A DNA stretch of 64,000 nucleotides from an uncultured Poribacteria bacterium. Its GTDB lineage: Bacteria; Poribacteria; WGA-4E; WGA-3G. Shown piece by piece: positions 1 through 64,000 of the stretch (the stretch's first letter is position 1; each line of letters opens with the position of its first letter). The translations under genes and the position numbers were made by a program. The notes under the pieces are model-generated. The model ran no database searches. It worked only from the letters and a program-made list of their open reading frames with translations, and had not been told where the DNA came from. The DNA is taken from contig OX638316.1 of NCBI GenBank assembly GCA_951812525.1, positions 4,968,608 to 5,032,607 on the forward strand, in the 5' to 3' direction.

Positions 1-529
1 GCTTTCGGGCTCGCCGAAGTTGGCTCTTAATTGTGTTCACCGACACACCTAAGAACACACCAATCTCCTTTATCTTCATTTCACTGAAATAGTAGAGCAT
101 CATCACTCTACGTTCGTTCTCTGGTAGCCTTCGCAAAAGATTATGAATGATTTCATGCCGATGCTCGGAGGCTTGTGTCTCTCGCTGTTCCGATATATAA
201 CACGCATAAGAGAACTTCCCTACCACGTCTACATGTGTGTGCTCCAACGACTGCATCGCAGGTTTTTTCCTTCGGATCCAATTAATGCAAAGCCGATTGA
301 CAATGACATAGAACCATGTACTAAACTGCTTGGGATTTCTGAGTGTGGCAAGTTTTTTGTATGCTTGCAGGAAAGTATCCTGTGTGATTTCTTCAGCAAA
401 GTGATAATCGTCAATCTTCCGCCACGCGAAGGCGTGAACACCTTTTTGGTATTTTTGGACTAATGTGTTGAATGCCGCCTCGTCGCCCGATAAAGTCCTG
501 TGAATTAATTGAGCATCGTCTTTTATCAT
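1..529 (-). CDS. ECF-type RNA polymerase sigma factor (C-terminus cut by window edge)
   Basis: This is a sigma-70 family ECF factor that would direct RNA polymerase to a specific promoter set. The reading frame from the ATG at 529 gives about 176 residues before the window edge. It begins MIKDDAQLIHRTLSGDEAAF. The region 2 motif around AEEITQDTFLQAYKKL is followed by the WFYVIVNRLCINWIRRKK stretch. The region 4 helix-turn-helix shows PENERRVMMLYYF and KEIGVFLGVSVNTIKSQL. The start is fixed by a GGAGA ribosome site just upstream; another ATG at 542 is out of frame. No anti-sigma gene lies upstream, so any partner must be beyond the window. A sigma-54-type promoter at about 698-716 and tandem upstream sites at 893-924 suggest that transcription of this sigma factor is itself sigma-54 dependent. 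Only the extreme C-terminus is missing. Confidence 0.93.
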   Translation of the reverse strand, partial: MIKDDAQLIHRTLSGDEAAFNTLVQKYQKGVHAFAWRKIDDYHFAEEITQDTFLQAYKKLATLRNPKQFSTWFYVIVNRLCINWIRRKKPAMQSLEHTHVDVVGKFSYACYISEQRETQASEHRHEIIHNLLRRLPENERRVMMLYYFSEMKIKEIGVFLGVSVNTIKSQLRRARK

Positions 530-587
530 CGATATTCTCCATGAGATTTATGCAGATTTTAGAATTAACGATACAGTGTGACGGAGC

Positions 588-603
588 AAGGTTGAGAAAC
601 CTT
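588..603. repeat. Short dispersed hairpin (AAGGTT/AACCTT)
   Basis: A 6-bp perfect stem around a GAGA loop, followed by ACCAGC. It belongs to a family of short intergenic hairpins scattered through the window, often with GAAAC in the loop/3' arm, for example near 30923, 37233, 58705 and 62556. It lies in the leader of the ECF sigma gene. Confidence 0.4.
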
Positions 604-697
604 ACCAGCGAAGATAGAGTGTTTTTGCGTCTGAGTTCACTGAAATGTCTATGCGTTTTCATAATTCACTATAGAAAACCGAACCCCATCATTTTTA

Positions 698-716
698 GCG
701 CAAATTTCATGCCAAT
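698..716 (-). promoter_or_regulatory. Sigma-54-type promoter of the ECF sigma gene
   Basis: On the minus strand this reads TTGGCATGAAATTTGC. The GG (713-712) and GC (701-700) are separated by exactly ten bases, as in the -24/-12 consensus TGGCAY-N5-TTGC. It lies about 170 bases before the ATG at 529. Two phased copies of a candidate activator site lie at 893-924. Assigned by eye from the consensus. Confidence 0.65.
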
Positions 717-892
717 ACTATCAAGAAGGCGATATATTTATTTTTAGCCGCCGAAATTTTGAGACTACTTCCACTGAACACCCCTAAAACACAGGCACAC
801 ACTGGGTTTATGAAAAAATGAAAGCAGCACCTTTTTGCAAAAAATAGTTTATCACCGCTGAAGCAACGAAACTTATTCTCTATTACAACCAC

Positions 893-924
893 GCAAAAAT
901 TGCATGAAAACCTGCAAAAATTGC
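893..924 (-). promoter_or_regulatory. Tandem upstream activator sites (2 copies, 21-bp period)
   Basis: GCAAAAATTGC occurs at 893-903 and again at 914-924, exactly 21 bases (two helical turns) apart. In the transcription direction of the ECF sigma gene the copies read GCAATTTTTGC. They lie about 180-210 bases upstream of the -24 element. The same motif, orientation and spacing recur at 37102-37154 and 51043-51095, each upstream of another sigma-54 promoter. Confidence 0.6.
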
Positions 925-1091
925 GCTATTAGAGATTTCAGGTTCTATAGACATATCACTCCTATGGAACTTAGGAATGATGATTGTAAGGTAACTTTTT
1001 TCAAAAAGATTGCCTTGGATTTAAGACGGATAGGATTAGAATTCGCGTCTATCTTGGTTGGGAAAAAATAAGTTTAGGGGAATGGAAGGAT

Positions 1092-1226
1092 AAAAAAGGA
1101 GCCGGAAACCATATTCCTAATAGATTCCAAAAGGTTCAGGGTCCTAACCTAACTCACGCGTGCAACAGAGGCATGCAAACTACACCTTTTAGGAATATGG
1201 TTCCGACTTACCCAAGGAGGCTTACA
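1092..1226 (-). ncRNA. Candidate sigma-54-driven structured RNA
   Basis: No convincing ORF exists here. A consensus sigma-54 promoter at 1237-1254 would start a minus-strand transcript near 1226. The transcript would contain two complementary arms: the 5' arm is encoded at 1189-1204 and the 3' arm at 1104-1120 (GGAACCATATTCCTAA against its complement, one bulged base). A second nested pairing is AAGGT/ACCTT. The long stem is followed by a run of six T at 1097-1092, so the RNA could end there at about 135 nt. Sigma-54-driven small RNAs are known elsewhere (Vibrio Qrr), but no relationship is claimed. It could instead be a long leader of the ECF gene, or a miniature inverted-repeat element. Confidence 0.4.
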
Positions 1227-1236
1227 GAAATATAAA

Positions 1237-1254
1237 AGCAATTTCCGTGCCAAT
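1237..1254 (-). promoter_or_regulatory. Sigma-54-type promoter (minus strand)
   Basis: The minus strand reads TTGGCACGGAAATTGCT, a full match to TGGCAC-N5-TTGC with GG (1251-1250) and GC (1239-1238) ten bases apart. It sits between rtcB and the ECF sigma gene and points left. A palindrome with arms GCAATTT/AAATTGC lies just upstream at 1273-1294 and could be an activator site. Confidence 0.6.
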
Positions 1255-1349
1255 GGAAAAAGGGCTATTTTGGCAATTTAAAGGGTAAAATTGCCTATTT
1301 TTTCAACATGTTGTACTAAAACTGATAAAAAAATAGACATTCGTCCGTT

Positions 1350-2807
1350 TTAGCCTTTTACGACCCCGATAGGACGGAGTCGCGCGACGCGGCGGGAGAG
1401 TCCTGCTTTATCAACGACACGAACAACCTCATCGACATCTTTATAAGCTTCGGAGACCTCTTCTTGGAGGGTGCGTCTGCCTTCCGCACGAACGAAGATG
1501 CCTTGTGCCTCTAAATCTTTTTGGATGGAACGTCCCTTCGTCAAAGCAATCGCTTTCCGACGTGAGAGAACCCTACCGGCACCGTGGCAAGTCGTGCCCC
1601 ATGTCTCCGCCATCGCACCGGGATTGCCGACAAGCACATAAGAGGCAGTGCCCATGTCGCCAGGGATCAGCACGGGTTGTCCGATTTTCTGGTATTTTTC
1701 TGGTATCTCTGGATGTCCTGCCGGAAAAGCGCGGGTCGCTCCTTTCCGATGGATAAACAACTCACGTTCTTTTCCATCAACGGTGTGTTTTTCAAACTTT
1801 CCGATGTTATGTGCCACATCGTAGACGAGTTCCAAACCGAGTTCATCTTCTGTTGTTTCAAAAAACTGCATGAAGGTCTGGCGAACGAGGTGCATGATAC
1901 ATTGCCGATTGTTCCAGGCATAGTTTGCGCTACACGCCATTGCGGTGATGTAGTCTTGTCCCTCAGGCGAGTTAATCGGTGCAGATGCGAGCTGCCGATC
2001 GGGGAGGTTGATGCCGTATCTTTCAGCAACTTTGACCCAACTCTTGACGTGTTCATCGCAGATTTGATAGCCGAAGCCGCGTGAACCGGTGTGAATCATG
2101 ACACAGATGTTGCCTTCGCTTAACCCCATTGCGTCAGCGGCTTCTCGGTAAAAGACACGATCAACGGTTTGGACTTCAAGGAAGTGGTTGCCGGATCCGA
2201 GTGTGCCGAGTTGGTTTTTGCCGCGTTCTAAGGCGCGTTGGCTGGCAGCGTCGGCACTAGCGTGTTGGAGAAATCCGGTTGCCTCGGTAAAGTTGAGATC
2301 ACCCGGATGTCCATACTCACGTTCAATTGCCCAGAGTGCGCCTTTTTCTAACATCTGCCGCTCTTCTTGGACAGTGAGCCGAATTTTGCCGCTGGAACCG
2401 ACGCCACACGGAACGTTCTCGAACAACTTATCGACGAGTGATTTTCGCTTTCCTTCAAGCTGCGAGACATCGAGGTTGGTACGGATGAGGCGGACCCCGC
2501 AATTGATGTCGTATCCGATGCCACCCGGAGAGACAACACCATCTGCTTGTGGGTCTGTGGCAGCGACACCGCCGATGACGAAGCCGTATCCCCAGTGCAA
2601 ATCGGGCATTGCGAGTGAGTGCTTGACGATACCAGGGAGATGTGCAACGTTAGCGACCTGTTGCAACGCCTCGTCGCTTTTTGACTGTCTGAGAAGTTTC
2701 TCGTTGGCATAGACAATGCCGTCAACGCGCATGCCTTTCATGTAGCTTTTCGGGATGCGCCAGCGGTATTCGTCGAGTTTTTGGAGCGTTACGTTTTGTT
2801 GTGCCAT
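1350..2807 (-). CDS. rtcB: RNA-splicing ligase RtcB
   Basis: RtcB joins RNA 2',3'-cyclic phosphate or 3'-phosphate ends to 5'-OH ends, using GTP and Mn2+. It acts in RNA repair and, in some organisms, tRNA splicing. The product from the chosen start is 485 residues, a normal length. Family motifs seen include SPGGIGYDINCGVR, GTLGSGNHFLE, HTGSRGFGYQ and CHGAGR; the last holds the histidine that carries GMP. The frame stays open upstream to 2966, but those extra 53 residues resemble no RtcB N-terminus. The ATG at 2807 begins MAQQNVTLQKLDEYRW, as in the family. A -10 box ends seven bases before this ATG, so the mRNA may be leaderless. No archease or rtcA gene is adjacent. Confidence 0.96.
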   Translation of the reverse strand: MAQQNVTLQKLDEYRWRIPKSYMKGMRVDGIVYANEKLLRQSKSDEALQQVANVAHLPGIVKHSLAMPDLHWGYGFVIGGVAATDPQADGVVSPGGIGYDINCGVRLIRTNLDVSQLEGKRKSLVDKLFENVPCGVGSSGKIRLTVQEERQMLEKGALWAIEREYGHPGDLNFTEATGFLQHASADAASQRALERGKNQLGTLGSGNHFLEVQTVDRVFYREAADAMGLSEGNICVMIHTGSRGFGYQICDEHVKSWVKVAERYGINLPDRQLASAPINSPEGQDYITAMACSANYAWNNRQCIMHLVRQTFMQFFETTEDELGLELVYDVAHNIGKFEKHTVDGKERELFIHRKGATRAFPAGHPEIPEKYQKIGQPVLIPGDMGTASYVLVGNPGAMAETWGTTCHGAGRVLSRRKAIALTKGRSIQKDLEAQGIFVRAEGRRTLQEEVSEAYKDVDEVVRVVDKAGLSRRVARLRPIGVVKG

Positions 2808-2813
2808 ACGTCT

Positions 2814-2842
2814 ATTATACAACATTTCTTCAGATGACACAA
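2814..2842 (-). promoter_or_regulatory. Sigma-70-type promoter of rtcB, possibly leaderless
   Basis: The minus strand shows TTGTGT, 17 bases, then TATAAT (2819-2814). The expected transcription start falls at about 2807, the A of the rtcB ATG. Confidence 0.5.
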
Positions 2843-3018
2843 CATTTTCGTCTGAATTGCGATTATTTTGAATACCTTGTTCAAACACCGTCAAATTGCG
2901 TTGGCGCGGCGTTGGCTCACTTTTACTATAAAACTGATCCAATAATTGTGACAGCAGCACCAGCAATGAATGCTTCCCCTAAATTATAACTGCTTTCGGA
3001 TACACTTGAGGACATAAA

Positions 3019-3789
3019 TCAGGACGTTTTTATGAACACACCGAGTGTCTCGTATACCCCATCACGGACATATCCGAGTTTCTCAGCTAAATGAATAGAA
3101 GTTGCGTTTTCACAGCCGGCAGACCAATGCGGATATATGCCGTGTTCAATGCAGTGGACAAGCAGTTTAGCAGCGACAGCTGTCGCGAATCCTTTGTTAC
3201 GGAAGTCAGGATGTGTTTCAATCCCAATATGAATCCCATAACGACATTGCATCAATGAAACAGCGTGACTAATGATGTGTTCCTCGATTGTCGCACAGAA
3301 GCCGATTCCTCGTTCAACAAAATCAGCGAGTGAACTGAAACCCGGGAAAGTAGAAAGCCCTTCATTTTTAAGTCGATTTGCTAAGGATAGGTCAACTCGT
3401 TGAATGTGGCAATCGGAAGGAATTCGTTTTTGGAGGTTCCGCAGATGTTTGAGCTTGAGTGATTCTGGAGAAAATGTAATGCCGTGCGTTTGTTTGAGGT
3501 GATGACAATGGACTTGAAATATCAACGCACGCCATGCCTCCGAGATAGGAATAATCCACATTTCTGATGATTGTTGGACGAATTTTTGCGCGCTAGGATG
3601 CGTCACATCGCCGCCGAGTATCGCCCAACCCGGATGCGTTAATTGAGCGACCCGTGGATTTGTTTTTGAATCTGCAAGTGCGATGCCACTATGCCCCTCA
3701 AGAACACTGTTAATAAAGATGCGCTGGAGGAGATAATTGGCGAAGAGAGGAATAAGTACATTTCGTTTATCCGGGTCAATTGATACCAT
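3019..3789 (-). CDS. GNAT family N-acetyltransferase
   Basis: This is a probable acetyl-CoA-dependent N-acetyltransferase of unknown substrate, 256 residues. The C-terminal half carries the GNAT fold signature: IGIETHPDFRNKGFATAVAA supplies the acetyl-CoA pyrophosphate-binding loop (R-N-K-G-F-A), followed by CENATSIHLAEKLGYV, typical of the last helix and strand. The N-terminal half is less conserved and resembles the longer GNAT_acetyltran subgroup. It starts with the ATG at 3789 (MVSIDPDKRN); the ribosome site is weak. It is on the same strand as the downstream rtcB, 212 bases away, and no operon partner indicates its substrate. Confidence 0.85.
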   Translation of the reverse strand: MVSIDPDKRNVLIPLFANYLLQRIFINSVLEGHSGIALADSKTNPRVAQLTHPGWAILGGDVTHPSAQKFVQQSSEMWIIPISEAWRALIFQVHCHHLKQTHGITFSPESLKLKHLRNLQKRIPSDCHIQRVDLSLANRLKNEGLSTFPGFSSLADFVERGIGFCATIEEHIISHAVSLMQCRYGIHIGIETHPDFRNKGFATAVAAKLLVHCIEHGIYPHWSAGCENATSIHLAEKLGYVRDGVYETLGVFIKTS

Positions 3790-3877
3790 GTTGATCGCTT
3801 TACCTTAAAAAAATGTTAAACTCTATTTGAATGCAATCTGAATGACAGTTGCACTAAGCCAACATGAATCTCAATCA

Positions 3878-3912
3878 GGAAATCGCTCCTACAGGAAAAC
3901 TGAATGATTCTA
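3878..3912. repeat. Dispersed intergenic repeat (copy 1)
   Basis: The core AATCGCTCCTACAGGAA followed by an ACTGAATGA-like tail recurs in variant form near 19233-19272 and 62401-62426. All copies are intergenic. No ORF or transposase is linked to them. Confidence 0.45.
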
Positions 3913-3933
3913 ATCAACAGAATTTTACAAATT

Positions 3934-5103
3934 CTACAGTGGGGAGAGTTCTGGTAATTCTACCCACTTCCGAGTCTGCCACGATTCCATGCCTTTTTCT
4001 GCTAATTGCACGCCCTTCGCACCGGCGAGGAGCGTCCATGGGAAAGGTTCATCGACAACAACATGTCGGAGGAAGAGTTCCCACTGTACCCTAAATGCGT
4101 TCTCATAGTCTTCCTGCTCTGGGACCTTGAGCCAGCCATCAAAGAATTTGATCGGTTGTTCGACGTCGGGATTCCAGACAGGGCGCGGGGTTCCCGAAAG
4201 GGGTTGGATCCAACAATCTCTCAAACCCGTAACAGCGGATCCGTTCAAACCGTCTACATGTATTGTCAACAGGTCGTCGCGACGGACTCTGACAGCCCAA
4301 GATGAGTTAAAATGTGCGATGATGCCGTTTTCTAATTCAAAGGTCGCATACGCAGCATCTTCAGCCGTACTGGCGTAAGGTTTACCTTCCTCATCCCACC
4401 GTTGCGGTAGATGCGTGGTGGCGATACAGGAAACGCCTTTGACTGCGCCGAAAAGGTTGTCGATGACATATCGCCAATGACTGAACATGTCGAGAATAAT
4501 GCCACCGCCGTCTTCGGTTCGGTAGTTCCACGACGGGCGTTGGGTGGGGATGGCATCGCCTCGAAAAACCCAATAGCCGAATTCACCTCGGACTGCGATA
4601 ATTTCTCCGAAAAAGTCAGCATCTATCAAGCGTTTCAATTTCTGGATACCGGGTAACCAGAGTTTATCCTGAACGACTCCGTTCTTGAGTCCAGCCTTCG
4701 CTGCCTGTTCATAAAGACTATAAGCGTCAGCGGCGGTGGTAGCAGTCGGTTTCTCACAATAGATGTGTTTACCAGCGGATATCGCGGATTGGACTGCATC
4801 GACGCGACGTGAGGTAACCTGGGCGTCAAAGTAGACGGAGTAAGCATCATCGGCAAGGGCGGCATCAAGGTCTGTGCTCCATTTCTCAACGCCGGTGGTT
4901 TCGGATAACTTCTCCAGTTTCACGGGATTTCTGCCTACGAGAAACGGGTCGGGCATGATGACTTCGCCGTCCCCGATCGGGATGCCTCCATCTTCTGCAA
5001 TTGCTAAGATAGATCGGATAAGGTGTTGGTTGGTTCCCATCCTACCGGTGACACCGTTCATGATGATGCCGACGCGGTGTGTTTTCTGGGTGTGATTGCT
5101 CAT
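3934..5103 (-). CDS. Gfo/Idh/MocA family NAD(P)-dependent oxidoreductase
   Basis: A 389-residue sugar or polyol dehydrogenase-like protein. The N-terminal Rossmann domain starts at RVGIIMNGVTGRMG, and the family motif GKHIYCEKP lies near residue 110; the Lys of EKP is the usual catalytic lysine. The C-terminal alpha/beta substrate domain follows, with GGGIILDMFSHW in the position of the usual G-G-G-x2-x-D-x2-x-H segment. The N-terminal Rossmann loop (NGVTGRMG) differs from the common GxGxxG. The ATG at 5103 has an AAGGA site. The substrate cannot be told from sequence. The next minus-strand gene upstream, 150 bases away, is a cupin protein, a frequent neighbour of sugar-catabolic genes. Confidence 0.9.
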   Translation of the reverse strand: MSNHTQKTHRVGIIMNGVTGRMGTNQHLIRSILAIAEDGGIPIGDGEVIMPDPFLVGRNPVKLEKLSETTGVEKWSTDLDAALADDAYSVYFDAQVTSRRVDAVQSAISAGKHIYCEKPTATTAADAYSLYEQAAKAGLKNGVVQDKLWLPGIQKLKRLIDADFFGEIIAVRGEFGYWVFRGDAIPTQRPSWNYRTEDGGGIILDMFSHWRYVIDNLFGAVKGVSCIATTHLPQRWDEEGKPYASTAEDAAYATFELENGIIAHFNSSWAVRVRRDDLLTIHVDGLNGSAVTGLRDCWIQPLSGTPRPVWNPDVEQPIKFFDGWLKVPEQEDYENAFRVQWELFLRHVVVDEPFPWTLLAGAKGVQLAEKGMESWQTRKWVELPELSPL

Positions 5104-5253
5104 GTATAGTCCTTATGTAATTCGGGGATATAAACCTCTTCCACAAGAAAACTCTTCCCACAAGAAGAATAAAATCGGGGTTACAAACCGCTTCTACATT
5201 ATAAAATTAAATCCTTAATCTCCACAAAACCGCACTGCCAAGGGGAAGCAAGC

Positions 5254-5709
5254 TTACTCAGCGTCTGCGGGTTTGTCAGTGCATTGGGGGGCTGCGCCTT
5301 CAGGGAGTGGAGGCACATCAACACCGGCTTTTGGGAGTGTGCCAGCGAGTTCCTGTTTCCAGTGCGCCACATCGCCTGCGGGTCCGTAACAGTAGACCAT
5401 GTGCATTGGCGTGTCCCCGGTGTTCGTCAATTGATGGAAAATCCAAGAAGGGATGAATACAGTCTGTCCGGCGGAGATGGTTTCACGTTCTTCACCGAGA
5501 CACATTTCGCCTTCGCCTTCAACGATGAAGTAGATTTCTTCCTGTTCGTGGTTGTGCCACGGCACTTGCCCACCGTTCGGTTCTAAAACGACGAATCCCA
5601 TGCAAAATTCGTTTATCTGGATCGGGGATGCGCCACCGACGAGGTTTCTGGTGAGTCTACGGGCAGGATAGGTACGCCCGTCCATCTCATTTATATCTGC
5701 GATTAACAT
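5254..5709 (-). CDS. Cupin-domain protein
   Basis: A small single-domain cupin of 151 residues. The first cupin motif is seen as PWHNHEQEEIYFIVEGEGEM (metal-binding His, His and Glu) and the second as IPSWIFHQLTNTGD with the remaining His. This metal-binding beta-barrel occurs in isomerases, dioxygenases and sugar-binding proteins, so its reaction is unknown. A GTG at 5733 could extend it by eight residues, but the ATG at 5709 is preceded by AAGGA and is preferred. The C-terminal 30 residues are proline-rich and probably disordered. Confidence 0.88.
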   Translation of the reverse strand: MLIADINEMDGRTYPARRLTRNLVGGASPIQINEFCMGFVVLEPNGGQVPWHNHEQEEIYFIVEGEGEMCLGEERETISAGQTVFIPSWIFHQLTNTGDTPMHMVYCYGPAGDVAHWKQELAGTLPKAGVDVPPLPEGAAPQCTDKPADAE

Positions 5710-5767
5710 TATATGCTGTCCTTGTAAGGGCACAATGGTATGTGCCTACTACTTTTATGCACGCAAG

Positions 5768-5794
5768 GTAGGCGCGCTAATAAAGCGCGCCTAC
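5768..5794. repeat. Dispersed hairpin, 11-bp stem (GTAGGCGCGCT)
   Basis: A perfect 11-bp inverted repeat around AATAA, between the cupin gene and ppdK. There is no T run, so a classical terminator is unlikely. A near-identical core (GGCGCGCTT/AAGCGCGCC then CTAC) occurs at 29781-29804, showing that it is a mobile or dispersed element. Confidence 0.55.
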
Positions 5795-5822
5795 CTACAA
5801 TAACGATACATCTTGCCTTACA

Positions 5823-8456
5823 CTAAACTTCGTCTTCAATGACAGCCTGTGCCGCGGCGAGACGTGCAATCGGTACACGGAATGGGGAACACGATACGTA
5901 ATCGAACTCTAATCCGTGGCAGAATTTCACGGAATTTGGTTCTCCACCGTGCTCACCACAGATACCGACCTTCAGATCAGGACGTGTCGCGCGCCCTTTT
6001 TCAGAACCGATTCGCAAGAGGCTGCCGACCCCATCTTGGTCAAGCACCTGGAACGGATCATACTCAAGAACACCGTTTCTGACGTAGTCATCAAGGAATT
6101 TCACTGCGTCATCACGGCTCATCCCAAATGTTGTCTGGGTGAGATCGTTGGTGCCGTAGGAGAAGAATTCGGCTTCGGTGGCGATTTTGTCAGCGGTGAG
6201 TGCTGCGCGTGGCAGTTCAATCATTGTGCCGATAAGATACTCGACCCGAGTGCCCGTTTCGCTAAATACAGCTTCCGCTGTTTCAACAACCACTTCGCGT
6301 TGTAAGGACAATTCGTTGATATGGCCAACGAGCGGAATCATAATCTCTGGTAAGATTGAGATACCGCGTTGTGAGACATCAATGGCGGCTTCAAAGATTG
6401 CCCGTGCTTGCATTTCGGTTATTTCTGGGTAGACGATACCGAGCCTACATCCACGATGCCCAAGCATCGGATTGAACTCGTGCAATTCTTCAACGCGCTC
6501 ACGAAGTTTCTGAGGTTCAACACCGATTCGCTCAGCAAGTTCAAGGATCTCAGCTTCGTTTTTCGGTAAGAACTCGTGGAGTGGCGGATCGAGTGTACGG
6601 ATAGTGACCGGATAGCCTGCCATCGCCTCAAAGATACCGATGAAGTCTGAACGTTGATGCGGTAGCAGTTTTGCCAACGCCTCTTGGCGCTCTGCTGTGT
6701 CATCGGCGAGAATCATCTCACGGATGGCATCAATCCCCGTACCGAAGAACATGTGCTCAGTGCGGCAGAGTCCAATGCCTTCTGCACCAAATTGTCTGGC
6801 ATTTTCAGCATCTTCAGGTGTATCCGCATTCGTACGAATGCCTAAGGATCTGACTTCATCTGCCCATTCCATGAGCGTTCCGAACTGACCACTCAACTCA
6901 GGTTGGATAAGTGCCACCTGTCCATTAAGGACCTCACCTGTCGATCCGTTGAGTGTGATGAAATCTCCCTCAGCGTAGCGTTTACCTTCTGCGTAAAATT
7001 CTGCTGCCTGTTCATTGATAAACAGGGCTGAACACCCAGCAACACAGGATTTTCCCATGCCTCGTGCAACGACCGCAGCGTGGCTTGTCATACCACCGCG
7101 TGCTGTGAGTATCCCTTCTGCGGCATCCATACCACCGATATCCTCTGGCGAGGTTTCAGCACGAACGAGGATGACCTTTTCTCCTTTGGCTGCGAGTTCT
7201 TCAGCGTGAAGTGCGGTGAAGACGACTTTTCCAACAGCTGCACCTGGAGAGGCAGGCAAGCCTTGTGCGATAATTTCAACATTAGCATCTGGATCAACAC
7301 TTGGATGCAGGAGCTGATCCAAATCATTGGCAGGGACACGCGTCAAAGCGGTCTTCTTATCGATTAAGCGTTCTTCAACCATTTCAACGGCAATGCGGAC
7401 AGCAGCTTGACCTGTACGTTTTCCGTTACGGGTCTGAAGCATGTAGAGTTTGCCATCTTGAATGGTAAACTCCACGTCTTGCATGTCGCGATAGTGCATT
7501 TCAAGACTTAAGCCGATCTCGACCAATTCATCATACGCGGCGGGTGAGAGATTTCTCAACTCGGCGATCGGAAGGGGGGTGCGGATGCCAGCGACGACAT
7601 CTTCGCCCTGTGCATTCATGAGGAATTCGCCGTAAAATTGGTTTGCACCGGTCGAAGGATTACGAGTGAAGGCGACCCCTGTACCAGAACTTCCGCCCAT
7701 ATTTCCGAACACCATAACTTGGACGTTAACAGCGGTGCGTCCGAGTTCTTCGGAGATATCGTTGAGACGGCGATAGGTAATAGCCCGCGGGTTTCCAGAG
7801 GACTCAAAAACGGCATCTCGTGCCATATCTAATTGCTGCCGCGGTTCATCAGGAAAATCGCTGCCTGTGTGCTGTTTGACAACGGCTTTAAATTCCTGAA
7901 CGAGTGCCGCCAAATCCGGGGCTTCTAATTCAGTATCTAATGTAACGCCTTTTGCCTTCTTCTTCTCTTCAAGTAAATGCTCAAATTCATCGTGATCAAC
8001 GTTGAGTACAACGTTTCCGAACATCTGGACGAAGCGTCTGTATGCATCGTAGGCGAAACGTTTGTTTTTGGATTTGGCGATCAACCCCTGAACAGCATCA
8101 TCATTTAAGCCGAGGTTGAGAATCGTGTCCATCATCCCGGGCATTGAGACAGCAGCACCAGAACGGACAGAGAGAAGGAGTGGGTTTTCGGTATCACCGA
8201 ATTTTGCGCCGAGTGTGGCTTCTAATTTCGCTAAATTCTCGTCAATCTGTTCGTCAAGTCCAACGGGATACTGTTTGTCATTTTCGTTGTATAATTTACA
8301 AACCTCAGTGGAGATAGTAAAGCCGGGTGGGACAGGTATACCGAGATTACTCATCTCTGCGAGATTTGCCCCTTTTCCGCCGAGGAGGGTCCGCATTGTA
8401 GCGTCTCCCTCGCTTTCACTGCCTCCAAAGAAGTAGACATACTTTGGTTGTGGCAT
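5823..8456 (-). CDS. ppdK: Pyruvate, phosphate dikinase
   Basis: PpdK interconverts pyruvate + ATP + Pi with phosphoenolpyruvate + AMP + PPi, linking glycolysis and gluconeogenesis in the cytoplasm. The 877 residues match the usual length of about 874. In order: an N-terminal ATP-grasp domain (LLGGKGANLAEM, GMMDTILNLGLN), the swivelling phosphohistidine domain with GGMTSHAAVVARGMGKSC (catalytic His), and the C-terminal PEP/pyruvate TIM barrel with GEGIGLCRTEHMF, a GTNDLTQ motif and the active-site cysteine in CGEHGGEP. A TTG directly precedes the ATG at 8456, but AGGAGG lies seven bases before the ATG, so the ATG is chosen. No PPDK regulatory protein is adjacent. Confidence 0.97.
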   Translation of the reverse strand: MPQPKYVYFFGGSESEGDATMRTLLGGKGANLAEMSNLGIPVPPGFTISTEVCKLYNENDKQYPVGLDEQIDENLAKLEATLGAKFGDTENPLLLSVRSGAAVSMPGMMDTILNLGLNDDAVQGLIAKSKNKRFAYDAYRRFVQMFGNVVLNVDHDEFEHLLEEKKKAKGVTLDTELEAPDLAALVQEFKAVVKQHTGSDFPDEPRQQLDMARDAVFESSGNPRAITYRRLNDISEELGRTAVNVQVMVFGNMGGSSGTGVAFTRNPSTGANQFYGEFLMNAQGEDVVAGIRTPLPIAELRNLSPAAYDELVEIGLSLEMHYRDMQDVEFTIQDGKLYMLQTRNGKRTGQAAVRIAVEMVEERLIDKKTALTRVPANDLDQLLHPSVDPDANVEIIAQGLPASPGAAVGKVVFTALHAEELAAKGEKVILVRAETSPEDIGGMDAAEGILTARGGMTSHAAVVARGMGKSCVAGCSALFINEQAAEFYAEGKRYAEGDFITLNGSTGEVLNGQVALIQPELSGQFGTLMEWADEVRSLGIRTNADTPEDAENARQFGAEGIGLCRTEHMFFGTGIDAIREMILADDTAERQEALAKLLPHQRSDFIGIFEAMAGYPVTIRTLDPPLHEFLPKNEAEILELAERIGVEPQKLRERVEELHEFNPMLGHRGCRLGIVYPEITEMQARAIFEAAIDVSQRGISILPEIMIPLVGHINELSLQREVVVETAEAVFSETGTRVEYLIGTMIELPRAALTADKIATEAEFFSYGTNDLTQTTFGMSRDDAVKFLDDYVRNGVLEYDPFQVLDQDGVGSLLRIGSEKGRATRPDLKVGICGEHGGEPNSVKFCHGLEFDYVSCSPFRVPIARLAAAQAVIEDEV

Positions 8457-8490
8457 CAAAAGCCTCCTGTTATTAGTTATTGTATGGGTT

Positions 8491-8576
8491 GTCGGAAACC
8501 GTCAGTAGCCGGTCAAAGAGATTTATGATAAAACCAGACACCTCTTTACGATACCCGACCACTGACTGCCGACTGT
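8491..8576. repeat. Imperfect inverted repeat with CAGT/TCAG heptads
   Basis: GTCGG...GTCAGT...GGTC...AAAGAG on the left is mirrored by CTCTTT...GACC...ACTGAC...CCGAC on the right. It fills most of the gap between ppdK and pafA. It belongs to the family of GTCAG/CTATC-like short repeats also seen near 18723, 38265 and 47125. It may act as an mRNA hairpin between the proteasome cluster and ppdK. Confidence 0.4.
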
Positions 8577-8579
8577 ATT

Positions 8580-9938
8580 TTAGATTGAATAAATAGTACG
8601 ACTTGCTTCATCAAATTCGGGTTTAAACGGATCTGTCGAGAGGTAAAGAATTTGGTATGGCTCATAAAGTTGAATATAACTCCAATTGACACCACACAAA
8701 ACCTTTCCTTCGTTTACTTTCTTGATGAATTTTCCTCGGAACTTGGCTCGCGTGCGTTCAGGCGGAAAATGTTCGGCGTGCCGAATTTGTTCATTCGTGA
8801 CAATCCGTTCAATCTCACCACGATTTTCGAGAGTATAGTAGAGACTCTCCTCCTGACGCACATTATGGTATTTTAAATCTAAGTGTTTCACCTGCGGAGC
8901 ATCCCAGTCAAACCCGCGTCTTGTGAGATATGCCTGTAGCCATTTCCACTTAATAACCCAATCCAATTCGCGGTCCAACTGCATCGGATCAGTTTCCAAG
9001 CAAGTGAGGACATATTCCCAGCGTGCCATAATTTGCGCTGTAGTTGAATTGGACTCGGCTTGCTCAAGGTATCGTTTTGCACACTCCAAGTATTGCCATT
9101 GCAGTTGAACTGCGGAGAGCCGTTTCCCGTTTTGCAGTTCAATCAGGTGTTTACATGTAATATCATCAGAAATATCACGTATGGCTTTGACGGGATTTCG
9201 GAGGGCAAAGCGTTGTTCAATAAAATTATCTTCAATCATACGAAGGATAATACCGGTTGTCCCCACTTTCAAAAAAGTGGAAAATTCGGACATATTGGAA
9301 TCTCCAACGATGACGTGTAAACGTCTATACTTTTCGCGGTCGGCATGCGGTTCATCGCGCGTGTTGATAATCCCACGTGCGGTTGTTGTTCCGATGGAAA
9401 TTTCCTCTCGGATGTGTTCAGCACGCTGTGAGATGGCGTAATAGCCTCGATGTTTAGGTTTGATTTTTCCTGCGCCTGCGAAGACCTGTCGCGTCACAAA
9501 GAATGGAATTAACTGCGCTGCCAATTGACGGAAATCGACATGTCGTTCCATCAAATAGTTTTCGTGGCATCCATAAGTATTCCCCGGTGTATCCAAATTG
9601 TTTTTAAAAATAGAGATTTTTCCGTAGAATCCATCATTGCGCATGCGCCGTTCGGCTGTACTTGCGAGGCGCGTGATAATGCGTTCACCAGCCTTATCAT
9701 GAGCAACGAGTTCAGCGACATCGTCACATTCTGGAGTGGCATATTCTGGATGGCATCCTATGTCTTGATAAAACCTCGCACCGTTTTCAAGGAAAACATC
9801 AGGATACATTCTCCCGGCAACGATTTCGCGGAAGAGGTACATCACGACGTTCTGGACAGTGAGTGTTTTTCTACGCGGAACATCAGGTGTCCAGATGATT
9901 CCGAATTCAGTTTCCAGTCCGTAAATCCTACGATTCAT
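8580..9938 (-). CDS. pafA: Pup-protein ligase PafA
   Basis: PafA attaches the C-terminal glutamate of Pup to lysines of target proteins, using ATP, and so marks them for the proteasome. The 452 residues equal the length of the mycobacterial enzyme. The start MNRRIYGLETEFGI carries the nucleotide-site glutamates of this glutamine-synthetase-like fold. Asp59 in YQDIGCHPEYATPECD matches the catalytic base. KNNLDTPGNTYGCHENYL, NTRDEPHADREKYRRLH and VGDSNMSEF follow as in the family. It lacks the WDYE...DARGF insert seen in the neighbouring Dop, which supports ligase rather than deamidase. An AGGGG site precedes the ATG. It is the last gene of the Pup-proteasome run. Confidence 0.97.
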   Translation of the reverse strand: MNRRIYGLETEFGIIWTPDVPRRKTLTVQNVVMYLFREIVAGRMYPDVFLENGARFYQDIGCHPEYATPECDDVAELVAHDKAGERIITRLASTAERRMRNDGFYGKISIFKNNLDTPGNTYGCHENYLMERHVDFRQLAAQLIPFFVTRQVFAGAGKIKPKHRGYYAISQRAEHIREEISIGTTTARGIINTRDEPHADREKYRRLHVIVGDSNMSEFSTFLKVGTTGIILRMIEDNFIEQRFALRNPVKAIRDISDDITCKHLIELQNGKRLSAVQLQWQYLECAKRYLEQAESNSTTAQIMARWEYVLTCLETDPMQLDRELDWVIKWKWLQAYLTRRGFDWDAPQVKHLDLKYHNVRQEESLYYTLENRGEIERIVTNEQIRHAEHFPPERTRAKFRGKFIKKVNEGKVLCGVNWSYIQLYEPYQILYLSTDPFKPEFDEASRTIYSI

Positions 9939-10014
9939 CAGTTACCCCTTACAAGCATTTTCGTTACGAGAGCCTGTATTTGTAAACAAACAGTGTAATG
10001 TCAGACGCTTAAAA

Positions 10015-10737
10015 TCACGATAAAAGGTCTGCAACCTCTTCAGTGCGGAGTCGCCGGAACTTACGACGTCCAGCGGCCTGATCCAGACACGCCACTTCTA
10101 TTGTTTGTGGCGTGATCTCATAGTTATCGGTATCCGTATCTGCTTCAACAGTCTGAAAGGTATCTGTGACAAGTCGAAGTGCCGCTGGCATCTCCAATCC
10201 ATCAGTATAATTCTGTTCAAGAATTTCCGTTATTGCCTCAGCGCGTCCACCGATAACGGCATACTTTTCTTCCTCTGAATAGATGCCATCGAACGCAATA
10301 TGATAAATTTGGTTGTTTCCTGCCTCGGATGCCGTTTGGTCACCTGTCATACCAACTTCGCAGACAAGAAGTTCAATCTCCAAGGGCTTGGTATCCCATG
10401 CTTGCGCGACCGCTCCCATGTGTTGCGAGTAGAGGTTAGTGAGCCATTTTGCCGTGACATCCTCTCGGTAGTAGCGAAAGCCTTTAATCTCAGATTCTCG
10501 GATACCAGCGACGCGTAACGCTTCATATTCAGCAATCCTGCCTGCCGATGCGAGAGCAATTCGGTCGTAAATTTCAGAGATTTTATAGATAGTTTTGCGT
10601 GGATTTTCAGCGACCATCAGGAGTCCATCTTGGTATTCTAAGACGACTACCTCCTTCGCCTGCGCGATGCCGCGATGGACGAAATCCTCTTTATCCTGAC
10701 GAATTTGTTCCGGTGAAACATAATAGGGTGTGGACAT
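10015..10737 (-). CDS. prcA: 20S proteasome alpha subunit
   Basis: The 240 residues form the outer, non-catalytic rings that gate the proteasome and dock its activators. The sequence starts MSTPYYVSPEQIRQDKEDF, like actinobacterial PrcA, followed by RGIAQAKEVVVLEYQDGLLM, AENPRKTIYKISEIYDRIALASAG and the IYSEEEKYAVIGG segment. No N-terminal Thr-type active site is present, as expected for alpha. It lies 81 bases after prcB and 76 bases before pafA on the same strand. The ribosome site is poor, so translation may depend on coupling or on unrecognised signals. Confidence 0.95.
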   Translation of the reverse strand: MSTPYYVSPEQIRQDKEDFVHRGIAQAKEVVVLEYQDGLLMVAENPRKTIYKISEIYDRIALASAGRIAEYEALRVAGIRESEIKGFRYYREDVTAKWLTNLYSQHMGAVAQAWDTKPLEIELLVCEVGMTGDQTASEAGNNQIYHIAFDGIYSEEEKYAVIGGRAEAITEILEQNYTDGLEMPAALRLVTDTFQTVEADTDTDNYEITPQTIEVACLDQAAGRRKFRRLRTEEVADLLS

Positions 10738-10818
10738 GTTTGTGTTTTTGGTATTCCAAGGCGTAGGAAGGAGACAGCAATGTTGGTTAGCATGCCTACA
10801 GGAACGTTGAATCCAAAA

Positions 10819-11613
10819 CTATAAGCGTGATATTAACTCCAGATATAGTTCTTCAACGGTCGCCTCAGGAATGTCGGAGACCCCTTCTTCAGTAATGGTG
10901 TAAAGCGTTGGGAAGATTTTTCGGATGAGATCAGGACCACCCGTTGCAATATCTTCATCAGCGGCATCCCAGAGTGCTTCTGCGACGATTTCGAGTGCAT
11001 CCTGACGGGTGATCTCTGGATTATACCGTTTCTTAAGGGTTGTGCGGGCATCTTTACCGCCGGAACCGATTGCATAATAGTCGCCTTCTTCATAGCGACC
11101 ACCGACAGCATCATACTTGAAAATCCGGCCGCGTTGTCGTTTCAAGTCATAACCAGCAAAAAGCGGCAAAACGATTAATCCTTGCATCGCAAGTCCGAGG
11201 TTTGAACGCACCAAGTGAGAGAGGAAGTTTGCCTGCCCTTCCAGACTAAGGCTCATCCCCTCAGTTTTTTCATAAAATTCAACCTCAACTTGGAAAAGTT
11301 TAGCCATCTCAATGCACGGACCAGCCGCTCCAGCAACTGCGATTGCGGAGTGCCGATCAACTGGATAAACTTTCTGAATTCGCCGTTCGCCGACCTGATA
11401 TCCTTCTGTAGCCTGTCGGTCTCCAGCCATGACAACACCAACATCGTAGACAACAGCAAGGACGGTAGTACCCTCATAATACCGGAATGCCGACTCTGTT
11501 GCAGGAGAATTTGGGACAGTATTAGATGAATTAAGCGCCGCTAACAACTCAGGGTGGCGACGCTTAAGAATTTGAAAGAAGTTGGAGGTGCCGTAATCAT
11601 TGAGGTCGAGCAC
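10819..11613 (-). CDS. prcB: 20S proteasome beta subunit (catalytic, with propeptide)
   Basis: The 264-residue precursor of the proteolytic subunit. A 48-residue propeptide ends at RYYEG, and the mature protein should begin at Thr49 in TTVLAVVYDVGVVMAGDR, whose Thr is the nucleophile. GSGGKDARTTLKKRY and DAADEDIATGGPDLIRKIFP match the family. The start is a GTG two bases after the pup stop codon. Its GGAGG site lies inside the last pup codons, so translation of pup and prcB is coupled. The propeptide is removed on assembly in known systems. It is the central gene of the Pup cluster. Confidence 0.96.
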   Translation of the reverse strand: MLDLNDYGTSNFFQILKRRHPELLAALNSSNTVPNSPATESAFRYYEGTTVLAVVYDVGVVMAGDRQATEGYQVGERRIQKVYPVDRHSAIAVAGAAGPCIEMAKLFQVEVEFYEKTEGMSLSLEGQANFLSHLVRSNLGLAMQGLIVLPLFAGYDLKRQRGRIFKYDAVGGRYEEGDYYAIGSGGKDARTTLKKRYNPEITRQDALEIVAEALWDAADEDIATGGPDLIRKIFPTLYTITEEGVSDIPEATVEELYLELISRL

Positions 11614-11615
11614 TC

Positions 11616-11813
11616 CTACTGCCCTCCCCGCTGAATATAGTTTTCGACGAATTCCTGTGAATCTTCTTCCAAGATTTCATCGATCTCGTCAAGAAGTGCA
11701 TCTAAGTCCTCGACAAATTCCTCGTCGACTTCACCGTGCTCAACGTTCGGTTGGATGTCTTCGGTCTCATCGACAGAGCGATCAAGGTGTTCCTGTTGTT
11801 TTTCAGTTGACAT
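11616..11813 (-). CDS. pup: Prokaryotic ubiquitin-like protein Pup
   Basis: Pup is the protein tag of the bacterial proteasome. The ATG at 11813, preceded by AGGAG, gives 65 acidic residues ending ENYIQRGGQ; mycobacterial Pup has 64 residues and also ends GGQ. The C-terminal Gln must be deamidated to Glu by Dop before ligation, which fits the presence of dop next door. DALLDEIDEILEEDSQEF is the helical segment that binds the ATPase coiled coil. The frame is open further upstream to 11867, but those 18 residues are not Pup-like. It is encoded directly before prcB. Confidence 0.97.
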   Translation of the reverse strand: MSTEKQQEHLDRSVDETEDIQPNVEHGEVDEEFVEDLDALLDEIDEILEEDSQEFVENYIQRGGQ

Positions 11814-11873
11814 TGTTTTCTCCTGATAAAGCGAAATAGGGTTAAGGTACGAGTTCACGCCCCACAACGCAGG

Positions 11874-13391
11874 TTAATACGGTTTTGAAGCTTCGCCTCG
11901 GATTTCCTTAACAAGCTCCTCAGCAGTACAGTTATTCAGTAGTTCGCCAACGATCTGTTGTGTACCGAAGTGGGGACGATCCATCATAATTTTGTCAAGA
12001 CCTCCCGATTTACTTATAAAAATCATTGAGTTCCAACTTGCGCTATAAATGTGCTTCGGAAACTTCCGCAAACAGGTCCCACGAAAATACGCGCGCGTAT
12101 CTACAGGTGGATAATGCATTGCATGCACAATTTCTTCATGACTCAGTAAACACTTAACATGTCCATTTTTCAGCAGTCTGATGTAAAGTCCTTTGTCCGG
12201 ACGAATATCGTGGTACTGCAAGTCGAGCATTCGGACATGCGCATCGTCCCATTTATACCCATGTCGCTTTCGGTAAGCATCCAATAATTTCTTCTTGATA
12301 ATCCAGTCGAGATGTTGGCTCAGCCGCCTTGGATCGATTTCTAAGTTGTCGAGCACATATTGCCATTTCTCAAGAACATCTTCGACTACAGGTGTCCGTT
12401 CTTCAGGTGTGAGGTGCTGCTTCGCTAGTTCAAGATAGGCGCGTTGTACGGCTATCGGAGTCCACAGCTCCCCGTTTTCGAGTTCTATAGGATTTTTGCA
12501 GGACAGATCGCGCGAGATATGCTTTATAGCGTCGACCGGTTCCTCCAAACTAAACTGATCTCCGACAACATCTTTCTCGATTAACTGAAGCACGATGGCA
12601 GTAATGCCAGCTTTGAGATAGATGCTGAATTCAGACATGTTAGAATCGCCGACGATGACGTGCAAGCGTCGATAGATTTTATCATCAGCATGCGGTTCAT
12701 CGCGCGTATTAATCAAGGGACGATTCACCATAGTACTCAACCCGACCTCTTGCTCAAAGAAATCGGCACGCTGAGAAATTTGATAATCTGCGGGATCAGT
12801 TGCGTTTTCTGACCCGACTTTTCCGCTTCCGGTGATAATAATTCGAGTGACGAGGAATGGAATTAACCCGTCAACAATAGTCTCAAACGGCACCTTTCGG
12901 GACATGAGGTAGTTTTCATGAGCACCGTAACTATGCCCCTTGTAATCGGTATTGTTTTTATATATAATAACCTCTTGGTTATCCAGTAGCAGGCGTTCAG
13001 CGGCAACCCTACTGACCTCTAATATTAATTCTCCCGCCTTCTCGTACAGAAGCAGATCGCGGGGGTTGGTGCATTCCGGCGTGCAATACTCAGGGTGGGC
13101 GTGATCTACATAATAACGTCCGCCGTTTATCAAGATGTCATTGACTGTACTACTCGTGTCAGCCTCTGTGACAGGAGTTTCCATCTCCACCTGAAATCCG
13201 CGCGCATCCATCAACGGGGTCTCTTGTTCATAATCCCACGTGACAGAAGTTGCGCCGCTGGGAAGATCGCCTCTGCAACTTTTATAAGCGTTGACGACCA
13301 GCGTCGAAGCAGCGACCGGATCTTGTTCACGTGCATTTTTGACTGAGATACCGTACTCAGTCTCTGTTCCCATTATTATAGGTATTTCCAT
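11874..13391 (-). CDS. dop: Pup deamidase/depupylase Dop
   Basis: Dop converts the C-terminal Gln of Pup to Glu and also removes Pup from substrates. It has 505 residues against 504 in mycobacteria. It is a paralogue of PafA with the same glutamine-synthetase-like core: TETEYGI at the N-terminus, Asp96 in YYVDHAHPEYCTPEC as the presumed catalytic residue, KNNTDYKGHSYGAHENYL, and NTRDEPHADDKIYRRLHV. The segment TWDYEQETPLMDARGF (residues 51-66) belongs to the Dop-specific loop and separates it from PafA. The ATG at 13391 has an AGGG site. It lies between the ATPase gene and pup, as in actinobacteria. Confidence 0.97.
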   Translation of the reverse strand: MEIPIIMGTETEYGISVKNAREQDPVAASTLVVNAYKSCRGDLPSGATSVTWDYEQETPLMDARGFQVEMETPVTEADTSSTVNDILINGGRYYVDHAHPEYCTPECTNPRDLLLYEKAGELILEVSRVAAERLLLDNQEVIIYKNNTDYKGHSYGAHENYLMSRKVPFETIVDGLIPFLVTRIIITGSGKVGSENATDPADYQISQRADFFEQEVGLSTMVNRPLINTRDEPHADDKIYRRLHVIVGDSNMSEFSIYLKAGITAIVLQLIEKDVVGDQFSLEEPVDAIKHISRDLSCKNPIELENGELWTPIAVQRAYLELAKQHLTPEERTPVVEDVLEKWQYVLDNLEIDPRRLSQHLDWIIKKKLLDAYRKRHGYKWDDAHVRMLDLQYHDIRPDKGLYIRLLKNGHVKCLLSHEEIVHAMHYPPVDTRAYFRGTCLRKFPKHIYSASWNSMIFISKSGGLDKIMMDRPHFGTQQIVGELLNNCTAEELVKEIRGEASKPY

Positions 13392-13440
13392 TTTTCCCTA
13401 CAAAGCTAAAAACCGAGCGGAAGCTTTACAATTAAAAACG

Positions 13441-15225
13441 TTAAAGGAAAGTGCCACCACGGGTCACGCGGACATTTTGCTTTTTCTCCTGTGCGGGTTC
13501 ATTAATCAAGGCACGGATATTCACAATTTTCTCGCCTTTGCGTCCTGAAATCTTTGCCCAATCATCAGGATTCGTTGTGTTCGGGAGATCTTCGTTTTCG
13601 TGATATTCCTCTCGGATAGCAGCCTTGAGATCCTCAAGTTGCATACCCTTATCCACCCCGTCGGAGCTGATAAACCGCTTGATAGCCGTTTTCTTTGCGC
13701 GTGAAACGATGTTCTCAATCATTGCACCACTGACGAAATCTTTGAAGAAGAGGGTTTCCCGTTCACCACGTGCGTAAGTTACTTCAATGAATCGGTTCTC
13801 ATCGATAGTTGCGTACATATCTTTTGCGGCTTCATCAATGAAGTGTTTCGCGATTGTCTCCGTATCTCCATCAAACTGTTGATGGACTTTTTCAGCAAAC
13901 GGCAGATCGGGGGTCAGGTATATGCCGAAGATGTCCTTGGCACCATTAAGGTTAGGTCGATCAATTTTAATTTTAATATCAAGTCTACCGGGTCGTAAAA
14001 CTGCCGGATCAAGTAAATCTTGACGATTGCTCGCCCCAATGACAATCACGTCTCGCAGATTCTCAACGCCATCAATTTCAGCGAGAAACTGCGGCACAAG
14101 CGTTGATTCCATATCCGATGAGATTCCCATGCCTCTGGAACGGAAGAGCGAATCCATTTCATCAAAGAATATGATAACTGGAAAACCTTCTCTGGACTTA
14201 TCACGCGCCTTCTGGAAAATTTCTCGGATTTTACGTTCGGTTTCGCCGACGTACTTATTTAGGAGTTCAGGTCCCTTGATGTTAATGAAATAACCACGAA
14301 CTTCCTTTCTACCGGTCTGTCTCCGAACGCGCTCAGCAATACTACTGGCGACAGCACGGGCTATCAAGGTTTTACCACAACCGGGGGGACCGTAAAGAAG
14401 CACCCCTTTGGGCGGTGAAAGGTTAAATTCTTGGTACTCCTTCGGATAGAGGTATGGCATTTCTATAGCGTCGCGAATTGTCTCTATCTGCGTATCAAGT
14501 CCACCGATATCAGTATAACCGATATCGGGTACCTCTTCGAGTAACAGATCCTCAACTTCGCGTTTCGGAAGTTTTTCCATGAGCATGCTCGTCGCATGGT
14601 TGAGGAGCACGTTATCTCCGGCTTTCAAAGACTCCTCTTTGAGAGATGCAGAGACTCTAACGACGCGTTCTTCATCGGTGCGCAGGCTCACGATGGCGAG
14701 TTCATCCTCAATTCGCTCTTTAATTTTGACGACATCTCCGTGTCTTTCAGCGGCTTTAATACCAACGACATTCATACCGCTATTAACAATGACTTCTTGT
14801 CCAATCGAGAGATCATGTTCCTTGAGTCCAGGGTCAAGATTGACCCGCCATTTTCTGCCGCTGATATCGATATCGACGGTCCCGTCTTCATTCGCGCCGA
14901 GGAAAACTCCATAGTTATTCGGCGGTGCGCTGAGCTGGGCGACCTTTTCTTTGAGGATCTGAAGTTTTTCTTTTGCCTCTTGCAGGGTACCGGTCAACTT
15001 CTTGTTACGACGGTGTGCTGTCATCAACTCACGTTGCATTTCATAGAGTCGACTTTCAAGGTCTTTGACATAGACTGCACGCTGCTGCTGCCGCATGCTT
15101 TCAAGCTCACCTTGAAGCATATCAATCGTCCCTTGGAGTGTGCGCATCTGCTGTTGATACCAGACGACATCAAACGTCTCTTGCTCCTCAAAGGAATCCT
15201 TGGAATTTCCTCTTTTGATAGCCAT
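13441..15225 (-). CDS. mpa: Proteasome-associated AAA+ ATPase (ARC/Mpa)
   Basis: A ring ATPase that binds Pup, unfolds pupylated proteins and feeds them into the 20S core. From the ATG at 15225 it has 594 residues. In order: an N-terminal coiled coil (about 25-95) that binds Pup, two OB-type domains (about 100-225), and an AAA domain with Walker A GPPGCGKT (about 279-286), Walker B IIFFDEMDSLF and the ASNRQDLLDPAVLRPGRLD segment. The C-terminus ends GGTFL. Mycobacterial Mpa ends in a penultimate-tyrosine docking motif; here the penultimate residue is Phe. A GTG at 15240 could add five residues, and neither start has a good ribosome site. It is the first gene of the Pup cluster, with a sigma-70-type promoter about 120 bases upstream. 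Confidence 0.95.
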   Translation of the reverse strand: MAIKRGNSKDSFEEQETFDVVWYQQQMRTLQGTIDMLQGELESMRQQQRAVYVKDLESRLYEMQRELMTAHRRNKKLTGTLQEAKEKLQILKEKVAQLSAPPNNYGVFLGANEDGTVDIDISGRKWRVNLDPGLKEHDLSIGQEVIVNSGMNVVGIKAAERHGDVVKIKERIEDELAIVSLRTDEERVVRVSASLKEESLKAGDNVLLNHATSMLMEKLPKREVEDLLLEEVPDIGYTDIGGLDTQIETIRDAIEMPYLYPKEYQEFNLSPPKGVLLYGPPGCGKTLIARAVASSIAERVRRQTGRKEVRGYFINIKGPELLNKYVGETERKIREIFQKARDKSREGFPVIIFFDEMDSLFRSRGMGISSDMESTLVPQFLAEIDGVENLRDVIVIGASNRQDLLDPAVLRPGRLDIKIKIDRPNLNGAKDIFGIYLTPDLPFAEKVHQQFDGDTETIAKHFIDEAAKDMYATIDENRFIEVTYARGERETLFFKDFVSGAMIENIVSRAKKTAIKRFISSDGVDKGMQLEDLKAAIREEYHENEDLPNTTNPDDWAKISGRKGEKIVNIRALINEPAQEKKQNVRVTRGGTFL

Positions 15226-15346
15226 ACGTGGAGTTCTCACTTTCGGAAGCGATTTTTCGATCTCACTTGTAACGGTGAGGATCGGGTACGCGAATAACTA
15301 GACTTGATTGGGCTTGTTATTCTAACCCAATACTTTTATTTATTAG

Positions 15347-15376
15347 AGTATAGCACATCGAAAAAAATTGTGTCAA
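15347..15376 (-). promoter_or_regulatory. Sigma-70-type promoter of the Pup-proteasome cluster
   Basis: The minus strand has TTGACA (15376-15371), an 18-base spacer and TATACT (15352-15347). It is the only strong promoter seen before the ATPase gene, and it could drive the whole run to pafA. The promoter before lolA (18644-18673) has the same two hexamers and spacing. Confidence 0.65.
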
Positions 15377-15496
15377 GAAAAAGTTATAACTTTCACCTTG
15401 TCAAGATTTTCAGCGGATTCTGTATCAGAAAGAATCTGAGATCTCACAATCCACGCATTCATAGTTACAACAAATCAAACACACCTATTCCGGGTT

Positions 15497-16546
15497 CTAA
15501 CTATCGTCATCATCTTGTTCTGAATCTTTGGGAATCGCGCCAGCAGTTGGTGCGGGTGCCAGGCTGAGTGCTTCTCGTATTTTCGCTTCAATTTCCGCCG
15601 CAATATCAGGATTATCTTCTAAGTACTTTTTAGCATTGGTTCTGCCTTGACCAATTCGGTCAGTGTTGTAGGCGAACCAAGAACCGCTCTTCTGAATAAA
15701 CTCCTTATCAACAGCAATATCCAAGAGATTCCCCTCTTTGGAGATACCCTTTCCGAAGGTAACGTCGTATTCTGCCTCTTTAAAAGGAGGTGCGACTTTA
15801 TTTTTTACGACTTTAACCCGTACACCGCTCCCAAGGATTTCAGTGCCATCTTTGATTTGACTTCCGCGGCGGAGTTCTAACCGAACGGAGGCGTGGAATT
15901 TAAGTGCGAGACCGCCAGGGGTAGTATCGGGGTTGCCGAACATGATTCCAATCTTTTGTCGGATCTGATTGGTAAAGATAACACACGTCCGGGATTTATT
16001 GGTAACACCGGATAACTTTCGGAGTGCCTTCGACATCAAGCGAGGTAGCAAGCCGACGTGTGCGTCACTCATCTCGCCCTCAATTTCGGCTTGAGGTGTC
16101 AAGGCTGCCACAGAGTCAACGACGACAATGTCAACTGCGCCGCTGCGAATGAGGGTTTCGACAATCTCTAACGCTTGTTCTCCAGCATCAGGTTGTGCGA
16201 TCAACAAGTTTTCCATGTTGACCCCAATATTGCGAGCATAGGTCATGTCAAGCGCGTGTTCAACATCAATGAAAACGGCAGTGCCACCTAATTTTTGTGC
16301 TTCAGCAACAATATGTAGTGCCAAGGTTGTTTTTCCGGTACCTTCATGTCCGAAAATTTCGATGATCCTGCCGCGCGGTACGCCACCGACCCCAAGTGCT
16401 AGGTCAAGTGAGAGAGCTCCAGTCGGAATTGCTTCAACAGGCACAATTTCGTCGCCAGCCAAGCGCATAATAGCACCTTTGCCGAATTCACGTTCTACTT
16501 GTGAGATTGCCTGATCAATGGCTTTCTGTTTTTGTTCGTCTTGCAT
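15497..16546 (-). CDS. recA: Recombinase RecA
   Basis: RecA forms filaments on single-stranded DNA for strand exchange and SOS signalling. From the ATG at 16546 it has 349 residues. The sequence has [14 protein letters not shown], a Walker [10 protein letters not shown] (the usual form is GPESSGKTT), [23 protein letters not shown] and [10 protein letters not shown]. The acidic tail ends EQDDDDS. An AAGGAG element lies 12 bases before the ATG; in-frame extension to 16582 is possible but not RecA-like. No LexA-type box was recognised upstream. It follows lolA-pgsA-thpR on the same strand, a common arrangement in bacteria. Confidence 0.97.
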
Positions 16547-16607
16547 GTTTTCACATTTCTCCTTCATGGCACCTATTGCCAAAGACGGGTACTTTTGTAT
16601 TGTTGCG

Positions 16608-17189
16608 TTACGCAGAAAAATGGTATAAGTTCAAAGGTGTATAGATTGCTCCGTTAGGACGAAGTTGGCTCTGCATGAGTGTGATTGCATTCACGTTCAA
16701 GCCCGCACCATCGATTGTATCATATTGACGCATCACGTCTTTTAACGACTCCAGATTCATTGGAGTTTTGATCCGTGCGAGTGTAAGGTGTGGATGGAAG
16801 CGATTGTCTATTGGAAAACCGAGCTGCTTCAACGCAAAGTTCACAGATTTTGCAAGTCGTGAGACAACCAAATCTCCCTGTTTTATGCCTACCCAAAGCA
16901 CACGCGGACGCTTAAAATTTGGGAATGCCCCAACACCACCGAACTCAATAGAAAATGGAACCTGTGCCGCCACGACCTTCTGAATTGCCTCACTTACAAC
17001 GCCAATCGTTTCAGACTGGACATCACCAAGGAATTTTAAAGTAAGGTGAAAGTTTCCGGGTTTTGTCCATGAAGCCCTACGAATATCAGGTTGGAGGCAT
17101 GTCTGTACCGGTTTCAATAACTCCTGTATCGGTTGTGGTATCTCAATTGCTACAAAACAGCGAATAGTATCGCCTTTAGTTGCCACCAT
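16608..17189 (-). CDS. thpR: RNA 2',3'-cyclic phosphodiesterase ThpR (2H family)
   Basis: A 193-residue member of the 2H phosphoesterase (LigT/ThpR) family, which opens 2',3'-cyclic phosphate RNA ends to 2'-phosphates. The two catalytic His-x-Thr-x motifs are [10 protein letters not shown] (near residue 48) and HPHLTLARI (near residue 132). The ATG overlaps the stop codon of pgsA (TGATG), so it is translationally coupled to pgsA. It lies 61 bases before recA. Its activity is formally opposite to RtcB-type ligation at cyclic phosphate ends, but nothing in the sequence links it to rtcB. Confidence 0.93.
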
Positions 17190-17809
17190 CACGCCTCTGT
17201 TTCAGGATCGTAGTTCGTTAAATGAATCAGAGCGGATAAAAATTTGCGATTGTTGACGAGAAATTCCACTCCAGATGCGATTGTAAGAATTAACGGTATC
17301 AGCATCAGAAAAAAAATGAGACCGTGGTTTCGCAGAATGAGTGTAGGATTCAAGGCGTCCTGAAAGACGAGGAGCACTAAACTGAGGCCGACGACAACCA
17401 GTTGCGCCGTCATCTTATATTTTCCCCATTGGCTTGCGGAAACGACTTGCCCATATTTCGCGATGAAAACGACTCGTAAGACCGTGACGAGGACTTCGCG
17501 ACCGAGGATGATAACAACCATCCAGATAGGAATAAGCCCACCGTCAACGTGTTTAAAGAGCGCGAGACAGATTAAAGCGGCACCAATTAACAGCTTATCG
17601 GCAAGTGGATCCATAAATGCCCCAAAACTGGTCACGCCTTGCTTTCGAGCGATTCTACCATCAAGATTGTCTGTGAGCGCTGCAACGAGAAAAATAATGA
17701 GCGCGGGTGCCATCATACCTGCTTGAAAATAGTATATGAAGGGTGGGATCAGGAACAACCGTAAAAGAGTTAGGAGATTTGCCAAACGCAAAAGGGTACG
17801 GAAATTCAT
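17189..17809 (-). CDS. pgsA: CDP-diacylglycerol--glycerol-3-phosphate 3-phosphatidyltransferase
   Basis: An inner-membrane enzyme of phosphatidylglycerol synthesis, 206 residues. The CDP-alcohol phosphatidyltransferase signature is complete: the four aspartates and the AR...G pattern appear in DNLDGRIARKQGVTSFG and FMDPLADK. Several hydrophobic segments flank it (ALIIFLVAAL, IWMVVIILGREVLVTVL, LVVVGLSLVLLVF, LIFFLMLIPLILTI). The start is the ATG at 17809. The gene lies 45 bases after lolA, and its stop codon overlaps the thpR start. Confidence 0.94.
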   Translation of the reverse strand: MNFRTLLRLANLLTLLRLFLIPPFIYYFQAGMMAPALIIFLVAALTDNLDGRIARKQGVTSFGAFMDPLADKLLIGAALICLALFKHVDGGLIPIWMVVIILGREVLVTVLRVVFIAKYGQVVSASQWGKYKMTAQLVVVGLSLVLLVFQDALNPTLILRNHGLIFFLMLIPLILTIASGVEFLVNNRKFLSALIHLTNYDPETEA

Positions 17810-17854
17810 AATATAGTGTCGAAACCTTAGAAATAACCCATAATAGGAGATATT

Positions 17855-18592
17855 CTAATTTTCGGAAAGATCAATTACCTCAGCATCTTTAGGCACCACA
17901 AACCTGAAAAGATCCGGTGCGAGTGTTTTATCTCTTTCAATCTGCGTGAGCGCAACAATGACGCTCTGACGGGTTCCGTCCTCAAACTCGGTTTTGTAGC
18001 CAAATTGCACAGGGAGCCACTCACCCGATTTCACCCAGATCTGAAGCGATTCCTTCGCGTTGGTACTCACCATGTGGGACTTAGGTTGCAACTCAATTTG
18101 ATGGACACCTTTGGGATTCGCGAATTCGTCAGGGATAAGTGCCATATTGTAGTTTTTCTGAACATCCTCGAGCGATGCCCCGATTCCAGGAAGCAATTCT
18201 CGGCGTTCAGGGTTGTTCCATTTCATCTTATTGACTTGGTTGAGTATCGGTGTATATGTCCAGCCATATTCACCATCTAAAACGGTGAGTTGGACGACTT
18301 TCGAGGCATCTTTCCGATCAACGTATTCCTTGCGGAGCAGATTCGGCCTACCAAATATAAACCGCCCACGAGCGACGCTTTTTTTATTAGCAAACAGCGT
18401 CGTCTCCTCAAAGTTTGCGCTGAAATTCTCAGACTTCTCATAAGCGGTTTTGAAATTTTGAAAAATCTCATCAACACTTTGCGGATACGCAGGGTTAACA
18501 CACAGTCCTGAAAGGATCATCACTGCTAACATCCAATTGCGAAAACCTGAAAATTTCACTAAAACAGTGCTCGAATAGGTCGGTCGGATCAT
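17855..18592 (-). CDS. lolA: LolA-like outer-membrane lipoprotein carrier protein
   Basis: A periplasmic carrier expected to move lipoproteins from the inner to the outer membrane, which implies a diderm envelope. It has 245 residues. A signal peptide is seen at MLAVMILSGLCVNPAYPQS, preceded by a basic N-terminus. The mature part has the LolA pattern: VDEIFQNFKTAYEKSENFSANFEE, GRFIFGRPNLLRKEYV, VLDGEYGWTYTP near the middle and LRLEL-like strands ending FRFVVPKDAEVIDL. A GTG directly precedes the ATG; GGAGAGG serves either. It heads the lolA-pgsA-thpR-recA run. Confidence 0.88.
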   Translation of the reverse strand: MIRPTYSSTVLVKFSGFRNWMLAVMILSGLCVNPAYPQSVDEIFQNFKTAYEKSENFSANFEETTLFANKKSVARGRFIFGRPNLLRKEYVDRKDASKVVQLTVLDGEYGWTYTPILNQVNKMKWNNPERRELLPGIGASLEDVQKNYNMALIPDEFANPKGVHQIELQPKSHMVSTNAKESLQIWVKSGEWLPVQFGYKTEFEDGTRQSVIVALTQIERDKTLAPDLFRFVVPKDAEVIDLSEN

Positions 18593-18643
18593 CACCCTCT
18601 CCTGTCTACCAAATTGTGCTTTGGAAATCCAATTTCATCTAAT

Positions 18644-18673
18644 AGTATAGCACACTTTACTTTTGAATGTCAA
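18644..18673 (-). promoter_or_regulatory. Sigma-70-type promoter of lolA-pgsA-thpR-recA
   Basis: The minus strand has TTGACA (18673-18668), 18 bases and TATACT (18649-18644), about 50 bases before the lolA start. The layout is the same as at 15347-15376. Confidence 0.65.
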
Positions 18674-18712
18674 TCATTTAAATTCATCAAGGTAGTTCAT
18701 AAATCAGAGTCC

Positions 18713-18745
18713 AATACGACTAATAGCAGTCAGCAATAGGCAGTC
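18713..18745. repeat. Short GCAGTCAG-type repeat
   Basis: GCAGTCAGCAATAGGCAGTCAG holds two copies of GCAGTCAG, 14 bases apart. It belongs with the similar heptad-like repeats near 8491, 38265 and 47125. Confidence 0.35.
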
Positions 18746-18824
18746 AGGAAAAGGTATATGTGGCATGGGCAATTTGCTTGTCTACCCATGCATTAACTGC
18801 TGAGATACTATTTGGTAAATTCGA

Positions 18825-19205
18825 TTAATTGGCTAACCTCGTCCAATCTGTCAGGATAACTTCAGTATCATTGGACTCGTCTAATGCACAAACGACGAGA
18901 CGTTCTAAAACTTGGGCGATGAGTGACTCCCGGAATACTGCCTGAAACCAGTTAGCAAATGTTTTGATTGCATCCGGCGATTCAGCGGACACCCAAAAGA
19001 TGACCCGACAAAAATCGAGACCTTCGTCTACCCATTTTTCGGAAATCTGGACATCCTGTGGAAAACCGCGGAAAGTCGGCAAAAAATCTGCAATTAAGAG
19101 CACCAACTCCTGATTGAGATAGGAGATCTCTGGAAGTATGTCGAAATGAATAGCGTACTTATGTGAATACGCTGAATCTTGGGGTTTGTCGTCCCGGTTT
19201 TGCAT
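18825..19205 (-). CDS. Hypothetical protein
   Basis: A 126-residue soluble protein that I do not recognise. It begins MQNRDDKPQDSAYSHKYAIH; the start could be later. It has amphipathic segments (LNQELVLLIADFLPTF, FANWFQAVFRESLIAQVLERLVVCAL) but no signal peptide, membrane segment or motif. Codon use resembles the neighbouring genes and the reading frame is clean, which supports a real gene. It stands alone between recA-lolA and the divergent metH. Confidence 0.5.
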   Translation of the reverse strand: MQNRDDKPQDSAYSHKYAIHFDILPEISYLNQELVLLIADFLPTFRGFPQDVQISEKWVDEGLDFCRVIFWVSAESPDAIKTFANWFQAVFRESLIAQVLERLVVCALDESNDTEVILTDWTRLAN

Positions 19206-19232
19206 GTGGTTTCCAGACTTTAAGGGTGGAGT

Positions 19233-19272
19233 CGGGAATCGGAGTTCCCTCCTACAGAAGAACTGAATGACC
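19233..19272. repeat. Dispersed intergenic repeat (copy 2)
   Basis: GGAATCGGAGTTCCCTCCTA then CAGAAGAACTGAATGAC is a variant of the element at 3878-3912 and 62401-62426. It lies in the metH upstream region. A weak sigma-70-like pair (TTGTGG at 19299, TATTAT at 19322, 17 apart) follows. No cobalamin riboswitch was recognised. Confidence 0.4.
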
Positions 19273-19396
19273 TAGGTTTCACAGAGTTTAAGTGGACATT
19301 GTGGATTTATACGTAGTATACTATTATACTGTACGACGCATTAAAACTTTACGGAGCGCGGCGCGTGCATCTATTAAATAAGGACATAATACATCT

Positions 19397-22300
19397 ATGG
19401 CAAATTCTGAACGGATAACATACCTAAAAAATGAACTGAAGCAGCGGATTCTGATTCTTGATGGTGCGATGGGTTCGCTGCTGCAGACGTATCGGCTGAC
19501 AGAAGCAGATTTTCGTGGCGATCAGTTCGCTGATCACCCATCCGAACTCAAAGGCTACAACGACCTGCTCTCCATAACCCAACCGCATATCGTCCAAGAG
19601 ATACATGCCAACTATTGCAGTGCGGGTGCGGACATCATTGAAACAAATACCTTTACCAGTACATCTGTGTCAATGGCAGATTACCAACTTCAGGATATCG
19701 CGTACCAAGTAAACTACGAAGCCGCACGCATCGCTCGCCAGGTAGCAGATAAATGGACATCACCGAATAAACCACGCTTTGTCGCCGGAAGCATGGGACC
19801 TACCAACCGGAGCTGCTCAATCTCCCCGAATGTAAACGACCCTGGATATCGGAACATTACCTTTTCACAACTCGTTTCTGCCTACACAACACAAGTGGAA
19901 GGCTTAATCGATGGCGGTGTCGATTTCCTTCTTGTCGAAACCGTCATGGACACACTTAACTGTAAAGCTGCTCTTTTCGCTATCCAGACGCTCGCTGAAT
20001 CACGAGGCATTGACATCCCGTTCATTGTCTCCTCTGACAGGAGCGGTGGCGGCGGTAGAAATCTTTCCGGACAAACTGTTGAAGCTTTTTGGAACTCCGT
20101 CCGGCACGCAAACCTGCTCGCTGTCGGGTTAAACTGCGGTTTTGGTTCTCAACAGATCCGTCCATATCTCGCCGAGATGGCGAAAATGGCTGACATACCC
20201 GTTATCTGTTACCCAAACGCTGGACTCCCCAACGAGCTTGGCCAGTATACACAGAGCCCGGAGGAGATGGGGAAATGGATGCACGAATTTGCGCAAAACG
20301 GATTCGTCAATATCGTCGGCGGCTGCTGCGGAAGTCAGCCTGAACACATCGAAACAATTGCTAAGGTCGCCGCTGAATATCCGCCGCGAGCACCCGTTCC
20401 ACAAGAACGCGCCTGTCGACTCAGCGGGTTAGAGGCGTTTAATATCACCTCCGATTCTCTCTTTGTTAACGTTGGCGAACGGACAAACGTAACAGGATCC
20501 CGACGATTTGCGACACTCATTAAAAATGAGGATTATGAGACTGCATTAGAGGTTGCCCGCGACCAAGTGGAAAACGGTGCACAAGTCATCGATATTAATA
20601 TGGATGCAGGCATGTTAGATGCCAAAGCGGCAATGGTCAAGTTCCTCAATCTCATCGCCGCAGAACCGGACATTAGTCGAGTGCCAATTATGCTGGACTC
20701 CAGTCGGTGGGAGGTAATAGAAGCAGGTTTGGCGTGCATTCAAGGGAAGGGTGTCGTCAACTCAATCAGTTTGAAAGAGGGTGAAGCAGACTTCTTAGCA
20801 AAAGCCCAGCAGATCCGTCAATACGGCGCGGCTGTTATTGTCATGGCGTTCGACGAGGCGGGTCAAGCCGACACTTACGAGCGGAAAGTAGCAATCTGTC
20901 GTAGAGCATATCGACTCTTGACAGAAGAGGTCGGATTCCCACCAGAGGATATTATTTTCGATCCGAACATTTTCGCTGTAGCGACCGGTATCGAAGAACA
21001 CAACGAGTATGCGGAGGCGTTTATTGAGGCGTGCAAAGAAATCAAAGCCACTTGTCCTGGCGCTTTGGTGAGTGGTGGCGTGAGCAATATTTCATTTGCT
21101 TTTCGTGGCAATGACCGGGTCAGAGAGGCGATGCACGCGGCGTTCCTCTATCATGCCATCAATGCCGGTATGGACATGGGAATTGTCAACGCTGGACAAC
21201 TTGCTGTCTACGACGATCTACCCAAAACACTTCTGGAAGCAGTGGAGGATGTCCTATTCAATCGTCGATCAGATGCGACGGATCGACTCGTTAATCTCGC
21301 TACCACGCTACACGGAAAAGGGAAAAAGAAGCGTGTGAGTCGAAAATGGCGAAAATTGCCTGTTGAAGAGCGGCTTCGGCACGCACTAGTCGAAGGAATT
21401 CTCGAATATATTGAAGCCGACACAGAAGAAGCACGGCAAAACTATGAACGTCCTATACAGGTAATTGAAGGACCGTTGATGGACGGTATGAACCGGGTCG
21501 GAGAACTGTTCGGTGATGGCAAAATGTTCCTGCCGCAAGTGGTCAAAAGTGCACGGGTGATGAAAAAGGCTGTTGCACACCTTATTCCGTATATTGAAAA
21601 GGAACAGGCAGAAGGGGGCATCCGATCCAGAGGTAAGATTGTGATGGCGACGGTAAAAGGCGATGTACACGACATCGGAAAGAACATCGTCGGTGTTGTA
21701 CTTGGGTGCAACAACTACGAAGTCATCGACCTTGGGGTTATGGTACCTGCGGAAGATATTCTGGAAACAGCACGAAAGGAGAACGCCGATATTATCGGGT
21801 TAAGTGGTCTGATCACGCCGTCGTTAGATGAGATGGTATATGTCGCTGAAGAGATGGAACGTGAAGGTTTACGTATCCCACTTCTCATCGGCGGTGCGAC
21901 CACCTCAAAGGTGCATACTGCTGTCCAAATTGAGCCTGTGTACAACGGGCTAACGGTTCACGTCAAAGATGCTTCACGAAGTGTCGGTGTTGTCAGCAAT
22001 TTGATGAGTGAAGAAAAGCAGCAGACGTTCGCTGAGCAGACCCGTGAAGAATACGAAGAGATCCGAGAACGCCGTGCTAAAAATCGGAAACAGGTGAACC
22101 TACTCACTTTCGCTATCGCACAAGAACGAAAAGCTACATTGGATTGGCGTAATTACCAACCGCCTATGCCCGATTTGATAGGCACTAAGGTCTTTGATGA
22201 CTATCCGTTAGTGAAACTCGTCGATTATATCGACTGGAGTCCATTTTTTACAACTTGGGGACTCCGCGGTAAGTATCCGAATATATTGGAGAATCCAGAG

Positions 22301-23071
22301 GTAGGCGAGGAGGCGCGTAAACTTCTCAAAGATGCCGAAACACTTCTCAATACTATCGTCGAAGAGAAGAGGTTGCAGGCACGTGCTGTCGTTGGGCTTT
22401 TCCCTGCTAATGGCATTGGCGAAGACACCGAAATCTACGCAAACGAAACACGGACGGAGGTGATTGCTACACTACATCACCTACGCCAACAGACGGAGCA
22501 ACCGTTTATGAGACCGAACCTTAGTCTCGGTGATTTCATCGCACCGAAAGCAACAGAGGTTCAAGACTACATCGGAGCATTTGCTGTAACAACAGGCATC
22601 GGTGTCTCCGAACTTTGTGCGGAGTTTGAGCGGAAGCAGGATGATTATAATAGTATTATGACGAAGGCACTGGCAGACCGACTGGCAGAGGCTTTCGCGG
22701 AGAAGATGCATCAACACATCCGCACAACGCTTTGGGGGTACGCTGATGATGAGACGTTGGATAATGATGCGTTGATAACCGAAAAATATCGTGGGATTCG
22801 TCCGGCACCGGGTTATCCTGCATGTCCGGATCACAACCAAAAGCGGGTGTTGTTCGACTTATTGAAGGTTACGGAAAATACTGGTATTTCTCTCACCGAG
22901 AGTCTGGCGATGTTCCCAGCGGCATCTGTAAGTGGGTGGTATTATTCGCACCCAGAGGCGCGGTATTTCAGTATTGGTAGAATTGGTGAAGATCAGGTTG
23001 CGGATTATGCGGGACGTACTGGAATGGAACTGGAAACGGCGAGACGTTGGCTTAAGCCGTTGCTTACATAA
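19397..23071 (+). CDS. metH: Cobalamin-dependent methionine synthase
   Basis: MetH transfers a methyl group from methyltetrahydrofolate to homocysteine through cobalamin. The 1224 residues hold all modules in order. The homocysteine domain has [19 protein letters not shown] and the zinc motif [12 protein letters not shown]. The pterin-binding domain has [15 protein letters not shown] and [10 protein letters not shown]. The cap domain precedes the B12-binding domain, where [13 protein letters not shown] supplies the axial histidine. The C-terminal reactivation domain has [16 protein letters not shown]. One odd feature: the normally conserved SGTITDASGR segment of the homocysteine domain reads [10 protein letters not shown] at the same length. 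An AAGGA element lies 12 bases before the ATG. It is divergent from the hypothetical gene upstream. Confidence 0.97.
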
Positions 23072-23165
23072 AATTGCTCTATCGTAAAATCCGAAAATAT
23101 GAGTGAAACCCAACCTACAAAAACCAAACCCTTATATTGAACTCGCTTGACAACGTTATTAGCAA

Positions 23166-23528
23166 TCATACCTTAGGCTGATATAGACCGATGCAGTTGC
23201 CACTTGGGTCGAGGATCAGTGCGAAAGAACCCATACCACTCGGAATAGGGCGCGGCGGCACAAGGGTCTGCCCACCATGACTTTCTGCTTCCTCAAGCGA
23301 TGCATGAAGGTCATCAACCTGAATATAAATAGTAACACCGTTATCAGAACACATATCGTCGGTTGAGGAAAATATGTGTCCATCTACCCCATTTTCCGAT
23401 TCTGGATCGACGCTGTAAACGCCGTGGGTGTTATAACTAATATTCCAACCAAACAAAGAACTATAAAACTTACTCAACGCCTCACCATCCCTGCCTGATA
23501 TTTCAAAATGTACGACTGGTTTTCCCAT
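23166..23528 (-). CDS. VOC superfamily (glyoxalase-like) protein
   Basis: A 120-residue single vicinal-oxygen-chelate module. VVHFEISGRDGEALSKFYSS is the first beta-alpha-beta unit, IQVDDLHASLEEAESHGGQ the second, and ILDPSGNCIGLYQP the final strand with the usual D-P-x-G-N. Members include glyoxalases, dioxygenases and antibiotic-binding proteins; the substrate is not predictable. The ATG at 23528 has an AAGGA site. It is convergent with metH. Confidence 0.85.
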   Translation of the reverse strand: MGKPVVHFEISGRDGEALSKFYSSLFGWNISYNTHGVYSVDPESENGVDGHIFSSTDDMCSDNGVTIYIQVDDLHASLEEAESHGGQTLVPPRPIPSGMGSFALILDPSGNCIGLYQPKV

Positions 23529-23627
23529 CGGAACTTATCCTTTTTTCATTTTAAGCATATAAGAATAAATTATACACGAAACTGGTGCCGTAAATGCAAA
23601 TCATATTTTAAATTTTCTGCATTCGGG

Positions 23628-23656
23628 TTGATATTCAAGCAAACTTTTGTTATAAT
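23628..23656 (+). promoter_or_regulatory. Sigma-70-type promoter of the DUF58 gene
   Basis: TTGATA, 17 bases, TATAAT, about 40 bases before the ATG at 23695. Confidence 0.6.
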
Positions 23657-23694
23657 TGAACTTTAAGATTTAAGAAGTGATTAGAAAGAACACC

Positions 23695-24585
23695 ATGCAA
23701 ACATCTCACAAATATTTAGATCCGGTTGCGCTCTCTCGGATTGGGGGCATGGAGCTTGTTGCCAGACTTGTTGTTGAAGGGTTCGTCACGGGTCTGCACA
23801 AAAGTCCGTATCAAGGGTTTAGTGTCGAATTCGCTGAACACCGGCAATATATGCCGGGTGACGAAATCCGCTATATCGATTGGAAGGTCTACGGGAAATC
23901 CGATCGGTATTATGTCAAAAAGTTTGAAGAAGAGACGAACCTGCGCGCATATATTCTCCTTGACACCAGCGCGTCAATGAATTACAAGCACGCCGAGGAG
24001 GGGTTGACGAAGTTTGAATACGGGTGTTACCTCGCGGCGACGCTTACCTACCTTATGCTGAAACAACGGGATTCTGTTGGATTAGCACTCTTTGATACAG
24101 ACATTACACAATACATTCCACCGAGAGGTGCGGCAACGCATCTACGGGCGATTATGTCCGCCTTGGAAAATGCTACGCCCGGTAAGGAGACACAACTCAG
24201 CAGTCTTTTCCACGAACTCGCCAAGCGGATTGTGAGACGGGGTTTAGTCATCGTTATCTCGGATCTACTTGATGAACCTTCACAGGTTATCTCTGCCTTG
24301 AAGCATCTTCGCCATCAAAAGCATGAAGTGATCGTCTTTCACCTACTCGATCCCGCCGAACTGACCTTTCCTTACACGGGTTCTGTCGTCTTTAGAGACA
24401 TGGAAACAGGGCAGACGCTTTCAACCCAAGCCGATACGCTGAAAACAGATTATCTCGAAAAACTGAACCAGTTTATCCAGAGTTATCGCCGTGGTTGTGG
24501 TGCAAGTCAGATCGATTACGTTCAGATGGATACAGCAACACCGTTTGATTATGCGTTGTCTGAGTACCTTTCCCGCCGAAAGTAG
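23695..24585 (+). CDS. DUF58 / von Willebrand factor A-like protein
   Basis: A 296-residue DUF58 protein, a family usually found with MoxR AAA+ ATPases in chaperone-like or envelope-related systems. The conserved N-terminal block is FSVEFAEHRQYMPGDEIRYI followed by DWKVYGKSDRYYVKKFEEE. The vWA-type metal site follows in YILLDTSASM (D-x-S-x-S), with VIVISDLLDE later. No membrane segment precedes the domain, unlike many family members. A GTG at 23677 would add six residues, but the ATG is preferred. No moxR gene is adjacent, which is unusual. It is convergent with the propeller/SpoIIE gene. Confidence 0.88.
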   Translation: MQTSHKYLDPVALSRIGGMELVARLVVEGFVTGLHKSPYQGFSVEFAEHRQYMPGDEIRYIDWKVYGKSDRYYVKKFEEETNLRAYILLDTSASMNYKHAEEGLTKFEYGCYLAATLTYLMLKQRDSVGLALFDTDITQYIPPRGAATHLRAIMSALENATPGKETQLSSLFHELAKRIVRRGLVIVISDLLDEPSQVISALKHLRHQKHEVIVFHLLDPAELTFPYTGSVVFRDMETGQTLSTQADTLKTDYLEKLNQFIQSYRRGCGASQIDYVQMDTATPFDYALSEYLSRRK

Positions 24586-24615
24586 ACCTTGTAGGGAACA
24601 TTAGGATTGTCATCT

Positions 24616-27600
24616 CTACCCAGATGCAGCTATACGTTTGATAACAACGAGCGTTAAATCATCGTACTGTTCCGCTTCCTCAACAAACCTATTAACATCT
24701 TCAACGATATGTTGAATCACTTCCTCAGCGGAGCATTCGTTTGGCACTTGAGAAGCCATATCTTTCAACCGTTCAGTTCCGTACATGTCTTCGTTAGCGT
24801 TGAGGGCTTCAATTAGACCATCAGAGTGGAAGATAAGCACATCGCCTTCAGCTAAATCGAAAGCGACAGATTCATATCGGACACTTTTCATACTACCGAG
24901 AGGCAGATCACTGTTTTCAATTTCGATGATTTCAGTGCCTCTTTTGAGAATAGGATAGGGTTGTCCACCGTTGGCGTAATCAACACGTTTCTCGGATTCA
25001 TTGAGAATTGCCAAATTGAGCGCAATAAAACTGGGACCGTACATTCGAGGTGCTAATCCGGCATTGAGGTCGGTGAGGATAGCATCTGCATCGGATCTAA
25101 ATCTGGCAACTTCATGGAGCATTCCGTTCGTGAGCACAGCATTCATTGCCCCACGTAATCCTTTGCCTGCTGCATCAGCTACTGCAATCGCAGTTTGACC
25201 ATTTGCAACGGTTAAGTAATCGTAAAAATCCCCTCCTACCTGCGTTGCGGGGACCGACATCCCGGCAATATCAAATTCTTCAGTATCTGGTGATTCTGTG
25301 GGTAGTAGTCCCATTTGTATGTTTTGTGCCTCGTCCAACTCAGCACGGATTCGCTGTATTTCTGCTTCTTCTCTTTCCATCATTTCGCTGCGAAGTTGGG
25401 CGGTGTGCCTTCGGTTGATGAACAAGCGACCAACGAGTGCTAGGACAATAGTCATGAACATGACCGTAGGGAGATATGTTCGCCACTGAGCCCAAAAGGG
25501 GGGTGGGATCGTAAAATCGACCACGGCGGGTGGCTGTGTGTAGGGCCAGTCTTTACGGAAAGCCTTGACGATGAAACTATACGTCCCCGCCTTAAGTCCG
25601 GTATATCGTACGCATAGAACTCCATTTTGGTTTTTAAATTCCTGTTGAACGTCATCAATGTGCGTTGCTTGTTGCGTTGCCACTCTGGATGCGGGAAACC
25701 ACTTGTCAGATGCCAGCCCAGAACCGACAGGCAAAAGTGAGAACTCCTCCGCTGAAATCTTTGTCCATCCTGGACTATTCAATCCGATGATTTTAAATTC
25801 ATAGGAGAGACTTTCCCGGAGTTGGCTGATCCCTCGGACATAGATGCTGATATGTTTACTTCCGCGTGCTGGTAGTGTAATACCAGATGAGAGTTCGTTG
25901 TAGGTTTTATCAGTCTTTAGAGCAGTTAGTCGATAAAAAGGGAGACCGCCGCGCGTCGGTGTATATTGTGTAACACCGCCTTCGGTTGCGAACCATATAT
26001 CTTTGTCGGAAGATTCATAAATTTTCGAGATGTTGTTATGCGCCAGACCGTCTTTTGTAGTGAGAGAGTCGAAGGTTTCACCGTCGTATCGGACGGTGCC
26101 GCCACCCTTTGTTGCGAACCATATACTTCCACTACTGTCCTCAATTACATCCCGCACGTTGTCGACGAGAAATCCCTCTTTTCTGGAAGTCTGAGATGTA
26201 TTTTTAGTTGTATAGGCTGTGAGTTCTTTCCCATCGTAGCGGACAGCACCACGAGGCGTTGCGAGCCAAAGAACACCATCATGAGAAGTCAAGGATGCAT
26301 TTACTGGAGGCAGTTCAATGTCTTTAGTTGTGATTAAGTCCCTGTCGAGATATGTCTTGAGAGCATCTGGAAAGAGGAAGGTGACTTTTCCATACAATTC
26401 CCTTGGGTTCTGCCATACTGCGAGTGGCGCGGCATTAGAATTTCTCTTGAGTACAATTGGTTTATTCGGATCAACGACATTCCAGCGTATTAACTTCCCT
26501 GTAACAGCGTTGTAAAACCACTTGGTCCCCAATGGTATTTCCAACACCTTTGTTACTTTAATCAGATGCGGCAGGACCTCTGGCTCAACATTTATATCCG
26601 TTGAAGGACCAATCGCTGCTGGATAGGACTGCACTATTCCGTTCTCAAAAAGCACCCACAATTTGTCGTTCTCATCTGTGTGCAAGGCATTTATAGGAGA
26701 CTCTGTATGATCAATTTCCACATTGGTTTGAAAGGGAATTCTCTGGAATCGACCCGTAAACCATGACAATCCTGTGGCATCTGCTTTGAAAATATGTCCC
26801 CCAAAAGCTAACCACCGGTGTTCCCCGTCAGTAACAAATAGATTAGGATTCCTATCAGACTCTCTAACGATTCGTCCTTCTCTGGGTTTGATAAAGACAG
26901 AAACTTGATCAAAGCGTTCGTTTCCGTAGCGGAAAAATGTGTATTGTGTAGCAGTTCTGCTGAAAAGCGGTTCGTTAGCAAACCAGATATATCCGTCAAC
27001 CTCAAATATTTCTACTATGTCTGTCCAATTTGCGAAGCGCGATTTCCCTCCAATTCTACCACCGATTCCCGTGCCATGATTCTGAATTGCAGGCATTGCG
27101 TTAAATACCGTCACGCCGTTATCATGCCCGAACCACAAATCACCGTTAATCGCTTCAAAAATAGCGCGAACTCGGTCAATATGGAGTCCACTATCAGCAC
27201 TATAAGGAATTAACTTAAGGGTAGCATCGTATTGACGGACCTCGCCACTTTCATTAGTAAACCACAGGTTTCCCCACGCGTCCTCAATTTGAAATACCTC
27301 TTGCATGTTTCTGAAGGTCTGCAGTCGATAATCGTTCGACCATCTTGTGATACGACCATCGTTAAACCAGAGGCGACCTTTCGTGTCCATCTGGAATGAG
27401 GCTTGTCTGGCAGATCCATATCGTTCAGGATCACCTTGTTCTGAACGCAAAGGTAGAATCTGTTTAAAGGTTTTTCCATCAAACTTCAGTAGAAGATTAT
27501 AGCCACCAAACCAAAGATTCCAGGACGCATCTTCTGCTACGGCCGCAATAGGCCCAACTGCATTAAGGTTTGACGTATCGTAACGGGTAAATCCGACTTT

Positions 27601-28338
27601 GGGTTGGACGCGCGGGGTTGAAATTTCTGTTTTATCATTCTCGGTTTCGCCGCCGAGTTCTATGTCTGTCGAAGGACTCTCACGGAAACTGAGAATTACA
27701 CCACTTTTTTCGTTTATGCCTTCACTACCGGCAAGCCAAATAGTTCTGTCTTGGCTCTCAAAGATGGCGTTTATTGTCAATTCTTCCGTTGACTGCTGTG
27801 TATCTTCGCCGCCAATCTCGTTTCGATGTGCCTGTGGCGGCTTTTGGACACCTGGGGTAACGTACTTGGTTAGCCACTCATTTTCACTAACCCATACGTC
27901 CCCCGCCCTATCAACAATTAGTAAGTTCCCAGTTCCGATCAAATCAATCGAAGTTCCGTCAAAACGGCTGACGTGACCGGTTTCTTCTGAATCACTTCGC
28001 GTAAGAAACCAGATGTGTCCCCACTTATCTTCAACGATGAGTCGCGTACGTCCGAGGAGTGCTCCCGGTTGAACGCCAGATGCTGGTGCCTCCTCTGAAG
28101 TAACTGAGGAAGCTGTGTAGGACAGAAAAGTTGTACCATCAAAACGGCTGACACCACCCCTATCGGAGCCGAGCCAAATTGATCCTCGGCTATCCTGAAA
28201 AATAACTGGGACTATAGGACCCACAAGACCATCAGCAACCGTATAGGTTTTTGTCTGCTCGAAAGCCACGGAATATTGAATAAAAACGATGGAGAAAGAT
28301 AAAAATAAGATAAATATGAATCTTATTGAGCTATTCAC
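24616..28338 (-). CDS. Beta-propeller sensor with SpoIIE-type PP2C phosphatase output
   Basis: A 1240-residue membrane-anchored signalling protein. An N-terminal signal segment (FIFILFLSFSIVFIQYSV) leads to a long periplasmic region of two-component-regulator propeller repeats, for example FQDSRGSIWLGSDRGGVSRF, IEDSSGSIWFATKGGGTVRY and IYESSDKDIWFATEGGVTQY. A Y_Y_Y-type domain (LSYEFKIIGLNSPGW) follows, then one transmembrane helix (YLPTVMFMTIVLALVG), a short coiled linker and a SpoIIE/RsbU-type phosphatase domain (MGLLPTESP, VGGDFYDYL, DAAGKGLRGAMNAVL, FHSDGLIEA, EQYDDLTLVVI). Known relatives with this output dephosphorylate anti-anti-sigma proteins. No histidine kinase is present. The GTG start at 28338 has a GGGGG site. 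The ligand and target are unknown. Confidence 0.92.
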   Translation of the reverse strand: MNSSIRFIFILFLSFSIVFIQYSVAFEQTKTYTVADGLVGPIVPVIFQDSRGSIWLGSDRGGVSRFDGTTFLSYTASSVTSEEAPASGVQPGALLGRTRLIVEDKWGHIWFLTRSDSEETGHVSRFDGTSIDLIGTGNLLIVDRAGDVWVSENEWLTKYVTPGVQKPPQAHRNEIGGEDTQQSTEELTINAIFESQDRTIWLAGSEGINEKSGVILSFRESPSTDIELGGETENDKTEISTPRVQPKVGFTRYDTSNLNAVGPIAAVAEDASWNLWFGGYNLLLKFDGKTFKQILPLRSEQGDPERYGSARQASFQMDTKGRLWFNDGRITRWSNDYRLQTFRNMQEVFQIEDAWGNLWFTNESGEVRQYDATLKLIPYSADSGLHIDRVRAIFEAINGDLWFGHDNGVTVFNAMPAIQNHGTGIGGRIGGKSRFANWTDIVEIFEVDGYIWFANEPLFSRTATQYTFFRYGNERFDQVSVFIKPREGRIVRESDRNPNLFVTDGEHRWLAFGGHIFKADATGLSWFTGRFQRIPFQTNVEIDHTESPINALHTDENDKLWVLFENGIVQSYPAAIGPSTDINVEPEVLPHLIKVTKVLEIPLGTKWFYNAVTGKLIRWNVVDPNKPIVLKRNSNAAPLAVWQNPRELYGKVTFLFPDALKTYLDRDLITTKDIELPPVNASLTSHDGVLWLATPRGAVRYDGKELTAYTTKNTSQTSRKEGFLVDNVRDVIEDSSGSIWFATKGGGTVRYDGETFDSLTTKDGLAHNNISKIYESSDKDIWFATEGGVTQYTPTRGGLPFYRLTALKTDKTYNELSSGITLPARGSKHISIYVRGISQLRESLSYEFKIIGLNSPGWTKISAEEFSLLPVGSGLASDKWFPASRVATQQATHIDDVQQEFKNQNGVLCVRYTGLKAGTYSFIVKAFRKDWPYTQPPAVVDFTIPPPFWAQWRTYLPTVMFMTIVLALVGRLFINRRHTAQLRSEMMEREEAEIQRIRAELDEAQNIQMGLLPTESPDTEEFDIAGMSVPATQVGGDFYDYLTVANGQTAIAVADAAGKGLRGAMNAVLTNGMLHEVARFRSDADAILTDLNAGLAPRMYGPSFIALNLAILNESEKRVDYANGGQPYPILKRGTEIIEIENSDLPLGSMKSVRYESVAFDLAEGDVLIFHSDGLIEALNANEDMYGTERLKDMASQVPNECSAEEVIQHIVEDVNRFVEEAEQYDDLTLVVIKRIAASG

Positions 28339-28519
28339 TACAAACCCCCTTTAATAGTTCAAAGAAGTCATACATAAGAATGTGTTTGTAGAAAAAGATG
28401 GATTCGAGATATAGTCCTGCTATGATTTAATGAAAATATATACGAATAATCCAAAGATAGCCGTTGTTTTCCAAAAGGATAACAGATTTGAGAAGTAAAG
28501 TCAAGAAAAATCATATACA

Positions 28520-28548
28520 TTGATCCGTTAAACGAATTATGATATAAT
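28520..28548 (+). promoter_or_regulatory. Sigma-70-type promoter
   Basis: TTGATC, 17 bases, TATAAT, about 60 bases before the oxidoreductase gene at 28613. Confidence 0.55.
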
Positions 28549-28612
28549 TGGAACCGTCAACAGCACAGGCAGGTGGACATTCGGGCAATCATGCATGAGA
28601 AAGGAGTAAATG

Positions 28613-29764
28613 ATGAAGACATATCGGATTGGGATTTTGGGATGTAGAGGACGGGGAACATCAGCTGCACGGGCATATCATGCGCATCCACGCACGGAGA
28701 TCGTCGGGCTCTGTGATCTGGTTGAAGAACGCCTTAACACTTTGGGCGACGAAGTCGATGTCGCAGCGCGATTTACCGATTTAGACGAGATGATCCGTCA
28801 GACGCAACCTGATATTGTTGCGATTCCTACCGGCACGGAGTTTCATTATGACTTGTGCATGCGCGTGCTGGAACACGGTGTTAATATTGAAGTAGAGAAA
28901 CCGATGTGCGTAGATCTCGTGCAAGCGGATACCGTTATCGCCAAAGCGAAAGAAAAAGGCGTGCAGGTTGCGGTGCATCATCAGGGGAGAGTTGGTGCGT
29001 CTATGCAGGCAATCGCCGGTGCTTTCAATGAGGGCAAAATCGGCGAATTGCGGTATATGTATGGCAGTGGAAAGGGCTACTACGGCGGGTACGGTTTGAT
29101 GAACATCGGCACACACATGCTCAATAATATGCTACACTTCGGAAGACGCTGCGATAGTGTTGTCGCACACCTGACAACGGGTGGTAAATCGATTACACCT
29201 ACAGATGTTGTCCCGTCGCCGAGCGGCATGGGGACGATCGCCGGTGAATATATCACTGCTACGTTGCAATATGAAGGCCACGTCACCGGCACACTGCTAC
29301 AACATCAGTTTGGCACAATGGACACAGATGCGTATTCCATGGAACTGTACGGCACCGAGGGGAGACTTTTTTGGAAAAGCGGTGGTGCGTGGTGGCTACC
29401 CACACCGCACTACCTGCCCGATGGAACGCACGACCAATGGGAAACGTTAGAACTCATCTATCCTGAACACTACGATTCCAAAAGCAGCGCAGCAGAAGCG
29501 GATTACTGGTTCGTGGAGGAATATGTCAACGCCTTGGATGAAGGTAGATCCCACGAGTGCAGTGGTACAGAGGGACGACACATCATTGAGATGATGATGG
29601 GAATCTTCGAGTCCGCAGCTTATGGCACTCGTGTCAATCTTCCGCAATCCGATCGGCGGCACCCGTTGTTACGATGGCGCGAGGAAGCGGGGTTAGAGCC
29701 ACCCGCAGAAATGCCGCGAGCCTATTGGGACTGGCTAACTTTGGAATCCGAACGGATTAACTGA
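28613..29764 (+). CDS. Gfo/Idh/MocA family oxidoreductase
   Basis: A 383-residue NAD(P)-dependent sugar dehydrogenase-like protein. The Rossmann fold starts YRIGILGCRGRGTSAARAYH, and the catalytic-lysine motif is VEKPMCVDL. The C-terminal domain has GLMNIGTHMLNNMLHFG and TEGRLFWKSGGAWWLPTP. Two ATG codons adjoin (28610 and 28613); AAGGAG lies six bases before the second, which is preferred. A GC-rich hairpin repeat follows the stop codon. The convergent neighbour is another member of the family, but the two are not close copies. Confidence 0.9.
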   Translation: MKTYRIGILGCRGRGTSAARAYHAHPRTEIVGLCDLVEERLNTLGDEVDVAARFTDLDEMIRQTQPDIVAIPTGTEFHYDLCMRVLEHGVNIEVEKPMCVDLVQADTVIAKAKEKGVQVAVHHQGRVGASMQAIAGAFNEGKIGELRYMYGSGKGYYGGYGLMNIGTHMLNNMLHFGRRCDSVVAHLTTGGKSITPTDVVPSPSGMGTIAGEYITATLQYEGHVTGTLLQHQFGTMDTDAYSMELYGTEGRLFWKSGGAWWLPTPHYLPDGTHDQWETLELIYPEHYDSKSSAAEADYWFVEEYVNALDEGRSHECSGTEGRHIIEMMMGIFESAAYGTRVNLPQSDRRHPLLRWREEAGLEPPAEMPRAYWDWLTLESERIN

Positions 29765-29780
29765 CTCGAATGAAAATTTT

Positions 29781-29804
29781 GGCGCGCTTAGAAAGCGCGC
29801 CTAC
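29781..29804. repeat. Dispersed hairpin GGCGCGCTT/AAGCGCGCC + CTAC
   Basis: A perfect 9-bp stem with an AGA loop, near-identical to the element at 5768-5794. Downstream to 29870 the sequence has further TACA/TGTAGG blocks that run into the end of the next gene. Confidence 0.5.
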
Positions 29805-29859
29805 AATGTTGCAGATACGTCCACAATGCACGAGATGCGCTACAGTGTAGGGGATACGC

Positions 29860-30819
29860 CTACATTATCTGCGCGATAATCGCGTTCGTTTTCAGCCCTT
29901 CTTCACCGGTACAGCGGATGGGTTCACCTGTTTTGAGGTGATTGAGGAAATCTTCAACCAGTCCCGTGTGTGTATGCGGCAGAGGCGTCTGATCCATCGC
30001 AATCTGCTCACCCGATTTTTCAAGTGTTAGGTTACCCGAATTCAACTCCGAACACCGTAAGCTGCCTTCCGTGCCGTATACCTCAATATCGTCAATTGAG
30101 ACACCGACATTCCAGTTGATGTTCGCAACAGCGTGCGCGCCGTTCTCGAAACGAAGCGTGAACACAGCAGAATCATCGACTTCAATATCCAGATGCACTG
30201 CCTCCGCATACCCGTGGACAGATTCTATATCTCCCATCAAATACTGAAGAAGCGAGATACGGTGGCTACCGAGATCCATTAGAACACCGCCACCACTGAC
30301 TTTAGGATCCACCCGCCAACTGCTCAGATCGTGGCGAGTCGGATCGTAGAAACCGGTATGATTGACGCGTGCCAGCACCACATCCCCGATTACCCCTTCA
30401 TCCATCAACGCTTTCATTTTTACGATATTTGGATAGAAGTTGCGGTAATAGGCGAGCATTAGCGTGACACCCGCATCGTGACAGGCATCCACCATCCGCT
30501 GACACTCCGCTACCGTCATCGCCATCGGTTTCTCGCAGAGGATGTGCTTCCCGGCTTGCGCCGTGCGGAGGGTCTGTTCGCAGTGGAGGTATGGGTGTGT
30601 TGCGATGTAAATCGCGTTGATTTCGTCATCTGCCAGAAGATCGTCTACGTCGGTATAGACCCGTTTCGCGCCGTGTCTTTCGGCGAAGTCTTCTGCTTTG
30701 GCACGGTCTCGCCGCATCACAGCGATGAGTTCCGAATCATCGACACTGTAAAGAGGTGGTCCACCCTTATATTCAGCGACATTTCCGCAACCGAGTATTC
30801 CCCATCTGAGCGTTGCCAT
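29860..30819 (-). CDS. Gfo/Idh/MocA family oxidoreductase, C-terminus probably shortened
   Basis: A 319-residue oxidoreductase. LRWGILGCGNVAEYKGGPP starts the Rossmann domain, GKHILCEKPMAM is the catalytic-lysine motif, and GGGVLMDLGSHRI is the conserved aspartate/histidine segment. The product ends NAIIAQIM; relatives normally continue another 15-25 residues through an ALYESAxTG-like helix. The stop codon lies where a block of intergenic repeat sequence (TGTAGG...CCTACA) begins. A repeat insertion may have replaced the natural end. The ATG at 30819 with an AAAGGA site is chosen over an upstream extension to 30918, which contains repeat-like sequence. Confidence 0.88.
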   Translation of the reverse strand: MATLRWGILGCGNVAEYKGGPPLYSVDDSELIAVMRRDRAKAEDFAERHGAKRVYTDVDDLLADDEINAIYIATHPYLHCEQTLRTAQAGKHILCEKPMAMTVAECQRMVDACHDAGVTLMLAYYRNFYPNIVKMKALMDEGVIGDVVLARVNHTGFYDPTRHDLSSWRVDPKVSGGGVLMDLGSHRISLLQYLMGDIESVHGYAEAVHLDIEVDDSAVFTLRFENGAHAVANINWNVGVSIDDIEVYGTEGSLRCSELNSGNLTLEKSGEQIAMDQTPLPHTHTGLVEDFLNHLKTGEPIRCTGEEGLKTNAIIAQIM

Positions 30820-30922
30820 GAAATCTGTTCCTTTCTCAATTGAGAGCGTGGTAGTGGCTGTTAGTATATCGGAAAGTCTCGGATGTGTCAACTGCGGTTG
30901 TCGATTGGCAATTAGCAATTCG

Positions 30923-30942
30923 CGGTTGGAAACCGTCGCCTA
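30923..30942. repeat. Dispersed short hairpin CGGTT/AACCG
   Basis: A 5-bp stem with a GGA loop followed by CCTAC. Compare 58705-58725 and 62556-62568. The preceding 20 bases (TCGATTGGCAATTAGCAATT) are of the short-heptad type. Confidence 0.35.
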
Positions 30943-31115
30943 CTGGATACTACCCTCGTCATCGTATTGTAATTACACAACTGTTCTCGCACATGTGAGG
31001 TTTACTGACATCTTAACGGTATACATGTATCCGTATTGGTGTCATTTCTTTGCTTTGTTGAATGCCGGTGGGAAATCTGTTAGGATATTATAGAAAGAAA
31101 AATAGGAGGACGAAG

Positions 31116-31511
31116 ATGGCAAAAGAAACAACGCTTGAGAGAATTTATCCATTTTTTATTGTTAAAAGTCTTGCTGAATCGATTGACTTCTACAATCAAA
31201 AACTCGGTTTTGAGACGGATATGCTTGTCCCGGAAGAAAATCCATTTTTTGGGATTGTGTCCCGCGATAATGTGAGGATTCTTCTCAAACATATCACTGA
31301 GCATGTTCATCCGGTACCAAATCATACTCGGCACGAGTGGGCGAGATGGGACGCTTTTATTCTCGTTTCGGATCCTGATACGCTGTTTGCTGAGTATCAG
31401 TCTCGTAGGTTGGCGTTTCACGAAACGCTTGCGGACACCAGCGACGGTTTACGCGCTTTTGAGCTTAAGGATCATGATGGTTATGTGTTATGTTTTGGAA
31501 AACCGCTTTGA
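31116..31511 (+). CDS. VOC superfamily protein (bleomycin-resistance-like)
   Basis: A 131-residue VOC protein. ERIYPFFIVKSLAESIDFYN is the first motif, NQKLGFETDMLVP the following turn, and FELKDHDGYVLCFGKPL the final strand with the conserved D-x-D-G-Y. The ATG at 31116 has AGGAGG. Such proteins bind or degrade small toxic or aromatic molecules, but the substrate here is unknown. It has no obvious operon partner. Confidence 0.87.
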   Translation: MAKETTLERIYPFFIVKSLAESIDFYNQKLGFETDMLVPEENPFFGIVSRDNVRILLKHITEHVHPVPNHTRHEWARWDAFILVSDPDTLFAEYQSRRLAFHETLADTSDGLRAFELKDHDGYVLCFGKPL

Positions 31512-31627
31512 AGGGAGATAGAATGGAAACAGAGTATGTAATGCTAATTGTCTGAATCGCGGATTACACGGATTTCGCTGATTTGCGCGGATAAGAAGCA
31601 CTTGCTGTTACATCGTTCCTTTTTACA

Positions 31628-32314
31628 TCAATATCCATTAATTTCCTTATTGTGGTCTTCAATGGCGGACCTATAGTCTCCACAGGCGTATTTCGCTACA
31701 CCCCGATTCATGTAGGCAGGAACATGATCTGGCTTTATGCGGATAGCTAAATTGTAAGTAGAAATAGCCTTTTCATCCTCGCCCGTTTCGGAAAGGAGGT
31801 AGCCAATTGATAAAAAAGCGTCAGCAAACTCTGTGTCGGTTTTTCCTGATATGGCAGCGGTGGTGTTCTTGTTTTCGCTATCCGTTTCAACAAAGGTATT
31901 CTCCGCCAATTCTGGAAAGAGATCTACTAACTTTGGACAGTCTTCATCCTCATACACCTTAATGAGCATACCAACCAACGTCATTACCACCGATAAGGGA
32001 TGGCTTTCATCTTCGCCAACACCATAGATTAAATCGTCCAGCACTTCTGAAAGTTGTTGATATTCAGCTTTTGTTATCACGACGTGGTTAAGATCTTCAT
32101 TTCGATTTACAATACCGGTTAATAGGTTTAGTAACCTTACAAGCCATTGCGATGCACTTTCCGAATATGGCACAACATTAACAGGTTTCTGAGCGGAAGA
32201 TTGGGTAGATGTACGGGACATCTGTTTTGGCAAGCCGTGTGTGCTCAAGACTTCTTGTTCAAAAGGTGTGAATGTTGCAAATATATTTTGTGGAGTTTGC
32301 CTTCCAGTTGGCAT
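31628..32314 (-). CDS. HigA-antitoxin-like domain fused to TPR repeats
   Basis: A 228-residue protein. The middle segment (about residues 80-140: VITKAEYQQLSEVLDDLI, then SVVMTLVGMLIKVYEDED) resembles the N-terminal region of HigA-type antitoxins, which normally read like KAEYDRALAxIExL...LVTLVEAYEDEHYP. In HigA this is followed by a helix-turn-helix. Here it is replaced by about two TPR units (FADAFLSIGYLLSETGEDEK, VPAYMNRGVAKYACGDYRSA). It lies directly after a HigB-like remnant, in antitoxin position. The ATG has an AGGGG site. The product ends abruptly after the second TPR unit and may be truncated. The HigA link is by eye and should be treated as tentative. Confidence 0.6.
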   Translation of the reverse strand: MPTGRQTPQNIFATFTPFEQEVLSTHGLPKQMSRTSTQSSAQKPVNVVPYSESASQWLVRLLNLLTGIVNRNEDLNHVVITKAEYQQLSEVLDDLIYGVGEDESHPLSVVMTLVGMLIKVYEDEDCPKLVDLFPELAENTFVETDSENKNTTAAISGKTDTEFADAFLSIGYLLSETGEDEKAISTYNLAIRIKPDHVPAYMNRGVAKYACGDYRSAIEDHNKEINGY

Positions 32315-32520
32315 TATTTGTTACCCCTCTTATTCCTTGCACCGTATTCAGCATGTGTTAGCACCCTATGAATAATAATTTGCTGAGATTCATATCGTAT
32401 AATTGCAACAAGTCGCGCTTTGTTGCCGCCAATGTTGAAAACTGTGAAGGTAGTTTCTCTATTACTGTATGGAACCTGTAATTTATAAGAGATTTCAAGA
32501 AAAACAAGACTGCAATACGG
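32245..32520 (-). pseudogene. HigB-family toxin remnant
   Basis: An open frame without any ATG, GTG or TTG in its front part encodes TVFNIGGNKARLVAIIRYES followed by IIIHRVLTHAEYG. This is the conserved C-terminal core of HigB-type mRNA-interferase toxins (usual pattern VFNIxGNKYRLVxxINY...FVxTHAEYDK). The N-terminal third is missing: a stop codon lies at 32521-32523, and no frame upstream gives a HigB N-terminus. The recognisable part ends near 32316, just before the start of the HigA-like/TPR gene; the frame then runs on out of register with it. It is most likely a decayed toxin gene. Confidence 0.6.
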
Positions 32521-32666
32521 TTATTTGGTTTTTGGCTCTGTCCATTTTATTTAATCGCAACTTTAGGATTAGATTGAGACGCAAACACACATCGCAATAG
32601 GTTCAGGATGGTGCATAGAACTCTATTCTTGATGCCTAGACTACTGCACTGCGATTACGTTTTTTC

Positions 32667-32695
32667 TTGTATTTGATGCCAGCCGGTGCTATAAT
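32667..32695 (+). promoter_or_regulatory. Sigma-70-type promoter of hicA-hicB-protease
   Basis: TTGTAT, 17 bases, TATAAT, about 60 bases before hicA. A promoter close to the toxin gene is typical of toxin-antitoxin operons. Confidence 0.6.
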
Positions 32696-32755
32696 TACAG
32701 AAAATGTTCGAGATAGGCTTATAGGTCACTAACCGACATCCAATAGATACCAATT

Positions 32756-32944
32756 ATGAAGTTTAGGCAGGTCATTAAAATGATTCAAGATGATGGATGG
32801 TATCTAGACCGAACGCGAGGGAGTCATAAACAGTATAAACATCCAACCAAACCCGGCATCGTGACGATCGCAGGAAAACCCAACGAAGATGTCTCCAAAG
32901 GGACACTCAATAACATTTTGAAACAGGCCCGTCTCAAGAATTGA
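32756..32944 (+). CDS. hicA: HicA-type mRNA interferase toxin
   Basis: A 62-residue HicA toxin with a double-stranded-RNA-binding-like fold that cleaves mRNA. It has the family order: FRQVIKMIQDDGWYLDRTRG, then the active-site histidine in GSHKQYKHPTKPG, then VTIAGKPNEDVSKGTLNNIL. Its length is normal. It lies first in an apparent three-gene operon: hicB starts 12 bases after its stop codon, and a protease-like gene overlaps hicB. No clear ribosome site is visible. All recognised key residues are present, so it is probably active. Confidence 0.93.
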   Translation: MKFRQVIKMIQDDGWYLDRTRGSHKQYKHPTKPGIVTIAGKPNEDVSKGTLNNILKQARLKN

Positions 32945-32955
32945 AGGAAAACCTT

Positions 32956-33369
32956 ATGGAATATGTTGTTATTTTTGAAAATGGCGAAACCAACTATGGG
33001 GCGTATGTCCCCGACCTCCCAGGATGTGCCGTTGTAGGTGAGACAATGGAAGAAGTCCGAAGACTGATCGCTGAAGCCATCGATTTTCATATTGAAGGGC
33101 TACAAGAATCTGGTTATGAGGTACCACAGCCTTCGTCTACACTACCTGTTCAAGATCCGCCTGGGATGTCATCAGAATTAATCGCTGTACAGAAAAAAGA
33201 ACGACTTGAGGAAATTGAGGAGTTTTTTCGCGCTTTAGAGCAGAATTATGGAGAATACCAGAAGTATTTTGCAGCTCTGGCAACTTTGCCTCCAGAACCT
33301 GCACGCCCCGCAGCGGTCATAGAATATGGAAACTCAACTGTTGCCTATGGAGGATTTGAAGATGCCTGA
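32956..33369 (+). CDS. hicB: HicB-type antitoxin with unusual C-terminal extension
   Basis: The antitoxin partner of HicA, 137 residues. The N-terminal RNase H-like HicB domain is clear: YVVIFENGETNYGAYVPDLP, GCAVVGETMEEVRRLIAEAI, DFHIEGLQESGYEVPQPSS. That normally completes a short HicB or leads to a ribbon-helix-helix or HTH DNA-binding domain. Here about 65 further residues follow, partly charged and helical (ELIAVQKKERLEEIEEFFRA) and ending in a Pro/Ala-rich segment, with no DNA-binding motif that I recognise. The ATG at 32956 follows AAGGA; a TTG at 32941 is less likely. Its last codons overlap the next gene by eight bases. Confidence 0.9.
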   Translation: MEYVVIFENGETNYGAYVPDLPGCAVVGETMEEVRRLIAEAIDFHIEGLQESGYEVPQPSSTLPVQDPPGMSSELIAVQKKERLEEIEEFFRALEQNYGEYQKYFAALATLPPEPARPAAVIEYGNSTVAYGGFEDA

Positions 33370-34339
33370 CTGGAACGAGATCTTTGAAGATCTAGTAAGT
33401 GGCAGAAACACACCTGATGGTATTCGACGACGTTATCTCCAAGAACTTCATGAACTTACTGACCGAAATGTAATAATATATTATTCTGGTTGGGTAGAAA
33501 AACATGATTTGGATGGTGCACTGACTCAAATAAATTATGCAGATAAGACTGGATTTATGACTGTTTTACGTGGTCTTGATCATCGTAAGGGGTTAGATCT
33601 AATACTGCATACTCCAGGGGGTATGGTTGGTGCCACCGAAGCACTTGTCCATTATCTTCGCGCCATATATGGAACAGACATCCGGGCATTTGTCCCAGAT
33701 CTAGCTATGTCAAGTGGAACGGTAATCGCATGTGCCTGCAAAGAGATTTTCATGGGAAAACATTCCACCCTTGGTCCAATAGATCCACAAATGATGATTC
33801 CACAAATTGCAGGCGCGATACCAGCACATGCAGTCATTGAAGAATTCGAACGCGCTTACAAAGAAATAAAGAAAGATCAATCTAAGATACTTGTATGGCA
33901 ACCTATTCTGAACAAGTATCCTCCTGCTTTTCTCGTTCAGTGCAGAAAATCTATTGAAATGACCAATGAGATGGTTACCGAGTGGCTCTGTACAGGTATG
34001 TTTGAAAATCAAGAAAATGCAAAAGCGAAAAGCGAGGAAGTCGTAGAACAACTCACAGATTACAGGAGTTTAAAATCCCATTCTCGCCCTTTGCCACCGA
34101 TGCGTTGTAGAGAACTTGGATTAAATATCCGTCTTCTAGAGGATGACGAAGTTCTACAAGACGCTGTTCTCTCAGTCCACCATGCTTGCATCCATACCTT
34201 ATCAGGTACACGGGCATATAAGATTATTGAAAATCATACTGGAAAAGCATACATCCCCTTAGTTGGTCTGCAAGAGAAGGGTAATAGAAAAAAAAACAAA
34301 CCACAAAAAAATAAGCCGAACAAACGCAAACGAAGATAA
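33362..34339 (+). CDS. SDH-type (ClpP-fold, SppA-like) serine protease overlapping hicB
   Basis: A 325-residue protein of the serine dehydrogenase proteinase family (SDH_protease), related to ClpP and SppA. The first part of the fold is KGLDLILHTPGGMVGATEAL, the presumed nucleophile serine lies in DLAMSSGTVIACACKEIFMG, and HSTLGPIDPQM follows, as in the family. The C-terminus is a very basic tail rich in Lys, Asn and Arg, perhaps for nucleic-acid contact. No signal peptide is seen, so it should act in the cytoplasm. The ATG at 33362 overlaps the hicB stop region and has GGAGG upstream, giving translational coupling to a toxin-antitoxin pair. Degradation of HicB is an attractive but untested role. 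Confidence 0.88.
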   Translation: MPDWNEIFEDLVSGRNTPDGIRRRYLQELHELTDRNVIIYYSGWVEKHDLDGALTQINYADKTGFMTVLRGLDHRKGLDLILHTPGGMVGATEALVHYLRAIYGTDIRAFVPDLAMSSGTVIACACKEIFMGKHSTLGPIDPQMMIPQIAGAIPAHAVIEEFERAYKEIKKDQSKILVWQPILNKYPPAFLVQCRKSIEMTNEMVTEWLCTGMFENQENAKAKSEEVVEQLTDYRSLKSHSRPLPPMRCRELGLNIRLLEDDEVLQDAVLSVHHACIHTLSGTRAYKIIENHTGKAYIPLVGLQEKGNRKKNKPQKNKPNKRKRR

Positions 34340-34376
34340 AAGTTTAGTCTACCAAACACTAGGCTGAAGCCTAACC

Positions 34377-34589
34377 CTAAGTTTCCGACACCTTCTCTGA
34401 TACATTCAAACCGCCCGAGCACCAACTTCCAGAATCAAGCATCATATTCTTTAGGGAATGCTGGAGCGACTCATCGTGGACAATCTTAAAAAAATCCCAT
34501 CCTAACTGATCTCGAATATCAGCAAATTTTGCCCACCCCTGAGAAACCAGATGCAACAAAACAATATACGCTTCCATCTCTCTTTTCAT
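34377..34589 (-). CDS. Small hypothetical protein
   Basis: A 70-residue protein starting MKREMEAYIVLLHLVSQGWA and containing KFADIRDQLGWDFFKIVHDE. The ATG has a strong GGGAGG site seven bases upstream, the best evidence that it is real. I recognise no family. It is convergent with the protease-like gene and lies inside the accessory island. Confidence 0.45.
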   Translation of the reverse strand: MKREMEAYIVLLHLVSQGWAKFADIRDQLGWDFFKIVHDESLQHSLKNMMLDSGSWCSGGLNVSEKVSET

Positions 34590-34591
34590 AG

Positions 34592-34795
34592 AATAACCTC
34601 CCAAAAATCATTAAGGTCCAACTCTTGTCGTTGAAGATCCAAGAACTCCAGGACACGTTGAGCGTCGAAAGTGAGAAGGTCGCAACAGAAAAGCAGAGCG
34701 TCGAAACCTATCAGTCCGACTACGGCGACATCCGTCCGAAACCGCTCAACGGGTTGCCAAGGTGGATCGGACGGCTGTTTCGCATACTTCAGTAG
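34592..34795 (+). pseudogene. Possible 3' remnant of a coiled-coil protein gene
   Basis: A frame open from a stop at 34589 to TAG at 34793-34795 encodes KIQELQDTLSVESEKVATEK then QSVETYQSDYGDIRPKPLNG and ends RLFRILQ. It looks like the end of a longer coiled-coil protein but has no start codon and no upstream part. It could instead be the antisense of minus-strand sequence upstream of the 70-residue ORF. Confidence 0.3.
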
Positions 34796-34804
34796 ACACC
34801 CTTT

Positions 34805-35650
34805 TTAGGGGTATTCCTTAGATGCAAGCGTTCCTAAATAGACAAAATCAAACCACTCTTGGAACAAGGCGTACAGCAACGGATCGTTTTCACGGAACCG
34901 CTTGTGATGATTCTCGCCAGACCCTGTCGGTAGCGTAAAGCGGTAAAACCAGCGCACCGCAGAATGTGCCCAATACTCGGTTGAACTTGAAAGTGCCGCA
35001 TTCCCGCTGCTGCCGCCGCCGCGCCAGTATCCATCCCGATTCTCTACAGCATCGGCATACGCTGCATCTAAACGCTCCTGAAACGTCGGATCTATCATGA
35101 GAATCGCCCAATGTATGGCATGTGCAAACTCATGCACAAAAATATCCATGTGAATTTCATCTTTGCCTGGATACTTCTGAACAGGTGAGACACAATGCTG
35201 CAGACCGCAGAAACCGATTGCCCATTCAGGGGTATCCTTATATTCCGGTAGGGCGTTAAATCCCTGATCCACATGAAAAAGTATCAGCGCGAAGTTTCTT
35301 TTCAGCACCCTTATATCTCCACTCGGAGTTGCTCTGGGACGTTTATTAGCTCTCAGTGCCATGTGTTTGCGAAGTTCAGGATGCTTCGCGGTCATCGTTA
35401 ATACAATCTCTCGCCCCGCATAAAAATACCGGTCGTCGATATAGGCATTGCCGATAATCGCTATACCGTCAGCGTCGATGTATTTTGTATAGTGCGCTTT
35501 GCGGGCGCGGATCTCCGAAATCCGAGTTCTGAGATACGGTGGCATCACATTCGAGACATCGTGAACCGGTCCAGCATCGGTTTCGATAATACCGTCGTCA
35601 AGCACATCGGCAAGATCCGATACATACTTATCTTCATCGCCCCACAACAT
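34805..35650 (-). CDS. Putative zinc metallopeptidase (HExxH)
   Basis: A 281-residue protein with a zinc-binding motif HEFAHAIHW (near residue 173) and a downstream candidate third ligand in SSSTEYWAHSAVRWF (Glu about 50 residues later). This pattern is seen in secreted gluzincin-like peptidases, but I do not recognise the exact family. The N-terminus begins MLWGDEDKYVSDLADVLDDG and has no export signal. Directly upstream lies a 48-residue ORF with a lipoprotein signal (35662-35808), and the peptidase frame remains open upstream into it (STALDVQI precedes the ATG). A single frameshift could have split one lipoprotein peptidase into two. Residues such as RGGGSSGNA form a flexible loop. Confidence 0.7.
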   Translation of the reverse strand: MLWGDEDKYVSDLADVLDDGIIETDAGPVHDVSNVMPPYLRTRISEIRARKAHYTKYIDADGIAIIGNAYIDDRYFYAGREIVLTMTAKHPELRKHMALRANKRPRATPSGDIRVLKRNFALILFHVDQGFNALPEYKDTPEWAIGFCGLQHCVSPVQKYPGKDEIHMDIFVHEFAHAIHWAILMIDPTFQERLDAAYADAVENRDGYWRGGGSSGNAALSSSTEYWAHSAVRWFYRFTLPTGSGENHHKRFRENDPLLYALFQEWFDFVYLGTLASKEYP

Positions 35651-35661
35651 TATCTGAACGT

Positions 35662-35808
35662 CTAATGCGGTGGACCGAGTTCTTCGGTCGGTTCATCGCT
35701 GACGACCACTCTGACGGTATCAAGGATCGGTGCGAGTGGCGCATCCGCACACCCGTAGAAACAGAAAATGATCAGTATCCCATAAAAAGCAGCGTGTAAG
35801 TTCTGCAT
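35662..35808 (-). CDS. Small predicted lipoprotein, probably the severed N-terminus of the peptidase
   Basis: 48 residues beginning MQNLHAAFYGILIIFCFYGC with a lipobox-like FYGC, then ADAPLAPILDTVRVVVSDEP and a stop. AAAGGAG precedes the ATG. The stop lies 12 bases before the peptidase ATG, and the peptidase frame overlaps this region. It is more plausible as the signal region of a frameshifted metallopeptidase than as an independent gene. Confidence 0.5.
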   Translation of the reverse strand: MQNLHAAFYGILIIFCFYGCADAPLAPILDTVRVVVSDEPTEELGPPH

Positions 35809-35881
35809 GGCAAACTCCTTTTTTAAAAACGCTCATAAATACCCCTACAACGCATTTCCTTTCCCGCCCCTATGGTATACT

Positions 35882-36097
35882 CTTTTTATTAAAGAACTGA
35901 AAAAACGTGTTATCATTGAATCGGTTATCAAAGAACTCAAGACCCAGACGCAACTCGAACATACTCGGCATAGAAGTCTGCGAAACTTCCAAGTCAACGC
36001 GATTGCTGCGTTGATCGCTTACACTTATTTGCTGAAGAAACCGACGCTGAAACTGCGAAAACTTCAGGACGTAAAAGATTTACCTATGTCTTTTTAA
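35882..36097 (+). mobile_element. IS982-family transposase C-terminal remnant
   Basis: The encoded segment LFIKELKKRVIIESVIKELK followed by TQLEHTRHRSLRNFQVNAIA and LIAYTYLLKKPTL matches the end of IS982 transposases. The Glu in VIIESV is the likely third residue of the DDE triad, and the QxEHTRHRS block is typical. The first three quarters of the transposase and both inverted repeats are absent. It marks past mobile-element activity at the edge of the toxin-antitoxin island. Confidence 0.7.
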
Positions 36098-36127
36098 TCC
36101 CTAAAACTTTTTTCAAACTCACGTTAT

Positions 36128-36781
36128 TTAAATGTTACCCAGACCTACTTGTGCAGTACTTGGACTGGTGTCGTCCTCTGTAAGATCTGATATTAGCCGC
36201 ATCGCCTCATTATAGTCGGCAAGTGCGGACTCATATCGCCTAGAAGCCGACGCCACATCCCCTTTAGTAATTTCATACTTGCTAAGATTCCGCTTTGTCT
36301 TGCCACGGTTGTAGTAGGCTGCGACATAATCCGTATTCAGATGGATCGCTTTATCGTAAGCTGAAAGTGCCTCTTCTCCTCGACCTTGCTCGTTATGGAG
36401 ATACCCAATGGAGAACCATGCCCTAGCAGCAAGATCGTTGTCATGTCCTTCCGCATGATTAGCGATGTCGCGCCATTTTTGAAGGGCATCATCAATTCTC
36501 TCATCGTTCTGGAACCTATAAGCATTTGCCAGAGCCTTATCGTAAAAAGATGCCTTAGAATTCCGCTCAACACGCCGTACGACTTTTTCAACCAATGCGT
36601 ATTCCTCAGATTTCTTATCTTCAAGTAAAAAGGTGATGTCTTCGCTGGTTCCCAAGACTTCTTGAATTGATGGTAGATTACGGCGACGTATTAAGGCAAT
36701 AACTGCAGCAATACCACCTACAAACACGCCAATACTACCCATGGCAGCAATTATGTAGAAAATAATCTCTTTGGAGTCCAT
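36128..36781 (-). CDS. Membrane-anchored TPR protein under sigma-54-type control
   Basis: From the ATG at 36781 the product has 217 residues. One transmembrane helix (EIIFYIIAAMGSIGVFVGGI) comes first, then a cytoplasmic linker (RRRNLPSIQEVLGTSEDITF) and TPR units such as ARAWFSIGYLHNEQGRGEEA and AYYNRGKTKRNLSKYE. The frame is open to 36946, but its first codons lie within the sigma-54 promoter (36930-36947), so that start cannot be used from this promoter. An ATG at 36898 is possible. TPR arrays bind protein partners, and the partner is unknown. It has the same promoter architecture as the ECF sigma gene and the Clp-type gene. Confidence 0.7.
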   Translation of the reverse strand: MDSKEIIFYIIAAMGSIGVFVGGIAAVIALIRRRNLPSIQEVLGTSEDITFLLEDKKSEEYALVEKVVRRVERNSKASFYDKALANAYRFQNDERIDDALQKWRDIANHAEGHDNDLAARAWFSIGYLHNEQGRGEEALSAYDKAIHLNTDYVAAYYNRGKTKRNLSKYEITKGDVASASRRYESALADYNEAMRLISDLTEDDTSPSTAQVGLGNI

Positions 36782-36929
36782 CCCATTTCTTACCAATCCA
36801 CCGTGTTTATCGTACCACTTAGCAACCTTATGAAGAGTATTCAACACAGTGTTATGTAAATCAAACCGAATCAGGTCAGGGTTATACAGCAGGCACATTG
36901 CAATTATTGTGCCGATTTTCACAAAAAAT

Positions 36930-36947
36930 TGCAATACCTGTGCCAAA
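36930..36947 (-). promoter_or_regulatory. Consensus sigma-54 promoter of the TPR gene
   Basis: The minus strand reads TTTGGCACAGGTATTGCA, matching TGGCAC-N5-TTGCA fully, with GG (36944-36943) and GC (36932-36931) ten bases apart. Confidence 0.72.
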
Positions 36948-37101
36948 CTGTTGAAAGTTCAGGAACATCTTGCCCGATCATCCACCTATAACACAGATGG
37001 CCACTAAGTTTATCAAAAAATGCGAAGTGCTAACATTTTTCCAAAGAAACTGTTTCGCTAAAGCATGGAAAGCAGTTTGTAATTTTCCGCACTACTAACA
37101 C

Positions 37102-37154
37102 GCATAAATTGCAGACACAATTCGCATAAATTGTATATCAAATACAAAAATTGC
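37102..37154 (-). promoter_or_regulatory. Three tandem upstream activator sites
   Basis: GCATAAATTGC (37102-37112), GCATAAATTGT (37124-37134) and ACAAAAATTGC (37144-37154) are spaced 22 and 20 bases apart, all in one orientation. In the transcription direction they read RCAATTTWTGY. They lie 158-210 bases upstream of the -24 element of the TPR gene and match the arrays at 893-924 and 51043-51095. Confidence 0.6.
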
Positions 37155-37554
37155 ATGTCAGCTATTAGCATTTTTTCGTAATGTACCCTTCAATGGAAGA
37201 ACCTTCACAGACGCTTCATCAAAAGAGACCTTCGAGGTAAGAAACCTCGCCAGCACCACAAACTAACAGGAATCAACGCTAAATGCGCCTGTGGCATTTA
37301 GCGCGTGGTACAAGACATTCGCGAATGTAAACCTATTTCCATAATTCACGACTTGTGCCAGTTAACTGATTGTTTTTGTTGTTTTCACAGGTATTTGGTT
37401 TGTGAAACAAACATATCGTCCCTACGGGACTCAAAGGGGTCGCAACGCATGAGAAACAGATGTAAAAATAGTGGTTCTGTGAAACTATGTTTTACAAACA
37501 GTTATTTAGCACAAGTCGTATAATTCACCATAACCCTATTTTTTCCTTGACTCC

Positions 37555-37583
37555 TTGACTTATGTTAATAAAAATGGTATAAT
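37555..37583 (+). promoter_or_regulatory. Near-consensus sigma-70-type promoter
   Basis: TTGACT, 17 bases, TATAAT. It points into the gene-poor region. The first ORF after it (GTG at 37593) would be almost leaderless. Confidence 0.6.
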
Positions 37584-37592
37584 ATATTTATC

Positions 37593-37763
37593 GTGAAACC
37601 TATAGAAAATACAAAGAATCTGGAATCAAGAAAGATATTACACGTTTCGCCAATTTTTTTTATGACGAAAAATTACGAAAAAACGCCCTTAAACCTATAC
37701 AGCACCTGGGTTTACAGTTCAAATCATAAAGTTACCAAAAGTTACCGTATGGTAACATTTTAA
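37593..37763 (+). CDS. Short ORF of uncertain reality
   Basis: A 56-residue frame from GTG to TAA, beginning with codons for VKPIENTKNLESRKI and ending SYRMVTF, directly after a strong promoter. There is no ribosome site (the start would be 3-4 bases from the expected +1) and no recognisable family. It overlaps the GTTACC array. It could equally be non-coding leader. Confidence 0.22.
   Translation: MKPIENTKNLESRKILHVSPIFFMTKNYEKTPLNLYSTWVYSSNHKVTKSYRMVTF
37731..37756. promoter_or_regulatory. Operator-like GTTACC array
   Basis: GTTACC at 37731 and 37741 (10-bp period) and its inverse GGTAAC at 37751 form a direct repeat plus a 16-bp palindrome. Helical-phase spacing suggests a protein-binding site. 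No linked regulator is known. Confidence 0.4.
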
Positions 37764-37914
37764 GACAACATCACAACACATTTTTTCCAAGACGTAGGTT
37801 AGGTTGAGCGATATACAAAATATAGGAGTATGTCAAAGATTTTCTACATCTCAACGGTTCTATTTGTCAAACCAACATTGCAAAACTCAACATAATATAC
37901 AAATCCCTACTACT

Positions 37915-38017
37915 TTCCGTATACCTTTCCCCTACTTTCCCCTACTTTCCCTACCCCTTTCTGTATACCTTTCTGAACCCCTTTCTGTATACTTTTCTGA
38001 ACCCCTTTCTGAACCCC
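37915..38017. repeat. Pyrimidine-rich tandem repeat (about 24-bp unit)
   Basis: CCCCTACTTT units are followed by CCCCTTTCTGTATACNTTTC TGAA repeated with a 24-base period, then a partial third copy. It is strongly strand-asymmetric (C/T on the plus strand). An ORF through it encodes only a repetitive peptide and is not called. Confidence 0.6.
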
Positions 38018-38405
38018 AACGGCTACCTATACCGATCCATCAAAGCGTACAGACCCTCCATGACAAGTATGAAAATTTCATAGTAACTATTAAACTAACC
38101 TTCCGACAAAACCGCTATAAACCCAGGCACCACCTATATTCATAGCCTCTATCCACCTCCCTTAGTTTTCACGCTTTACTATGAAAACTGTGAAATTAAA
38201 GGTTCACCACATAAATCTCTTATCTTGAAAATCCATGAATCCCGAAAATCCTGATTCAGACAATTTACCAATCGCCAATCGCTAATCGCCAACTACCTTT
38301 CTCTGACCGCTGATTGCTGACTGCTATTCCTCTGACTTCCCACCCCCAACTGCTGAAAACCAACACACAAAAACTGAATACCCCTGCTCCCAACAACATC
38401 TCTCC

Positions 38406-38434
38406 TTGAAAACTTATCCAAAACACTGTATGAT
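38406..38434 (+). promoter_or_regulatory. Sigma-70-type promoter, duplicate 1
   Basis: TTGAAA, 17 bases, TATGAT. It is homologous in sequence to the promoters at 40454-40482 and 40638-40666, including the AACTT...AAAACAC spacer. It now drives the first OPT-like gene because the synthetase gene between them is deleted. Confidence 0.65.
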
Positions 38435-38519
38435 GGAAGTGCGGACACGCACAGACCATAGCGACGAAGTGGTATCACAGAAAGCACTACAATACATCAG
38501 CAGGAATGAGAATGGCTAA
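38430..38519 (+). pseudogene. Stub of a deleted phosphopantothenate synthetase gene
   Basis: The last codons encode TRTDHSDEVVSQKALQYISR then NENG and stop, against TVTRYSNEAVLKKALEHISR then CGNG at the end of the intact gene at 40735-41469. The stop codon overlaps the next ATG by the same eight bases as in the intact unit. Everything between promoter and tail is missing, so it is a deletion remnant of a duplicated unit. Confidence 0.75.
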
Positions 38520-40437
38520 CGGAAACGGGAAACGGAACCTTGTTAAACCGCATATTCTACTGATTGGGTTGGCTCTCGTTGCTTTTAATAGCTACTGGTG
38601 CCTGATGGGAACAGAGGTGTGGCATTCTACGCAGCTGACGATCGCCTCGCTGTTCTTTAATGCGGTTTTTACGCTCCTCGTCTTCGTGCTTGTCAACCTA
38701 CTGCTCCAGCGGTTCATACCACGTCTGGCGATGTCACAAGCAGACTTACAAACCATCTATGTTATGGTGGTGATGGTATCAACGATCAGCGGACATACCA
38801 TGATGGGTTACCTCATCCCCGTCCTCACGCATACATTCCAGTTCGCAACCCCCGAAAATGAGTGGTTATCGCTCTTTGGAAATAGTATCCCCAATTGGAT
38901 TGCAATCAAAAGCCCGCGTATCTTAGATGGGTTCTACAACGGAGATTCAACCCTTTATAATTCTGCCACGCTAAACGCATGGATATCGCCAGTGCTTGCT
39001 TGGTCGAGTTTCGTCATCGCGCTCTGGTTGACGTTATTAGCAGGAACGATCTTTCTCCGTAAACAGTGGACCGAAAACGAACGCCTGAACTATCCGATCG
39101 TCCAGCTTCCGTTGGCACTCACGAGTAACCCGAAACGCTTTTTTACTTCGCCGTGGATGTGGCTCGGATTTGCGATTGCGGGGAGTGCAGAATTGCTAAA
39201 TGGATTGAGTTTCCTGTTTCCAGAGATTCCTTCCTTACCCATTAGAAACAGAATACTTGGACAATTCAGCTCAAAACCGTGGAGTGCGATGGGACCGATC
39301 CGCATCTCCCTTTATCCATTTAGCATCGGGTTGATGTTCTTCACGCCACTGGACCTATCTTTCTCATGCTGGTTTTTCTGGTTCCTGACCCGTCTTCAGA
39401 TGGTAGTGACAGATATGCTCGGCGCACGCGATATCTATAGGTTTGAACAACAGACGGGTGCTTGGATTGCATTCGGACTTATTCCATTGTGGATGGGACG
39501 ACGGCACTATGGACGTATTATCCGTAAAGTTTTCGGGATCGCACAACGCCGTGGCGAACTACCCCCTGACGATTCTGGTGAACCGATGCGTTACCGGACT
39601 GCTGCGGGACTGTTCACGGTAGGGTTAATGTTCCTTTTCTTCTTTTGTTTTCAAATGGGGATGTCCTTCTGGGCGATTGGACTCTTTTTTCTTTTCTACT
39701 TTCCGATGGTTATCGGTATCACCCGTATTCGCGCCGAAATTGGTCCACCACTTCATCAACTCATCCTTGTCGATCCAGGCAGGACGGCGGTATTGGCGTT
39801 AGGCACACGCCGACTCGGCACAGCCAATTTAACAGGATTTACGTTCCTCTACCCGTTTGTCCGATGCTTCCGGGCGCATCCAACACCGAGTGAGCTGGAG
39901 GCGTTCCGTCTGGCAGAGCGGAGCCGTATTGGGTATCGGCAACTTCTTATTGGGATGATTTTGGCGATTGTGTTCGGTATCCTGATAACATTTTGGGCGT
40001 ACTTGCACGTCCTTCACGATATGGGTGCGGGAAGCAAAGCACGCGGCTGGATCGTCTATATGGGGTGGGAGACGTTTAACCGCCTGCAAACCTGGCTTGT
40101 GAGTCCTCAGGAGACAAGCGTACCGGAACTTGGTGTCATCGGCAGCAGTTTTCTGTTCACGATATTCTTGATGATTATGAAGATCCGATTTCTGTGGTGG
40201 CCGTTACATCCTGCCGGTTACGTGTTAGTCAGTGGTACTGGAATGGGGAGATTGTGGTTTACAATCTTCTTGGGTTGGTTAGCAAAGGCAATCGTGTTAA
40301 AGATTGGCGGTGTGAAACTCTACCGACAAGCGATACCGTTCTTTTTGGGGCTAATCTTGGGAGATTATACACTCGGATGTATCTGGAGCCTCATCGGGTT
40401 GGTACTGGAGATACCAACCTATATTGTGTGGCATTAA
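38512..40437 (+). CDS. OPT-like polytopic membrane protein (DUF6785 type), copy 1
   Basis: A 641-residue membrane protein with roughly a dozen hydrophobic segments, for example HILLIGLALVAFNSYW, LLVFVLVNLLL, FVIALWLTLLAGTIFL and FLFFFCFQMGMSFWAIGLFF. It resembles the large uncharacterised families that are distantly like oligopeptide transporters. Conserved loops include GHTMMGYLIP, TENERLNYPIVQLPLAL and RIRAEIGPPLHQL. The substrate is unknown. The ATG at 38512 (AGGA six bases before) is preferred to one at 38506. It is very similar to copy 2 at 41462 (most residues identical) and more distantly related to the protein at 62592. It lies downstream of the synthetase stub. Confidence 0.85.
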   Translation: MANGNGKRNLVKPHILLIGLALVAFNSYWCLMGTEVWHSTQLTIASLFFNAVFTLLVFVLVNLLLQRFIPRLAMSQADLQTIYVMVVMVSTISGHTMMGYLIPVLTHTFQFATPENEWLSLFGNSIPNWIAIKSPRILDGFYNGDSTLYNSATLNAWISPVLAWSSFVIALWLTLLAGTIFLRKQWTENERLNYPIVQLPLALTSNPKRFFTSPWMWLGFAIAGSAELLNGLSFLFPEIPSLPIRNRILGQFSSKPWSAMGPIRISLYPFSIGLMFFTPLDLSFSCWFFWFLTRLQMVVTDMLGARDIYRFEQQTGAWIAFGLIPLWMGRRHYGRIIRKVFGIAQRRGELPPDDSGEPMRYRTAAGLFTVGLMFLFFFCFQMGMSFWAIGLFFLFYFPMVIGITRIRAEIGPPLHQLILVDPGRTAVLALGTRRLGTANLTGFTFLYPFVRCFRAHPTPSELEAFRLAERSRIGYRQLLIGMILAIVFGILITFWAYLHVLHDMGAGSKARGWIVYMGWETFNRLQTWLVSPQETSVPELGVIGSSFLFTIFLMIMKIRFLWWPLHPAGYVLVSGTGMGRLWFTIFLGWLAKAIVLKIGGVKLYRQAIPFFLGLILGDYTLGCIWSLIGLVLEIPTYIVWH

Positions 40438-40453
40438 TGAGACACATCACCAC

Positions 40454-40482
40454 TTGAAAACTTCCTTAAAACACAGTATAAT
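40454..40482 (+). promoter_or_regulatory. Sigma-70-type promoter, duplicate 2
   Basis: TTGAAA, 17 bases, TATAAT, followed by AGACAGAAAATGTAAG. Preceded by GACACATCACCA, as in duplicate 3. Confidence 0.6.
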
Positions 40483-40510
40483 AGACAGAAAATGTAAGTC
40501 CAACCCGGTA

Positions 40511-40564
40511 GGCACGGTTTTGCGGCGTACTCGACCAAATGCGAGGTGCATTCCTAACCGTGCC
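40511..40564. repeat. Inverted repeat GGCACGGTT/AACCGTGCC
   Basis: Perfect 9-bp arms separated by 36 bases, with TA before the left arm (GTAGGCACGG). It resembles the GTAGG...CCTAC hairpin family at 5768 and 29781, and it lies between promoter duplicates 2 and 3. It may be the insertion that separated them. Confidence 0.45.
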
Positions 40565-40637
40565 GGAAACGAGAAAAAAGGTGTCAAACTCCATATATTC
40601 TTAAAACTAAATGCCCCTAAATGAGGCACATCACCTC

Positions 40638-40666
40638 TTGCAAACATACACAAAGCACGATATAAT
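40638..40666 (+). promoter_or_regulatory. Sigma-70-type promoter, duplicate 3
   Basis: TTGCAA, 17 bases, TATAAT, then GGCAAAATGTAAG, homologous to the other two copies. It is the promoter closest to the synthetase gene. Confidence 0.65.
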
Positions 40667-40689
40667 AAAGGCAAAATGTAAGCTAAGAC

Positions 40690-40714
40690 AAATTGTGCTT
40701 TTATAGCACAATTT
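40690..40714 (+). promoter_or_regulatory. Leader hairpin before the synthetase gene
   Basis: A perfect 9-bp stem AAATTGTGC/GCACAATTT with a TTTTATA loop, between promoter and start codon (21 bases before the TTG). It could be a protein-binding palindrome or an attenuator-like stem. Only one extra T follows, so termination is doubtful. Confidence 0.4.
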
Positions 40715-40734
40715 TGTGCTGAGGTGCTATTTAA

Positions 40735-41469
40735 TTGACTGACGTTCCGAAAACACACCCCCGATACCTTTCATTGACGTTACGAGATACCATCGTTGCA
40801 GGTGTGGAGCAAGGGATTACTTCTGTCCACGGGCTTATCGCGCACGGGCGTGGTGAGGCTTTTGACTATCTCATAGGGGAGGCGACTCAACCGTTCGCGA
40901 TCGAAGCGATCCACGCTGCTGCTGCGATGCTCCGTTTGGCAGAACACCCTGTTATTTCGGTCAACGGGAATGTGGCAGCATTGGCACCGGATGCGCTCAT
41001 TGAATTGGGACAGGTGCTCAGCGCACCGTTAGAGGTGAATATCTTTCACACGGAAACAGGACGGGAACAGCGAATTCAGGAACACCTCTTACATCACGGG
41101 GCACCGGATGTTCTCATGCCTACAACCGAAGCGCAACTCTCCTATATTGACTCCAATCGGAAGTTTGTACATCCAGAAGGAATTTTTAAGGCGGATGTCG
41201 TCTTCGTGCCGCTTGAGGACGGCGACCGATGCGAAGCACTCCGAAAGATGGGCAAAGAAGTTGTGACGGTCGATCTGAACCCGTTGTCGCGGACAGCACA
41301 GCAGGCGAGTATCACAATCGTAGATAACGTTGTGCGAGCACTACCGTTGTTGTGTGAAGAGATTCGGGAATTTAACAATCTCACAGCAGAGAACACTGTG
41401 ACAAGATATAGTAACGAAGCGGTGTTAAAGAAAGCGTTAGAGCACATCAGTAGGTGCGGGAATGGCTAA
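40735..41469 (+). CDS. Archaeal-type 4-phosphopantoate--beta-alanine ligase (phosphopantothenate synthetase)
   Basis: In archaea this family (PPS, formerly DUF137) joins 4-phosphopantoate and beta-alanine with ATP in coenzyme A synthesis, replacing bacterial PanC and CoaA. The 244 residues keep the family blocks: PKTHPRYLSLTLRDTIVAGV, GITSVHGLIAHGRGEAFDYL, HPVISVNGNVAALAPD, ADVVFVPLEDGDRCEALRKM and VTVDLNPLSRTAQQASITIV. The start is a TTG with GAGGTG nine bases before; no ATG is available. Its stop overlaps the ATG of the next membrane protein by eight bases. Presence in a bacterium suggests ancient transfer from archaea. A pantoate kinase partner is not in the window. Confidence 0.88.
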   Translation: MTDVPKTHPRYLSLTLRDTIVAGVEQGITSVHGLIAHGRGEAFDYLIGEATQPFAIEAIHAAAAMLRLAEHPVISVNGNVAALAPDALIELGQVLSAPLEVNIFHTETGREQRIQEHLLHHGAPDVLMPTTEAQLSYIDSNRKFVHPEGIFKADVVFVPLEDGDRCEALRKMGKEVVTVDLNPLSRTAQQASITIVDNVVRALPLLCEEIREFNNLTAENTVTRYSNEAVLKKALEHISRCGNG

Positions 41470-43387
41470 TAGAAATGGCAAACAGAATCTCGTCAAACCG
41501 CATATCCTACTGATTGGGTTGGTCCTCGTTGCTTTCAATAGTTACTGGTGCCTCATGGGGACGGAGGTGTGGCACTCTACGCAGCTGACGATCGCATCTC
41601 TGTTCTTCAACGCCGTTTTTACCCTCCTTATCTTCGTCCTTGTCAACCTACTGTTCCAAAGATTTCTACCGCGTCTGGCGATGTCGCAAGCAGATTTGCA
41701 AACCATCTACGTGATGGTTGTGATGCTAACGACCATCAGCGGACACACGATGATGGGCTACCTTATCCCCGTCCTCGCGCACACCTTTCAGTTTGCCTCT
41801 CCCGAAAATGAATGGATACCGCTATTTGGGCATCACATCCCGACTTGGATCGCTGTTAAAAGCCCGCGTATTTTGGACGGGTTCTACAACGGAGATTCTA
41901 CACTCTATACCCCCGCTAATTTAGACGCATGGATACCGCCTGCACTGGCTTGGTCGAGTTTTGTGATTGCACTCTGGCTGACTTTACTGGCAGTAACGGT
42001 CTTTCTTCGGAAGCAGTGGACGGAAAACGAACGTCTGAACTATCCGATCGTCCAACTCCCGTTGGCGTTGACAAGCAACCCAAAACGCTTTTTCACCTCG
42101 CCGTGGATGTGGCTCGGATTCGCACTCGCAGGGAGTGCTGAATTGTTGAACGGTTTGAACTACCTGTTTCCCGATATACCCGCGCTACCGATCAAAGGGA
42201 AAACCATCGGACAATTCAGTTCAAAGCCGTGGAGCGCGATGGGACCGATCCGTATCTCTTTCTATCCGTTTAGCATTGGGTTGATGTTCTTTACGCCGCT
42301 GGATCTCTCGTTTTCGTGTTGGTTCTTCTGGCTAATTAGTCGTATTCAATTGATTGTAACAGATGCCCTTGGAGCACGGAATATCTATCATCTCGAACAG
42401 CAGACAGGGGCGTGGATCGCGTTCGGGTGTATTCCGTTGTGGATAGGTCGGCGACATTATGGACGCATTCTTCGGAAGGTTTTCGGGATCGCACAACGTC
42501 GCGGTGAAATCGCACCTGACGATTCTGCGGAACCGATGCGCTATCGTACAGCGGCAGGTCTGTTCATTGTGGGGATGTTGTTTCTCTTCTTTTTCTGTCA
42601 TCAGATGGGGATGACCTTCTGGGCGATTGGACTCTTTTTCCTATTCTACTTCCCGCTGGTTATCGGTATCACCCGTATCCGCGCTGAAATTGGACCGCCG
42701 TTGCACCAACTCATCTTCGTTGATCCGGGACGAACGATGGTTCTTGCATTAGGCACGCGCCGACTCGGTGCTGCGAATCTGACGGGGCTAACGTTTCTCT
42801 ACCCATTTGTCCGCTGTTTTCGAGCGCATCCGACACCAAGTGAATTAGAGGCATTCCGCTTGGCGGAGCGGAGTCGTATCGGGTATCGGCAACTGCTCAT
42901 TGGGATGATTTTGGCGATTGTGTTCGGAATTTTGATAACGTTTTGGGCATATCTGCACGTCCTCTACGATATGGGTGCGGGAAGCAAAGCACGCGGCTGG
43001 ATTGTCTATATGGGGTGGGAGACGTTTAACCGCCTGCAAACCTGGCTTGTGAGTCCACGCGAGACGAGTGTCCCTGAACTGAGTGTTATCGGTAGCAGTT
43101 TCCTGTTTACGATATTTCTGATGATTATGAAAATCCGATTTCTGTGGTGGCCCCTGCATCCAGGGGGTTATGTGCTTGTGAGCGGAACAGGGATGGGTGG
43201 CTTGTGGTTTCCAATTTTCCTCAGTTGGTTAGCGAAGGCGACTGTGTTGAAACTTGGGGGTGTGAAACTCTATCGACAAGCGGTGCCTTTCTTTTTAGGG
43301 TTGATCTTGGGGGATTATACGCTTGGGTGTGTGTGGAGCTTGATCGGATTGGTGTTGGAGATGCCGACCTATATTGTTTGGCATTAG
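41462..43387 (+). CDS. OPT-like polytopic membrane protein (DUF6785 type), copy 2
   Basis: 641 residues, aligned end to end with copy 1 at 38512. Differences are scattered substitutions (for example FVLVNLLFQRFLPRL against FVLVNLLLQRFIPRL), so both copies seem to be under selection. It has the same loops: TENERLNYPIVQLPLAL, RIRAEIGPPLHQL, and GDYTLGCVWSLIGLVLE near the end. It is translationally coupled to the phosphopantothenate synthetase (8-base overlap), which hints at a link with coenzyme A precursors, but the transported compound is unknown. It is convergent with the ABC exporter genes. Confidence 0.86.
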   Translation: MANRNGKQNLVKPHILLIGLVLVAFNSYWCLMGTEVWHSTQLTIASLFFNAVFTLLIFVLVNLLFQRFLPRLAMSQADLQTIYVMVVMLTTISGHTMMGYLIPVLAHTFQFASPENEWIPLFGHHIPTWIAVKSPRILDGFYNGDSTLYTPANLDAWIPPALAWSSFVIALWLTLLAVTVFLRKQWTENERLNYPIVQLPLALTSNPKRFFTSPWMWLGFALAGSAELLNGLNYLFPDIPALPIKGKTIGQFSSKPWSAMGPIRISFYPFSIGLMFFTPLDLSFSCWFFWLISRIQLIVTDALGARNIYHLEQQTGAWIAFGCIPLWIGRRHYGRILRKVFGIAQRRGEIAPDDSAEPMRYRTAAGLFIVGMLFLFFFCHQMGMTFWAIGLFFLFYFPLVIGITRIRAEIGPPLHQLIFVDPGRTMVLALGTRRLGAANLTGLTFLYPFVRCFRAHPTPSELEAFRLAERSRIGYRQLLIGMILAIVFGILITFWAYLHVLYDMGAGSKARGWIVYMGWETFNRLQTWLVSPRETSVPELSVIGSSFLFTIFLMIMKIRFLWWPLHPGGYVLVSGTGMGGLWFPIFLSWLAKATVLKLGGVKLYRQAVPFFLGLILGDYTLGCVWSLIGLVLEMPTYIVWH

Positions 43388-43440
43388 GTATTCAGTTCTC
43401 AGTTATCGATTTTTCGTTCACAAGAGAGTATAAAACACAC

Positions 43441-45249
43441 CTACCTACCGCTTTTCTCCTGCCCCTTGTATTGCAACTGATACAACCGATAATAGATGCC
43501 TTCCTGCTGTAATAATTCGTTGTGTGTGCCAGTCTCTCGGATTTCACCGCGGTGCATGACGATGATTTTGTCGGCATTTTGGATGGTCGAAAGGCGATGT
43601 GCGACGACGACAGAGGTCCTGTTTTGCATCAGGCGGTTGAGTGCATCTTCAATCAGGATTTCGGTTTCGGTGTCAACGCTTGAGGTAGCCTCGTCAAGGA
43701 TGAGGATACTCGGATCGGAGGCTAAGGCACGTGCAAAGGCGACCAACTGTTTCTGCCCAACAGACAATCCAGCACCATCTTCCTTGATCTCGGTGCCGTA
43801 AACCTCTGGCATCTTCTGAACGAACCGATCTAAATGGACATCTCTTGAGGCGCGCGCCACCTGTTCGGAAGAGATTGACGGGTCACCCAAACTGATATTG
43901 CGTTCAATCGAGTCAGAAAAGAGAAAGATATTCTGTTGCACAATACTGATTGCCTCCCGCAGCTCCTCTAAGTTCATCTCTTGGATGTCAACACCGTCAA
44001 TCAAGATCTGCCCCTTATTAATGTCATAGAATCGGCAGAGCAGGTTGATAATAGAGGTTTTGCCTGCACCGGTGTGTCCTACGAGTGCGACCTTTTCACC
44101 GGGTGTCACTTTGAATGAGACATCCCGCAGGACGTAGTCATCGTCATTATAGGCGAACCAGACGTTACGGAATTCAATCTCGCCTTTCTGCTCTTCAGAG
44201 CCACTTTTAGGGACAGTCGAAGTAATAGTGGGTTGCGTATCAAGCAACTGGAAGATGCGTTCGGAGGATGCCATGGCGTTTTGGAAGATGGTATACTTTT
44301 CGCTGAGTTCACGGACGGGCCAGAAGAAGCGTTCGGCATAGCGAATGAATGCGAGCAATACCCCAAAGGTTAGCGCGCCTTGCACAATTTGCCCGCCGCC
44401 GTACCAGATAATCACTGCTGTTGCGAGGGAAGCGGTTACTTCAATCAGTGGGTGAAAGATCGAAAAATAGAAGATACTCTTCAAATTGGCAGCGAGGTAT
44501 CGTCGGTTGCGTTCGTTAAAGCGGAGATGACTCCGTCGCTCTTGTGCGAAAAGCTTCATTGTCGTCATTCCGACGATGTTTTCCTGTAAAAAGGCGTTGA
44601 TGCGTGCGAGCTGCTTACGTTGCTCACGAAAGGCACGGCGCGAATAGATTTGATAGACAAGCGTTGCGCCGAAGATAATCGGTATCACGGAGAATGTCAC
44701 AAGGGCAAGCTTCCAGTTATAGAGCAGCATTGCCACCATAATTCCCAAGATATTGAGTAGGTTCGCGAAGACAGAAATAACACCTGAGGAGAAGAGTTCA
44801 TTGAGTACCTGGACATCACCCATGACGCGGGTCATCAGTCTACCGACCGGGTTTCTATCGAAAAACTGCACATCTAGGCGTTGTAGATGTGAAAAGAGGG
44901 TCTGCCGCAGATCGTGCATGACGTGCTGCCCGATCATTTGCATGTGGTATTCCTCAAAGTAGCTAAATACAAATTCGCTAATCAACCCCACGACGAGAAA
45001 AATCGCGATCGTGCTTAACCCATCCAATACCCCCGGGGTGATATGCCGGTCAATGGCGATTTGCGTCAGATAGGGTCCGACCAATCGGGCGAGTGTATTT
45101 CCGATGATGAGCAATCCAATGACGAGCAGTTGGAATTTGTAGGGTTTGAGGTACGCCAAGAGACGTTTCATCAACACCCGGTCATAGACTTTTCCGAGGT
45201 CTTGCTCCTCATCACTATATTCGTAAAGATCGCCTCCCATACCAAACAC
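43441..45249 (-). CDS. ABC exporter half-transporter, subunit B (canonical Walker B)
   Basis: A 602-residue half-transporter with six membrane helices followed by a nucleotide-binding domain. Motifs: Walker A GHTGAGKTS, Q-loop SIVQQNIFLFSDS, signature LSVGQKQ (usual LSGGQ), Walker B LILDEATSSVD with the catalytic Glu, H-loop VAHRLST. The Gly-to-Val change in the signature would fall in the nucleotide site formed with Walker A/B of the partner at 45264, whose catalytic Glu is Asp. Such asymmetric heterodimers (TM287/288, BmrCD type) export drugs or lipids. The GTG start has GGAGG eight bases before. It lies 14 bases after its partner. Confidence 0.92.
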   Translation of the reverse strand: MFGMGGDLYEYSDEEQDLGKVYDRVLMKRLLAYLKPYKFQLLVIGLLIIGNTLARLVGPYLTQIAIDRHITPGVLDGLSTIAIFLVVGLISEFVFSYFEEYHMQMIGQHVMHDLRQTLFSHLQRLDVQFFDRNPVGRLMTRVMGDVQVLNELFSSGVISVFANLLNILGIMVAMLLYNWKLALVTFSVIPIIFGATLVYQIYSRRAFREQRKQLARINAFLQENIVGMTTMKLFAQERRSHLRFNERNRRYLAANLKSIFYFSIFHPLIEVTASLATAVIIWYGGGQIVQGALTFGVLLAFIRYAERFFWPVRELSEKYTIFQNAMASSERIFQLLDTQPTITSTVPKSGSEEQKGEIEFRNVWFAYNDDDYVLRDVSFKVTPGEKVALVGHTGAGKTSIINLLCRFYDINKGQILIDGVDIQEMNLEELREAISIVQQNIFLFSDSIERNISLGDPSISSEQVARASRDVHLDRFVQKMPEVYGTEIKEDGAGLSVGQKQLVAFARALASDPSILILDEATSSVDTETEILIEDALNRLMQNRTSVVVAHRLSTIQNADKIIVMHRGEIRETGTHNELLQQEGIYYRLYQLQYKGQEKSGR

Positions 45250-45263
45250 AGGCGGATCCTCCT

Positions 45264-47054
45264 TTAGAGTTCCTCAAGTTCATCTTGTAAAAGTTGTGTT
45301 TCGTAAATCCCAGCGTAGATGCCGTTGTGTTCAAGCAGTTGTTCGTGTGTGCCAGTCTCAGCAATGCTACCGTCATTGAGAACGATAATGTGGTCGGCAT
45401 TCTTGACCGTAGAGATACGATGTGAAATGAGGATAGTGGTGCGATCCTTCATGATTTCATCAAGACGGCTGAGAATGGTGTCCTCGGTCTGTGTATCGAC
45501 ATTCGCGAATGCGTCATCAAGGATAAGAATTTTCGGTTTAATGATAATTGCGCGTGCGAGTGCGCTCCGTTGGCGTTGTCCGCCTGAGATGGTTATCCCG
45601 CGTTCACCAAGAAAGGTTTCCAATCCATCTGGGAACTCTTCAATCTGATCAAGGAGATCGGCGGTGCGTGCAGCGTCTCTGACTTCCTCATCGTTCGCTG
45701 TTTCAAGACCGTAGGTAATGTTATTCCGTAAATAATCAGAGAAGAGAAATGGCTCTTGCTCGACGAATCCGATATTGGAACGGAGGACTTTCAGAGGTAC
45801 ATCCTGAATATCCACTCCGTCAATAAAGACGGTGCCACGTTCTGCTTGACGGATGCGCGGAATGAGGTTGACGAGAGTAGACTTGCCCGACCCAGTTCCA
45901 CCAACAATAGCGAGTGTCATACCGCGTTCAATTTTGAGGTTGATGTCCTTAAGCACAGAGGTGCCATCAGGGTAAGCAAAATTGAGGTGCTTAAATTCAA
46001 TCTCACCTTCAATACTATTAATCCCCCATTTCACCTGTTCACCATCGAAGATTTCGGGTTTTTCGTCAAGGATAGCGTTCATGCGACCCATAGAAGCTGC
46101 ACCGCGTTCAAAGGTATTAACAATAAAACCGAGGGTGATCATTGGACGGACGAGCATCATCAAGTAAGCACTAAAGGCAACGAAATCGCCGAGTGTAATT
46201 TTTCCTTCGATCACATGGCTTCCACCCATCCATAGCAGAACAACGCCGCCGATTCCGGGTAGAAAGCGGAAAAGTGGAAAAAAGAATGCCATCAGTCGGA
46301 TCTGTTGGTGGTTACGGTCGACAAAATCGTGATTCAATTTCTGAAAGTGATCAACCTCACTCGTCTCAAGGGTATATGCCTTGACGACGCGTACACCGGA
46401 TAAATTCTCCTGTACTTTGGTGTTCAGGATGGAAAACCCCTCTTGAATGGCTTCGTAGCGGGCATGTAACCGCTTTCCAAGAGAGCGGATTAAGACAGCA
46501 AGTATTGGGTAAGGCAGCAATGCAACAAGGGTCAAGGAAGCATCAATTCGCAGCATGATGACAAGTGCGAGTCCAAAAAATACGATTGCATCGGCGGTAT
46601 ACATAACGGCACTGCTGAGCACCATTCGAATGGAGTTCAGGTCGCTGGTTGCGCGCGTCATCAAATCACCCGTGCGGACATTATCGTAATAGGCGGCGGA
46701 AAGTTTTTGGAGATGGAGAAAGAAGTCAGCTCTGAGGTGAAACTCCATCTGCCGTGCGACCCCTTGGATAATGCGCCGCTGGCCGAAGCGCAGAATACCC
46801 GCAATGAGCGCGACACCAAAAATGAGGAGTGCGAAAAAGAGGATCCGTTCCGGAGATACTGTAAAGTCTGGCTCTCTGAATGCACGCTCTAATTCATCAA
46901 AAACCATCTGGAGGATCTTCGGACTGATGAGGAGTATCCCATTCGTCAGAATCACAAGACAGAAGCTGAATGTGATGGCGTATTTATACCGAATGACATA
47001 TTTCTTGAGACCTAATAGACTACGAATGGTGGGACTCCTTTCCGGCGAGTGCAT
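45264..47054 (-). CDS. ABC exporter half-transporter, subunit A (degenerate catalytic site)
   Basis: A 596-residue half-transporter, first in a two-gene unit. The membrane domain is followed by Walker A GGTGSGKST, Q-loop GFVEQEPFLFSDYL, signature ISGGQRQ, Walker B LILDDAFANVD and H-loop ISHRIST. The residue after the Walker B Asp is Asp instead of the catalytic Glu, marking the degenerate site of a heterodimeric exporter. The start MHSPERSPTIRS has a weak ribosome site. The substrate is unknown. Confidence 0.92.
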   Translation of the reverse strand: MHSPERSPTIRSLLGLKKYVIRYKYAITFSFCLVILTNGILLISPKILQMVFDELERAFREPDFTVSPERILFFALLIFGVALIAGILRFGQRRIIQGVARQMEFHLRADFFLHLQKLSAAYYDNVRTGDLMTRATSDLNSIRMVLSSAVMYTADAIVFFGLALVIMLRIDASLTLVALLPYPILAVLIRSLGKRLHARYEAIQEGFSILNTKVQENLSGVRVVKAYTLETSEVDHFQKLNHDFVDRNHQQIRLMAFFFPLFRFLPGIGGVVLLWMGGSHVIEGKITLGDFVAFSAYLMMLVRPMITLGFIVNTFERGAASMGRMNAILDEKPEIFDGEQVKWGINSIEGEIEFKHLNFAYPDGTSVLKDINLKIERGMTLAIVGGTGSGKSTLVNLIPRIRQAERGTVFIDGVDIQDVPLKVLRSNIGFVEQEPFLFSDYLRNNITYGLETANDEEVRDAARTADLLDQIEEFPDGLETFLGERGITISGGQRQRSALARAIIIKPKILILDDAFANVDTQTEDTILSRLDEIMKDRTTILISHRISTVKNADHIIVLNDGSIAETGTHEQLLEHNGIYAGIYETQLLQDELEEL

Positions 47055-47124
47055 GTTGCCGTGGGGTATATACTTTATATTTTGACGTAAATCTTGGATA
47101 TGTGTTTAGTCAAGTTTTGGAGTT

Positions 47125-47154
47125 GGCTATCAGCTGTCAGCTATCAGCTGTCAG
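47125..47154. repeat. Tandem heptad repeat (GCTATCAGCTGTCA)x2
   Basis: Two 14-base units made of CTATCAG and CTGTCAG heptads. It is the clearest member of the short tandem repeat family in this window (compare 8491, 18713, 38262). Confidence 0.6.
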
Positions 47155-47216
47155 TTAAAGAAGTCTCTTGATTTAAAGAGGCTATCTCTTAACGAAAACC
47201 GATTTATAAAAAGATA

Positions 47217-47245
47217 TTGACACTATTTCTTCAGAAGTTTATGAT
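47217..47245 (+). promoter_or_regulatory. Sigma-70-type promoter of gnd
   Basis: TTGACA, 17 bases, TATGAT, about 37 bases before the TTG start of gnd. Confidence 0.65.
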
Positions 47246-47281
47246 ATTTGAAACGGATTCTATTATAGGAGGAAAATAAAT

Positions 47282-48745
47282 TTGGCAGCAGATATTGGAC
47301 TCATCGGATTAGCAGTGATGGGCGAAAACCTTGCACTAAATATGGAAAGCAAAGGCTTTGAAGTAGCGGTCTTCAACCGCACCCTCTCACGCGTTGACGC
47401 TTTCATAGCAGGTGCTGCAAAAGGGAAAAATATCACTGGGACACACTCCATTACAGAACTGATTGAGAAACTGGCAAGCCCTCGAAAAATTATCCTAATG
47501 GTAAAAGCAGGGGAACCGGTTGATGCGTTTATCGCTCAATTAGCTCCACACCTCTCCACAGGCGATCTCATTATCGATGGTGGAAACTCGAATTTTAATG
47601 ACACTGTTCGTCGGCATGCGACATTAGCTGAACAGGGTATCCTGTTTATCGGCACGGGTATTTCCGGTGGGGAAGAAGGTGCGTTAAAGGGACCGGCAAT
47701 GATGCCGGGAGGTTCAGCTGAGGCTTATGCACTCGTGGAATCGATTTTTACAAAGATTGCGGCTCAGGTAGACGGCACACCGTGCTGTTCGTATATCGGA
47801 CCGGATGGGGCAGGGCATTATGTCAAGATGGTGCATAACGGCATTGAATACGGTGATATGCAGCTGATCTGCGAAGCTTATTCGCTAATGAAAGGCATCT
47901 TGGGGATGAATGCTAAGGAGATGCACGAGGTCTTCAGTGAGTGGAACGGCGGCGAATTAAACTCCTACCTCATTGAGATTACGGCTGACATTTTCACGCA
48001 ACTCGATAGCAACGGTACACCGTTCGTTGATGTCGTGTTGGATCAAGCCGGACAGAAGGGTACTGGCAAATGGACGAGTATTTCAGCACTGGACCTCGGT
48101 ATATCCGCACCGACTATTGCGGAGGCGGTTTTTGCGCGCTGTATCTCTGCGATTAAAAGTGAACGTGTTGCGGCAGAACAGGTTATCCAAGGACCTTCTG
48201 GCACATACGAAGGCGACCGAGATGAAGCACTAAAGGCGATTCATGATGCGCTTTACGCCGCGAAAATCTGCTCTTATGCTCAAGGCTTCGCCTTAATGCG
48301 GGAAGCAAGCGATGAGTTCGGTTGGGATTTGGATCTCGGTAAGATTAGTCTCGGCTGGCGTGGTGGGTGTATCATTCGTGCGAAATTCCTACATCGGATT
48401 GCAGAGGCGTTCGAGCGAACCCCTGACCTACCCAACTTGCTACTTGATTCGTATTTCAGAGATGTGATTGAAGCAGCTCAACCCAACTGGCGGAGTGTTA
48501 TTAGTACAGCCACACAGCTTGGGGTTCCTATTCCGGCGTTCAGTTCGGCTTTAGCGTATTTTGATAGCTACCGCAGCGGCAGGCTCTCTGCGAACCTGAT
48601 TCAAGCGATGCGCGACTACTTCGGCGCACACACCTACCATAAATTAGATTCAGACGGCAACACGATTCTCGGAAAAGACGGGGAACCGACGGTATTCCAT
48701 ACCGAATGGATGCTGGAAGGTCGCCCTGAAGTTACTGTTGATTAA
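47282..48745 (+). CDS. gnd: 6-phosphogluconate dehydrogenase (decarboxylating)
   Basis: Gnd converts 6-phosphogluconate to ribulose 5-phosphate and CO2 with NADP+ in the pentose phosphate pathway. It has 487 residues, the long dimeric form. The N-terminus has IGLIGLAVMGENLALNM (NADP-binding GxAxMGxNxA), then FIGTGISGGEEGALKGPAMM, the catalytic lysine region GAGHYVKMVHNGIEYGDMQL, QKGTGKWTS and GWRGGCIIRAKFL. The start is a TTG with AGGAGG; the next in-frame ATG would remove the nucleotide loop. The HAD gene follows after nine bases, so they form an operon. Confidence 0.96.
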   Translation: MAADIGLIGLAVMGENLALNMESKGFEVAVFNRTLSRVDAFIAGAAKGKNITGTHSITELIEKLASPRKIILMVKAGEPVDAFIAQLAPHLSTGDLIIDGGNSNFNDTVRRHATLAEQGILFIGTGISGGEEGALKGPAMMPGGSAEAYALVESIFTKIAAQVDGTPCCSYIGPDGAGHYVKMVHNGIEYGDMQLICEAYSLMKGILGMNAKEMHEVFSEWNGGELNSYLIEITADIFTQLDSNGTPFVDVVLDQAGQKGTGKWTSISALDLGISAPTIAEAVFARCISAIKSERVAAEQVIQGPSGTYEGDRDEALKAIHDALYAAKICSYAQGFALMREASDEFGWDLDLGKISLGWRGGCIIRAKFLHRIAEAFERTPDLPNLLLDSYFRDVIEAAQPNWRSVISTATQLGVPIPAFSSALAYFDSYRSGRLSANLIQAMRDYFGAHTYHKLDSDGNTILGKDGEPTVFHTEWMLEGRPEVTVD

Positions 48746-48754
48746 GGAGCATTC

Positions 48755-49651
48755 ATGGATCACGGACCACAACAAGCACTATACGATTTTGAACCGAAAC
48801 ATGAGTTTTTTGTTGGGATTGATTCAGACGGTTGTGTCTTCAATAGCATGGAGGTTAAGCACAACGACTGCTTCAGTGTGAACCTCGTCAAGCATTTCGG
48901 TTTAGCATCTATTTCACGGCAGGTTCATCAGGTATGGGATTTTGTGAATCTCTATTCAACGACGCGCGGCACGAACCGATTTAAGGCAATTCTACTGACG
49001 TGCGATTTCTTACGCGAGATGCCGCTCGTGAAGAACATGGGTGTCGCTGTGCCGGAACTTCCCTACTTAAGAGAATGGTCTGAAACCGAAACGAAACTTG
49101 GGAATCCAGCACTACAAGCGGTAATTGATAACGCAACTGGAGAACGCCGAGACGAACTGAGTCAAGTAATGGAATGGAGTCTCGGTGTGAATGAGAGTGT
49201 CGCAGAGATTGTTTATAATCTACCACCGTTTCCTGGGGTGCGCGAGACGTTGCAACGGCTTCAGGGCAGAGCAGATGTCATTGTCGTGTCTGCTACACCA
49301 GATGAGGCACTCATACGGGAATGGGCGGAACACGAAATTGATACTTATGTTGCAGTGATTGCCGGGCAGGAGATGGGGACGAAAACGGAACATCTCACGA
49401 TAACGACGAAAGACAGGTACGCTGAAAACCGTGTCTTGATGCTCGGTGATTCTCCTGGTGATCTGAAAGCCGGACGAGACGTGGGAGCTCTGTTCTTTCC
49501 TGTCAATCCGGGTTCTGAGGACGCATCGTGGCAACTGTTTCTTGACGAGGCAATGGAAAGGTTTTTCAACGGACAATATGCCGGTGCTTATGAGTCTGCA
49601 TTGATTGAGAAATTCCAGGAATTGTTGCCAGCAACGCCTCCGTGGCAGTAA
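48755..49651 (+). CDS. HAD-superfamily hydrolase
   Basis: A 298-residue HAD phosphatase-like protein. Motif I is FFVGIDSDGCVFNS (nucleophile Asp in D-S-D-G), motif II is VIVVSATP, and motif IV is RVLMLGDSPGDLKAGRDVGA. The large cap (about residues 45-160) resembles no cap that I can name. The ATG has an AAGGAG site. It follows gnd directly and precedes a D-2-hydroxyacid dehydrogenase, so a sugar-phosphate substrate is plausible but unproven. Confidence 0.9.
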   Translation: MDHGPQQALYDFEPKHEFFVGIDSDGCVFNSMEVKHNDCFSVNLVKHFGLASISRQVHQVWDFVNLYSTTRGTNRFKAILLTCDFLREMPLVKNMGVAVPELPYLREWSETETKLGNPALQAVIDNATGERRDELSQVMEWSLGVNESVAEIVYNLPPFPGVRETLQRLQGRADVIVVSATPDEALIREWAEHEIDTYVAVIAGQEMGTKTEHLTITTKDRYAENRVLMLGDSPGDLKAGRDVGALFFPVNPGSEDASWQLFLDEAMERFFNGQYAGAYESALIEKFQELLPATPPWQ

Positions 49652-49759
49652 AAAAGAAGATAGGTGGAAAAAGGAGGGAAGTATGGAAAGAGGGCACTTA
49701 CCTGTTCCATGTTTCCCTCTTCCATCTTGCTAATCACATTATGAAAGGACGGTTAGTTT

Positions 49760-50710
49760 ATGAAAATTCTACTTCAAAGAGGTCTTGAAGGCGCGCTTCT
49801 TGAGAGATTGGAAGGCATCCTTGGCGACGAACACACCTACGTCGTTCCGAGTTCAACGGAGGAGCTTATCGCAGAGGGTAAAGATGTCGATATTTTTTAC
49901 GGTTACTGCAGCGAGGACCTCTTCCCACATTTCCCTAACATCAAATGGATCCAATCTTCGAGTGCCGGTATGGATCGGCACATGTATCCGGCGATCCGCG
50001 AGAGCGATGTCATTTTGACGAACGCTGCAGGATTGTATGCAACGCACGTTGCTGACCAAGCATTCGCGCTCCTGCTCGGATTAGCACGCGGTATCCACGA
50101 ATCCGTTCGGAACCAGGATAAACACCAATGGGGTGGTGCCAGAACAATGCCGATGATTGAGATTGATGAGTTCAAAATCGGTATCGTTGGGATGGGTGGT
50201 ATCGGGATGCAGATGGCGAAGCGCGCGAAAGGGTTCGATATGTACGTTATGGCTGTTGATGCTTATCGTACGGATAAACCGGACAATGTTGATGAACTGC
50301 TGCCGATGGATCAACTTTCAAATATGATGAGTCAGGTAGATGTTGTTATGATTGCATGTCCATTAACTGAAGAGACGCGCGGGTTGATTAATAAGGACAA
50401 CCTATCCGTGATGCAACCGACGGCGTTCTTCATCAACGTCGCCCGTGGTCCGATTGTTAACGAGCCTGATCTGATTGAGATTCTGCGAGCTGGAACAATC
50501 GCTGCTGTGGGTTTGGATGTGACTGAGGTCGAACCGCTTTCGGAAGATAGTCCGTTGTGGGATTTTGATAACATTATTATCTCGCCGCACTCTGCGGGTG
50601 GTTCACAGCACCGCATGCGTCGCATTACTGAGTTTTTCTTGGATAACTTGGAACGGTATCTGAAGGGTGAAGAGTTGCGGAATGTTGTGAATAAGCAACT
50701 TGGATTTTAG
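49760..50710 (+). CDS. D-2-hydroxyacid dehydrogenase (NAD-dependent)
   Basis: A 316-residue member of the D-isomer-specific 2-hydroxyacid dehydrogenase family. The NAD domain has KIGIVGMGGIGMQMAKRAKG (GxGxxG), the catalytic Arg in FINVARGPIVNEPDL, the Glu in GLDVTEVEPLSEDSPLW and the His in IISPHSAGG. The exact acid (glycerate, phosphoglycerate or other) is not resolvable. AAAGGA precedes the ATG. A strong terminator lies 22 bases after the stop. Confidence 0.93.
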   Translation: MKILLQRGLEGALLERLEGILGDEHTYVVPSSTEELIAEGKDVDIFYGYCSEDLFPHFPNIKWIQSSSAGMDRHMYPAIRESDVILTNAAGLYATHVADQAFALLLGLARGIHESVRNQDKHQWGGARTMPMIEIDEFKIGIVGMGGIGMQMAKRAKGFDMYVMAVDAYRTDKPDNVDELLPMDQLSNMMSQVDVVMIACPLTEETRGLINKDNLSVMQPTAFFINVARGPIVNEPDLIEILRAGTIAAVGLDVTEVEPLSEDSPLWDFDNIIISPHSAGGSQHRMRRITEFFLDNLERYLKGEELRNVVNKQLGF

Positions 50711-50731
50711 TAAGCATATCTCTATTTCTCC

Positions 50732-50768
50732 CAGTGCCTTGATCTTGAGATTGAGGCACTGTTTTTTT
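50732..50768 (+). terminator. Rho-independent terminator after the dehydrogenase gene
   Basis: CAGTGCCT/AGGCACTG outer stem, wobble-paired inner stem and TTGA loop, followed by seven T (50762-50768). Confidence 0.88.
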
Positions 50769-50826
50769 ATGTATGAAAGCATGTGGCTTGCTGTAAACAG
50801 TGAAAAAAAAATCAATGAATGAATTT

Positions 50827-50978
50827 AGCGAGATATGCCAAACTCGCTCTTTCCATAGTCATCTGTCACAAAGGCGTGAACTATGAGATTACACCGCCCA
50901 CGGTGTAGGTTGCTCGGATTACGAAACTTGCCATTCATATCCTAGGTTGAACGGGCAGGCGTTTGTGCCTGCCCTTTT
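50827..50978 (+). ncRNA. Candidate structured small RNA ending in a terminator
   Basis: Three successive hairpins lie in a stretch without a credible gene: AGCGAG/CTCGCT (50827-50848), ACACCG/CGGTGT with a CCCA loop (50891-50906), and GGGCAGGC/GCCTGCCC (50953-50974) followed by TTTT. The last is a good terminator with no protein gene in front of it, so it probably ends a short RNA. No promoter is certain, and no known RNA family (6S, SRP, RNase P, tmRNA) was recognised. A 29-codon ORF from about 50820 lacks a ribosome site. Confidence 0.4.
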
Positions 50979-51042
50979 CTTCGGAAGTATGCCTTGACTA
51001 TAGGTGTAATATTCCGCTTCCCCTCCCTTCGACATCAACCTC

Positions 51043-51095
51043 ACAATTTTTGCATAATACCCCACAATTTTTGCATAATGTGCTGCCATATTTGC
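51043..51095 (+). promoter_or_regulatory. Three tandem upstream activator sites
   Basis: ACAATTTTTGC at 51043 and 51064, and a weaker GCCATATTTGC at 51085, are exactly 21 bases apart. They lie about 190-245 bases upstream of the sigma-54 promoter at 51285 and match, in the same orientation relative to transcription, the arrays before the ECF sigma and TPR genes. Confidence 0.6.
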
Positions 51096-51284
51096 GTCCT
51101 GTATAGCAAAACAGAAGGAATACAAACAGATCTCATCCGTTCAGAGCGGTAGTTTCTCAGAGAACAGCGAATAGCCCACCTATTTGACAAATCCAGTGTA
51201 AGTCAGTGCTATAGACGCCTTACGGTGAAAAATATGCGTGGATTCCAGCGGTTTTTTCACAAACATTGCGTTTCCTTGAGGATC

Positions 51285-51301
51285 TTGGCACAAAACTTGC
51301 T
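51285..51301 (+). promoter_or_regulatory. Consensus sigma-54 promoter of the Clp-type gene
   Basis: TTGGCACAAAACTTGCT: GG (51287-51288) and GC (51299-51300) are ten bases apart. The expected start near 51312 leaves a leader of about 60 bases. Confidence 0.75.
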
Positions 51302-51373
51302 TCAATTAGTCTCAAAACCATTGTAGGAAATAACCACTCTGTTGTTCGAGTTTCAGTTAAGAGGTAATAGCCG

Positions 51374-53233
51374 ATGGACTATATGAACGCTTATTACTAT
51401 GCTGATCTCACCCTGAGAATCATTCACTCTGCATGGAATTTCGCAGACCGTAGGGGAGATGAAGTACTGCCTAGAGACTTAATAAGAGCACTCAACAAAC
51501 ACACTGAGGGCGAAGGATTAAACAAATTTGGTAGAGATTTAACCCAAGAAATAAGAAATGACAAACAAAGAACAATAAATAAAATAATTGACCCGGTTGT
51601 TGGCAGAGATGATGAGATTGAGCAGCTCATCGAAATTCTATGTTGTCGTCGAAAGAATAATCCTGTGCTCTTAGGAGAAGCAGGTGTTGGTAAGACAGCA
51701 ATTGTAGAAGGATTGGCACAGCGAATCGTTGATAAAGAGGTGCCACAGAACCTTACAGAAAAGAGGCTCATCGCCCTCAATTTGTCTGATGTCGTCGCCG
51801 GAACCGAATACCGCGGTCAATTTGAAGAACGGATTAAAACGATTCTAACCGACATTGAAAAGAAAAAACGAAAAATCATTCTCTTTATTGACGAACTTCA
51901 TACCATAGTTGGGGCAGGTTCAGCAATCGGTACACTTGATGCTGCTAACATGCTAAAACCTGCGTTAGCAAGAGGTGATTTGCGATGTATCGGTGCGACG
52001 ACATTCTATGAATATCGCAAATATATTGAAAAGGACGCTGCTTTAGAACGCCGATTTCAACCTCTTCAAGTGGATCCGCCATCTGTTGAAGATACCATTA
52101 ATATGTTGCACAAGTTAAAGGTCCACTACGAAAACTATCATAAGGTTCAGATTCAGAACAATGCCATTAATGCTGCAGCGGAACTATCAGATCGGTATAT
52201 CTCTGGCCGCTTTCTGCCAGATAAAGCAATTGAATTGATTGATCGAGCATCAGCTCGGGTAGGGATAAAAACCGACAATAAATCGCATAAACCCCCTAAG
52301 GTGAAAGCCGAGGATATCGCTAAAATTGTGGAGAAAATTACAAAAATCCGGGTTAGTCGGCTTATGGAAAGCGAAAAACAGAAATTGCTAAAGATGGAAA
52401 CGCGGTTGCGCGAAGAGGTTATTGGGCAGGATGAGGCAGTGGCTGCTATTTCCAATGCCATTCGACGAGCCCATGCTGGACTCCGAGACCCGAACCGTCC
52501 GATTGGTTCATTTCTCTTCATAGGACCTACTGGTGTTGGGAAAACACACCTCGCGAAGAAACTCGCCGAATTTCTATTTGATGATGTCAACGCCATGATT
52601 CGCCTTGATATGAGCGAATACGGAGAGAAATATACTGTCTCCCGATTAATTGGTGCGCCGCCAGGATACATCGGCTACGACGAAGCTGGACAACTGACAG
52701 AGGCTGTCAGACGGCACCCTTATTGTGTTATTCTGCTTGACGAGGCTGATAAAGCAGACCCCAGCGTGCGCAATGTTTTACTCCAAATGCTTGACGACGG
52801 AAGAATGACAGACGGACAGGGGCGAACGGTTGATTTCAAGAACACTGTTGTCATCATGACTGCCAATAGTATAGGAGCGGGTTTCCCACCAGAATTCCTG
52901 AATCGCATTGACAGCCAGATTATCTTCAAACAACTTGGCAATGAAGAATCGAAACAAATCATCGCGCTGGAGATAAAGCAGTTGAATTCCCGTTTTGAGA
53001 AGAAGAAAATGCAATTCACAGTATCCGAACAGGCGAAAGAGGAATTAGTGAAAGTTGGGTTTGATAAGAACGAAGGAGCGCGGCATCTTCGGCGAACGCT
53101 TGAAAACTGTATTCTTGACAGAGTGGCAACTCAGATATTAGATGGCACATTTAAAGAAGGTGATACTATTCAAGCTGAGTTTACAGATGGTGCATTTGTT
53201 TTTAAAAATGGAGAGCCATCTGATGCAAAGTAG
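51374..53233 (+). CDS. Compact Clp-family AAA+ protein (ClpA/ClpC/ClpB-like)
   Basis: A 619-residue two-ATPase Hsp100 protein. NBD1 has Walker A GEAGVGKT (101-108) and Walker B LFIDELH (170-176). NBD2 has Walker A GPTGVGKT (384-391), Walker B ILLDEAD (453-459) and the pore loop GYIGYDEAG. The N-terminus (about 60 residues) is only half of a Clp_N repeat (LTLRIIHSAWNFADRRGDE). No coiled middle domain interrupts NBD1. Between TANSIGA and PPEFLNRID (497-511) almost nothing is left of the segment that carries the ClpP-binding loop in ClpA/ClpC. It may therefore work without ClpP, as an unfoldase or remodelling factor. It stands alone under a sigma-54 promoter. Confidence 0.9.
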   Translation: MDYMNAYYYADLTLRIIHSAWNFADRRGDEVLPRDLIRALNKHTEGEGLNKFGRDLTQEIRNDKQRTINKIIDPVVGRDDEIEQLIEILCCRRKNNPVLLGEAGVGKTAIVEGLAQRIVDKEVPQNLTEKRLIALNLSDVVAGTEYRGQFEERIKTILTDIEKKKRKIILFIDELHTIVGAGSAIGTLDAANMLKPALARGDLRCIGATTFYEYRKYIEKDAALERRFQPLQVDPPSVEDTINMLHKLKVHYENYHKVQIQNNAINAAAELSDRYISGRFLPDKAIELIDRASARVGIKTDNKSHKPPKVKAEDIAKIVEKITKIRVSRLMESEKQKLLKMETRLREEVIGQDEAVAAISNAIRRAHAGLRDPNRPIGSFLFIGPTGVGKTHLAKKLAEFLFDDVNAMIRLDMSEYGEKYTVSRLIGAPPGYIGYDEAGQLTEAVRRHPYCVILLDEADKADPSVRNVLLQMLDDGRMTDGQGRTVDFKNTVVIMTANSIGAGFPPEFLNRIDSQIIFKQLGNEESKQIIALEIKQLNSRFEKKKMQFTVSEQAKEELVKVGFDKNEGARHLRRTLENCILDRVATQILDGTFKEGDTIQAEFTDGAFVFKNGEPSDAK

Positions 53234-53309
53234 TAGCCTCTTTCAACGTTGCACCTTCCCCAACCCTAGAACCCAAACAATGGGCTGCGCTGTCAAGCAA
53301 TAATCCACT

Positions 53310-55418
53310 CTATGAACCATCAGATTCAATCCGCACGGCGCAGAATTTCAGCTCTGGCTGCTTGGATACCGGATCAAAAGCTGGATTCGTGACATAATTC
53401 GCATTGGTTTCGGCATGGAAGAGATCACCCCAATGGAATGGTGTGAAGAGTAGTCCACGCCGGATTGCTTCTGTGACACGTGCCTTTGCATAACACCTTC
53501 CGCGTCGCCCAACAAGATATATCCACTCACCGTCTTGAATATCGTTCTCCACTGCATCGTCTGGATGGATTTCCACAAAAGGATCAGGGTCTTTCCGAAC
53601 CAGCTGCGGAACCTTGCCCGTCCGAGTACGGGTATGCCACTGGCTCTCAACACGTCCAGTTGTCAATCCGAGTGGGAACTCTTCATTTATCTTTTCATCA
53701 GGTGGCTGATAGATTGGCGTTTTAAATTGTGCCTTTCCAGACTCGGTGAAAAATCTTCTACGCGTGTATCGGCGTGCCGTGCCGGGATGCCGTGGATGCG
53801 GACAGGGCCAGCGTAGGGATGTCTTGGCAAGACGTTCATTTGTCATCCCCATCTGATCGCAGGGCGTGCCTGCTGTCAAGAGTCGATACTCATCCCATAC
53901 ATCTTCAGGCGTGTAGAAATCGAAATTCGCCTTGAACCCCATACCTCTGGCGACCTGCGTAAATATCCACCAATCCGGCATCGCTTCACCGGGTGGTGTA
54001 AGGAATTGATCGCTTCGGACGACGAGCCGTTCGCTGTTTGTCATTGTGCCTTGCTTTTCACCCCACTGCGCGGCGGGGAGCAACACGTCGGCGTATTCCG
54101 TTGTCTCTGTCGGATAATAACAGTCCTGTACGATGACCAGATCTGCCTTGCGGAGTCCTGCTTGTGATACCTTTGTATCGGGCATGCTGACTGCGGGGTT
54201 CGTACAAGCGATCCAGAGGGCACGCACCTTGCCTTCTGCCGCTGCCTCAAACATCGGCACCGCCGTTAACCCTGGATTTGAGTCAATACTTCCGGGTGGT
54301 ACTCTCCACGCACCCTCCAAATAGGCACGATGCATGTCATTGGTGACGACGCGGTAGCCCGGCAACTGGTGCGACAAATAACCGACCTCTCTTCCGCCCA
54401 TCGCATTCGGTTGCCCTGTTAGCGAAAACGGACCGGCACCTCTTACACCAACTTCACCTAACTGGAGATGCAGGTTGATGAGAGCGACATTTTTGTCAAC
54501 ACCGCTTGTGCTTTGATTCGTACCTTGACAGTAAAAACTGAGTAGACGGCTCGGTTTAGAAAGGTATTCAACAATCTCGTCAATACGTGCGGGGTGAATA
54601 TCGCAAGTAGCGAGAAGTTCGTCTTCGTCAAGACTATTCAAATGGTTCTCATAGGCACTGAAGTTTTCAGTATTCCTGCGGACGAAGCGTTTATCGATGC
54701 GTCCCATTGCGAGGAGACGTTTGGCGATGAGTTGAAGAAAAGCGACATCGCTCCCCGGGGCAAGGGGGACATGGATATCCGAGAAGTCGGCTGTCTTGGT
54801 GCGGCGTGGATCTACGGTGATAATCCGTGTATTTGGCTCAAGTGCCCGCCGTTTCCGAATCATTTGGAAAAGTACGGGATGATTTACTGCCATATTTGCG
54901 CCGATAATCAGGAATACATCCGCCTCCTGAATATCGTCATAACAGGTCGGCGGTCCATCTGACCCAAACGATTGCATATAGCCGACCACCGCGGAAGACA
55001 TACAGAGTCGACTGTTCGTATCCACGTTATTCGTCCGGAGGAATCCCTTGAACAATTTGTTGAAAATGTAGGAAGCCTCTGTGTCCAACTGCCCAGAACC
55101 GTAAAACGCGATGGAATCTTTGCCGTGCTCCAATTGAATTTCGTGAAGCCGGTTTGCTGTGAAAGCAATAGCCTCGTCCCACGAGACCTCGCGCGGCGGT
55201 TCACCGCGACGATCGCGAATCATGGGATAGGCGAGCCTTCCATCATGATTTTGAAAAACCTGTTTGAGATGTGCACCTTTTGGACAGAGCATACCGTAGT
55301 TTGGAGCGACATCGTCGTCCGCTGAAATCCTCATAACCTTGTTATCACGGACGGTTGCGCGGATGACGCAACCGACCCCACAATAAGGACATACCGCTTT
55401 TCCTGTTGAATTCTGCAT
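53310..55418 (-). CDS. nasA: Assimilatory nitrate reductase, molybdopterin subunit
   Basis: Reduces nitrate to nitrite in the cytoplasm. The 702 residues are close to cyanobacterial NarB and NasA cores. The [4Fe-4S] site is CPYCGVGCVIR with a later Cys in MLCPKGAHLK. The Mo-ligand cysteine region is SRLCMSSAVVGYMQSFGSDG. FYCQGTNQSTSG, GPFSLTGQPNAMGGREVG and the C-terminal LTTGRVESQWHTRTRTG are typical. No C-terminal [2Fe-2S] domain is present. It is the last gene of the nasT-nirA-narK-nasA run. A strong hairpin lies between it and narK. The ribosome site is weak. Confidence 0.94.
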   Translation of the reverse strand: MQNSTGKAVCPYCGVGCVIRATVRDNKVMRISADDDVAPNYGMLCPKGAHLKQVFQNHDGRLAYPMIRDRRGEPPREVSWDEAIAFTANRLHEIQLEHGKDSIAFYGSGQLDTEASYIFNKLFKGFLRTNNVDTNSRLCMSSAVVGYMQSFGSDGPPTCYDDIQEADVFLIIGANMAVNHPVLFQMIRKRRALEPNTRIITVDPRRTKTADFSDIHVPLAPGSDVAFLQLIAKRLLAMGRIDKRFVRRNTENFSAYENHLNSLDEDELLATCDIHPARIDEIVEYLSKPSRLLSFYCQGTNQSTSGVDKNVALINLHLQLGEVGVRGAGPFSLTGQPNAMGGREVGYLSHQLPGYRVVTNDMHRAYLEGAWRVPPGSIDSNPGLTAVPMFEAAAEGKVRALWIACTNPAVSMPDTKVSQAGLRKADLVIVQDCYYPTETTEYADVLLPAAQWGEKQGTMTNSERLVVRSDQFLTPPGEAMPDWWIFTQVARGMGFKANFDFYTPEDVWDEYRLLTAGTPCDQMGMTNERLAKTSLRWPCPHPRHPGTARRYTRRRFFTESGKAQFKTPIYQPPDEKINEEFPLGLTTGRVESQWHTRTRTGKVPQLVRKDPDPFVEIHPDDAVENDIQDGEWIYLVGRRGRCYAKARVTEAIRRGLLFTPFHWGDLFHAETNANYVTNPAFDPVSKQPELKFCAVRIESDGS

Positions 55419-55517
55419 TTTTAACCATCGGATTTCTGTTATGATTTTTCTGTGGTCAAAATCGGGTTTTTGGTTAGTTTTAAGAGTGTATATTATAAAA
55501 ATAACTATACCGCTTGG

Positions 55518-55557
55518 AGTTCATTTGAGCAGTCTCAAGGCTCTGCCCAAATGAACT
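55518..55557 (-). promoter_or_regulatory. Strong hairpin between narK and nasA
   Basis: AGTTCATTTG and CAAATGAACT are perfect 10-bp arms, extended inward by GCAG/CTGC around a TCTCAAGGCT loop. No T run follows in the transcript, so it is more likely an mRNA processing or stabilising stem than a terminator. Confidence 0.55.
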
Positions 55558-55571
55558 TGATCGAATCAAGA

Positions 55572-56924
55572 TTAGGATAACGCACCGGCTTCGGTCTTCA
55601 GACGCTGCCTCTCGGCAAGTGCGGCATCAAATGCCTTTTTCTCAGCAGCTTGGGTCGACGGTGAGAATCTCACCAACACTGTGGTAAACGAGGCGACTGC
55701 AACCATTATACCGAGATATAACAAGCCCTGTTGCATTGTGATATTCTCAGCACGGAACAGGAAACCTGCAGCAACGGCACCGGCGTTTCCGCCTGCCCCA
55801 ACAATACCGGCAACAGCTCCTAACGCCTTTCTATTGATAAAAGGAACGATTCCAAATGTTGCGCCTTCGGACATTTGTACAAAAAGGCTGAAGACAATCA
55901 TCGTCCCAACGGCAAGTACAAGGACCGCCATCTGCGAGAAGATCATCAGCATGATACCTTCGCCTAACAAAACGACGAATAGAAACATGACGCGCCCACG
56001 AAGTCCCATCTTCTTTGCAAAGAAATCGGAGAACATGCCCCCAACGGTCCGCGCGAAGATATTCATCATCCCGAACAATCCAGCGATGAGTCCTGCAGTC
56101 TTGACATCCAACTGGAAATGGTCGTGATAGTAGAGTGCAGCGACATTGTTAATAGTGAGTTCCACGCCGAAACAGGCGGCATAGATAATAAAGAGTGCCC
56201 AGACGCGGTAGTCTTTAATCGCCAGCATGAAAGACTCCATGCCTTTGCCTTTAGAGGGTTCAAGTTCACCGCGTTCACGGAGTTCCTTGTAGTTGCCACC
56301 CGGTGCATCTTTGGTAATGAAGTAATAGGCGAATCCAGTGATAAATAGTGCGATGCCCGGAATAATCATTGCGAGTCGCCATCCGAGGAATTTGTCCACG
56401 CCGAAACTGAGAACAGCTGTAAAGATGAGAGGCATGACCATCTGCGTAACACCGCCACCGAGATTACCCCAACCTGCTGTTGTAGCGTTCGCTGTCCCAA
56501 CGCAATTCGGTGCGAACATCACTGAGGTGTGATACTGCGTGATGACGAACGAAGCACCGATCGCACCGATTGCCAGTCGAAATAGCAGAAATGTCTCGTA
56601 ATTCTGAGCGAGCCCGATACCCATTACAGGCAGTGAACCGAGAATCAGGAGCCATGTATACGCCTTTCGAGAACCGATTTTGTCGCAAATCGGTCCGATT
56701 AAAACACGTACTAACACCGTAATCGCGACGGAGGCGATAATTGTATTACCAATCTCCGCTTTTGTTAACATCAGGTCTTCACGGACAATTGCCATGAGAG
56801 GGGCAATGCCGAACCAGCCAAAAAAGGCTAAGAAAAAGGCAAACCATGTGGTATGGAAGGTACGCATCTGGACTGTTTTTAAGCTAAAGAGATTTATTTG
56901 TGTTGCTTTATTTTTTATATCCAT
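55572..56924 (-). CDS. narK: NarK-type nitrate/nitrite transporter (MFS)
   Basis: A 450-residue major facilitator protein with 12 predicted helices that imports nitrate. Both nitrate signature motifs are visible: AGWGNLGGGVTQ near residue 150 and GAGGNAGAVAAG near residue 380. The conserved substrate-binding arginine region is LFRLAIGAIGASFV. The start MDIKNKATQINLF has no clear Shine-Dalgarno. It lies between nirA and nasA, which fixes its role as the uptake system for the assimilation operon. Confidence 0.93.
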   Translation of the reverse strand: MDIKNKATQINLFSLKTVQMRTFHTTWFAFFLAFFGWFGIAPLMAIVREDLMLTKAEIGNTIIASVAITVLVRVLIGPICDKIGSRKAYTWLLILGSLPVMGIGLAQNYETFLLFRLAIGAIGASFVITQYHTSVMFAPNCVGTANATTAGWGNLGGGVTQMVMPLIFTAVLSFGVDKFLGWRLAMIIPGIALFITGFAYYFITKDAPGGNYKELRERGELEPSKGKGMESFMLAIKDYRVWALFIIYAACFGVELTINNVAALYYHDHFQLDVKTAGLIAGLFGMMNIFARTVGGMFSDFFAKKMGLRGRVMFLFVVLLGEGIMLMIFSQMAVLVLAVGTMIVFSLFVQMSEGATFGIVPFINRKALGAVAGIVGAGGNAGAVAAGFLFRAENITMQQGLLYLGIMVAVASFTTVLVRFSPSTQAAEKKAFDAALAERQRLKTEAGALS

Positions 56925-57076
56925 AAGCTTCTACAACTTTCGAATAGCGTATCTGAATCTATTCCTAGTTGAAATTTCCTTTCTCTAATGTGTGTTAATC
57001 TTATAGTAGATTTTATTATTATTGATAAACCCTGTACAGAGGCGGAAAACCGGCGAGGTAGGTGGAGTGGACCCAC

Positions 57077-58666
57077 TTACCTCCGTGAAAGATAGGGAAT
57101 AAGTCCCTCAAGTACTTGCGGTAAATCGTCGCAAGGCACATTCTCCAATAACTTAGGGGCGACTTTAGGGTTCGCACTGGCATCCCCCTTGAAAAACACG
57201 TCAACGGCATCGGTAACGATGCCATCAATTTTAATTTTTTTACCGAGGAGTCCAATGTCTGCGGCGGCGTGATTGCCACATCCGTTCGGGCATCCCGACC
57301 AGTGTATCGTAAGCGGTTTGGTATTGCCGAGTTTTGCTTCTAAATGTCGGACTGCTTCCATAGCCCGCTCTTTAGTTTCAATAAGCGAGAAGTGGCAGTA
57401 GTCAATACCTGTGCAACTTACCATACCGCGCATGATTTCCGAAGGGTCATAGCGGAGATCCTGCAGGAGCGGTTCTGCGGTTAAGTCCCCAATTTTCTCG
57501 TCCGGGACGTTGGTAATAATCAGATTCTGTCCCTGTGTGAGGCGGATATCTCCATTCCCGTATTTATCTGCGAGACGGGCTACTTCAAACAGTTGTGTTG
57601 TTGTGATACGACCGACAGGTACAACAAGTCCAACGTAGTTGAGGTGTGGCTCTTTCTGCGAAAAGATACCGGTGTGGTCGGTTTTCTTTTTGCCGCGCGC
57701 ATCTTTCCCAGCGGTCAGGAGTGGCTGTCTTTTATGCCGCCGCTTTTCTACTTCTTCTCGGAATTTTTCCACACCCCAATCCGCAATCAGAAAAGCGAGA
57801 CGCGATTTATTTCGGGCTGTCCTGGCTCCGTGGTCTCGGAAAATTAGTGTAATATCAGCACACAAGATTGCAGCTTCCTGAGGCGTAATAAAGACATCAA
57901 GTGGTTGCGCGAGTGTGTAGCCGCCAGATCCCATCTTTCCACCGACAGCGACATTGAACCCGTGCCTCTCTTGACCATCAATTTCTTTCACGGCAGGCGT
58001 AAGTGCAATGTCCTGCGAAGCGGTATGAGTGCAGTTGTCCAAACATCCTGTGATGCCTACATTAAATTTGCGGGGAATATCGGTAAAGTCTTTATTCCCA
58101 ACAAAAAGCCTTGTAAACTCTCTGGCGACCTGCGAAGCATCAAACAATTCATTGGGGGTCAGCCCAGCAACGGGACATCCGATGACCCCGCGAATATTGT
58201 CAAAACCTGTTTGGAGCGAACCTAATCCGACCTCCTCAAGCCGATTCCAGATGTGCTGGACATTCTCAATTGTGAAACCTCGGAGTTGAATCTGCTGCCG
58301 TGTCGTGAGATCCACAAATCCGGGTCCGTGTGCCTCACTGATCTCGGCAATCGCGCGAAACTGTTCGGCGTTACTAAAACCGCTGGACATACGAAGACGC
58401 ATCATAAATGCACCCGGTGTCTGTTTTCGATAAAAGACGCCTACCCATTTAAGTCGGTCGCGTTCGTTCGGTGGAATTGATTCCCATCCATTCCGAATGT
58501 AGTTCGGGATGTCATTAATCACCTCAAGTCCGTTTTTCTCCTGCTTGAGGGTTTCGGCAGCATTTATCTTCGACTTTCTTTTTTTTGCAGTTGCTGAAGC
58601 CTTCAAACTCGGTGCTGAACGCACTTTTCGGCTTGTCGAAATAACTTTCTCTTTTGTTTGGTTCAC
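57077..58666 (-). CDS. nirA: Ferredoxin-type assimilatory nitrite reductase
   Basis: Reduces nitrite to ammonium with six electrons, using sirohaem and a [4Fe-4S] cluster. It has 529 residues. After a basic, low-complexity N-terminal 35 residues come two nitrite/sulfite reductase half-domains (GVFYRKQTPGAFMMRLRMSS, FVDLTTRQQIQLRG). The cluster ligands are CTGIDYC (C-x5-C) and SGCPNGCGNH (C-x3-C). Sulfite reductase is a close relative, but the neighbours narK, nasA and nasT favour nitrite. The start is a GTG with AAGGAG. It is preceded by a leader with two ANTAR-type hairpins. Confidence 0.93.
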   Translation of the reverse strand: MNQTKEKVISTSRKVRSAPSLKASATAKKRKSKINAAETLKQEKNGLEVINDIPNYIRNGWESIPPNERDRLKWVGVFYRKQTPGAFMMRLRMSSGFSNAEQFRAIAEISEAHGPGFVDLTTRQQIQLRGFTIENVQHIWNRLEEVGLGSLQTGFDNIRGVIGCPVAGLTPNELFDASQVAREFTRLFVGNKDFTDIPRKFNVGITGCLDNCTHTASQDIALTPAVKEIDGQERHGFNVAVGGKMGSGGYTLAQPLDVFITPQEAAILCADITLIFRDHGARTARNKSRLAFLIADWGVEKFREEVEKRRHKRQPLLTAGKDARGKKKTDHTGIFSQKEPHLNYVGLVVPVGRITTTQLFEVARLADKYGNGDIRLTQGQNLIITNVPDEKIGDLTAEPLLQDLRYDPSEIMRGMVSCTGIDYCHFSLIETKERAMEAVRHLEAKLGNTKPLTIHWSGCPNGCGNHAAADIGLLGKKIKIDGIVTDAVDVFFKGDASANPKVAPKLLENVPCDDLPQVLEGLIPYLSRR

Positions 58667-58704
58667 CTTTGAATCTCCTTCTGAAACAGGTGGGATCCCT
58701 AATT

Positions 58705-58725
58705 GGTGCGATTGGAAACCGCACC
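58705..58725. repeat. Dispersed short hairpin GGTGCG/CGCACC
   Basis: GGTGCGATTGGAAACCGCAC C forms a 9-bp stem with one mismatch around GGA, followed by CTAC. It is a member of the hairpin family and lies just before nirA. Confidence 0.45.
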
Positions 58726-58744
58726 TACCGAGTTAGAGACATCC

Positions 58745-58849
58745 AAAAAAAAAGCATCTACTGGTGAGCATATAGTTTCGGCTTACAAGTAGCGCGAAAG
58801 CTCAACCAAATAGACACCTGTGTCTGCTCCCAAACCACCTTTGGTTGGG
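58745..58849 (-). promoter_or_regulatory. ANTAR-type antitermination leader of the nirA-narK-nasA operon
   Basis: In the transcript, hairpin P1 (58849-58829) has stem CCC-AACC/GGTT-U-GGG and hexaloop AAAGGU. Three bases later, hairpin P2 (58825-58812) has stem AGAC/GUCU and hexaloop ACAGGU. Both loops have A at position 1 and G at position 4, the recognition signature of ANTAR-domain proteins. A run of nine T (58753-58745), preceded by a possible weak stem (CTACT/AGTAG), could be the intrinsic terminator. NasT, an ANTAR protein, is encoded immediately upstream. By analogy with NasR and NasT systems, binding of the paired hairpins would allow read-through into nirA. Confidence 0.68.
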
Positions 58850-58931
58850 GTTGGTATTCTTATGTATTTTATTCCCTGTCCAGTCGTGCAAAATACGTTA
58901 GTCTGTATTCGGCAAAACTGGCAATTCTAAT

Positions 58932-58966
58932 GTGTACACTTTGCTCCTTTTTGGAGTGTACACTTT
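58932..58966. promoter_or_regulatory. Direct repeat of palindromic GTGTACACTTT
   Basis: Two copies at 58932-58942 and 58956-58966, 24 bases apart, each containing the palindrome GTGTACAC. They lie between nasT and the ANTAR leader, so they may be operator or activator sites for the nirA operon. Confidence 0.4.
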
Positions 58967-58993
58967 CAAAACGAAATAAATCAGATCTCGTTT

Positions 58994-59596
58994 TTACAAT
59001 TTGTTTGTCAACACCTCCGACACCGACAAGACATCTTGTGAAACTTCTGCAAGCCGTTTTCTACGATTCATCGCCATCTTTCGCAAAATTTGATACGCCT
59101 GTGCTTCGTTACAACCACGTTGTTGGGCAACGAGTTCCTTTGCACGTTCAATAATCTTGCGTTCGGCAAGGCTAGTCTTGGTCTTCTGAAGTTCTTCCTG
59201 TAATGCCCGGAATTCATAAAATCGGGCGACAGCTGCTTCGATGATGGTTTTAACTCGTGCACCAGTGAGTTCCCCGACGGCATAAGCGGACACACCGGCA
59301 CGTGTTGCTGCTTGAATCGTCTCCGACCGCTCATCACGTGAAAACATGACTGTCGGACACGGATAACTTTCGTGGAGAGAGGCGACCCAATTGAGTATTG
59401 ATTGTCCTGGAAAGTCAACCCCAATCAGTATGATATCGGGATTCACGCGCGAGACCTGACCCACCAAGCTTTCCTGCAGACGTAAAGGTGCGGCAACCTT
59501 GTACCGACTTACCTTTAGGATCTGGAGCAATGAAGATGCCCGTTCCTGATCGTTATCAATGATTAAGACTTTTGGCATTGAGGTGCCTGTTTCCAT
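58994..59596 (-). CDS. nasT: NasT-like receiver-ANTAR antitermination regulator
   Basis: A 200-residue RNA-binding regulator. The N-terminal receiver-like domain starts PKVLIIDNDQERASSLLQIL, with DIILIGVDFPGQSIL in the phospho-acceptor region and AGVSAYAVGELTGARVKTII after it, as in NasT. A coiled linker leads to the ANTAR domain: ERKIIERAKELVAQQRGCNE, then AQAYQILRKMAMNRRKRLAE. ANTAR domains bind paired hexaloop hairpins in nascent RNA. Such hairpins are found directly downstream (58812-58849). The ATG at 59596 (AAGG eight bases before) or 59578 could be the start. No nitrate-sensing NasS is adjacent. A sigma-54-like promoter lies about 75 bases upstream. Confidence 0.92.
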   Translation of the reverse strand: METGTSMPKVLIIDNDQERASSLLQILKVSRYKVAAPLRLQESLVGQVSRVNPDIILIGVDFPGQSILNWVASLHESYPCPTVMFSRDERSETIQAATRAGVSAYAVGELTGARVKTIIEAAVARFYEFRALQEELQKTKTSLAERKIIERAKELVAQQRGCNEAQAYQILRKMAMNRRKRLAEVSQDVLSVSEVLTNKL

Positions 59597-59670
59597 CCTC
59601 CACCCTTCCCTAGTCAATTTCGCGTGAATGTGCTGAAACAACAAGGAATATGAACCTTACTTACAACATT

Positions 59671-59687
59671 AGCAAAAACCTTGCCAA
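59671..59687 (-). promoter_or_regulatory. Sigma-54-like promoter of nasT
   Basis: The minus strand reads TTGGCAAGGTTTTTGCT: GG (59685-59684) and GC (59673-59672) are ten bases apart. The C after TGGCA is replaced by A, so the match is slightly weaker than the others. Nitrogen-linked sigma-54 control of nitrate assimilation would be natural. Confidence 0.52.
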
Positions 59688-59844
59688 AAGTATGAATTAC
59701 TGATTTCTCCTAAGTGGACAGGGCTTCCGCTAAACGAAGATTCGCGCCGGAAGATCTTTTCTGCCTATTTTTTTAGCAGAAAGCAGGAACGCTTTCCTAT
59801 TTTTTGGGCAATACGGGTTTATAGTGCTGTGAGTGTTGGACGAT

Positions 59845-60510
59845 TCAGTTACCTGCTACTGACATGCGTTGCACAGTGTAGATGGAGACTTGGGCAGTCT
59901 TTCCATCCAGTGTGACAGGACAGGTAGACTTTCGATAGCGGAATCCGTTATCACGGATTAATTTGAAAAACCCGACCGCGTTTTTGCGATCCGGTTCGGA
60001 AAAGAGGGCAATGCCGTTGGGGGTAAGATAATTCTGAAGTAAGGTTACAATCGGTGTCCAGTGGTGTTCCTCATAAATGACATCGGCGGCGAGAATATAG
60101 GGAAATTTGCAATTGAAGCAGGGCGTATTCCAGTCCATCTGGACGAAATCAGAATTTTGCCTAACACCATTTTGCTCGGCGTTGCTTTCTGCGAAATGGA
60201 GTGCCTCGTGTTCTGCATCGGTGAAAATCACCCGCGCACCCATCTGACACGCGACGATTCCTGTGAGTCCAAATCCACACCCGATCTCTAAGACTTGTGT
60301 CCCCTTTAGACGCGCTCCGAGATTTTCCACATGGTGTGCCAAGGCAATGGATGCCTCCCAGAGGTAGGTCCAGTACGGGAGATAGAGTTTACCCTCATCG
60401 TCTTCTCGGCTGAGTTGTTCAAGAAACCAATCTGGTTCTTTTATCAGTGTGAGTTGGACCCGACCGGTTTTCAACTTAATGATGGTACTTGTTAGTGGAT
60501 AATCTCTCAA
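59845..60510 (-). CDS. Class I SAM-dependent methyltransferase (METTL/Methyltransf_16-like)
   Basis: A 221-residue methyltransferase. Motif I is GTQVLEIGCGFGLTGIVACQ, the acidic loop is VIFTDAEHEALHFAESNAEQ, and the post-motif DVIYEEHHWTPIV (A-D-V-I-Y) is typical of the family that includes protein lysine methyltransferases. LPYWTYLWEASIALAHHV upstream is another family marker. The target is unknown. The only usable start is a TTG with AAGGA 12 bases upstream. It stands 69 bases after a HypE-like gene. Confidence 0.85.
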   Translation of the reverse strand: MRDYPLTSTIIKLKTGRVQLTLIKEPDWFLEQLSREDDEGKLYLPYWTYLWEASIALAHHVENLGARLKGTQVLEIGCGFGLTGIVACQMGARVIFTDAEHEALHFAESNAEQNGVRQNSDFVQMDWNTPCFNCKFPYILAADVIYEEHHWTPIVTLLQNYLTPNGIALFSEPDRKNAVGFFKLIRDNGFRYRKSTCPVTLDGKTAQVSIYTVQRMSVAGN

Positions 60511-60578
60511 TGGGATTTACGTTCCTTTAGGATACGCGAAGAGCAGTTGCAGGGCAGAATCTTCTTTCAAGTGGGAAC

Positions 60579-61613
60579 TCAATGGTTACTGCTACTAAAA
60601 AGTTTGGCGATCTCGTCTGTCTGAAAAATAGGTAACGGTTGTTGTGTACCGGTGGCATCTTCCAGCCAGAGTTCACCCTCAGACGGCAGAAACTTTCCGA
60701 TGATGTCGGCGTTAATACCAGCCGTGGCGAGGGTTTGGCAAATCGTTTCGCCCTTTTCGGGTGCCGATGCAATTAACATGGCACCAGATGAAATGACACC
60801 AAGCGGATTGAGTCCAAACATATCACACAAAGTCCGTGTTATGTCTCCATACAAGACTGACGAGCCGAGCAGCTTATCTGAATAGACAACCACTCCTAAC
60901 CCGGCTGCGGTTGCCAACTCATACGCCGCAGTTGAGACACCACCTTCTGTGACATCGTGCATAGCGTGTACGCCGCCTGTGGCGGTTGCGATTTGAGCGT
61001 CCTTTAGCACAGAAATTCCGGGATGTGTGAGATAGTTTTTCGCCTGCTCTAAGAATTGGGCATCGTACGTTTCACGCAATTTCGCTTCACGCTCGCGTGC
61101 GATGATTGCAGTCGCTTCGATACCGAGTCCTTTTGTGAGAATTAAAGCATCTCCCACACGGGCATCCGCTGAGGTGAATAAGGCGTTTTTATGGGTCACT
61201 CCCATCATTTGTCCTACGACGACGGGTTGTGTCACGGCTGGTGTAACTTCGGTATGTCCACCACACAGCACGATGTTAAACTCGGTACATGCCTGCGTGA
61301 GTTGGGTCATGATGTCGCGAACCATTGCAGGTGTCGTTGCGTTTTCGGGTAACAATAGGGTTACCAGCAACCATTTCGGCACTGCTCCCATTGCTGCAAT
61401 GTCGTTGCTATTGACGCATACCACATACCACCCAATATCTTCAGTCGCAAAGGTGATTGGATCACTGGTTGCAACGAGATAGTTGTCTCCTAATTCGATG
61501 ACTGCTGCATCTTCACCGAGTTGTGGACCGACAATCAGGTCTGCGCTTCTATTGTGTGTGGGTAGAAGTTCTTTTAAAAAATCGTGTTTCAGTTTTCCAA
61601 CGGGTAGGTTCAT
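60579..61613 (-). CDS. HypE/AIR synthase-like protein
   Basis: A 344-residue member of the PurM/HypE/ThiL/SelD fold, which binds ATP. The N-terminus has LPVGKLKHDFLKELLPTHN and GPQLGEDAAVIELGDNYLVA, the ATP/Mg region. The middle has VVCVNSNDIAAMGAVPKWLL and GGHTEVTPAVTQPVVVGQMM, and the C-terminal domain has HDVTEGGVSTAAYELATAAG. The GGHTEVT and MHDVTEGG pattern is closest to HypE and its archaeal relatives. No hydrogenase or other hyp gene is nearby, and HypE's usual C-terminal PRIC motif is absent. The function is therefore uncertain. Confidence 0.85.
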   Translation of the reverse strand: MNLPVGKLKHDFLKELLPTHNRSADLIVGPQLGEDAAVIELGDNYLVATSDPITFATEDIGWYVVCVNSNDIAAMGAVPKWLLVTLLLPENATTPAMVRDIMTQLTQACTEFNIVLCGGHTEVTPAVTQPVVVGQMMGVTHKNALFTSADARVGDALILTKGLGIEATAIIAREREAKLRETYDAQFLEQAKNYLTHPGISVLKDAQIATATGGVHAMHDVTEGGVSTAAYELATAAGLGVVVYSDKLLGSSVLYGDITRTLCDMFGLNPLGVISSGAMLIASAPEKGETICQTLATAGINADIIGKFLPSEGELWLEDATGTQQPLPIFQTDEIAKLFSSSNH

Positions 61614-61680
61614 AGCTTTCAGTTCCACAGGAAAGGAACGCGGGTATTAGGCAAACATAACCTTGTAGTGATCCGAAATC

Positions 61681-62271
61681 CTAATCAGGAAATGTGACGA
61701 GTTCGTAGATTTCCTGTATGGGCAATTCACATTGGATTGAAATGAGCGGTAGAATTTCCTCACGTTTTTGGAAATCAGTGAAAATCCATTGTCTTTCTTG
61801 GCGACGGTAGTGTTCAACACGAATCTGGTCTTGGGAGACAAGGACGTATTCTTGCAATGACGTGAGTTGTCGGTAGTGTGCGAATTTTTCACCGCGATCA
61901 TAGGCTTCGGTTGTGGGTGAAAGAACTTCTACTAAAATAATAGGATTAAGAAGCGTGTCAAAGACATCATCTTCAAAACGAGGTTCATCACAAACGATAA
62001 CGACATCTGGATAGAAGTAGGATGCTGTGGCGGGTGTGCTCACGCGCATGTCGTTGGCGTAAGTTTCGCATCCGCTACCCCTTAATAAGGTACGGAGTTC
62101 ACCAGATATATTACCTGTAATGAGATTATGTGCGCGGCTCGCACCGGACATGGCGATTAGTTCACCGTTTAGGTATTCATGCCTGATTATTTCGGAGTCG
62201 GGGAGTGCTTTGCGCTCTAAAGCGATGTATTCTTCTGGCGTAAGGTGTGTTTGTGCTGCAGGCGTTGCCAT
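61681..62271 (-). CDS. Uma2-family (DUF820) putative endonuclease
   Basis: A 196-residue PD-(D/E)XK-fold protein. It starts with HLTPEEYIALERKALPDSEI, then RHEYLNGELIAMSGASRAHN. The active-site pattern is YPDVVIVCDEP followed by ILVEVLSPTTEAYDRGEKFA (D...E-V). This family is greatly expanded in cyanobacteria and related uncultured groups; its biological role is unknown. GGAG precedes the ATG. An exact-consensus promoter (TTGACA-N17-TATAAT) lies upstream, so it should be well expressed. Confidence 0.9.
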   Translation of the reverse strand: MATPAAQTHLTPEEYIALERKALPDSEIIRHEYLNGELIAMSGASRAHNLITGNISGELRTLLRGSGCETYANDMRVSTPATASYFYPDVVIVCDEPRFEDDVFDTLLNPIILVEVLSPTTEAYDRGEKFAHYRQLTSLQEYVLVSQDQIRVEHYRRQERQWIFTDFQKREEILPLISIQCELPIQEIYELVTFPD

Positions 62272-62303
62272 GATTCTCTCCGGGGATTTGCTGAGTAATT
62301 TGC

Positions 62304-62332
62304 ATTATAGCGTAACGCTGAGAGGATGTCAA
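62304..62332 (-). promoter_or_regulatory. Perfect-consensus sigma-70 promoter of the Uma2 gene
   Basis: The minus strand has TTGACA (62332-62327), 17 bases and TATAAT (62309-62304). Both hexamers and the spacer equal the consensus. Confidence 0.8.
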
Positions 62333-62591
62333 GAAGTGATAGAGGGATTTAGTGTCATTTAGTTTTCGACTTTGTACCCATTTTGGTTAGAAAGTCGCGA
62401 TCAGGAGATCGCTCCTACAGGAAGAGTCAGGAAATGTAAAACTAAGACAAATTTTCCCGCGTAAATCAGAATCAACGGTATTCATGCCTTATGGCATTCC
62501 CCAGGCATTCTGCGGGCAAAATTTGGAAATCCTCCTATAGATAGCGGTTAGCGGCAGGTTAGAAACCTCTCCCACCGTAAAAAGAAAAGGG
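62333..62591. other. Intergenic region with two dispersed repeats
   Basis: Copy 3 of the GATCGCTCCTACAGGAAGAG element lies at 62401-62426, and a hairpin AGGTT/AACCT (62556-62568) follows near the end of the OPT-like gene. CTAAGACAAATT at 62443 also occurs at 40683. No gene is seen. Confidence 0.45.
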
Positions 62592-64000
62592 TTAAATAAA
62601 AATTTTGTAGGTTCGTAAGCCGGATGCGGGACCGATGATTGCCCAGATGCTGCCGATGACGTAATCACCTAAGATTAAACCCAAAAAGAGGGGTGCGACC
62701 TGGCGATGGAGTCTCAAGCCACCGTGCCGTAGAATCATTAGTTTCAGAAACCACGCCACGAAGAAAGCGAACCAGAAGTAGTCCATCGCAAAACTAATCG
62801 CGAGTGCATAGCCTGCAGGGTGGAAGGGCCACCACAGGAAATGCATGCGCATATACATCATTACGAACGTCAGGAGTGCTCCGATGCTCATAAAACCGAT
62901 GCCGATGAGGTTGGGTTCGGTGGGGTTATGTAGCCATCGCTGAAGCCGACTGAACGACTCTCTGCCGACCCAGCCTTTGAACCCACCGGCTTTCGCGACT
63001 GCGCCGTTTCGGAAGGTAATGTCAAGATTCGCCCAAAAGGTCACTAAAATGCCGACGATAATTGCTATTAACATCGCCACCCATAAACGTCTGTTGCCCA
63101 TTCCAGTGGATTCTGCGAGTTTGAACGCCTCAATCTGATTCGGCATCGGATGATTACGGTAACCGCGATTGAACCAGTAGAAAAGCGACATGATGGTGAG
63201 ACTGCTTGTGTCAAACTGCCGAGTGCCGCCGACGGTTGCAAGCATATCGTGCGGATTGACGTAGTAAATTTCATGCGGCGTGCCGAGTTCCGCCCTGACC
63301 CGGGTGATGGCAAACGAGAGTAGAAAATAGACCCCGAAGAAAACACCCGCAACCCATAACGCCATCCCTGCCATAGAGGCGAAAATTCCGAGGGCTACGA
63401 GCGATCCGAGAATACCTAAGAACGCAGCACGATACGGCATCGGTTCGTTGGAATCATCAATATTGGATTTAAATCCAAAGACTTTTTTCAACACCTGAGC
63501 AAAGTGTCGCCGTGTGACCCAGATAGCAAGCAAGAAGAGCGCGATCCACGCACCATACGCCTGTTCATTCAACGCAGGAAAATAGCGTGTGCCGAGTGCT
63601 GCACCTATGACAAATTCAGCCAAACGAACGACAAAGAAAAACCAACACGAAAACGAGAGGTCAAGTGGTAAGAAAAACGCTAAGCCTACCGCAAAGGGGT
63701 AAATGGAGATCCGAGTGCCACGAATAACATTCCAGGGACGATCGGTGAAAATATTTTGGAATACAGCAGTTCGCTTGATATAAGGAATTTCAGGAAACTG
63801 CGGGAATAGGTAGTGAACGCCGTTAACAACCCCGATGACCACGGCTATACTAAAACCTACCCACATCATCCGGTTTTTTAGCAGTCGGAGCCCTCCGTCT
63901 TCTGAGAGTTGCAGCGGAAGTTGTATGATGGGATACGCTAGTTTTTCCTGTTCCGCCCACTGCTTTCGGACGAGCGTGTTGATGCAAAGCATCATGAACA
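62592..64000 (-). CDS. OPT-like polytopic membrane protein (DUF6785 type), 5' end outside window
   Basis: The C-terminal 470 residues or so of a third OPT-like membrane protein. It shares the landmarks of the copies at 38512 and 41462 in the same order: RKQWAEQEKLAYPIIQLPLQ, LDLSFSCWFFFVVRL, ITRVRAELGTPHEI, HFLWWPFHPAGYALAIS and GLILGDYVIGSIWAIIG. Overall divergence is large, so it is an older paralogue. No synthetase gene is seen on its visible side. The frame is open to the window end; an internal ATG at 63995 is not the true start. Confidence 0.85.
   Translation of the reverse strand, partial: FMMLCINTLVRKQWAEQEKLAYPIIQLPLQLSEDGGLRLLKNRMMWVGFSIAVVIGVVNGVHYLFPQFPEIPYIKRTAVFQNIFTDRPWNVIRGTRISIYPFAVGLAFFLPLDLSFSCWFFFVVRLAEFVIGAALGTRYFPALNEQAYGAWIALFLLAIWVTRRHFAQVLKKVFGFKSNIDDSNEPMPYRAAFLGILGSLVALGIFASMAGMALWVAGVFFGVYFLLSFAITRVRAELGTPHEIYYVNPHDMLATVGGTRQFDTSSLTIMSLFYWFNRGYRNHPMPNQIEAFKLAESTGMGNRRLWVAMLIAIIVGILVTFWANLDITFRNGAVAKAGGFKGWVGRESFSRLQRWLHNPTEPNLIGIGFMSIGALLTFVMMYMRMHFLWWPFHPAGYALAISFAMDYFWFAFFVAWFLKLMILRHGGLRLHRQVAPLFLGLILGDYVIGSIWAIIGPASGLRTYKIFI

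Follow-up and report, generated by a model that had tools for sequence, protein, structure and literature searches.

A sigma-54 regulon of one Candidatus Poribacteria genus, probably driven by a PspF-like activator at helically phased upstream sites

In the 5.06-Mb genome of a Ca. Poribacteria bacterium, a member of a sponge-associated candidate phylum, no fewer than 15 genes, dispersed over the chromosome, are preceded by the same four-part sigma-54 switch, and the gene of a putative activator is among them. The parts follow one order: two or three copies of an upstream activator sequence (UAS), spaced 21 bp apart and usually lying 170-245 bp upstream of the -24 box; a 33-bp middle element; a weaker ATTTCAGCGG element at about -45; and the promoter, TTGGCAYRAAAYTTGCT. 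Fifteen promoters carry three to four of these elements in fixed order, and each of them, together with one variant, stands before a gene on the same strand, as expected if the promoters serve the coding strand. A preliminary description had called the regulon small, a word that does not suit this number. We hold, with good confidence, that these promoters form a sigma-54 (RpoN) regulon of a single Candidatus Poribacteria genus, driven by a PspF-like activator at the phased UAS.

We propose that a receiver-less activator, made up of an AAA+ domain and, at its C terminus, a putative DNA-binding region of helices, binds the two or three same-orientation GCAATTTTTGC sites 21 bp apart. From the UAS it would loop to the RNA polymerase-sigma-54 complex at TTGGCAYRAAAYTTGCT and hydrolyse ATP to open the promoter. 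The AAACCCAG-N7-CTGTGTTT element, which lies on the same helical face as the UAS, would be used by a second factor or in a second binding mode, and the activator would stimulate its own gene through the same architecture. A complete, testable cis-regulatory code and its probable activator can thus be read from the DNA of an uncultured candidate phylum.

Promoter architecture in the window and across the genome

In the window (the whole 64-kb stretch of DNA that was analysed), three loci had been described with sigma-54-type promoters, two of them exact, each downstream of copies of RCAATTTWTGC. The promoters are present, two matching the consensus at 11/11 positions and the third at 9/11; every motif copy lies where it had been located, and all six exact copies in the window belong to the described pairs. 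Pfam searches bore out the targets named at the three loci, an ECF sigma factor, a membrane TPR protein and a compact Clp ATPase. One part had been overlooked, a middle element at all three loci; at locus C, moreover, the third UAS is degenerate.

Locus A is read on the minus strand. Its two UAS copies (both GCAATTTTTGC) occupy 914-924, starting at -210 from the first G of the -24 box, and 893-903, 21 bp downstream and starting at -189. The middle element (TTTCATAAACCCAGTGTGTGCCTGTGTTTTAGG, 783-815) is the window's best match to a matrix trained without locus A. A copy of the weaker element (ATTTCGGCGG, 748-757) follows, then the promoter (TTGGCATGAAATTTGCG, 697-718), whose core at 699-716 is the 9/11 match. 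The target is the gene of a 210-aa ECF sigma factor (1-529, Pfam Sigma70_r2 and r4_2), which runs past the window's left edge. Locus C lies on the plus strand, with two UAS copies (both ACAATTTTTGC) at 51043-51053 and 51064-51074 and the degenerate third (GCCATATTTGC, 51085-51095) in the 21-bp register. Behind them come the middle element (TTTGACAAATCCAGTGTAAGTCAGTGCTATAGA, 51183-51215), a copy of the weaker element at about -45 (ATTCCAGCGG, 51242-51251) and an 11/11 promoter (TTGGCACAAAACTTGCT, 51284-51301), which precedes a compact ClpA/B-type double AAA+ ATPase of 619 aa (51374-53233; Pfam AAA_2, AAA_lid_9 and ClpB_D2-small).

At locus B, on the minus strand, three UAS copies (GCAATTTTTGT, 37144-37154; ACAATTTATGC, 37124-37134; GCAATTTATGC, 37102-37112) and a middle element (TTTGATAAACTTAGTGGCCATCTGTGTTATAGG, 36985-37017) are followed by two sigma-54-like sites 31 bp apart. 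The upstream site, at 36930-36947, had been taken as the promoter; it matches the consensus at 11/11 positions as described, but the working promoter is probably the site 31 bp downstream, at 36899-36916 (CGGCACAATAATTGCA). We prefer the downstream site because it restores the modal spacing, with UAS at -240/-220/-198 and the middle element at -104, and because in the orthologous promoter of a related genome (L125, G014) GG and GC are both intact only at its counterpart. The 11/11 site falls outside the modal spacing and is not conserved in that ortholog. The start that the ORF caller assigned to the TPR gene (TTG, 36946) overlaps the promoter; the likely start is the ATG at 36781, which gives a membrane TPR protein (Pfam TPR) at 36128-36781. 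Across 51 promoters, a degenerate sigma-54-like site is weakly enriched 30-31 bp upstream of the promoter (z 2.9), three helical turns away and complete only at locus B, so the upstream site at this locus may be an exaggerated form of something general.

Elsewhere in the window, a perfect sigma-54 consensus (ATTGGCACGGAAATTGCTT, 1236-1254, minus strand) lies just downstream of rtcB (1350-2966) and is followed by a long inverted repeat (1020-1226, minus strand). The pair possibly specifies a small RNA transcribed from a sigma-54 promoter, reminiscent of the RNA-repair operons found in other bacteria; the repeat has no match in Rfam, and its fold is not clearly better than those of shuffled sequences (z -1.1).

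Taken singly and with one mismatch allowed, the UAS motif is not enriched in the window (11 copies against 7.3 expected), so the evidence must come from arrangement. The signal is the clustering, orientation and phasing of the motif copies. The genome holds five pairs of CAATTTWTGC with a spacing of 20-21 bp, versus zero for a reversed control pattern, and each of the five has a same-strand sigma-54 promoter 190-225 bp downstream. The composite of a UAS, 150-210 bp and GGC-N7-TTG returned 20 rows (about 16 loci) from the whole genome, against one for a reversed-pattern control; with the UAS reverse-complemented, the same search gave no match in the genome. These counts answer the refuting condition set in the preliminary description, namely motif pairs being no more frequent near sigma-54 promoters than elsewhere. 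We set aside two of the composite matches as chance, one that reads like coding sequence (L010) and one that runs into an HU gene (L014), both without a middle element. Neighbouring UAS sites are exactly 21 bp apart in 36 of 54 cases, and over 53 promoters the UAS are phased to the promoter at 10.5 bp (p 5e-5). The promoter consensus TTGGCAYRAAAYTTGCT, drawn from 51 non-redundant promoters, is close to TGGCACG-N4-TTGC and of the GG-N10-GC type; its invariant GGCAY and TTG were imposed by the search pattern, the other positions being free. The genome has one rpoN (Sigma54_DBD, E 2e-58), and the architecture is conserved in more than 20 genomes. Together with linkage to the gene of an enhancer-binding protein, described below, this recurrence, orientation specificity, phasing and genus-wide conservation uphold the original proposal of a sigma-54 regulon with activator sites phased at 21 bp.

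A PspF-like candidate for the activator

The genome encodes about 13 enhancer-binding proteins, NtrC-type ones included. The candidate that we favor is P0001, the 367-aa product of L050 (G000:C1:695520-696620). Its AAA+ domain begins at residue 12, matches PF00158 (Sigma54_activat, E 2e-62) and contains the Walker A sequence GETGVGKE. With no receiver or N-terminal regulatory domain, P0001 falls in the PspF-like class. Loop 1 reads GAFTSA in nearly all family members, one residue off GAFTGA. A Pfam search recognised no HTH in P0001, and HTH_8 appeared only in the paralogue L047, below the cut-off. The AlphaFold model of P0001 is poor (mean pLDDT 50), with three C-terminal helices at pLDDT 70-79.

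The L050 gene carries a UAS pair, a middle element and a sigma-54 promoter about 57 bp before its start codon. Eight further Ca. Poribacteria loci have the full architecture before an activator gene, with UAS at about -227/-206, the middle element at -107 and the promoter 50-67 bp before the match start. Because the activator gene has this full architecture, it is probably subject to positive autoregulation, often in tandem with a paralogue. This genome holds three near-full paralogues of L050 and a truncated one, and tandem pairs (L050-L049 and their equivalents in other genomes), 250-450 bp apart, are frequent.

The preliminary description had suggested that co-occurrence would identify the activator, and the PspF-like family does track the motif across the genus. 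It is found in 24 of 36 genus members versus 0 of 24 other genomes, a range that matches the motif's; both appear to be confined to one genus, with three motif matches falling outside it. The median number of motif promoters per genome is 4 with the activator family versus 1 without it (p 0.0015). Linkage is close as well: in 13 of 22 genomes, versus 0.045 expected, no more than 250 bp separate a P0001-type gene from a strict motif promoter, which is the activator's own in eight of these (G004, G010, G014, G015, G016, G021, G027 and G032) and a divergent neighbour in five (G008, G011, G023, G026 and G033). A few genomes (G002 and G034) have motif matches and no close P0001-type gene; G002 has an L047-type paralogue. 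Two variant promoters, L031 (G000:C1:3254091-3254318) and L133 (G033:C90), have UAS copies about 16 bp apart and no middle element, and at both an L047-type activator is encoded close by, divergently. In G001 and G011, the L047-type genes share a contig with a motif match, at 0.3-1.4 kb.

The regulon could also be real and its GCAATTTTTGC sites be read by another enhancer-binding protein, for instance an NtrC-type response regulator, with the P0001 family as a target in a cascade. The number of enhancer-binding proteins in the genome, some of them NtrC-type, would allow this, as would the slight degeneracy of L050's own UAS copies in this genome. However, such a cascade does not readily account for the co-distribution of the activator family with genus and motif, for a linkage within 250 bp that includes divergent neighbours that are not targets, or for the independent linkage of L047-type genes to the 16-bp variant sites in this genome and in G033, with further cases in G001 and G011. 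We regard it as unlikely, and P0001, or one or more of its paralogues, as the likely activator of the regulon.

The middle element and other readings of the switch

The middle element, TTTGATAAACCCAGTG-N5-CCTGTGTTTTAG, has a palindromic core. Its start lies about 104 bp before the -24 box and about 97 bp beyond the last UAS; the full 33 bp, TTTGATAAACCCAGTGTATACCTGTGTTTTAGG, contain the 23-bp dyad AAACCCAG-N7-CTGTGTTT. In 45 of 53 promoters its score exceeds the 99th percentile of shuffled sequences. A whole-genome search with three mismatches found it five times, each time at a regulon promoter, and a matrix trained only on other loci ranked the three window copies as the top three matches in 64 kb. 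Its distances from the UAS (66, 76, 86-87, 94-98, 106-107 and 118 bp) fall on one helical face, with a Rayleigh p of 7e-5 in this genome alone and of 5e-12 when relatives, which are not all independent, are added. To our knowledge, sigma-54 promoters do not ordinarily include a regulon-wide middle element held in phase with the enhancer.

The element is unlikely to be a sigma-70 promoter (TTGATA-N17-TGTTTT), since some of its best-conserved bases lie between the boxes. Compared by eye in a few copies with the IHF consensus WATCAANNNNTTR, it shows a TATCAA core on the opposite strand and no TTR. As a candidate reader of the element we sought a conserved regulator gene adjoining the activator, and there was none at 15 loci. 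Tentatively, we raise the possibility of an obligate two-factor enhancer, in which the UAS-bound receiver-less activator is phased with a second, dedicated factor at the middle element that supplies a signal the activator cannot sense, possibly with hetero-hexamers of the tandem paralogues. If true, an uncultured phylum would gate sigma-54 activation in a new way. In any case, the middle element offers a concrete handle on the control of activators that have no sensor domain.

Being longer and more specific than the UAS, and restricted to regulon promoters, the middle element might instead be the activator's main site, leaving the CAATTTTTGC repeats to an auxiliary architectural protein. This assignment seems improbable to us, for enhancer sites typically come as two or three copies, in phase and upstream, and the variant promoters beside L047-type activators retain the UAS and lack the middle element. 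Because these L047-adjacent variants have the UAS alone, they link the CAATTTTTGC sites to the activator clade and separate them from the middle element. We keep the UAS as the putative activator sites.

One could suspect the promoters of having been copied from a dispersed repeat or mobile cassette, and not independently maintained, given the recurrence of one element order at many loci, several matches in G002 that share downstream sequence and a tandem triplicate in G028. This explanation is largely refuted. In the genome under study, the spacers between motifs are near-unrelated, with only 4 of 105 promoter pairs sharing an 11-mer, so the promoters are not recent copies, and order and phasing look maintained by selection. 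Moreover, indels between the elements come in helical-turn steps, the downstream genes differ, and between orthologous promoters the motifs persist but the spacers do not. Chance occurrence of short AT-rich motifs near promoter-like sites, in line with the lack of enrichment of the single motif, is refuted: the controls run on the whole genome gave 1 and 0 rows where the true pattern gave 20, the leave-out matrix puts exactly the three window loci first, and conservation extends over more than 20 genomes. As a separate observation, contigs C262, C268, C272, C402 and C509 of G002 carry repeated CAATTTTTGCTCGATA units with shared downstream sequence and have the look of a dispersed cassette.

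Related systems and targets

Among the closest known systems is the PspF regulon, the sigma-54 system of phage shock and membrane stress: its enhancer-binding protein, too, is receiver-less, similar in size and built of an AAA+ domain and a C-terminal DNA-binding region, the latter putative here, and its targets are membrane-associated, represented here by a YqiJ/flotillin operon. Here, however, targets are many and scattered, a dedicated middle element is added, the loop reads GAFTSA and the activator gene is itself a target. The UAS sequence is also unlike the known PspF sites. In Pseudomonas syringae, HrpR and HrpS form a paired, co-dependent hetero-hexamer that controls the ECF sigma factor gene hrpL (PMC4145663). 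Here the arrangement of genes, with tandem activator paralogues, and an ECF sigma factor target recall that system, whereas the type III secretion context is missing, direct targets number about 15 and the tandem genes lie 250-450 bp apart.

Two or three helically phased upstream sites that would activate sigma-54 promoters at a distance are shared with NtrC/NifA-type enhancers. The site itself is GCAA-N3-TTGC-like and fixed in orientation, unlike TGCACC-N5-GGTGCA and unlike TGT-N10-ACA, a site class described for many enhancer-binding proteins of Clostridiales (PMC6615313). IHF-assisted sigma-54 promoters likewise have a conserved site between enhancer and promoter; here that site is a UAS-phased element with a 23-bp dyad, an opposite-strand TATCAA core and, in the copies read by eye, no TTR at the IHF distance. 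The reconstructed sigma-54 regulons of Desulfovibrio (PMC4641369) and Clostridiales (PMC6615313) rest on the same reasoning from -24/-12 promoters, UAS and enhancer-binding-protein linkage; the present case differs in its phylum, its receiver-less paralogue family and its regulon-wide second operator. We found no description of this regulon in the full-text literature on Poribacteria with sigma-54 or sigma-factor regulators, subscription journals and preprints lying outside the scope of that search.

Beyond the three window loci, the promoters precede genes for a YqiJ-like protein followed by flotillin (L026), a secreted LRR/dockerin-like protein (L027), a long secreted protein (L028), an HMA domain protein (L029), two LRR proteins (L030 and L033), a 181-aa protein of no named kind (L032), a LamG protein (L034), a STAS protein (L035), an unnamed protein followed by an AAA ATPase (L036), a coiled-coil membrane protein followed by one with TPR-like repeats (L037) and the activator itself (L050). 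These descriptions follow Pfam where it matched and otherwise a reading of the sequence. Homologous targets stand behind the same architecture in relatives: the activator, STAS, L027-, L028- and L032-like proteins, the TPR protein (in G014, L125) and the ECF sigma factor (in G016 and G032). With an ECF sigma factor, a Clp ATPase, the flotillin/YqiJ operon, a STAS protein and secreted proteins among the targets, the earlier suggestion of a stress regulon is plausible. More broadly, the targets suggest that the regulon may serve envelope and protein homeostasis, which would agree with a published account of sigma-54 as a regulator of the bacterial exterior (PMC3162934).

Two side observations concern targets in relatives. 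The regulon-target ECF sigma factor of L129 (G016:C21) and L150 (G032:C35) is fused, in one reading frame of about 956 aa, with a long C-terminal portion whose repeats resemble a beta-propeller. Genes for patatin-like phospholipases, recognised by a DGGGIRG motif and not by family search, stand behind regulon-type promoters at L130 (G016) and L133 (G033).
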